A stretch of 33,636 bases of DNA from a bacterium (lineage in GTDB: Bacteria; Patescibacteriota; Minisyncoccia; Phycocordibacterales; SBAW01): contig JAKBZO010000006.1 in the NCBI GenBank assembly GCA_021839985.1, forward strand, positions 1 through 33,636. Direction: 5' to 3'. Positions 1 to 33,636 of the stretch are shown in pieces (position 1 is the stretch's first letter; each line of letters begins with the position of its first letter). The position numbers were made by a program, and so were the translations under genes. A model generated the notes under the pieces. The model had not been told where the DNA came from, made no database searches, and saw only the letters and a list, made by a program, of their open reading frames with translations.

Positions 1-245
1 AGCACGCTCACGTTGTGGCTTTTGTGCAGGTAGATGCTCACAGCTCTACTCTAACACCGCAGCAAGCTGCGGGGTATTTACCCTAAGAGGGAATAAATAC
101 CTATAGGTAAGTCAAGTTTCCTATATATATATTTATGTGGATAGTTATAGTCCCTTTATGTATTAAAAGCATAAACGTACTCGCTCCCCATCGTTTCTGT
201 AATCTATACCTTTTGCAACGTCAGTTAAATGATAAACTTTCAATC

Positions 246-899
246 ATGGCGACTTCCCTGAAAAAATATTCTGAAAAGATCTGCGAGCTTTTAACGCCGG
301 CTGAACGAGATCTTTTTGAGTCTCTTGATACGCCACACAAGATCCAGGACTTCTTGGACGACCTGCCGATGAACTTCGTACAGACGGCGCGTTCCCCGCG
401 ATTCGTGATACGCAAGCATACCGCTCAGTGCATCGAAGGCGCCATGTTCGCCGCAGCCGTACTCGCATATCACGGCAAGGCACCGCTCTTGCTCGACCTG
501 CAAGCTATCGATGAAGACGACGATCATGTGATCGCACTCTTTCGTGAGCATGGTCATTGGGGTGCAATCAGTCAGACCAATCATGCGGTCCTCAGTTGGC
601 GCGATCCGATCTACGCAAGCGTGCGCGAACTTGCCATGTCATACCCGCATGAATATTTTTTGCAAAAGAATGGCCAGCCGAGCATGCGCGCGTTCTCGAC
701 GCGCCCGTTCGATCTGCGGCGCTATGAACCGCACCAGTGGCTGACCGCTCGCGAAAGTCTGTGGTGGCTTGCGACCGACCTTGATGACGCGCGGCACACG
801 CCGGTCTTGCCGCGTAACGTAGAACGTAATAAATTGCGAAAGGCGTCAAGCATCGCGCACGAGGCCGCATTCGGGCATGCTAGGTGGAAGCAAAAATAG
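246..899 (+). CDS. Hypothetical protein, possibly transglutaminase/papain-like fold
   Basis: ORF 135..899; the internal ATG at 246 (MATSLKKYSEKICELL) is the more plausible start. C-H-D-like residues (HTAQCIEGAMFAAAVLAYHGKAPLLLDLQA...DDDHVIALF) suggest a transglutaminase-like core (inference). Confidence 0.65.
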   Translation: MATSLKKYSEKICELLTPAERDLFESLDTPHKIQDFLDDLPMNFVQTARSPRFVIRKHTAQCIEGAMFAAAVLAYHGKAPLLLDLQAIDEDDDHVIALFREHGHWGAISQTNHAVLSWRDPIYASVRELAMSYPHEYFLQKNGQPSMRAFSTRPFDLRRYEPHQWLTARESLWWLATDLDDARHTPVLPRNVERNKLRKASSIAHEAAFGHARWKQK

Positions 900-961
900 G
901 CGGCGGCTCTTCCCTCTTTTCTCTCCCCTCTTTTGAGAGCGCGAGCTTTGGAAGGTGGGTT

Positions 962-1234
962 CTACTTTCTTAGATAGAGTGCCGCGGCGCGGCGCACGAG
1001 CACGCACGCCACGGCGCACAGCGTGAATGGAAACATGATCGTGTGCAGCGCTCCCGCAGGCGGTACGCCGTACACGAGATCGCACAGCAGACCGAAGATG
1101 ACCGCAAAGAAGGTGCGCCCTGACAGTGCGGCGAACATGGCCAGCATCAGCGAAAGCGGCCACCACAACAAGAGTCCTGCGCACGCGACAAGCAGCATGA
1201 TGATTGTGAGACGAGTATCGTTCATGGAGATCAT
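962..1234 (-). CDS. mreD: MreD-like rod-shape protein, short integral membrane protein
   Basis: Small hydrophobic ORF overlapping the mreC stop (ATGA-type overlap) in the order mreB-mreC-mreD. Confidence 0.6.
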   Translation of the reverse strand: MISMNDTRLTIIMLLVACAGLLLWWPLSLMLAMFAALSGRTFFAVIFGLLCDLVYGVPPAGALHTIMFPFTLCAVACVLVRRAAALYLRK

Positions 1235-2043
1235 TTCTTTTGGATATTCACGGATCGGATCGAGAATATATTGAGCGGCGCGTGCAGATACAGCGTCTTG
1301 AACGACGAGCTGTCCGGCGCATCAATACTCGCCACGACTTCCGAGATCCCATTCATGACGCCTGGGAAGAATACTTGATCACCGACCGCGACATTGACGT
1401 CGGATGGTACGCGAGCCGAGAGCGCGCCCGCGCCATCGCCATTGACCGTGACCGGCGTCGAACCTTGCAGAAAACCCTCATGCGTCACACCCGCTGATGA
1501 AAAGAGTGCGACGCGGGCCGTGGCAGCATACACCGCGGTGACCGAGCCGATGATCACGCCGCCATCGCCTATCCACACATCGTCGCCTATCGCCACACCA
1601 TCTTGTTCGCCCGCGTCGACCATAAGCGTGTCGTACGGCAGCTGCGGCGGCTGCGCGATGACGCCAGCTCGAATGAAATCGTAACCAAGATGCGGACGCC
1701 CCAGAACACTCTTGAGCTCGAGATTCTCGGCATAGAGCGCGTCGCGATCGATCAGTGCATCCTGCGCGCGGACCAGTTGCGTCTGAAGTTGCTCATTCTG
1801 CTGCCGTAGGATGGCATTGTCGCCGAACGGCACGCTGACATATGACGCAGCTTGAGATAGTGAGTCTTGTACACCTTGCAGCCATGGAAACACTCGCCAC
1901 AGAACGCTTGAAAGCGGCGCGCGCGCCAGCACCACCACGATGACGATCACGATCAGCAAACCCGCCGACCGCATGAAGCGCGCGCTCTGGTGCGCGCGCC
2001 GCCGCTCACTGGAGATCTTTGACCATGGATCAAATGACGTCAT
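1231..2043 (-). CDS. mreC: Rod shape-determining protein MreC
   Basis: N-terminal TM segment, coiled coil (LRQQNEQLQTQLVRAQDALIDRDALYAENLELKSVLG) and beta domain (GVIAQPPQLPYDTLMVDAGEQDGVAIGDDVWIGDGGVIIGSV). Start taken as MTSFDPW; directly downstream of mreB. Confidence 0.85.
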   Translation of the reverse strand: MTSFDPWSKISSERRRAHQSARFMRSAGLLIVIVIVVVLARAPLSSVLWRVFPWLQGVQDSLSQAASYVSVPFGDNAILRQQNEQLQTQLVRAQDALIDRDALYAENLELKSVLGRPHLGYDFIRAGVIAQPPQLPYDTLMVDAGEQDGVAIGDDVWIGDGGVIIGSVTAVYAATARVALFSSAGVTHEGFLQGSTPVTVNGDGAGALSARVPSDVNVAVGDQVFFPGVMNGISEVVASIDAPDSSSFKTLYLHAPLNIFSIRSVNIQKK

Positions 2044-3082
2044 CTTCGTGTTCGATAAGGAGATGTCGGTGTTCGTCGAGGTTCTCAAGCACGACGCCCG
2101 TGCCACGAACGACCGCCGTCATCGGATCATCGGCAACATGTACCGGGACCTTCATCCACTCAGAGAGCAGCGAGTCGAGACCGCGCAAAAGTACGCCACC
2201 ACCGACGAGATGAATGCCGCTGCGCCCGATATCGGAAAGGATCTCCGGCGGCGTCGTCTCGAGCACGCTGTGCACCGCCTCGATGAGCGCGTCGACCGAC
2301 GGCGAGATCGCTTCACGCATGTCGTTGTCGGTGAGCACGATCTCGCGCGGCAGACCGGTAATGAGGTCGCGACCGCGCACAAGCGCTTCCAAGGGCGAGG
2401 GCGACGAGACCAGTGACGCGACGGATATCTTGACCGCCTCTGCGGTCTTTTCCCCGATCAAAATTTTGAATTCCGAACGCACGTACGCCATGATATCTTT
2501 ATTAAGTTTGTCGCCGGCGATGCGCACATTCTTCGAGCGCACGATGCCGCCGAGCGAGATCACCGCGATGTCAGCCGTACCGCCGCCAACGTCGACGATC
2601 ATACTGCCAACCGCGTCGCGTACCGGGAGTCTGATGCCGAGCGCGGCCGCCATCGGCTCTTCGATGATGAAAACTTCGCGCGCGCCGGCGTTCATCGCCG
2701 CATCGCGCACCGCGCGTATCTCCACGTTCGTGATGCCGGACGGCACGCCGATGACGGCGCGCGGCCCGAGCAATTTCGTGACGGTACCCTGCGCTTTCTT
2801 CATGAAATACGCGAGCATCTCTTCAGCCGCTTCGAAGTCAGAGACGACGCCGCCTTCAAGCGGGCGCACAGCAGAGAGATGCGCTGGCGTGCGGCCGAGC
2901 ATCTGCCTCGCTTCATTCCCGACCGCGACCACGCGCCCGGTCTTTTGATTGATCGCGACCGCGGTCGGCTCATTCACGACGATGCCTTTGCCGCGCAGAT
3001 ACACGAGCGTGTTGGCAGTGCCGAGATCGATGCCGATATCGTGCGAAAGAAAACCTGAGATCTTTTCTCGAAAATTCTTCAT
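2030..3082 (-). CDS. mreB: Rod shape-determining protein MreB (copy 1)
   Basis: IGIDLGTANTLVYLRGKGIVVNEPTAVAINQKTGRVVAVG; IVDVGGGTADIAVISLGGIV; IHLVGGGVLLRGLDSLLSEWMKVPVHVADDP: MreB actin-fold motifs. Confidence 0.97.
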   Translation of the reverse strand: MKNFREKISGFLSHDIGIDLGTANTLVYLRGKGIVVNEPTAVAINQKTGRVVAVGNEARQMLGRTPAHLSAVRPLEGGVVSDFEAAEEMLAYFMKKAQGTVTKLLGPRAVIGVPSGITNVEIRAVRDAAMNAGAREVFIIEEPMAAALGIRLPVRDAVGSMIVDVGGGTADIAVISLGGIVRSKNVRIAGDKLNKDIMAYVRSEFKILIGEKTAEAVKISVASLVSSPSPLEALVRGRDLITGLPREIVLTDNDMREAISPSVDALIEAVHSVLETTPPEILSDIGRSGIHLVGGGVLLRGLDSLLSEWMKVPVHVADDPMTAVVRGTGVVLENLDEHRHLLIEHEDDVI

Positions 3083-3088
3083 AGCGTA

Positions 3089-4360
3089 TTACCTCCCGTG
3101 GCGTCGCTCTGGCCGCACCGACTCGATGAGTTCCGTGTTCGTCTTGTGTTCGGTCTTGCCGCTCCCACGATGAACACACTCGCACTTCCCTGCCGCAAGC
3201 GTCTTTTCGGAGACGACGACGCGGAGCGGTATGCCCATCAGATCGGAGTCGGCGAACTTCTCACCAGCGCGCGCATCGCGATCATCGAAGAGCACTTCGA
3301 CGCCAGAGGACGTGAGGTCGCGGTACAACTCTTCCGCCTCCGCCTTCACGTCAACACTACCGTTCGAAAGTTCGATAAGATGCACTGCAAACGGTGCGAC
3401 ACTCTCCGGCCATACGATCCCCTTCTCATCAGAAAGTACCTCGACGATCGTCCCCATGACGCGCGACGGTCCGATGCCGTAACTTCCCATAACGACCGGC
3501 TGCGATGCGCCCGCTTCATCCTTGTACGCAAGACCGAGCGCCTCCGAGAACCGCGTGCCGAGATGGAAGATGTTGCCGACCTCGATCGCTTTGCGCTCGA
3601 CAAGATCTTCGCGCTTCAAGCCGAGTTTTGCGAGCGCCTCATCGGTATAAACTTCTTTGTTGACCGCGATATGTTTGCCTTCGTGCACATAAATAATGTC
3701 TTCGCCAGCGTCGGAGATCGTCTGAAACTCCTCAGAGAATTCGCTGAAGATGCCGCCCGATGCGAAGGTCGGATAGGTCACCACGCCGAGACCGAGGCGC
3801 TCGAATGTTTTGATGTAGGCAGCGCGAGCCGCATCATACTGTCTCTGATTCTCTTCATCGGTGCGCGCGAATGAATACAGATCTTTCATGAGAAATTCGC
3901 GGCCGCGCATGATGCCTGACTTCGCGCGCATCTCATTGCGGAACTTGTTCTGGAATTGATACGCCATGAGCGGCAGGTCGCGATACGACGACACATACTC
4001 CGACATGATGCGCGTAAGCGGTTCTTCATGCGTGATGCCGAGACCGGTCTCACCGCCAGCCTTGAGACTGGTCTTGAACCAGTTGTCGACCTTCTCGTCA
4101 TCCCAACGATCGGTGCGCTCCCACAGCGTCTTGTCCTGAAGCGCCGTCATGACAAGCTCCTGTCCGCCGATCGCATTCATCTCTTCGCGTATCACATCGA
4201 CGATCTTATTGAGCGTCCGCAAGCCAAGCGGCAAGAACGAGTACACACCTGCCATCTCTTTGTGAATGAAGCCGGCGCGGATGAGAAGCTGCGCGTTCTT
4301 GGCAACTTCATCTTTAGGCGCCTCGCGGCGCGTCTTGGTAAAGAGTTGTGATTGGCGCAT
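3089..4360 (-). CDS. proS: Prolyl-tRNA synthetase, short form without the INS editing domain
   Basis: MRQSQLFTKTRREAPKDEVAKNAQLLIRAGFIHKEMAGVYSFLPLGLRTL...QFQNKFRNEMRAKSGIMRGREFLMKDLYSF...GSYGIGPSRVMGTIVE: class II ProRS motifs 1-3. 423 aa. Confidence 0.95.
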   Translation of the reverse strand: MRQSQLFTKTRREAPKDEVAKNAQLLIRAGFIHKEMAGVYSFLPLGLRTLNKIVDVIREEMNAIGGQELVMTALQDKTLWERTDRWDDEKVDNWFKTSLKAGGETGLGITHEEPLTRIMSEYVSSYRDLPLMAYQFQNKFRNEMRAKSGIMRGREFLMKDLYSFARTDEENQRQYDAARAAYIKTFERLGLGVVTYPTFASGGIFSEFSEEFQTISDAGEDIIYVHEGKHIAVNKEVYTDEALAKLGLKREDLVERKAIEVGNIFHLGTRFSEALGLAYKDEAGASQPVVMGSYGIGPSRVMGTIVEVLSDEKGIVWPESVAPFAVHLIELSNGSVDVKAEAEELYRDLTSSGVEVLFDDRDARAGEKFADSDLMGIPLRVVVSEKTLAAGKCECVHRGSGKTEHKTNTELIESVRPERRHGR

Positions 4361-4461
4361 AGTTCTTGCATTGTACGGCGAAAACCAGCTAGTCGCAAAG
4401 ACACGGAAAATCGTTTATGACCAGTGGTTAAATCAGCACTCTATATAAGTACTCGCTTAGC

Positions 4462-4584
4462 GTTACTGAACAAAAACGATGAAATGCTGGGCGCGGGCTG
4501 CGAGCGAGAGAGCAATACTGGCTTGGTATTGCGATGAGCGAGCGGGCGTCCGCAACGACGCAGTTCGCGATTTTGTTCAGTAAC
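4462..4584. repeat. Intergenic long imperfect hairpin element, copy A, with 14-bp perfect terminal inverted repeats
   Basis: gttactgaacaaaa (4462-4475) / ttttgttcagtaac (4571-4584); apical hairpin gcaatac-tggcttg-gtattgc. Body shares long blocks with 32672-32780. Confidence 0.8.
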
Positions 4585-4589
4585 GTCCG

Positions 4590-5681
4590 TTAGATCAGTT
4601 TAGCGATATCATGCCACGTGACCACGACCATGAGGATCGCGAGCAGCGAAAGACCGATCATAGAGAAGTGCTGGTGGAAACGCGCCGGTAATGTTTTGCG
4701 GCGGATCGACTCGATGATGATGACGAGCAAGCGGCCGCCGTCGAGTCCGGGTATCGGCAGCACGTTGATGAGCGCGAGGTTGATCGAGATGATCGCCGCG
4801 AACCACAACAGCATCCCCCACCCTTCCGCCGCAGCGCCCGCTCCTTCTTTGGCGATACCGACCGGCCCGGAGACCGCGGAGAGATCCGCGTGACCAGTAA
4901 AGAGACCGCCGAAGAAATGATAGAGACCTTGTGTCGTGCTGACCGTCTCCGAGATCGTGAGCTTGCCGCCTTCGATAAACGCTTGTGTGAACGGATAGCG
5001 CACCGTGCCGACGTCGGCAAAGTCGACGCCGAGCGCTTTGCGCAACGGCTCGTCAGCGATCACACCTACTTCTGGTTTCGCCACGAATACTTTTTGTGAG
5101 CCGCCGCGCATCACGGTCACCACCAGGCTCTCGTCGCCATGCGCGCCGATGAAATCGCGTGCCGCTGGTGCGGTGAGGGGCGCGGGCATGACTGTCGTCC
5201 CGGTCTGGATCGCGGTCACGACGTCGCCCGGTTCGATGCCGACCGCAGAGGCAGGGGAATTCGGAAGTATGTCGATGACGGTCAGCTTGGCATTCTGCAC
5301 ATGGCTTGCGTGCGTGCTGTCGACCGCAGTCGGCATGCCGATCATGAAAACGACCGACAGCAGCAGCCACGCCGCGATGATGTTGGCAACGATGCCAGCG
5401 GCCGCGACTCCCGCTTGCACGTAGCGCGGTGCGTGCGCGAACGAGCGCGGATCGACTTCTCCCTCGCCGTCGTTCTCGCCCGCGATGCGCACGAAGCCGC
5501 CCACGAGAAGCAGGTTGAGCGAATAGAGCGTCTCGCCGTATTGGATCTTGAAGAGCCGCGGCGGGAAACCGATCGCGAATTCATCGACGCGGATGTTCGA
5601 GAGTTTGGCAACGATGAAATGCCCGAACTCATGCGCGACAATGAGCAGTGCGAGAACGAGGATGAATAGAATGATGGACAT
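4590..5681 (-). CDS. rseP: Site-2/RIP zinc metalloprotease (RseP-like) with PDZ domain
   Basis: HEFGH zinc motif near the N-terminus (LLIVAHEFGHFIVAKLSNIRVDEFAIGFPPRLF), PDZ-like VIDILPNSPASAVGIEPGDVV, C-terminal NVLPIPGLDGGRL. Confidence 0.93.
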   Translation of the reverse strand: MSIILFILVLALLIVAHEFGHFIVAKLSNIRVDEFAIGFPPRLFKIQYGETLYSLNLLLVGGFVRIAGENDGEGEVDPRSFAHAPRYVQAGVAAAGIVANIIAAWLLLSVVFMIGMPTAVDSTHASHVQNAKLTVIDILPNSPASAVGIEPGDVVTAIQTGTTVMPAPLTAPAARDFIGAHGDESLVVTVMRGGSQKVFVAKPEVGVIADEPLRKALGVDFADVGTVRYPFTQAFIEGGKLTISETVSTTQGLYHFFGGLFTGHADLSAVSGPVGIAKEGAGAAAEGWGMLLWFAAIISINLALINVLPIPGLDGGRLLVIIIESIRRKTLPARFHQHFSMIGLSLLAILMVVVTWHDIAKLI

Positions 5682-5711
5682 ATAGCTCGGACACTATGCG
5701 GAACTGTGTAC

Positions 5712-5836
5712 TAAAACTTTCAGGTTTGGATGCAGTGCGAGGCGCGCGAGAAAAATGACGCGAGGCGTATTCAACATACGATGAGCGTCATTTTCCGACG
5801 CGCAACGAAGCAATGCGCCAAACATGAGAGTTTTAA
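5712..5836. repeat. Intergenic long imperfect hairpin element (structural relative of copy A)
   Basis: Left arm taaaactttcaggtttggatgcagtgcgaggcgcgcgagaaaaatgacgc aligns with the reverse complement of right arm gcgtcattttccgacgcgcaacgaagcaatgcgccaaacatgagagtttta. Confidence 0.65.
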
Positions 5837-6384
5837 CTCGACATCTCCTTTTCTTTGTGAACTAACATCTCATCGAACTTGGCGTTCGCCACGTCGACGC
5901 GCCTCTGCATGTCATCCTTGGCGCGGAACTTGTCGTCCTCCGGCATGGCACCCTCGCGTTCAAGCTGTTGGATGTCGCTCCACACATGGTCGCGCGCGCC
6001 ACGCAGAGCGATGCGGGCTTCTTCGATCTTTTCTTTTGCGATCTTTACGAGCTCCGTGCGGCGCTCTGAGGTGAGATCCGGAAAAAAGACGCGCACCCCC
6101 CGTTCATCGGCGCCAACTGAAAGGCCGAGGTTCGCGACCGTGATCGCCTTCTCGATGTCCTTCGCATTGTTCATATCCCACGGCGCAATGCGCAGCGAGC
6201 GTGCGTCTTCGACCGAGATGTTCGCGAGCTGATTGATCGGCATGCGCGTGCCATAGCTCTCGACCTGGATGCCATCGAGGACAGAGGGCGTTGCGCGACC
6301 GGTGCGCACGGAGCCAAGCTCGCGCGAGAGACGTTCTGTGATATCAGTGATCTGCTTTTCGAACGGTTTGAAGTCGTAAGACAT
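5833..6384 (-). CDS. frr: Ribosome recycling factor
   Basis: SVRTGRATPSVLDGIQVESYGTRMPINQLANISVEDARSLRIAPWD; RVFFPDLTSERRTELVKIAKEKIEEARIALRGARDHVWSDI. Confidence 0.97.
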   Translation of the reverse strand: MSYDFKPFEKQITDITERLSRELGSVRTGRATPSVLDGIQVESYGTRMPINQLANISVEDARSLRIAPWDMNNAKDIEKAITVANLGLSVGADERGVRVFFPDLTSERRTELVKIAKEKIEEARIALRGARDHVWSDIQQLEREGAMPEDDKFRAKDDMQRRVDVANAKFDEMLVHKEKEMSS

Positions 6385-6388
6385 GGGC

Positions 6389-6423
6389 TAGTTGGTAGTT
6401 AGTAGAACGTAGTTCGTAGTAAT
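6389..6423. repeat. Degenerate 7-nt tandem array (5 units, TAGnnnn)
   Basis: tagttgg|tagttag|tagaacg|tagttcg|tagtaat, every unit exactly 7 nt. Confidence 0.8.
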
Positions 6424-6443
6424 ACAGCCAGTATACCAAACTA

Positions 6444-7106
6444 TCATACGCGAAACACGGTCGCGGCAGGAGGATAGATCTTTATAAGCGGGTCGAGTGA
6501 GGTGTCGTACTTGCGCGCCGGAGCTATCGTGCGGCCGTAGTCGATGACACGATAGGTGAAGCCGGGCCACTCCTTTTTAGGCAACAACTCCATAAGATCG
6601 CGCTCGATCTTCACCGCATCTTTGTGGTCGGAGAGATCGAACCGCTGCACGAAACGGATCACATGCGTGTCGACCGCAATGCCTTCGACCGCGCCAAAGA
6701 CATTCCCCATCACGACGTTCGCGGTCTTGCGCGCCACGCCGGGGATCGTGACCATCTCTGCCATCGTATGCGGAAGCTTGCCGCCGAATTTTTCTTTGAT
6801 CACTTTCGCTGCCCCTAAGATGTTTTTTGTTTTGTTGCGGAAAAAACCAGTTGCATGAATATCCTGCTCGAACTCCGCGGGATCGGCGTGCACATAATCG
6901 TCGAGCGTCTTATACTTTTTGAAAAGCGCCGCGGTCACTTCATTGACCTTTTTATCGGTGCACTGCGCGGAAAGGATGACCGCCACCAAAAGCTCCCACT
7001 CATTGCTGAAATCGAGCGCGATGTGCGCCTTCGGAAACAACTTCTTGAGCTCATGGTCGAGCTTCATGATCCGCTCCTTTCGTTCTTTTAATTTTCCAGG
7101 GGTCAT
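6444..7106 (-). CDS. nth: Endonuclease III
   Basis: ELLVAVILSAQCTDKKVNEVT; MVTIPGVARKTANVVMGNVFG...VDTHVIRFVQRF: HhH-GPD motif. The C-terminal Fe-S cysteine cluster is not obvious. Confidence 0.92.
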   Translation of the reverse strand: MTPGKLKERKERIMKLDHELKKLFPKAHIALDFSNEWELLVAVILSAQCTDKKVNEVTAALFKKYKTLDDYVHADPAEFEQDIHATGFFRNKTKNILGAAKVIKEKFGGKLPHTMAEMVTIPGVARKTANVVMGNVFGAVEGIAVDTHVIRFVQRFDLSDHKDAVKIERDLMELLPKKEWPGFTYRVIDYGRTIAPARKYDTSLDPLIKIYPPAATVFRV

Positions 7107-7771
7107 ATCTTTGGCAATGAGGCGGCGAGGTGTTCGAGGATCATTTTCAGCGATGGCGAGCGGTCGGAGAGATAAGTGCGCAGTGTCGCAATATCGCGCA
7201 GTGCCTCGGCGATCACGGGGTCGGCGCCATCTTTCTTATACATATGGACATACAGCTCTTTCTCAAGAGTGTTGATGAAGGAGCGGACGAGACCGCGATC
7301 ATCAGCGCTTTCCTTTATGATACGTGCCACTTCTGCAGAACGCTCTTTGTAGTCGAGCGCAAGAAATACTTTAGCATTTCTTGCGCTCTCAGTATCTTGA
7401 TTCTTGATTCTTGAATCTTGAATCTTGAGCTCTTCGCATCGTGAGCGAAGTGTCGGCAGGATCATGCCATGCGGCATGATAAGCACGAACACGACCCCCT
7501 GCTGCGGTTCTTCAAGAAGTTTCAAAAGCGCCTGCTGCGCTTCGGTCGTCGCACCTGCGATCGCAATGATGAACAGGGTACGGCCGCCGGATGATCTCAG
7601 CGACGCCGTGGCACTCAAAGCACGCGCATCATCGATGCCGAATTTCTCATAATGGCGGACAACGAAGTTGGGATCGTGCGCGTCGAAGCGCTCGCTTGCG
7701 CGCAGCGCCTCGGCGATAGCGCCCGTGCGATGCACGTCGCCTTCATATATATATGCGTGGTGAGACAACAT
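7103..7771 (-). CDS. holB: DNA polymerase III delta-prime-like protein
   Basis: RTLFIIAIAGATTEAQQALLKLLEEPQQGVVFVLIMPHGMILPTLRSRCEELKI: clamp-loader sensor motif. 4-nt overlap with nth. Confidence 0.8.
   Translation of the reverse strand: MLSHHAYIYEGDVHRTGAIAEALRASERFDAHDPNFVVRHYEKFGIDDARALSATASLRSSGGRTLFIIAIAGATTEAQQALLKLLEEPQQGVVFVLIMPHGMILPTLRSRCEELKIQDSRIKNQDTESARNAKVFLALDYKERSAEVARIIKESADDRGLVRSFINTLEKELYVHMYKKDGADPVIAEALRDIATLRTYLSDRSPSLKMILEHLAASLPKI
7390..7431. repeat. 7-nt tandem array inside the holB-like CDS
   Basis: cagtatc|ttgattc|ttgattc|ttgaatc|ttgaatc|ttgagct; encodes KIQDSRIKNQD on the minus strand. Confidence 0.85.
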
Positions 7772-7773
7772 AA

Positions 7774-7845
7774 AGCTTTTAGTTTTTAGCTTTTAGCTTT
7801 TAGGGATTTCCTAAAACCTACCAGCTAAAAGCTAACAGCTATCGC
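7774..7845. repeat. Paired, inverted 7-nt tandem arrays
   Basis: agctttt|agttttt|agctttt|agctttt|agggatt (7774-7808), then ctaaaac|ctaccag|ctaaaag|ctaacag|ctatcgc (7811-7845); the two array words are reverse-complement rotations. Confidence 0.85.
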
Positions 7846-8879
7846 TTAGCGATGATCGCTTTTTTATAGGTATCCAAATGCTCAAGCGCAATGCCCGTGC
7901 CGCGCGCCACGCACAGAAGCGGTTCATCGGCAACGCGCGCAGCGACGCCGGTTCGGCGTTGCACCAACTCCGCCAAGTGCCGCAGCTGCGACGACCCGCC
8001 GGTCATTACGATGCCGCGATCGATGATGTCGCTTGCCAGCTCCGGCGGCGTCTCCGCAAGCACGTCGCGTATCGCTTTGGTCATCTCGCGCAGCTCCTTC
8101 CCTATCGCGCGCACCAGTTCGTTGGTCTTCACCTCGATCGAGCGTGGCAGACCGGTGATGAAATCGCGCCCTTTGATGACCGCGACCAATTCTTCTTCCG
8201 GCTCGACGGGGATCGCCGAACCGATCGCCATCTTCACGCGCTCCGCGGTCTTGTCGCCGATCGCGAGATTGTAGGTCTTTTTGATGTAATCCGCGATCGC
8301 AGCGTCGAGCCGGTCACCGGCGCACTTCACCGACGTGCACGCGACGACACCGCCGAGCGAGATGACCGCGACGTCGGTCGTGCCGCCGCCGATATCGACG
8401 ACCATGTTGCCGTGCGGTTCTTGAATGGAAATATTCGCGCCGATCGCCGCGAGGATCGGTTCTTTGACGACATACGCGTTCTTTGCACCTGCCCTGATCG
8501 CCGCCTCGACGACGGCGCGGCGCTCGGTCGATGTCACGCCCGCCGGCACCGAGATCATGACCTCCGGCTTGAAGAACTGCATCCGGCCGAGCGCTTTGCT
8601 GATGAAATAGCGCAGCATCGCTTGCGTCACGCGGTAATCAGCGATCACGCCGTCGCGCATGGGGCGATAGGCGATCACCTCGCCCGGCGTGCGCCCGACC
8701 ATATCTTTGGCTTCATTACCGACCGCCAGCACGCGCTTGTCGCGCTCCGACACAACGACGACTGACGGTTCGTTGAGCACGACTCCCCTCCCCGGCACGA
8801 AGACGAGCGTATTGGCAGTACCGAGGTCGATGCCGAGTTTTGGTGTGAGAAAACTTTTGAAAGAGAGATCGTTGAACAT
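7839..8879 (-). CDS. mreB: Rod shape-determining protein MreB (copy 2)
   Basis: KLGIDLGTANTLVFVPGRGVVLNEPSVVVVSERDKRVLAVG; VVDIGGGTTDVAVISLGGVV; IVMTGGSSQLRHLAELV. Start taken as MFNDLSFKS. Confidence 0.95.
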   Translation of the reverse strand: MFNDLSFKSFLTPKLGIDLGTANTLVFVPGRGVVLNEPSVVVVSERDKRVLAVGNEAKDMVGRTPGEVIAYRPMRDGVIADYRVTQAMLRYFISKALGRMQFFKPEVMISVPAGVTSTERRAVVEAAIRAGAKNAYVVKEPILAAIGANISIQEPHGNMVVDIGGGTTDVAVISLGGVVACTSVKCAGDRLDAAIADYIKKTYNLAIGDKTAERVKMAIGSAIPVEPEEELVAVIKGRDFITGLPRSIEVKTNELVRAIGKELREMTKAIRDVLAETPPELASDIIDRGIVMTGGSSQLRHLAELVQRRTGVAARVADEPLLCVARGTGIALEHLDTYKKAIIAKR

Positions 8880-8887
8880 AGTGTTGG

Positions 8888-10186
8888 TTATTCGCACTGT
8901 TCGCGGCTTATGGAAAGACCGATGCCAGCGAGACGATCTTCGATCTTTTCGTAGCCGCGATCGATGACATACGCATTATCGATATGCGATACGCCTGAGG
9001 CAATGGCCGCCGCGATGATGTAGGCAAGGCCGGCGCGAAGATCAGGGCTCTCAAGTTTAGCACGAGAGAGCGGTTTCGGACCGCGCACGAGGATGCGATG
9101 CGGATTCATGACCGTGATATCGGCGCCCATGCGGTTGAGATCGTCCGCATAGCGGAAGCGTCCGTCGAATATCGTCTCGAGTACCGTCGCTTCGCCCTCA
9201 GCCTGCGTGAGGAATATCGCCATGAGTGCCTGAAGGTCGGTCGGAAAACCAGGGTACTCATGCGTGCGCACGGAAATGCTTTTATAGGGCGAAGTCGCAG
9301 CGCTTCCCTGCACGCGCACGAATGTGTCACCCACTTCAAGCGGCACGCCAGCGCGCAACAGAAGATCAAGAAGCGAATGCACATGAGTGGGTTCGCACTG
9401 GCTGATCGTCACGTCATCGCCCGCAAGCGCGGCGAGCACAAGAAAACTTCCGGTCTCGATGCGGTCAGGCGGTATCGTGAATGTTTGCCCGTTCGCATGA
9501 AGCGGCTTCCCTGCCGTGCCATTGATGCGGATGACTGGCGTACCGGCGCCCTTGATGTGCGCGCCGCTTGCATTCAGCATCTGCGCGAGCGCCACGATCT
9601 CCGGTTCCATCGCTGCGTTCTCAAGTACGGTCTCGCCCTCCGCGAGAGTCGCCGCCATCATGAGCGTCTCGGTACCGGTCACCGACACAAACGGAAAGAA
9701 GATGTGCGCGCCGTGAAGCACGCCGTCCTTGGCACGCACGTGGAATTGTTCATCTCGCTCCTCAACGCTTGCACCGAGCGCTTCAAAGCCGGAGAGAAAA
9801 AGATCGATCGGCCGCTCGCCGAGCACGCAGCCGCCCGGGAACGGGAACGACACTTCGCCCATATCGGCGAGCATCGGGCCGGTCGGCACGATCGATGCGC
9901 GCAAACGCTTCGCGATCGCAGTGTCGAGCGCTGGCTTCCACTCTGCAGGGGGCACGACGGTCATCGTGTGATCTTCGAAACGGACGGTTGCGCCGGAGCT
10001 TTCGAGAAGCTCGCCCATGCGATGAATGTCTTCGATCGCCGGCATGTTGTCGAACCTCACTTCATCATCGAACAGGATGGTTGCGGCAAGAAATTTCAGC
10101 GCCGCGTTCTTCGCGCCGCTCACCGGAAGGTCGCCCCGGAGCACTCGCTTCCCCGCCAGTCCCTCGACAACAAATCGTTCTCTCAT
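8888..10186 (-). CDS. murA: UDP-N-acetylglucosamine 1-carboxyvinyltransferase
   Basis: LPVSGAKNAALKFLAATILFDDEV; GGCVLGERPIDLFLSGFEALGA; EYPGFPTDLQALMAIFLTQAEGEATVLETIFDGRFRY; start taken as MRERFVVEGL. Confidence 0.95.
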   Translation of the reverse strand: MRERFVVEGLAGKRVLRGDLPVSGAKNAALKFLAATILFDDEVRFDNMPAIEDIHRMGELLESSGATVRFEDHTMTVVPPAEWKPALDTAIAKRLRASIVPTGPMLADMGEVSFPFPGGCVLGERPIDLFLSGFEALGASVEERDEQFHVRAKDGVLHGAHIFFPFVSVTGTETLMMAATLAEGETVLENAAMEPEIVALAQMLNASGAHIKGAGTPVIRINGTAGKPLHANGQTFTIPPDRIETGSFLVLAALAGDDVTISQCEPTHVHSLLDLLLRAGVPLEVGDTFVRVQGSAATSPYKSISVRTHEYPGFPTDLQALMAIFLTQAEGEATVLETIFDGRFRYADDLNRMGADITVMNPHRILVRGPKPLSRAKLESPDLRAGLAYIIAAAIASGVSHIDNAYVIDRGYEKIEDRLAGIGLSISREQCE

Positions 10187-10240
10187 GGGGCTATTGTACG
10201 CTCCACTGGTCACAATACACAAATCTCCGATCGTGTGGTG

Positions 10241-10357
10241 TAGTCGAAAGTTCGCAGACCGCAGTTCGTAGTTCGCGCAGGCTACGCCTGCGCGGCATTT
10301 GGTCTCTGGTTTCTCTACGATCTACGTTCTATACTCTGCGTTCTGCGTTTGGTCCTT
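10241..10357. repeat. Two degenerate 7-nt arrays flanking a perfect hairpin
   Basis: tagtcga|aagttcg|cagaccg|cagttcg|tagttcg (10241-10275); hairpin gcgcaggctacgcctgcgc; gcatttg|gtctctg|gtttctc|tacgatc|tacgttc|tatactc|tgcgttc|tgcgttt (10295-10350). Confidence 0.75.
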
Positions 10358-10383
10358 CTCATCTCCAGCGGTAAGCTGTAGGC

Positions 10384-12279
10384 ATGTGGATCATCTCGGT
10401 ACTTCCGCTCGGACCCGCCGCACCGCAAAAAGAATTCTCCTACTGGAGCTCTGAACCGATCGAGGAAGGATCGATCGCAGAGATCCCCGTGCGCGGTGGC
10501 GTCTCGTTCGGGCTCGTCACCCACTGCGACTCTTTGGCCGACAAGAAACAAGAAGTGCGCGGCGCTGACTTCTCATTCAAAAAAATATCAGGTGGCGGCA
10601 ATCGCGTGCTCACGCGCGCTTTCTTGCGGGCGGCATTTTCCATAGCAAATCAGCACGCGTGTTCTGCGGGTGCCGTGATCGACGCGCTCACGCCCGCATA
10701 CATCCAAGCGAGTGCAACCAAACTTCCCTCGGTCTCGTTTGAAGAACCGCAGCGGCATGCCATCCGCGAAGAAGAATTCGCCGGCTCCCGAGACGAACGC
10801 GCACAGCGCATCACCACCATCGCACGCGAGACCATCGCGCATGGCAAGAGCGCGCTCGTGATCGCGCCAACCATCGTCGAAGCGCGGCGGCTTGCCGATC
10901 TGCTCGCCCGCAGCACGCCGGACGCGCCACTCATATATATAGATAGTGCGATCACCAAGAAAGCGCTCGGATCGGCGTGGCGCACCGCGGTCGAAACCGA
11001 AGTACCGGTGGTCGTGGTCGGTACCCTGCAAGCGCTATCGTGTCCGCGGCAGGATCTCGGCGCGGTCATGGTCGAGCGCGCCCTGTCGCGCGCCTATCGC
11101 CGCGATGAACGACCATATCCCAATGCGCTCGTATGCGCAGAGGAGGTGGCGCGCGCCGCAGGCGCGCGCCACGTCCTGCTCTCACCCGCTCCGCTTCTTC
11201 GACCTGACTCGCTTGAGCAAACAACACCTCTGGTTCTCCCGCCTGCAGACATCATCGACATGCGGCCCGCACGCGACACCGATCTCGAACCACAGCACAC
11301 GCAAGAGAAAAAACCATTCTCCGTATTTTCCGATCGCGCACGAGAGACGATAACGCACGAGATCGCGCACGGCAAGAACGTACTGCTTCTGTGCGCGCGG
11401 CGCGGCCTCGCCACGCAAACCGTATGCAACGACTGCGGCGAGCTCCTGACCTGTACCGCCTGCGGATCGGCGCTCATACTCTCCGAGCGATCGGGTGCGC
11501 GCGCCTTTCACTGCCCGCACTGCCGCAGCGAAGAAGGCGCAAAAACACTGTGCCGCAAGTGCGGCGGATGGCGTCTCGCGCCGCTTGGCATCGGCACTGA
11601 ACGCGTCGCTCACGAAGCTCACTCATTCTTCCCCAGCGCACAGGTCGTGGTCGCCGATGAAAAGCAGCTCCGCTCACTCAAGCAGATGACCGGTCTGGCG
11701 AAACAATTCGAAGAGGGTTCCGGTGCGATCTTCATCTCGACCGAAGGCGCTCTGCCGTATCTCACCCGCGTCGATAGCACGGTCGTCGTCTCGATCGATC
11801 CGTTCCTCTTTGCTCCCGAATATTCAGCGGCCGAGCGCGCACTGCATATGCTCGCAGAAGCGCGCGGACTCTCGCGCGCGATGATCATCCAAACGCGCGT
11901 ACCTGAACACGCCGTCGTGAAGACGCTTGAGAGCGGCGATGCGAATCTGTTCACACAAGAAGAATATGCGGTACGCGAGCGCTTCCAGTATCCACCGCAC
12001 TTCACGCTCATCAAGATCACTCTCGTGGGCACGCGCGAGGCAGTGCGCGCACAACTCGACGCACTTCTCCCTGCGCTCGCGGCATATAAACCGCAGACCT
12101 TTTCAGGAAAAGTGACGGCCCCAGTGCGCGCGCGAAGCGCGCGCACTGGGGCCCGCGAACATATACTCATCCGCCTGCCCCACAACACCTATCCCGACCC
12201 ACACCTCCTCGCGATCCTCCGTTCCCTCCCGCAATCAACCGAAATACGCATCGACCCACTCTCCGTTCTTGGTGATTGA
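10384..12279 (+). CDS. priA: PriA-like primosomal protein N', apparently lacking helicase Walker A and DEEH motifs
   Basis: Zinc module CNDCGELLTCTACGSALILSERSGARAFHCPHC...LCRKCGG, then GIGTERVAHE and TRVPEHAVVKTL-like C-terminal PriA sequence. No GxGKT and no DEEH in the expected places. Confidence 0.82.
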   Translation: MWIISVLPLGPAAPQKEFSYWSSEPIEEGSIAEIPVRGGVSFGLVTHCDSLADKKQEVRGADFSFKKISGGGNRVLTRAFLRAAFSIANQHACSAGAVIDALTPAYIQASATKLPSVSFEEPQRHAIREEEFAGSRDERAQRITTIARETIAHGKSALVIAPTIVEARRLADLLARSTPDAPLIYIDSAITKKALGSAWRTAVETEVPVVVVGTLQALSCPRQDLGAVMVERALSRAYRRDERPYPNALVCAEEVARAAGARHVLLSPAPLLRPDSLEQTTPLVLPPADIIDMRPARDTDLEPQHTQEKKPFSVFSDRARETITHEIAHGKNVLLLCARRGLATQTVCNDCGELLTCTACGSALILSERSGARAFHCPHCRSEEGAKTLCRKCGGWRLAPLGIGTERVAHEAHSFFPSAQVVVADEKQLRSLKQMTGLAKQFEEGSGAIFISTEGALPYLTRVDSTVVVSIDPFLFAPEYSAAERALHMLAEARGLSRAMIIQTRVPEHAVVKTLESGDANLFTQEEYAVRERFQYPPHFTLIKITLVGTREAVRAQLDALLPALAAYKPQTFSGKVTAPVRARSARTGAREHILIRLPHNTYPDPHLLAILRSLPQSTEIRIDPLSVLGD

Positions 12280-12361
12280 CATGAGACCTCGAACCACATA
12301 CAGTAGCGCCAGCAGCACCTCTCAATACTTTCCGAAGGTAACCCTCACAAAGGAGATCGCT

Positions 12362-13144
12362 ATGCACTTCGCAGCTCGTCTCGCAGAACACAACCTGCAA
12401 TGGTTGCGCGACAATCCGTATCCCGGCCGCGGCATCGTGGCGGGCGTCAACAGCGACGGCGACCGACTCGTCATCGTCTACTTCATCACCGGGCGCAGCG
12501 AAAACAGCCGCAACCGTATCCTTCGCGAAGAAGATGGACGTGTCTTCACCGAAGCAGCAGACCCTTCAAAAATGAAGGATCCGAGCCTCATCATCTACCG
12601 TGCCATGCGGGATCTCGGCGGCTACTCCATCGTCAGCAACGGCGATCAAACCGACACCTGCCTGGACGGTCTAGCGTTTGCCGCATCCTGCGCGGGAGGA
12701 ATGAATTTCGTGACGCCTGACATCGCATTCCTTCTGCGCAACCGTATCTACGAGCCCGACAAGCCGAACTTCACCTCGCGCATCACCGCACTCTGTTCGA
12801 TCGGCGATGATCCCGAGATCCAGATGTCGATCTTGCGCAAGTCGCTGCTCGACGTCGGGTGCGAACAGTTGCAGTACCAGTACGGCCGCGAGAGCCTGCG
12901 CCCCGGCTACGGCTATGGCATCACCACCTATTCCGACGACGGCGACCCTCTCCCGGCATTCCGTGGTGACCCGCTCATCTTGCCTCTGCACGGTGCGCAG
13001 CTCGAGATCATGGACCGGTACTGGGGTGCCCTGAACGAAGACAACCGCGTCGCGATCGCCGTGAAGTTCGTCGGCCTCGAGACGGGTCGCTCGACGACCA
13101 GCATCATCAACACCCGGCAGAAGGTGGTTGCAGAGCCAGCCTGA
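12362..13144 (+). CDS. IMP cyclohydrolase-like (archaeal PurO-type fold) protein
   Basis: Strong SD aaaggag upstream of ATG 12362. GRGIVAGVNSDGDRLVIVYFITGRSENSRNRILREEDGRVFTEAADPSKMKDPSLIIYRAM...SIVSNGDQTDT matches remembered PurO-family motifs. Confidence 0.7.
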   Translation: MHFAARLAEHNLQWLRDNPYPGRGIVAGVNSDGDRLVIVYFITGRSENSRNRILREEDGRVFTEAADPSKMKDPSLIIYRAMRDLGGYSIVSNGDQTDTCLDGLAFAASCAGGMNFVTPDIAFLLRNRIYEPDKPNFTSRITALCSIGDDPEIQMSILRKSLLDVGCEQLQYQYGRESLRPGYGYGITTYSDDGDPLPAFRGDPLILPLHGAQLEIMDRYWGALNEDNRVAIAVKFVGLETGRSTTSIINTRQKVVAEPA

Positions 13145-13168
13145 TCACGGCGCCCAAGCGGCGCCAAC

Positions 13169-13198
13169 GGCCATCGCAGTGCGATGGCCTTTTCTTTT
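13169..13198 (+). terminator. Rho-independent terminator
   Basis: ggccatcgca-g-tgcgatggcc followed by ttttctttt. Confidence 0.85.
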
Positions 13199-13243
13199 GG
13201 AGAGGTTGCAGGTGCGACGTAAATAAGGCACATTAGAACCATC

Positions 13244-13816
13244 ATGGCTGCTACAAAGAAATCGGTCTCAAAGACGACTGGCGCGTCAGACGATCCCATC
13301 ATCCAGGATGGCGAGCCGGTGCTGCGAGAACACGCGAAAACACTTACGCAGAAAGAGATCGCATCGCCCGAGATCCAAAAACTCATCGCGAAAATGAAGA
13401 AGTTGCTCGCGAAAGAAAAACACGGCGTCGGTCTTGCTGCGCCACAAGTAGGTAGTGCCGTCCGCCTCTTCATCATTGCCGGACGCGTCTTCGCGCCAGA
13501 GATCGAGAATGAAGATGAAGAAAGTAAGAAGGTTCCGCCGCCGCCCGACCGCGTGTTCATCAACCCTACGATCATTCGCCGATCGAAGTCCGTGAGTGAG
13601 ATGTCGGAAGGCTGTCTCTCCGTGCGCGGCCTCTATGGCGCGGTCATACGCCACGACAAGGCGACCATCAAAGCGCTCGACGAGAACGGCAAACCGTTCT
13701 CACTCAACGGCTCCGGCCTACTCGCACAGATCTTCCAGCATGAGACCGACCATCTCGACGGCGTACTCTATATCGACAAAGCAACCGCGCTGCGTCCAGA
13801 GAAGATCGATCGGTAG
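13244..13816 (+). CDS. def: Peptide deformylase
   Basis: GVGLAAPQVGSAVRLFII; EGCLSVRGLYG; QHETDHLDGVLYID: motifs GxGLAAxQ, EGCLS and HExDH. Confidence 0.97.
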   Translation: MAATKKSVSKTTGASDDPIIQDGEPVLREHAKTLTQKEIASPEIQKLIAKMKKLLAKEKHGVGLAAPQVGSAVRLFIIAGRVFAPEIENEDEESKKVPPPPDRVFINPTIIRRSKSVSEMSEGCLSVRGLYGAVIRHDKATIKALDENGKPFSLNGSGLLAQIFQHETDHLDGVLYIDKATALRPEKIDR

Positions 13817-13823
13817 CAGGCCG

Positions 13824-13865
13824 CTTTCACTTTTCATTTTTAATTTTTAATTTTCCATTTCTCTT
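13824..13865. repeat. 7-nt tandem array abutting the fmt start codon
   Basis: ctttcac|ttttcat|ttttaat|ttttaat|tttccat|ttctctt, immediately followed by ATG at 13866. Confidence 0.8.
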
Positions 13866-14777
13866 ATGCCGCTCTTCGCTTTCTTCGGTTCATCAAAGCT
13901 CTCCGTGTATGTGCTCAACGCACTCGAGGCACAGGGCCTTCTGCCGGCGCTTGTCGTGACCGCACCGGACCGGCCGCGCGGGCGCGGACTTGAAACGACG
14001 CCGAACCCGGTGCGCGCGTGGGCGCTTGATCATGAGATAGAAGTGATCGCCCCGGAGACGCTCAAAGACGACGCACTCGCGCGCGAGCTGCGCAACACGC
14101 CGTGGGACGTGTTCGTCGTCGCCATGTATTCGAAACTCATCCCGCAGGATATGCTCGATATCCCCCGCCGCGGCGCGCTCAACGTGCACCCGTCGCTTTT
14201 GCCGAAGTACCGCGGTCCGTCGCCGGTGCTTTCTGCGATCCTCGACGATGTGCGTGTGACTGGCATCTCGATCATGCAAATGACCGCAGAGATGGATGCC
14301 GGTCCGGTCGTCGCGCAAGCACGCGTCGAGCTTGAAGAAAGCGAATGGCCGCCCGAGGGCAGCGAGTTCGAGATACTGCTCGCTTCAGAAGGCGGCACTA
14401 TGCTCGCCGAAGTGCTGCCGGAGTGGCTGCGCGGCGAGATCACGCCGCAGCCGCAGGACGATTTGCAAGCGACCTATACGAAAAAATTCGGAAGCGAGGA
14501 CGCGCTCGTGCACGTCGTCGATGAAAAAGGCGCGCCGCTTACGGGCAGCGCTGCGCGCAAGGCGCTCGGTACTATCCGCGCTTTTGATAAAAATCCGCGC
14601 GCGCATTTCTTCGCCACGGCACCGGGCGGCAAGCAGATCCGCGTCATCATCACACAAGCAAAGATCGAAAACGACATTCTGATGATCGAGCGCGTCATTC
14701 CTGAAGGTAAAAAAGAAATGGACTATGCGGAATTTCTCCGCGGCGGAGCTACGCCCGATATGCAACATCACGCATAA
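13866..14777 (+). CDS. fmt: Methionyl-tRNA formyltransferase
   Basis: FFGSSKLSVYVLNAL; VTAPDRPRGRGLETTPNPVRAWA; NVHPSLLPKYRGPSPVLSAILDDVRVTGISIMQMTAEMDAGPV. Confidence 0.96.
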   Translation: MPLFAFFGSSKLSVYVLNALEAQGLLPALVVTAPDRPRGRGLETTPNPVRAWALDHEIEVIAPETLKDDALARELRNTPWDVFVVAMYSKLIPQDMLDIPRRGALNVHPSLLPKYRGPSPVLSAILDDVRVTGISIMQMTAEMDAGPVVAQARVELEESEWPPEGSEFEILLASEGGTMLAEVLPEWLRGEITPQPQDDLQATYTKKFGSEDALVHVVDEKGAPLTGSAARKALGTIRAFDKNPRAHFFATAPGGKQIRVIITQAKIENDILMIERVIPEGKKEMDYAEFLRGGATPDMQHHA

Positions 14778-14819
14778 GCATAAGAGGGTTTATCGATAGG
14801 CCAATAAAATGAAGGGGTG

Positions 14820-14881
14820 CGCTCTATGATATATCATAGAGCGTTTTCCACTTTTGAGACGACCGTCTCAAAAGTGGAAAA
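14820..14881 (+). terminator. Tandem palindromes downstream of fmt
   Basis: cgctctatgatatatcatagagcg (24-nt perfect palindrome) + tttt, then ttttccacttttgagacg-ac-cgtctcaaaagtggaaaa (18-bp perfect stem). Confidence 0.65.
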
Positions 14882-14940
14882 AGAAAAAGGTCCTGGTGCA
14901 TGAGCTAAATTAAGCTATGCAGCAGGACCTCGTGGACCTT
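14878..14940 (-). terminator. Intrinsic terminator of the phoH-like gene (minus strand)
   Basis: aggtcctg...caggacct stem with inner tgcat/atgca helix; on the minus strand followed by tttttcttttt. Confidence 0.75.
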
Positions 14941-14954
14941 CGAACACGGAGGGA

Positions 14955-16478
14955 TCAGAGCACGTCGCCGGCGTAGTCGGCAAGCCGCGAGCGCTCGCCG
15001 CGCTGGAGCGTGATGTGACCCCCATGCGCCCAGCCCTTGAAGCGATCGACTACATACGTTAGGCCCGATGAGCCTTCGGTGAGGTACGGCGTGTCGATCT
15101 GTCCCAAGTTGCCGAGGCAGACCACCTTGGTGCCGGGACCGGCGCGGGTGATCAGCGTCTTCATCTGCTTCGGAGTCAGGTTCTGGGACTCGTCGATGAT
15201 GAGGAACTTGTTGAGGAAGGTGCGGCCGCGCATGAAGTTGAGCGACTTGATCTTGATGCGGCTGCGGATCAGTTCCTTCTTCACGTTCAGTGGATACGTC
15301 TTGTCGTCCGTCTTCACCTTCCCATGCTGTTCAGCAACGCTCCGCTGCTCAGACCTTACAAGACAACCCGCGATCACTTCAATATTGTCATCGAACGCCC
15401 CCATCCACGGTGTCATCTTCTCTTCTTCCGAGCCGGGCAGGAAGCCGATATCTTCGCCGACGGGCACCGTCACTCGCGTAACGATTATCTCCGAGTATCG
15501 ACCAGCTTCAACCGCTTGCGCAACAGCTGCCGCCAACGTTATAAGTGTCTTGCCCGTACCCGCTTGCCCGAGCAACGTGACGAAGTCGATCTCCGGATCC
15601 ATCAGCAGGTTGAGGGCAAAGTTTTGCTCGCGATTACGAGCCACGATGCCGGAGACAGCATTCTTGGCGTGGCCGTAGTCCACGATCGTCGACAGCGTCG
15701 CTTTCTTGTCATCGCGTTTGCGCACGATGGCATAGAAAGCTTTTCCGCCGCCACCTCGTGCTTCAAGATAGACGAACTCGTTGACGAACATGCTGGCACG
15801 AGGCGGGCACTGAACCTGATACCAGGTCCGGTCCTTTTCCTTCCACGACTTCATGTTCTTGCCATGCGTGTCCCAGAAGTCGGGCTGCAGTTCCGTGAAG
15901 CCCGCGTACAGCAAGTCAGTGTCCTCGAGCACCTTGTCGTTGAAGTAGTCTTGCGACTGCAAACCGAGGGCTCGAGCCTTGATGCGCATGTTGATGTCCT
16001 TGGACACCAAAATGACCTGATGCTTCGTAAACTTTTCGGACAAGTGCTTGACCACCGCAATGATCTGATTGTCCGCCTTCGCGGTCGGCAGTGAAGCAGG
16101 CAGCTCGCTATCGGCCGCATCGGTTTGCAGGAATAGCCGCCCCGTAGCGAGTCCGCCGGAGAGCTTCGTCAGGCCGATCCCATCCTTGATGTCACACTCG
16201 CAGCCGGACACGAGTTCATCGATGATGCGACTGGTCTGGCGTGCGTTGCGTTCGACCTCCGACGAACCTTTCTTGTGCGCGTCGAGTTCTTCGAGCGTCA
16301 TCATGGGAACGAACACGTCATGTTCCTCGAAGCGGTAAATGCTCGTCGGATCATGCATGAATACATTGGTATCGATCACGAAGATCTTCGGCCCCGACAC
16401 TCCCGCACGCTCCATGAGTCTGGAAACAATGCGAGAAGGCTTCGGAGCAGCGGTTTTACTAGCGCGTATCTTGTTCAC
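14955..16478 (-). CDS. phoH: PhoH family protein with N-terminal PIN domain
   Basis: PIN: FVIDTNVFMHDPTSIYRFEEHDVFVPMMTLEELDAHKKG; Walker A LLGQAGTGKTLI; LIIDESQNLTPKQMKTLITRAGPGTKVV. Confidence 0.95.
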   Translation of the reverse strand: MNKIRASKTAAPKPSRIVSRLMERAGVSGPKIFVIDTNVFMHDPTSIYRFEEHDVFVPMMTLEELDAHKKGSSEVERNARQTSRIIDELVSGCECDIKDGIGLTKLSGGLATGRLFLQTDAADSELPASLPTAKADNQIIAVVKHLSEKFTKHQVILVSKDINMRIKARALGLQSQDYFNDKVLEDTDLLYAGFTELQPDFWDTHGKNMKSWKEKDRTWYQVQCPPRASMFVNEFVYLEARGGGGKAFYAIVRKRDDKKATLSTIVDYGHAKNAVSGIVARNREQNFALNLLMDPEIDFVTLLGQAGTGKTLITLAAAVAQAVEAGRYSEIIVTRVTVPVGEDIGFLPGSEEEKMTPWMGAFDDNIEVIAGCLVRSEQRSVAEQHGKVKTDDKTYPLNVKKELIRSRIKIKSLNFMRGRTFLNKFLIIDESQNLTPKQMKTLITRAGPGTKVVCLGNLGQIDTPYLTEGSSGLTYVVDRFKGWAHGGHITLQRGERSRLADYAGDVL

Positions 16479-16562
16479 GGATCGCTCCTTGTGAAAATGT
16501 ACATATATTAAGGATCATACGAACGATGATCCACCCGCAGTAGGTATACCACGATTTCCAAA

Positions 16563-16604
16563 AGCGACAAAGGGCACGGACTTCGTCCGCGCCCTTTGTC
16601 GCTT
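16563..16604 (-). terminator. Long hairpin terminator downstream of the hpf-like gene
   Basis: agcgacaaagggc...gccctttgtcgct stem with inner cggac-ttc-gtccg; tttt follows on the minus strand. Confidence 0.65.
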
Positions 16605-16621
16605 GTCACGGTATTAAAATA

Positions 16622-16975
16622 TTAAAACCCTCTGAAAAGACTCTTGATCTTCCCAGCACCTACCTTCCAGAGACGCATCTTCCTATCTTTCGCATGCGAC
16701 AGCTCACGATTGAGTTCGCCGGTTGCCAGATCGATCGCCTCATGAAGCGTCGAGCCGTTGGACTGCGCGCGATAGGTTTGCGCGCCGCGAGCACATACGA
16801 GCTCGGCGCGATACTTCGGTCCTGCAGCACCCGACTCGAACTCAAGCCGCACATCAAGTTTGGTCGCGGTGTCGTTCTGCAAGAATTTCTCAACATGCAG
16901 ACTCACCTGCTTCTCGACATACGCGTGCGTTTCCGGAGTGAGTTCGATGCCCTTGCCCGTCAGATTGTAGTTCAT
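16622..16975 (-). CDS. hpf: Ribosome hibernation promoting factor / RaiA-like
   Basis: MNYNLTGKGIELTPETHAYVEKQVSLHVEKFL...DLATGELNRELSHAKDRKMR. Confidence 0.88.
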   Translation of the reverse strand: MNYNLTGKGIELTPETHAYVEKQVSLHVEKFLQNDTATKLDVRLEFESGAAGPKYRAELVCARGAQTYRAQSNGSTLHEAIDLATGELNRELSHAKDRKMRLWKVGAGKIKSLFRGF

Positions 16976-17009
16976 AAGTACGACGTTATTACTAAATGAT
17001 GTATTTTTA

Positions 17010-17594
17010 TTATACCTCGCGCGCAGCCTTGAGCATCTGCCCCCACCACAGGAGCTGCGTCAGCATACCTTCTGCGACCTTAGTGTATTGATCGAGCGCG
17101 CCGTCCTTAAGCACGCCCTTCTCATCGCAAAGCAGCCAGGGGTTCGGGATATTCACCCCGGCGCGTATCGGCACCATCTGCAATTCGATCGACACCAAGC
17201 GCAACTGCTCAACACTACGCGCGCCACCCACGCCGCCATACGATACGAACGAGACGGGCTTCTTGTTCCATTCTGCATACACGGAGTCGAGCGCATTCTT
17301 GAGCACGGCCGGATAGCCATGGTCATATTCCGGTGCGACGATGATGAACGCGTCTGCTTCGCGGATCTTCGCCGCCCACGCGCGTACTACTTCATTGCCA
17401 TACGCGCCGTCCACCACATGCGACGGCAAAACCGACTGATCAAAGAATGGCATCGGATAGTCGCGCAGGTCGAGTACTTCAACCGCGGTATCGTCCAACT
17501 GCGCCTCAGAACAAACGCGAGCGAGCCACGGAGCTACCTGCTCGCTGAAGCGGCCGGGTCGCGTACTTCCAAGAATGATCTTAATGTTGAGCAT
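17010..17594 (-). CDS. NADPH-dependent FMN reductase family protein
   Basis: MLNIKIILGSTRPGRFSEQVAPWL; DAFIIVAPEYDHGYPAVLKNALD; KPVSFVSYGGVGGARSVEQLR. Confidence 0.93.
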   Translation of the reverse strand: MLNIKIILGSTRPGRFSEQVAPWLARVCSEAQLDDTAVEVLDLRDYPMPFFDQSVLPSHVVDGAYGNEVVRAWAAKIREADAFIIVAPEYDHGYPAVLKNALDSVYAEWNKKPVSFVSYGGVGGARSVEQLRLVSIELQMVPIRAGVNIPNPWLLCDEKGVLKDGALDQYTKVAEGMLTQLLWWGQMLKAAREV

Positions 17595-17692
17595 GGCGGC
17601 AGGATCTATACTACTAGTATACACCAGCGACATTGGTGGCCGCGCGCAGCGGTTGATATAGTATCAGTAGTATCAGGAGGTCAACAACAAAC

Positions 17693-18136
17693 ATGCTCAC
17701 CATTACCAGCAGTGCCTTTGCACACAACGCGCTCATTCCACCGCAGTACACCTGCGACGGCGCCGACATCATTCCACCGCTCTCGTTCGCGGACATCCCC
17801 GCAGACGCGCGATCGCTCGTGCTTATCATGGACGATCCTGACGCGCCTCGCGGTATCTGGGATCACTGGGTCGTCTTCAACATTCCTCCGCAAACGGCCG
17901 GCGTCGAAGAAGGGCGCGCGCCTCACGGCACCGCTGGTATCGGCACTTCAGGACAGAGCACGTACATGGGCCCCTGCCCCGGCGTAGGCGAACACCACTA
18001 CGTCTTTACGCTCTACGCGCTCGACACAGATCTCTCGCTTCCTGCAGGAGTTACCAAAAATGAAGTTCTCGCAGCACTTCACGGACATGTTCTTGAACAG
18101 GCAACACTCATCGGCCGCTTTGCTCGAAAGCGCTAG
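17693..18136 (+). CDS. YbhB/YbcL family (PEBP, Raf kinase inhibitor-like) protein
   Basis: IPPQYTCDGADIIPPLSFADIPADARSLVLIMDDPDAPRGIWDHWVVFNIPP; HHYVFTLYALDTDL. Confidence 0.96.
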   Translation: MLTITSSAFAHNALIPPQYTCDGADIIPPLSFADIPADARSLVLIMDDPDAPRGIWDHWVVFNIPPQTAGVEEGRAPHGTAGIGTSGQSTYMGPCPGVGEHHYVFTLYALDTDLSLPAGVTKNEVLAALHGHVLEQATLIGRFARKR

Positions 18137-18164
18137 CGACAGCGGTTCCTCGCAGAGCTCAGAC

Positions 18165-18190
18165 AAAAAATGCCCCAGCATGTGCTGGGG
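18165..18190 (-). terminator. Intrinsic terminator, minus strand
   Basis: Minus strand: ccccagca-ca-tgctggggcattttttg. Confidence 0.75.
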
Positions 18191-18210
18191 ACTTGTAAAT
18201 CATATACCGA

Positions 18211-18484
18211 TCAGATCGCCGGCGGGTATTGTTCTTTGCGCGCCTCGACGAGTAACGCTTCGATGGCAAGGCATGTCCCGGCGAGGAGCGCCGGATGGTT
18301 CTTGTGAAAGCGCAGCGGGTTGATCTGCTGGCGCTCGGTCGTCCCCTCGTCCTTCATGCCGGTCTCTTCGAGGAACGACTCCCAGATAATCGACAGTCGG
18401 CCTTTGAGCAATTGGTGCATGTCCACCTGACTGGGACCCGTCGTCCACGAACGCCTTTTCTATTTCCGCAGCCGTCATAAGCAT
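18211..18484 (-). CDS. Hypothetical protein, likely frameshifted near 18426-18436
   Basis: RBS aagaggag upstream of ATG in ORF 18200..18484 (MLMTAAEIEKAFVDDG); downstream coding continues in the other frame as VDMHQLLKGRLSIIWESFLEETGMKDEG...PPAI. Confidence 0.55.
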
Positions 18485-18608
18485 GATGCCTACTCCTCTT
18501 GTGATTGATCGATCATCCGAAATACGATCCGAATGAGTACGTGCTTACAAGTTTTTAGCATGCCCGATACACCGCGTCAACACGCACCCATCAGCTCAAT
18601 TCAAGAAC

Positions 18609-18642
18609 CAAAAAAGAGCCGCCCAACGTACGTTGGGCGGCT
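18609..18642 (-). terminator. Intrinsic terminator, minus strand
   Basis: 26-nt perfect palindrome agccgcccaacgtacgttgggcggct followed on the minus strand by ctttttt. Confidence 0.8.
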
Positions 18643-18657
18643 GCCGATCCGGCCATC

Positions 18658-18921
18658 TCACATCTCAAACACCAGTATGGCGTCAAGGATGCGGACGATA
18701 TTTTCTCCATCCTTCAAACCGCACAGCTCGTATGAAAAAGGCATGAAGTTAAAGCTTTTCCCGGAATACCGTCGAAGCACTTCGGCGTACATCTCAGCAA
18801 GCACGACTTCCGGCCTCATTCCACCATGAGCGCACGCATCTTCCAATCTCAACTTCAACGTCAGCGGCGATTCCTTTACGACAGAGATCGAACCACCAGG
18901 CACTTCTCGAGTAGAGTCCAT
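18658..18921 (-). CDS. Hypothetical protein
   Basis: ORF 18658..18990 with likely start MDSTREVPGG preceded by ggag; terminator immediately downstream. Confidence 0.55.
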   Translation of the reverse strand: MDSTREVPGGSISVVKESPLTLKLRLEDACAHGGMRPEVVLAEMYAEVLRRYSGKSFNFMPFSYELCGLKDGENIVRILDAILVFEM

Positions 18922-19146
18922 GTCAGTCTCCAAAGAACATGTTGCTTGTACCATACCACACACCACGAGCAGAAACGATAGCAAATGCACAACTGGCGCC
19001 GCGTCACCTTTTTGTGCGCGGCAGTGTTTGAATAGATAAAGTAATCATCACGCACTATGACATACAGCCTGTAAGCCGAGGAGACCGACTCTCAAGAGAT
19101 CCGGTCTCCTCGGCGCAGCAAGCGGAACATCTGCTATGCTTGAAGT

Positions 19147-19539
19147 ATGAACGGCCAGTCGAATACAAATACAGCAGAAGAAAGTTTTTCGCTCGTGAAG
19201 CACGCGAAGAGTTTCGTGCACGCGGGACGCGGCGTAAAAGTGGTGCTAAAAACGACACACAATGCATGGGTGCAGATCTGTATATTCATCGCAGCAGTAG
19301 CGCTCGGCATCTATGTGCAGCTCGCCTATCTCGAATGGATCATGATCATCTTCGCGAGCGGTTTGGTGTTTACCGCTGAAGCATTCAACACCGCGATCGA
19401 GATCGATATCGATCTCACCTCGCCCGAATATCATCCGTTCGCGCGAGACACCAAAGATGTCGCCGCTGGCGCAGTGCTCATCGCCTCGGTCTCCGCGGCG
19501 ATCATCGGCATCATGATCTTCGCTCATCATTTGGCATAA
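19147..19539 (+). CDS. dgkA: Diacylglycerol kinase family (DgkA/undecaprenol kinase-like) membrane protein
   Basis: SFVHAGRGVKVVLKTTHNAWVQICIFIAAVALGIYVQLAYLEW...GLVFTAEAFNTAIEIDIDL...ARDTKDVAAGAVLIASVSAAIIG. Confidence 0.93.
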   Translation: MNGQSNTNTAEESFSLVKHAKSFVHAGRGVKVVLKTTHNAWVQICIFIAAVALGIYVQLAYLEWIMIIFASGLVFTAEAFNTAIEIDIDLTSPEYHPFARDTKDVAAGAVLIASVSAAIIGIMIFAHHLA

Positions 19540-19568
19540 AAAAGGCCCGGCACCTCTCGATGCCGGGC
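19537..19568 (-). terminator. Intrinsic terminator, minus strand
   Basis: tgccgggc/gcccggca stem; T-run on the minus strand (ggcctttttt). Confidence 0.7.
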
Positions 19569-19595
19569 AAGCTCCTTGCTGCTAAGGCGAGCATA

Positions 19596-20180
19596 TCATG
19601 TGTCGAACACATCGTCCACACTTGCGGTAAGCCAATCCTGCGAGATGCGCTTGGAAAACCACGGACTCTTGGTCGGGTCCTGCAACTTGAAGATAGCGAT
19701 CAGGTAGGCCATGAACACGAACGTTGAGATCGAAACGACGACCACGCCGCTCCAAACGCTGTGATAGTCCAGGCACATTGTCTGGAAGATGATGCAGGGC
19801 GGGGAGACGAACACCAGCACGAAGTAATCGATCGGCGGACGCTCGTCGCGATAGATGACGAACATACGTTTGTTTTTATCCGCCCAGTAGTTCAACAACT
19901 TCTCGCTGCGCCCATAGGTGATGTCGAGTAATTTTGGCGCCCAAATGCCGAAGACGATAAAGGGTCCTGCAATGCCAACCGCCGTCACCGCGATCTCATC
20001 CTCATGCGAAAAGTGGATGCCGGTCAGATAGAAGCAGTTGAACCACACCAGGACCATCAGAAACGCGATCGCCGCCGACTGCAGGACGATGTGGACTTTT
20101 TGCTCGAACGACAGCCACATACGAGCCGGGCGCCGCTTCGAAGACTCTCCCTTAATGTTTTCCACAACCTTCTCCTTCAA
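19596..20180 (-). CDS. Hypothetical membrane protein
   Basis: Multiple hydrophobic segments (VLQSAAIAFLMVLVWFNCFYLTG; VGIAGPFIVFGIWA; YFVLVFVSPPCIIFQTMC). Confidence 0.6.
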   Translation of the reverse strand: MKEKVVENIKGESSKRRPARMWLSFEQKVHIVLQSAAIAFLMVLVWFNCFYLTGIHFSHEDEIAVTAVGIAGPFIVFGIWAPKLLDITYGRSEKLLNYWADKNKRMFVIYRDERPPIDYFVLVFVSPPCIIFQTMCLDYHSVWSGVVVVSISTFVFMAYLIAIFKLQDPTKSPWFSKRISQDWLTASVDDVFDT

Positions 20181-20256
20181 TTTTCATCCGCGCACGGGCG
20201 CGTAACTGGTCTGCGGAGACATTACTATATTTTTGTAGACATGTCAAACAGGAGCG

Positions 20257-20658
20257 CTACAGACTCATGTCAGCGTTTATGCTGCTGATCGACGACTGGA
20301 TAAGACTTTGTGTCCAAACATACATGAGGTAGATGATCACGACCGTCGAAGCAACCAGGAGTATCCATGCAATGAGGCCGATCTGATGTTCCTTCGGATC
20401 AGCCGAGCGGTAGTATCTTGTTCCCTGCCACTTCGAGATGCCGATGAAGACGAACAGGGGCAAGATGATGCTAAAGGCGTAGAGGCCGATCTGCGACGCA
20501 ATGTCGGTCGGCAGCGGACGCGGACGAAGGTTCGCGCCGCAATTAGGACAAAAATAATACTCCGGCATGACCGGCTGATGACACACCGGGCATGTGAGCG
20601 GTGCGGGCGCCTGTGCTCCGGCGTCACTTCCCTGCATGATATCGATACCATCACTCAT
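20257..20658 (-). CDS. Zinc-ribbon membrane protein, hypothetical
   Basis: CPVCHQPVMPEYYFCPNCGANLRP zinc ribbon followed by two TM segments. Confidence 0.7.
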   Translation of the reverse strand: MSDGIDIMQGSDAGAQAPAPLTCPVCHQPVMPEYYFCPNCGANLRPRPLPTDIASQIGLYAFSIILPLFVFIGISKWQGTRYYRSADPKEHQIGLIAWILLVASTVVIIYLMYVWTQSLIQSSISSINADMSL

Positions 20659-20700
20659 GCCTGTATTGTACACCAGCTATCGAAGCAGGTTCGACCCCTT

Positions 20701-20862
20701 TTACTTTAGGAACCTCAAAAAGAATGCGGCACACACCAAGATAATGCCGACGTTGGCAGCAAGCCGTTCCCAAAAATGATCTCTGAAGAACAGCACATCA
20801 ACACCGACGATAACGGCAACCATACCGATAATACAAACCGTGAGCAACAGAGGTTTTGTCAT
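20701..20862 (-). CDS. Small (53 aa) two-TM membrane protein absent from the ORF track
   Basis: Reading the minus strand: MTKPLLLTVCIIGMVAVIVGVDVLFFRDHFWERLAANVGIILVCAAFFLRFLK*. Confidence 0.7.
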   Translation of the reverse strand: MTKPLLLTVCIIGMVAVIVGVDVLFFRDHFWERLAANVGIILVCAAFFLRFLK

Positions 20863-20899
20863 TATTTAAAGTATACACCCGAGCAGTTCGGACACGATC

Positions 20900-20915
20900 G
20901 CTCCGGCGGTAGGAC
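20900..20915. repeat. attL candidate: 16-bp direct repeat of the tRNA-Asn 3' end
   Basis: gctccggcggtaggac, identical and same orientation as 32472-32487. Confidence 0.75.
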
Positions 20916-21008
20916 CGTGGGTACACTTTTCTCCCTCGACTAAACACTCGCCGTCGCTCGTGTTTGTCTGGGCACCGCCTCGCTCCCACATCTGCTGATG
21001 TGGGGCCC

Positions 21009-21062
21009 GCTCCGGCGTTCGAGTCCTACACGGGAAGTGCACCGCACTTCCCTCGCCGGAGC
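21009..21062 (+). other. tRNA-Asn 3'-end relic interrupted by a 24-nt palindrome
   Basis: GTTCGAGTCCTAC (21017-21029) + 24-nt insert (21030-21053) + CGCCGGAGC (21054-21062). Removing the insert gives the exact 22-nt 3' sequence of the tRNA-Asn at 32473-32543. Confidence 0.65.
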
Positions 21063-21104
21063 ATATGAAAAGACCGCCGTGATGGCGGTCTTTTCATATG
21101 CTCC
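21058..21104. terminator. Very long perfect hairpin, probably bidirectional terminator
   Basis: ggagcatatgaaaagaccgcc-gtgat-ggcggtcttttcatatgctcc; 21-bp perfect stem with internal A4/T4 tracts. Confidence 0.6.
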
Positions 21105-21208
21105 GTACTCGGGTCGTCAACTTTAGGACTTCAACCCCCACAAGGGTTTTTGAGCAATTTCAATATAACATGCAGGACAGGGATGGGTCAGATTAGGTTG
21201 TTATCCAC

Positions 21209-23007
21209 TCAAGCAATTTTCCAAGTCTCTGCATAGGCTTTGTGGGAGAGAGTGCGGGCTCTTTCGTCGATGGAAGCAAACAATTTGTCGCGCGTCATCC
21301 AATCTTTTCCATTGAAATCCTCAACGAATTCATGAACCAATGGCAGCTTTAGTCCGAACTTTTTATATATTTTTTCTACTTTTTCTTGCGCTAGAGGAAT
21401 ATTTTGCGCCCTCGAGTTTGAGTGGAGAGAAATCACCATCAAATTACCGATATTATTTATGTACTCACGATCGCCCTCGTTAGCATAATCATACAGATCA
21501 CTTTTCTTGGGGTTCATGTGATCAATATTGAAGTTCTTTTTCGATATACGAAGATCAGTGTTGTAGATCTTTTCTCGGTCAGCTCCTCGTCGGCCATTGT
21601 TATTTAATCGATCGAATATGTAATAAAGCATTTTGAACGATGTCTCGCCAGGCTCGTAAGACAGTCCGGTGAAATTATCAGTAAACGAATCTATCTTTTC
21701 CTTCCGTTCGGTGAGTCCTGATATGACAGAATCAACCAGCTTATTGAGTGAAGTACTCGATTCCGCGATCTCTTTACTTTTTTCAGCATAGAATTTCTCT
21801 ATCTCGTTGTTCGGCTTCTTGCAGATAGCATTGTTAATGAAGTGAAAGCACTCCAATGCATGCAAAAGCCGCGCAAACTGCTCCATGTCAGATTCTGTGG
21901 TGCCTTCTTTTCTGATTATACGGTCGTAGGTAGCACTGACCAATGGTAAGTATTGAGAGACTTTAAAAAGTTGAAGTGCTCCTATCGAATCACATATACT
22001 TCCCAATACATATTCTTTGATCTTGGTTTTTTTACTAATACTTTCAATGAGATATTCTTCAAGTTCCTTCCTATTGGCACTAGTGAAGTTGTAGTAGCGC
22101 TCAGAGAACTCCTTGAGTCGTGCGAGGAACTCTTTAGCACCCAAGTCCTTTACGAGTGTCTTAAGTTTTTTATATAGTTCGTTCTTGCGCACATGACCTC
22201 TATTGGAGATATAAAAATATCGCAATAGCCGCACGAGATCATTGTCGGAATTTTTGAATATCTCCTCCCAATCGGTACTGATTTCTTCTTCAGAGAGTTG
22301 ATGAGTGAAGAGATGGTTTTTAAGTAGTTCAGCCGCGTTAAGCTCTATGCCGCGCGCATTCATACGCTCGAAGATATCAAGAGCCTCTAAATCATCAGAA
22401 ATCTTAATCACTACGAAATAGCAGCGATTTCGTAGTGTGTCGAGCAAATGCTGGATGTTTTCTTTACGATTGAACTTATTATCTTCAATATTCAGGGTAA
22501 AAAAATCGTAAACGGGTCTTATTCGCCGAACCTGAAGCTTAATGTGCTTACTGCCAATCTTAGGTACAAATTCACCGTCCCATTTTTGATCGACCATTTC
22601 GTTATAGATATCGGCGATGAGATGCGAGGTTTTCATTTTTGGTCTGGATTCCGTCGCCATGATGTCTGATGATCCTAAGTAGGTGTTCTGCAACTGCATC
22701 GCTGCCTCGCGTAATTTTAGTTTTTTCTCAACTTCGCGGATTGCGATAAATAAAAGTGATATTGTAGTTAGTCTCTGTTGACCATCGACCACAGAACAGG
22801 AGTTCGTTCCCTCGCTTGTTTTAAGGACTATCGTTCCCAAAAAACCCTCTTGTTTTCATCTTCCACAGCATCCATGAGGTCATTCCAAAAGTCGGAGGCC
22901 TGTTCACGACCCCATTCAAATCCGCGCTGGTTGAGCGGGACCTTAATTTCTTCATACTCTTTCAGTACGCTGTCGACTGTCTGTGAGAATGGTTGGAGTT
23001 GAGCCAT
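21209..23007 (-). pseudogene. DUF262 + DUF1524 (GmrSD-like restriction) gene split by an apparent -1 frameshift at a T6 run
   Basis: N-terminal part 22828..23007 (MAQLQPFSQTVDSVLKEYEEIKVPLNQRGFEWGREQASDFWNDLMDAVEDENKRVF) continues in the other frame as LGTIVLKTSEGTNSCSVVDGQQRLTTIS (21209..22840). DUF262 DGQQR motif; C-terminal NIDHMNPKK...NIGNLMVIS as in DUF1524/HNH. Confidence 0.8.
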
Positions 23008-23546
23008 AATGCGGACGGGTCGGATTCACCCAAGTTATCTGCTCCGCATGGTGCGCAACGTTCGAACGGCAGCGTACGAGAGCATGTTGCCTCCACGCCG
23101 CACGCATTTACCCAGCGAACAAGCCGTATTCACCCCCTAATCGCACGCGTGTGCGATTCTTCTGACAAAGTGGCATGTTGAGCAGGTCGGAATGGCAGCC
23201 GCGCGCGTGGACAACGTGGGACGGTGTGCGGCCCACCGAGAGTACATCGGTGCCTCCAAGCCGGCCCCACCACCCGCCACACGACAAAATGAAGAAAAGC
23301 TATGAATGAAGCCAAAAGCAGCAAAAAGCCCGTGGCGCAAAATGTCGCTTCTCGCGCGTAAGGCCATAACTGTCGCTTGTGTCTCTGAGCACCGTACACG
23401 CCGTGGCGGGTTTGCACGGGTCTGCATTGGAGGGAAGGAAGATAAAATGGCGCAAAACTTATGGATTTCAATAAAAACGCTGTTATTCCTATGCCGATTT
23501 GTGCGGATTTTCTCGCGCGCGTACGCGCGAGACCGGTTCTGTCTTA

Positions 23547-24713
23547 TCAGCCCCTCTTCAACGGCCCATCAAACAGTGTTGTCGAGATTGTTTCTGCGCC
23601 TTCCTCGAGACCTTGCTTCACCATGAGATACGACTGATCGCCGAGCAGGATGCCGTGACGGTTCGGTTTCGTAGATGCAATAAAGTCGAGACCACCGCCG
23701 ATCGCGTTTGCCCACGACTGGTGATGGACGACCCCGTTCGGCGCATGTCCGGGAATCGGGTTCGATGGCTCCGTCAAGTCACGGGTGGGCACCGGGAATG
23801 AGAGAGTTTGCTGTCCTAAGACGGCGGTCATCACGCCGTAGTTACTATCGAGGAGTGACTCTAGAAAAATAAGGTAACCATTCAAGTGTTCATCAGCCTG
23901 CTTCGCGGGTAGCTGGAACGCTTGGATTTTGTCGAGAATCTTCTTTTTGATGCGCTCCGACGGACTAATCGAACGGCCCGGCCCTCCACCGCCGACCCAT
24001 TGACCGAGGCTGCCCTCATACGCCCGGCGGAACTCGAATCGGATGACATCCCTTCCGTCGATGGTGTACATGCGCTGCGCTTCGTCGTCTTCGTCTTTCA
24101 GGTGGATTGTAGGAATGGCGGCTTCCACGAAGGCGACGGCTTCGGCAACGCGTTCCTGTGGCAGGAAATCTCGCATGTGCGAGCTCACGAAATACGGATT
24201 GCCGGCGAGCTTGTTGATACCGATGACGAGCGCGTTGTGCACCGCCTCCTCTTCGAGCGTCGCTTCGGAGTCGTTTATCGAAAGGATCTCGAGGTAAATG
24301 GGTTTTTCCGTCTTTATGAGCAGATCGGGCCGCCGATCGCCGATGTTGCGGGTCGGCTTCCACTCAACATCGAACCCGCGACCGCGCAAGGCATGATACA
24401 CGTCCACCTCGCGTATCGCGCCCATAAGTTCGCCACGCGTCCGCTTCGACTTCAGATCGGAGATGAAACGTGCAGCGTTCGGACTCTCGCTCTTGAGCCT
24501 GAGGAGTGCCTCCGCGATGCGCCGATTGCCGAGCGGGTTCGCAAGCTCCCAGAAGAGCGGGTGAACGTCCGCAGTGCCCATGCCGGTGGTGCCGGTCGAC
24601 ACGAGCCAACCCGAACCAAAGAGAGTATCGAGCTGGGGATACGCGCAGATGAGAGTGGTGAGGTCTTCCACCTGGTCTTGCTTCACAAGTCCGACAAACG
24701 CATCAGGATCCAT
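23547..24713 (-). CDS. Hypothetical protein with possible PD-(D/E)xK nuclease-like segment
   Basis: EVDVYHALRGRGFDVEWKPTRNIGDRRPDLLIKTEKPIYLEIL resembles the E...RPD..(V/L)E core; divergent from the methyltransferase gene. Confidence 0.6.
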   Translation of the reverse strand: MDPDAFVGLVKQDQVEDLTTLICAYPQLDTLFGSGWLVSTGTTGMGTADVHPLFWELANPLGNRRIAEALLRLKSESPNAARFISDLKSKRTRGELMGAIREVDVYHALRGRGFDVEWKPTRNIGDRRPDLLIKTEKPIYLEILSINDSEATLEEEAVHNALVIGINKLAGNPYFVSSHMRDFLPQERVAEAVAFVEAAIPTIHLKDEDDEAQRMYTIDGRDVIRFEFRRAYEGSLGQWVGGGGPGRSISPSERIKKKILDKIQAFQLPAKQADEHLNGYLIFLESLLDSNYGVMTAVLGQQTLSFPVPTRDLTEPSNPIPGHAPNGVVHHQSWANAIGGGLDFIASTKPNRHGILLGDQSYLMVKQGLEEGAETISTTLFDGPLKRG

Positions 24714-24821
24714 ACTCCGATTTTACCTTGCGATGATGGGAAGAAAAATACCGCCGCTGTTCCTTCGCCTGACTGCAACTTCGCCGAACATCTTATTTTA
24801 TGCCAGTGATACAATGAGGGT

Positions 24822-26522
24822 ATGAGAGTTAGCACTCAAAAAGGACAACTCGCACAATCCTTCCTCCCGGGTCTTTCTCGAGTCCAATCGGCCGTAGACG
24901 AACTGGCTGAAGCAAAAACCGACGATCGCGGCGCAATCTTCACACGGCGGGAGGTAGTGGATTTTATACTCGATCTCGCCGGTTATTCGGTCGACAAACC
25001 ACTACAGGACTTCCGACTGCTGGAACCATCCTTCGGGCACGGTGATTTTCTTATACCAGCTGTCGAGCGTCTCATAGCATCGCTCGCGCGGCAAAACCTG
25101 CGGCCAACAGCAGCCCTCCTCAAAGACAATATTCGCGGCGTGGAGCTCCACGTCGCCTCGTTCGGCAAAACGGCCGGCGAAGTCCGGGACATCCTCATCC
25201 GAAACGGACTACTGGAAAGCGATGCAAATGACCTGCTTGACGCATGGCTCGTGCGCGGCGACTTTCTCCTCACTCTCTTCGGTCACTCCTTCACGCACAT
25301 CGTGGGTAACCCTCCGTACATCCGGCAGGAAATGGTGCCGGACGCGCTCATGGCGGAATACCGTCGCCGGTTCGAGACGATCTACGACCGCGCAGACATC
25401 TACGTGCCGTTTATCGAGTACTCGCTCAAGCTGCTCGACGAAGGAGGAGTGCTCGGCTTCATCTGTGCCGACCGCTGGATGAAAAACCGCTACGGCGGTC
25501 CGCTCCGCGACCTCGTGGCGGGAGAATACCATCTTCGCACCTACGTCGATATGATCAACACGGACGCTTTTCACTCGGAGGTGATCGCGTACCCGGCCAT
25601 CACGGTGATCGCACGCGAACCCTCCGGTCCGACGCGCATAGCCAAGCAGCCGGAAATAGACGCACGCACTCTCGCGCAGCTCTCGCAAGCGCTGACACAG
25701 GATGCTCCGCACGGTGACATCCTCCAGACAACCGTATCCGCCGGCGGACCATGGACACTCGACGAGTCGGAGGCGCTCACGTTGATACGCCGCCTCGAAG
25801 CTGAGCTCCCGACGCTTGAAGAAACGGGCTGCAAGGTAGGCATCGGCGTAGCAACCGGCGCGGACAGCGTGTACATCGCACCGTTCGACACGCTCGACGT
25901 GGAGTCGGACCGGAAGCTCCCGCTCGCCATGACCAAAGACATACAAAGCGGAGTGGTGGAGTGGCGGGGTCTCGGCGTGGTGAATCCCTTCGATGAAAGC
26001 GGCAAGCTCGTGTCGCTCTCCGACTACCCGAAGCTGCGCGACTATCTCGAACGTCACGGCGATGCGATCAGGAAGCGCCACGTATCGAAGAAGAACCCGA
26101 ACGGCTGGTACCGGACCATCGACCGCATCTACCCGGAGCTCGTCACAATACCGAAACTCCTTATTCCGGACATCAAAGGCGACGCCCACATTGTCTACGA
26201 GGAGGGCAAGTTCTATCCGCACCATAACCTCTATTACATCGTATCGGACGACTGGGATTTGCAGGCGCTCCGGTCGGTACTCACGTCCGGCATCGCGCGT
26301 CTCTTCATCGAAGCGTACTCGACGCGCATGCACGGCAACTGTCTGCGCTTTCAGGCGCAGTACCTGCGACGCATACGCGTACCGCGATGGGCTGATGTGC
26401 CGAAGGATCTCCGACGCCAACTGCGCGCCGTGGCCGAAAAGGACGACGTGGCCGCGCGGGAAGACGCCGTCTCACGACTCTACTCCCTCTCGCCGTCCGA
26501 ACGTGCTACGATCAGGAAGTAA
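24822..26522 (+). CDS. Type II N6-adenine DNA methyltransferase (Eco57I/TaqI-like class)
   Basis: [38 protein letters not shown]; motif [14 protein letters not shown]-terminal DNA-recognition-like region. Stop overlaps the next ATG (TAATG). Confidence 0.92.
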
Positions 26523-27256
26523 TGGCTGTAAATCTCGCACAGTACGAAGACGGCGCTAAGCGCGCCGTAAAACTCTTCTGGGGCAACCGCGCCGCCGCAG
26601 TAAAGCAGCAGCTTGCCGCCGGAACGGTCGACCACGGGACACGCGGAGCGGTGACCGCCGGGAAGAATATGGACGGCTTTGCGTCGCTCATGGCGAGACT
26701 CGTGGAGGCGAATGGCCTCAAAAACGCCACCGTGATTCACGGCGGCCGTCTTGTCACGCTGCCCGGTTTCTTTCGGCCGACCAAACAGTGGGATCTGCTT
26801 GTGTTGAACGAAGGCCGCCTCATTGCCGCGCTCGAATTCAAGTCGCAGGTCGGCTCTTTCGGCAACAACTTCAACAATCGAACCGAGGAAGCGATCGGGA
26901 CTGCACATGACCTATGGACTGCATACCGCGACGGCGCGTTTGGCGAGCAGCCGAAGCCGTTCGTAGGATGGCTAATGCTTCTTGAAGATGCACCGGGTTC
27001 CCGTACCCCGGTGAATGATAGCTCCCCGCACTTCCCAGTGTTTCCGGACTTCAAGGGCGCATCTTATGCAGATCGTTACAACATCCTCTGTAAGAAACTC
27101 GTGCAGGAAGGGCTCTATACTGCTGCTTCCATCATGCTCTCGCCACAGACGGCACAGAACAGCGGTGAATATGCGGACATGAGCGACCTCACCAGCTTGC
27201 AGACTTTTGTCGCGACATTCGCGGGACATGTTGCAGCGGAAGCTGCTCGGAAATAG
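26522..27256 (+). CDS. Type II restriction endonuclease, XhoI/PaeR7I family (predicted site CTCGAG)
   Basis: [88 protein letters not shown] closely resembles XhoI as remembered. Confidence 0.9.
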
Positions 27257-27806
27257 TCAAAGTGCCCATCCCTTCCGTGGCAGATCTCTTTTAGCTACTG
27301 TGAACAGTCCTAGTCCACAAACTAAGCGATCGCGTCGCAATACTCGACGCGGCCACGAACTGACAGAGAAAGTGCTCGAGTGGTGCCGCTCACAGTACCC
27401 GAATCTGCGATTCGAGACGGAAGTAACCTACCGGCTTAATCCGCAGGTCGTGGACGGTATTTCAAAGCCGTACTTCAGGGCTGACGTCGTGGGATTCAAT
27501 ACGAAAGGCAAAGAGGTACTGGGAATCGAGATAAAATCGATGCGCGACCACGACACGTTTAGAAAAACCGCCACGGCTATCGGTCAGGCGATGATACTGA
27601 AAGCTGCTTTTGGCAAGGCAATCATGGTGTTCGAGGTGGACCAGACATTCAAGAGCTACAAGTTAGGCCGCTACCAATGGCTCACGAACATAAACTCCGA
27701 GCAAGGTATCGGGGTAGCATTCGTTCAAAAGAGCGTTGCCTTAATCGAGCCGCCGAAGCAGGGCAAGGCACCGGGCCGCACCCTCTTCACACGGCTTAAG
27801 CGGTAG
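27207..27806 (+). CDS. PD-(D/E)xK nuclease-like protein (start uncertain; GTG at 27300 possible)
   Basis: [57 protein letters not shown]-x13-ExK core followed by the QAxxLK.A.GKA pattern. Confidence 0.7.
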
Positions 27807-27816
27807 CGATCCCGTC

Positions 27817-28305
27817 TCAATTTGCCCACTTGATCAAAACGCGGCCCCGCTCGTCTTTGAAGATCCCCGCGGCAATCATGATCAAGTCCACGAGTACCCA
27901 GACGCCGAGGCCGCCGAGAGTAAGCAGCATCAGGATGCCTGTGCCGACCTTGCCGACGTAGAAGCGGTGGACGCCGAGCACACCGAGGAACAAACAGGGA
28001 AGCAGCGCAATAAGTCTGAGCTTAGGAGACGGTGGTAGCGCCGATGCGCCCATTGCCGCAGACGTTGTGAGTCCTCTCGAGTCGACCGTGGGATCACTAC
28101 CGTTTTTTACTATCCGACGGAACGTCATTATGCGAGGGCTGCCGAATAAATCGCTCGTCGTGTTCATCATCTCCCAGCCATCCTTTGCCAAGTTCTCCGT
28201 TGCTGACGCCGCTCGTGCTGGAAAACGCATGGTCCAAAAACCGTACAACCCCCTGTTGCGCCTCATTAGATTGACCGTTTTGTATTCGTAGTTTTCAGAT
28301 CCCAT
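27817..28305 (-). CDS. TM2 domain-containing membrane protein
   Basis: RLIALLPCLFLGVLGVHRFYVGKVGTGILMLLTLGGLGVWVLVDLIMIAAGIFKDERG is a TM2 signature. Confidence 0.9.
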   Translation of the reverse strand: MGSENYEYKTVNLMRRNRGLYGFWTMRFPARAASATENLAKDGWEMMNTTSDLFGSPRIMTFRRIVKNGSDPTVDSRGLTTSAAMGASALPPSPKLRLIALLPCLFLGVLGVHRFYVGKVGTGILMLLTLGGLGVWVLVDLIMIAAGIFKDERGRVLIKWAN

Positions 28306-28326
28306 AGAACATCTTGCCTAGGGCAA

Positions 28327-28953
28327 CTAGAAATTGAACCCGTTGATGACGGCGTGCTTCGAGATGTCATTCCCGGTCAGTCGGTCGGTCGCAGTGTAGG
28401 CTTCGATACTCATGCTCGTGGCGGTGGGCGCGTTTACGTCGATCTCAAGTGTGCCGTCTGCCGGAATTTCGCCTTCAGGCATCGGCAGGTACCATTGATC
28501 GGTCGGCCAGACGTTCTTGGCATCGAGCGAAGTTGCGCCGAAGGAATTTTCCATCAGGTGTCCGCCCGTGCTTACGGAGAGAACTGGCGTGCCGCGAGGC
28601 ACGGTGATCGCGATGCTGTTAAGGATGACTGGATCCTTCCCGGCCGTAATGAAGAAGGTGCCGAGCGTCCCTGGTGTGATAGTGAGAGCCGACGCGGGAG
28701 CTGGAGTGGGTGTCGCTACCGGCGTCGACGCCGGTGTGACCGTAGCGGTCGGCGGCGTTTGTATCGGCGTTGCTACTGGCGCCGTCTGCGTTGCCGTCGG
28801 AAGCGGTCCCGTGTTACCGACCGGGGCAGTCATGACGACCGTCGCCGGCGTTGCGGCGTTCGTGAGGATCGCGTTGACGTTGTTCACGGTCGACTGCGAT
28901 ACCCCGAATGATAAGAGTAGTTGTAGAATTGCTGCGATTTGTAATGCGGTCAT
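28327..28953 (-). CDS. Hypothetical protein with Pro/Thr/Ala-rich linker and beta-rich C-terminal domain
   Basis: MTALQIAAILQLLLSFGVSQSTVNNVNAIL + TPIQTPPTATVTPASTPVATPTPAPAS linker; RBS gaaaggatc before ATG. Confidence 0.7.
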   Translation of the reverse strand: MTALQIAAILQLLLSFGVSQSTVNNVNAILTNAATPATVVMTAPVGNTGPLPTATQTAPVATPIQTPPTATVTPASTPVATPTPAPASALTITPGTLGTFFITAGKDPVILNSIAITVPRGTPVLSVSTGGHLMENSFGATSLDAKNVWPTDQWYLPMPEGEIPADGTLEIDVNAPTATSMSIEAYTATDRLTGNDISKHAVINGFNF

Positions 28954-28990
28954 AGTGATCCTTTCGCTTAATTGCTAAGCAACTGAATGC

Positions 28991-29105
28991 GGGAAACTGA
29001 ATGGCTACAGAAAACCCGCCACGGGTTCCGGCTTGCGCCGGACGTACAGGTTTCCCCATACGGCGGATCACGCAACCCCATGACGGGTTTTCTATGCGTG
29101 ATCCG
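28991..29105. ncRNA. Candidate structured RNA / cis element (strand not determined)
   Basis: Closing helix gggaaac/gtttccc around two perfect hairpins (aacccg-cca-cgggtt; tccggc-ttgc-gccgga), then an 11-bp helix cggatcacgca/tgcgtgatccg with inner accc/gggt. Confidence 0.45.
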
Positions 29106-29243
29106 ACCGGAAGCCATGCCACCGTTGCCGATGGTTTAGGCCCTGCCCTCTCGGGCTATTCAATTGTTCCTAAATGTTAGCATCGGCGGCGCGTAAGTAC
29201 CACTCCTTTTGCTAGCGGCGGCGATGGGGCCTAGAATGGAGTA

Positions 29244-30008
29244 ATGACGGCGGCAAACGATCTCGATGTGCGACGAGTTGAGTTTATAAGCGATCGGTTA
29301 AAGCAACGACTTAAGCAATCCGGAAAAACCTCTCTCATTTTTACCTTTGAAGAAATAGAGCAAATGCCATTATTCGGCAACCGCCTTGCGTTCGTTCATA
29401 CTCTCGAACTCATCCAAAAGCATTCCAAGAGAATGGTGTGTTTTGATAGCGCCGATAGCCCGCAGCAAATCCTGCCCGGTGGTTTCAGATCACCGGGCGG
29501 AAGCTCAGTCATGGACGCATTCGGTTCTGTGTTACCGCCGACGATCGTGCCATCGCAGCCGATTGGCTACACGGTGTCCATCACGTCTGACCCGAAGAAA
29601 CTCGATGTGTATTTCAACATGGTGCAAAAAGGAATCACGTCAAAATTCGAAGGCAGAGAGATTCGCTCCATTGAGGTGATTGAGAGTGATGTAGATTCAA
29701 AGGCTACTTTCATGATCAACGAAAACCCCGAGCACTGTCTGAAGCTGAAGCCGAAAAACTACTGGGAGAAATTAGTCGATGTCGCGAAGGACGGATCCAC
29801 CCACAGTAATAACGCCCGAGCCGTTGCTGACTACTTCAACAGCAACGACAAATGCCCCCTGTACACAAAGACCAAGAGAAAAAACTTCGGGTACACCCTG
29901 ACGCGTTTGTTGGTGGTCGACAACGATACTCTACGCCCTGCTCTGGGAGTTCGAATAGAAATAAAAACCCGCAAATCCATTGCTCAAAGAAAGAAGAAAA
30001 CCGCTTAA
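29244..30008 (+). CDS. Hypothetical protein
   Basis: 254-aa ORF in an accessory region, followed by an intrinsic terminator. Confidence 0.65.
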   Translation: MTAANDLDVRRVEFISDRLKQRLKQSGKTSLIFTFEEIEQMPLFGNRLAFVHTLELIQKHSKRMVCFDSADSPQQILPGGFRSPGGSSVMDAFGSVLPPTIVPSQPIGYTVSITSDPKKLDVYFNMVQKGITSKFEGREIRSIEVIESDVDSKATFMINENPEHCLKLKPKNYWEKLVDVAKDGSTHSNNARAVADYFNSNDKCPLYTKTKRKNFGYTLTRLLVVDNDTLRPALGVRIEIKTRKSIAQRKKKTA

Positions 30009-30044
30009 GATTACTTAAGTGTGGATAACTCCAGTGTCGAGAGG

Positions 30045-30079
30045 AATCCGCTGTGAAAAATCAGCGGATTTTTTCTTTT
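30045..30079 (+). terminator. Rho-independent terminator
   Basis: aatccgctg...cagcggatt followed by tttttctttt. Confidence 0.9.
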
Positions 30080-30122
30080 ACAAAAACCAGCTTGAGTAAT
30101 TTTTATTTGGGATTCTGCGACC

Positions 30123-30332
30123 ATGCTTCCTTCGAAGGCACGGCGCGAACTTAAAGAAATTATAGCACGCGATTACGGCGTGATGATCTCCGACGACCAA
30201 GCAGAGGAACTTGGTGTTTCTCTGCTGCGCATTACTCGTGTGGGCCTCGCTGCTCTCGCCCGAGCGAACGACCAAAGGTCGCTCGTTCAGGCGAGGGAAA
30301 GCAATTCCCTCGAGAGCAAAACAAGCGGGTAG
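30123..30332 (+). CDS. Small hypothetical protein
   Basis: MLPSKARRELKEIIARDYGVMISDDQAEELGVSLLRITRVGLAALARAN: coding-like amphipathic helices; the C-terminal third may be read-through. Confidence 0.55.
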   Translation: MLPSKARRELKEIIARDYGVMISDDQAEELGVSLLRITRVGLAALARANDQRSLVQARESNSLESKTSG

Positions 30333-30348
30333 GAATGTCCGCCTCTGC

Positions 30349-30492
30349 CAAGCCCCGGGCGAATCTGTACAGGGCTTGTAAAAACAAAACAGGTACAGGA
30401 TGGCTCCGTGATCCCGCGGTACAGGGATGGCCGAGTATCGGCGTAAAAGCCAGCCACTGGTTGCGGTGTAGCGAGAGGTTCCTAACGCAACC
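30349..30492 (+). ncRNA. Candidate multi-helix structured RNA upstream of the recombinase
   Basis: caagccc/gggcttg; ctgtac/gtacag; tggct/agcca enclosing atccc/gggat and ccga/tcgg; ggttgcg/cgcaacc; no convincing ORF. Confidence 0.4.
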
Positions 30493-30604
30493 ATGCTTCA
30501 GCAGCGGAATGCGCTTGCGCTCCTCCGACTGACAACTGGAACCAAGTCGCCCTCCGGGAGAAAACGGATCAAGGGCACGGCGATACCTCTTAGGCAACAG
30601 CCAT

Positions 30605-30634
30605 GGGGTAAGGGGGATTTAGGGGGTTCAGGGG
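30605..30634 (+). other. G-quadruplex motif
   Basis: GGGG-taa-GGGGG-attta-GGGGG-ttca-GGGG. Confidence 0.75.
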
Positions 30635-30761
30635 CTCTGGCACTCGGGCCAAGTATCAGCATTATCAGGTTCTTCACTTCCAAGCGAATTATGGACTAGC
30701 TATAAAACGTGTTCTCGATACTGTTCGTTGTAAGCAGCATTAAAAATCAACTCCTAAAACC

Positions 30762-32483
30762 ATGAAAACAAAACACGCAAAATTGAATTACAAACCATAC
30801 GCGCGCAAGTCGAGTGAAGCCGAAGACAAGCAAGCGCTCTCGATCGACTCGCAGAAAGACGAACTCAAGAAACTCGGCGCGAGCAAAGGAATCGCGCTAC
30901 ACGACGACGACTTCCTGACCGAAGCGCACTCGGCAAAGACCGCATTCGCGCGGCCCGTCTTCGAGCAGCTGATCAAACTCATTGAACAGGGCAAGGTGCA
31001 AGGCATCATCGTGTGGCATCCGAACCGACTCTCGCGCAACGCCGTCGACGCCGCGCGTCTCATCCAGCTCATGGACGAGGGCAAGCTCGTTGAGATCGTC
31101 ACGCCGAGCCAGACTTTCCGCGACACACCGCAGGACAAGTTCTTCTTCACGCTCCTTACGAGCCAAGCGAAGATGGAGAACGACGCCAAGGGTATTGACG
31201 TGAAGCGCGGCCTGCGCAAGAAGAACGAGATGGGGTACCCGGCCGGCGTCGCAAAGCTCGGCTACATCAACGACTACGGCGAGAAGGGTTCACGCAAGCT
31301 CATGGCCGATCCGGAGCGCTTCGAGCTCGTGAAGCAGCTCCTCCAGATGTTCCTTACTGGCAAACACTCCGCCAGAGCGCTCCTGCGGTATTCAAACGAT
31401 GTGCTGCACATTAAGACCATTCAACGCAAGAAAGAGGGCGGCCGGCCGATCCAGCTCTCGCGCATTTATGCCGCACTTCGCGATCCGTTTTATGCCGGAT
31501 TTTTCTACGGTACCGACGAGAACGGCGAGACGAAGCGGTACGAGGTCAACGAGGCCGTGCCGCGAATGATCACGGAGGTACAGTATTGGCAGATTCAAGA
31601 CATGCTCGGCCGCGACGGCGTGCCGCGCCCGATCGTCAACAAGGATACCTTTCCGTACGCCGGCAGGACACGCTGCGGGAATTGCGGCGGTACGGTGATT
31701 GCCGAGCATAAGCATCAGCTCATCTGCCCGAAATGCAAGCACAAGTTTGCATACCGCAACAAAGAGGCCTGCCCGAAGTGCGACGCGCGCATCGACCACA
31801 TGGAAGGCGCGACCTACCTCCACTACACCTACTACCACTGCAACTGGGGAAAAAACGTAACCTGCAAGGAACCGAGCATGGAGGAGACGAAAATGAACGA
31901 GTCGCTCGCGAAACGCGCCAGCGACGAACTGGAGGCCTCCTCGGCCCTTAGCGAGTGGTGCATCGCGAACCTCGAGGTCATAGCCAACGAGGAGCGTAAG
32001 AACGAATATGAGCGCAAGGCGGGACTGGAGCGCGAGCTTGCGCAGAAGGAGAAAGAGAGCGCCGAGCTCATCCGGATGCGCATGAAAGGCCTCATCGAGG
32101 ATGATGACGAGTTCCTGAGATACAAAGAGGCGTTGGAGATCGAGAAGCGCCGCATCAAGGGCGTGCTCGCTGACATGCGTGGCACGGACACCGCGAGCCT
32201 TGAGGAAGCCAAGAAGGCGTTCAGGACGATAGTCGGTCTGAGCGAAGTCTTCAAAAGTGGCACTTTCGAGGAAAAACAAGAGGTCTTGTCGGCTCTCGGT
32301 TCGAACCTAACGTTGAAGGCGCAAATCCTCAATATTTCCAACAAAAAACTGTTCTCAGTGATCTCAAAAGGGCTACTTGAGGCACGACGCAAAAACCCCA
32401 CGTTCGAACCTAGAAAATACGAGGCAGATAAAGACGAAACCGACACTTTCGTGTCGGTTCGTCCTGCTTTGCTCCGGCGGTAG
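30762..32483 (+). CDS. Large serine recombinase (resolvase + recombinase + zinc-ribbon domains)
   Basis: YARKSSEAEDKQALSIDSQKDEL; VQGIIVWHPNRLSRNAVDAARLIQLMD; GYPAGVAKLGYIND; zinc ribbon CGNCGGTVIAEHKHQLICPKCKHKF; C-terminal coiled coil. Confidence 0.95.
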   Translation: MKTKHAKLNYKPYARKSSEAEDKQALSIDSQKDELKKLGASKGIALHDDDFLTEAHSAKTAFARPVFEQLIKLIEQGKVQGIIVWHPNRLSRNAVDAARLIQLMDEGKLVEIVTPSQTFRDTPQDKFFFTLLTSQAKMENDAKGIDVKRGLRKKNEMGYPAGVAKLGYINDYGEKGSRKLMADPERFELVKQLLQMFLTGKHSARALLRYSNDVLHIKTIQRKKEGGRPIQLSRIYAALRDPFYAGFFYGTDENGETKRYEVNEAVPRMITEVQYWQIQDMLGRDGVPRPIVNKDTFPYAGRTRCGNCGGTVIAEHKHQLICPKCKHKFAYRNKEACPKCDARIDHMEGATYLHYTYYHCNWGKNVTCKEPSMEETKMNESLAKRASDELEASSALSEWCIANLEVIANEERKNEYERKAGLERELAQKEKESAELIRMRMKGLIEDDDEFLRYKEALEIEKRRIKGVLADMRGTDTASLEEAKKAFRTIVGLSEVFKSGTFEEKQEVLSALGSNLTLKAQILNISNKKLFSVISKGLLEARRKNPTFEPRKYEADKDETDTFVSVRPALLRR

Positions 32484-32487
32484 GACT
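32472..32487. repeat. attR candidate: 16-bp direct repeat inside the tRNA-Asn 3' end
   Basis: gctccggcggtaggac, identical to 20900-20915. Confidence 0.75.
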
Positions 32488-32543
32488 CGAACCTACAACC
32501 AACTCCTTAACAGGGAGCTGCTCTACCATTGAGCTACACCGGA
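32473..32543 (-). tRNA. tRNA-Asn (anticodon GTT)
   Basis: Minus strand: acceptor tccggtg/cgccgga, anticodon loop ctgttaa, T-arm gtagg-ttcgagt-cctac; CCA not encoded. The D-stem closing pair looks irregular as printed. Confidence 0.9.
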
Positions 32544-32671
32544 ATATATGTTCGCCACTCAATCCATTGAATGACCTGTAGCGCAGTATATAAGGTAATT
32601 ACACGTCGGGCAAGATAGTTCTCGCCGGAGATTTGATCTACCGCGACAATAGCAGCGTCTCACAGAGTCAA

Positions 32672-32780
32672 CTGAAAATCGATGAAATGCGAGGCACGGG
32701 CTGCGAGCGAAGAAGACGTATGTGCTGGTACGGCGACGAGCGAGGCGGGTGCCCGCAACAACGTAGTTCGCGATTTTCAG
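32672..32780. repeat. Intergenic long imperfect hairpin element, copy B
   Basis: ctgaaaatcg (32672-32681) / cgattttcag (32771-32780); shares gatgaaatgc, cgggctgcgagcga, gagcgag and cgtagttcgcgatttt-like blocks with copy A. Confidence 0.8.
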
Positions 32781-32810
32781 CTGCCTGAATTAGCACTCTA
32801 ATTGCACAAC

Positions 32811-33636
32811 TCACCTCCTCAGAAATATCTGACGCGGACTCTTGAATCCAAGGCGCTTGCGTGGCCGGTCATTGAGGAGGCGCACTGAATGGGCAAGTTC
32901 CTCAGGACTGATCAGGTTGAAATCGAGATTCTTCGGGAAATACTGCCGCAACAGACCGTTGGCGTTCTCGTTGGTGCCGCGTTCCCACGCATGGTACGGG
33001 TATGCGAAGTACACCGTCATGCCGCTCTTCTTTTCCAAGTGCTCCCAGTCGCTGAACTCGGTGCCGTTGTCGAGCGTGAAGGTCTTTCGCTGTGCTTTTG
33101 GGATGCGACTGAAGCACTTGAGCGCGAGCGACGTGAGGAGTTGCGCCCGCATCTTGGGCAGGAGGAAAGCGACCAGGTACCCGCTCCTGCGGTCGACGAA
33201 CGTGACGATGCGCACGCGTTTGTCGCGACCCATGACCGTATCGCCCTCCCAGTCGCCGATCCGGGAGCGTCGTTCCACGATCGCAGGCCGCTCGTCGATG
33301 CGGCGCTTCTTTGCTTGCTCCCTGGCTTTCTCGCGGATCTTTGTACCGCGCCTGCGTCGGTATGTTCCTTTCTGGCTTCGCAGGAATCGCTTCAGGTGCG
33401 GCGTGCGCTCGTCGAGGTACCGGTATATGGTGCTTGCCGCAAGCACCCGTCCTTTGGTGGCAAGCGCACCGCCGATCTGTTCAGGAGACCGGTGTTTTTT
33501 CAATTCTTTCACGACCGTACGCAGGAGTGCGCCCTTGAGCGCCCGAATGCCATCCATGGCGGCAACACGCAGCATGCGCTTCCTTCGGCGCACTTCGCGC
33601 ACATCGTATGCGCTCCTGCCTCCATTGCGTGCGATG
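32811..33636 (-). CDS. IS30-family transposase, N-terminus cut by window edge
   Basis: RIGDWEGDTVMGRDKRVRIVTFVDRRSGYLVAFLL; LDNGTEFSDWEHLEK; YFAYPYHAWERGTNENANGLLRQYFPK; LLNDRPRKRLGFKSPRQIF. The frame stays open to the edge (IARNGGRSAYDVREV). Confidence 0.93.
   Translation of the reverse strand, partial: IARNGGRSAYDVREVRRRKRMLRVAAMDGIRALKGALLRTVVKELKKHRSPEQIGGALATKGRVLAASTIYRYLDERTPHLKRFLRSQKGTYRRRRGTKIREKAREQAKKRRIDERPAIVERRSRIGDWEGDTVMGRDKRVRIVTFVDRRSGYLVAFLLPKMRAQLLTSLALKCFSRIPKAQRKTFTLDNGTEFSDWEHLEKKSGMTVYFAYPYHAWERGTNENANGLLRQYFPKNLDFNLISPEELAHSVRLLNDRPRKRLGFKSPRQIFLRR

Follow-up and report, generated by a model that had tools for sequence, protein, structure and literature searches.

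We propose that the tRNA-Asn gene in the 33,636-nt stretch of patescibacterial DNA analysed here (the window) has very probably received two successive insertions at its 3' end, that the attP site of the recombinase concerned lies within the recombinase gene, which is therefore cut by its own integration, and that a 16-bp repeat previously taken to delimit a single island comes from an older element.

The recombinase is encoded on the forward strand by the ORF at 30762–32483. Because its product combines Resolvase (Pfam, 4e-24), Recombinase (1.1e-4) and zinc-ribbon (DZR_2, 3.3e-4, under the curated cut-off) domains, we assign it to the large serine recombinases; the integrated form is 573 amino acids long. 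The active-site residues Y13, R15, S17, R64, R89 and R92, which include a YxRxS motif with the nucleophilic serine, are invariant across eight relatives, and a profile match to the SPbeta integrase YokA (PDB 9dxh; E 2.9e-20) covers profile positions 14–505 of 575. The target, a tRNA-Asn(GTT) gene on the reverse strand whose 3' end forms attB/attR, was located at 32471–32543 by ARAGORN and is also matched by the Rfam tRNA family in its own genome. The preliminary description had placed a serine-recombinase island at the 3' end of this tRNA and had read the ORF as ending CTC CGG CGG TAG within it, and both observations hold: the integrated protein terminates in LLRR, with its last codon and the TAG in the antisense tRNA, so that the stop codon comes from tRNA sequence. 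Its remark that serine recombinases rarely use tRNA genes agrees with the published account (PMC3218068).

The same description regarded an exact 16-bp direct repeat as both the limits and the att core of one 11.6-kb island whose stop codon would be regenerated upon excision. The repeat is real: GCTCCGGCGGTAGGAC is found as exact copies at 20900–20915 and 32471–32486 (the right copy one base from the 32472–32487 first given), and the right copy is the 3' end of tRNA-Asn, since ARAGORN places the gene at 32471–32543. With one mismatch allowed, a scan of the 736-kb genome, bearing on the concern that the 16-mer might be common elsewhere, found no further site, and shuffles of the window gave 0.07 matches at up to two mismatches. 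Despite the appeal of an exact, genome-unique repeat with one copy at a tRNA 3' end, we consider the one-island model very improbable. Nine of 25 other tRNAs in this genome, sampled by tRNA score alone, are followed 174–216 nt downstream by a 10-nt repeat of their own 3' end without any island (upstream, none of 25), so that the 16-bp repeat is one of around ten in the genome and can be explained without a recombinase island. Joining the 16-mers would also delete a structured element and terminator that are retained at sister tRNAs. Related islands lack a long second copy, there being no second copy of the tRNA end, even of 8 nt, within 38 kb (G009, G017) or 11 kb (G052), and the conserved geometry of a protein tail, described below, marks the real left ends elsewhere. 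Together with the restoration of a terminator on removal of the inserted DNA, these observations lead us to reject the 16-mer as the recombinase core. In the same-genus genome G003, none of 21 tRNAs has such a 3'-end copy.

The left 16-mer is explained by a structured noncoding element of around 200 bp (20900–21105, forward strand) that is older than and unrelated to the recombinase units. It comprises the copy of the tRNA 3' end (20900–20915), hairpins, a copy of the T-arm (TTCGAGTCCTAC, 21018–21029) and a terminator palindrome (21057–21105), and in relatives it recurs immediately 3' of other tRNA genes. Nine aligned copies share 36 predicted base pairs, 26 of which show changes on both sides, and a covariance model detects the element in 31 of 41 genomes of the family; across 79 distinct sequences, 90% of cells pair, falling to 33–42% when the structure is slid. 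For 68 of these 79, the opposite strand carries a tRNA or tmRNA 3' end no more than 300 nt away. Each element resembles its own neighbour: the mean longest match to the neighbouring tRNA is 11.5 nt for the tRNA-end copy (5.4 with permuted tRNAs, maximum 6.25) and 10.2 nt for the T-arm segment (5.9, maximum 6.54; 500 permutations each). A search of 20850–21250 against Rfam gave no convincing family. The element has only a structural likeness to integron attC sites, being palindromic and strongly covarying with few G–U pairs. Conceivably, elements of this kind are mobile but non-autonomous, with an attachment site that folds as a single strand. Y1 transposases and a dedicated tyrosine integrase were considered as their movers and rejected, since the occurrence of neither tracks element copy number; this genome has no Phage_integrase match.

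What follows the structured element is best read as two tandem units, A and B, rather than one island, because GCTCCG junctions occur both at 21105 and at 23041, the latter with a rise in G+C from about 0.4–0.47 to 0.57. Unit A (21100–23040) is of low G+C and lacks a recombinase, and its left-end core (21100–21105) interrupts the terminator palindrome of the older element just after GCTCCG. Unit B (23041–32476) has its left core, attL, at 23041–23046 and carries the recombinase. The right copy of the core, attR, at 32471–32476, is identical to both left ends. The left ends share only 6 bp with the tRNA end, not 16; attB/attP identity is 6 bp in the window and 6–9 bp in relatives, a shortness that characterises large serine recombinases. 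At tRNA-Lys, tRNA-Cys and tRNA-Tyr of the same genome, terminator palindromes of 27, 23 and 30 bp run directly into the tRNA 3' end, reaching 9–10 nt into the gene; at other structured elements the stem is shorter. When we joined 21105 to 32477 in a script, removing 21106–32476, the window palindrome grew from 22 to 25 bp and reached 9 nt into the tRNA, so resembling these three. A like arrangement is seen in G044, where GCTCCG runs into TATCG past that genome's own structured element. We infer from the sequence that 23041, rather than 21100, is the left end belonging to the intact recombinase. The choice rests on spacing and G+C, the unit A end being one codon off the usual spacing. The left boundary in G009 could not be placed by synteny.

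Read in the recombinase frame, the left end of unit B continues past the core as LLR then MVRNVRT, and encodes on the forward strand what we take to be the C-terminal tail cut off from the recombinase (LRMVRNVRTAAYESMLPPRRTHLPSEQAVFTP and a stop, 23042–23140), stranded 9.4 kb from the rest of the ORF; joined to the latter at 32470, it gives a protein of 602 amino acids. The earlier claim that excision would regenerate the same stop is therefore not sustained: the TAG (32481–32483) lies outside the 6-bp core, and the frame of the circle should continue into MVRNVRTAAYESMLPPRRTHLPSEQAVFTP and its stop, encoded by 23048–23140. A hairpin with an 8-bp stem (23139–23158) overlaps and follows this stop codon, and is a possible terminator of the recombinase gene in the circle. 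Unit A retains a degenerate remnant of such a tail (LRTRVVNFRTSTPTRVFEQFQYNMQDRDGSD and a stop, 21101–21196, forward strand) with one extra codon before FRT compared with the usual spacing.

Related islands begin in the same fashion, their left ends reading LRTLEDVRTSL, LRTVEAIRTW, LRGLEDIRTC, LHMLNEVRTL and others in the recombinase frame. A search for this fixed geometry (a 4-mer of the tRNA end, six residues, then [VIFL]RT) gave 20 matches in 14 of 24 related islands and one on the opposite strand, whilst random 4-mers of equal G+C gave a mean of 0.84 and a maximum of 4 in 300 trials; the test was not blind, because it included some islands in which the motif had first been noticed. Several of the ten islands without a match are short or lie at contig ends. 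One of the 20 matches, in G174, falls within the recombinase region 927 nt from the tRNA and looks like chance. G009 and G326 have sister recombinases whose tails are identical at 35 of 46 positions; the nucleotide differences between these tails fall 8, 7 and 18 on codon positions 1, 2 and 3. In L175 and L023/L176, homologues from elements other than this one, comparable tails lie within a single uninterrupted ORF. (An AlphaFold2 model of the unsplit L023, built from two sequences, has a mean pLDDT of 41 and is uninformative.) It is because in-frame tails occur at the left ends and the ORF is uninterrupted in two homologues that attP is placed inside the recombinase gene. Sequence comparison thus shows the junction positions, the splitting of the gene, the coding-type conservation of its tail and the unsplit homologues.

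Might the conserved left-end sequence instead be a DNA motif, an attP arm bound by the recombinase, with the reading frame incidental? The att sites of serine integrases have conserved arms, the spacing from the core is near-constant and TTAGAAC is repeated in several left ends. Against this, third codon positions are the most variable in the 46-codon tail pair, the match reaches far past any att arm, unit A of the window deviates by exactly one codon, VRT is encoded variously as GTTAGAACC, GTTCGAACG and GTCCGAACC, and in two homologues the tail is part of a single ORF. A DNA motif in place of a protein tail is therefore unlikely, though the sequence may serve as both. A further question is whether the cut has any consequence. 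The tail might be dispensable and the 573-residue form, perhaps aided by a directionality factor encoded separately, still able to excise the element: the loss amounts to only about 30 residues, the catalytic N-terminal domain is retained and most integrated recombinase ORFs are intact over 530–620 codons. Conservation of the tail between families suggests, however, that it has a function, and left ends outnumber recombinases, with two in the window and, in G017, five that fit the strict pattern for a single, damaged recombinase, which suggests accumulation without excision and is as expected if units accumulate. We regard an inconsequential cut as a real possibility, somewhat short of even.

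Under the two-insertion reading that we prefer, unit A would have inserted first at the tRNA-Asn 3' end, thereby parting the older tRNA-associated element from its tRNA, and unit B next, adjoining the tRNA. Recombination would take place inside the 6-bp core GCTCCG at the tRNA 3' end, with attP some 30 codons upstream of the native stop of the recombinase gene. Integration would thus set the first 572 codons against the tRNA, whose antisense strand would supply one further codon and TAG, and leave the conserved tail, about 30 residues long, behind at the opposite, left extremity of the element, the circle encoding 602 residues and the chromosome 573. The predicted circle junction connects 32447–32476 to 23047–23090 (GTCCTGCTTTGCTCCG joined to CATGGTGCGCAACG); the circle would carry GCTCCGCATGGTGCG, not the 16-mer followed by CGTGGG, and the junction is expected to read GCTCCG followed by CATGGTGCG or by TACTCGGG. 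The empty site is predicted as CTTTTCATAT joined to GCTCCGGCGGTAGG, and a site lacking only unit B as CAAGTTATCT joined to GCTCCGGCGGTAGG. The preliminary description had looked to relatives for an empty site, and two provide one by gene order, not by sequence: G007 and G023 share with the window the placement of fmt and HPF 3' of tRNA-Asn and have no recombinase at the tRNA, the structured element being present at tRNA-Asn in G007. Neither a circular form nor an empty site of the exact sequence was seen for this locus.

A circular form encoding the 602-residue protein presumably exists, and activity would be lost upon integration. Loss of the tail would make integration one-way, and units would therefore gather at the tRNA and degenerate there. 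More tentatively, these enzymes may form a lineage of serine recombinases with an integration switch, in which the circle form of about 600 residues carries out integration while the form truncated by the tRNA is incapable of excision. The tail would then determine directionality in cis, and the tRNA would serve as a one-way ratchet that accumulates defence modules.

The cargo includes restriction genes. Unit A contains a GmrSD/HEC-06-like type IV restriction gene (21209–22840, reverse strand), the N-terminus of which is probably encoded in a different frame from around 23007, with a frameshift in the T run close to 22840. In unit B, an Eco57I-like type II DNA methyltransferase (24822–26522, forward strand; Pfam E 1.1e-20, PADLOC MTase_II E 1.5e-231) and a XhoI-family restriction endonuclease (26522–27256, forward; Pfam E 1.8e-89) make up a restriction–modification system, accompanied by a TM2-domain protein (27817–28305, reverse; Pfam E 1e-18) and unknown genes. 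Ten island ORFs gave no Pfam match to conjugation, replication or virion genes; some ORFs have no assignment. Cargo varies between islands: G309 has a type I system with PDC-S28, and G326 an AlwI-type system.

Among recombinase loci gathered by searching 397 genomes of the order, together with loci found earlier, 27 ORFs end inside tRNA genes, mostly tRNA-Asn but also tRNA-Gln, tRNA-Ser and tRNA-Tyr. In a tree of the recombinases they fall into several groups of long enzymes, alongside a few long ones whose ORFs stop outside tRNA genes; none of the 13 short recombinases, which form one group, ends in a tRNA. A scan of genome contigs for recombinase relatives returned one locus, and phage and plasmid recombinases are only distantly related (below 30% identity among the matches listed).

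The closest functional parallel lies with the suicidal, SSV-type integrases of archaea (SSV1, pTN3, pT26-2), which are tyrosine recombinases (PMC8371274). In these, as here, attP lies inside the integrase gene, so that integration, for which a tRNA gene is the typical target, divides it and leaves fragments at both ends of the element; integrated units can be trapped in the chromosome (PMC8371274). On the sequence evidence, attP within the gene and splitting by integration, as in the SSV type, both appear to be present, and the window recombinase would work like these integrases without being a member, because it is a serine recombinase. The SSV-type catalytic part resides in the C-terminal fragment, whereas here the catalytic domain is kept and only a tail of about 30 residues is lost. 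Serine recombinases that integrate at tRNA genes are known from phage RSM1 (tRNA-Ser) and Mycobacterium AICEs (tRNA-Leu), with no gene splitting reported in the portion of that account available to us (PMC3218068); the recombinase gene described here enters its tRNA antisense, and the cargo observed is restriction–modification, none of its Pfam matches being to genes of conjugation or of phages. In the integration-dependent immunity of mycobacteriophages (Broussard et al. 2013), attP lies within a phage gene, the repressor, and integration therefore removes the gene's 3' end and alters the protein, stripping a degradation tag (PMC9934374), whereas here it is the recombinase itself that is cut. 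YokA and other large serine recombinases belong to the same fold family, but the YokA match stops short of the C-terminal segment containing attP and the tail.

Searches of the open-access literature turned up no bacterial or serine-type suicidal (self-splitting) integrase, which does not prove absence. If the reading presented here is correct, a bacterial case in the serine family would mean that this strategy has arisen independently in a second recombinase superfamily. It would also offer a natural test of the role of the large serine recombinase C-terminus in directionality, a property wanted for genome engineering, and would warn those scanning genomes that a perfect repeat of a tRNA end is not necessarily an att site. 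Finally, it would suggest how Patescibacteria-like bacteria with tiny genomes gather restriction systems at their tRNA genes.

Many tRNA genes, and one tmRNA, are followed immediately on their 3′ side by a member of a family of noncoding palindromic elements, each ~150–200 bp in length. Within each element, the 3′ end of the tRNA is repeated in antisense and the T-arm of the same tRNA in sense orientation. The family, present in 31 of 41 family genomes, has 14 strict copies in the window's genome and no strict copies in the same-genus genome G003; its members include window 20900–21105, L131 (G000:C3), L102, L104 and L127, the last of these adjoining a tmRNA. Covariation is strong and G–U pairs are almost absent, the latter hinting that pairing may occur at the DNA level, within a single strand. 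By analogy with integrons or CTX, one idea is that the element could be a folded attachment site.

Many relatives carry a group I intron within the anticodon of tRNA-Asn(GTT) (Rfam Intron_gpI, 57–73 bits), among them L053, L067–L072, other family members and L172 (G413), whereas the window's copy lacks it. In genomes G413 and G001, a recombinase end adjoins the intron-bearing gene. Some recombinase ORFs extend 30–60 nt into the tRNA (L007, at tRNA-Gln, and L005, L173, L185 and L195), such that their final 10–20 residues come from antisense tRNA.

Relative to fmt–HPF, the window's tRNA-Asn is inverted compared with most relatives, and an rve-domain (IS30-like) transposase gene (32811–33602) lies just upstream of it, close to the contig end. 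From its sequence, the GmrSD gene (21209–23007) seems to carry a frameshift in a stretch of T residues near 22840, the N-terminal part continuing beyond ~22840 in another frame to an ATG at about 23007.

Behind a single tRNA-Asn in G017 (L083/L084, contig C1), five strict recombinase left ends lie in tandem, 4.2–17 kb from the tRNA gene, accompanied by only one, damaged, recombinase. This array would represent a fossil record of repeated insertion.
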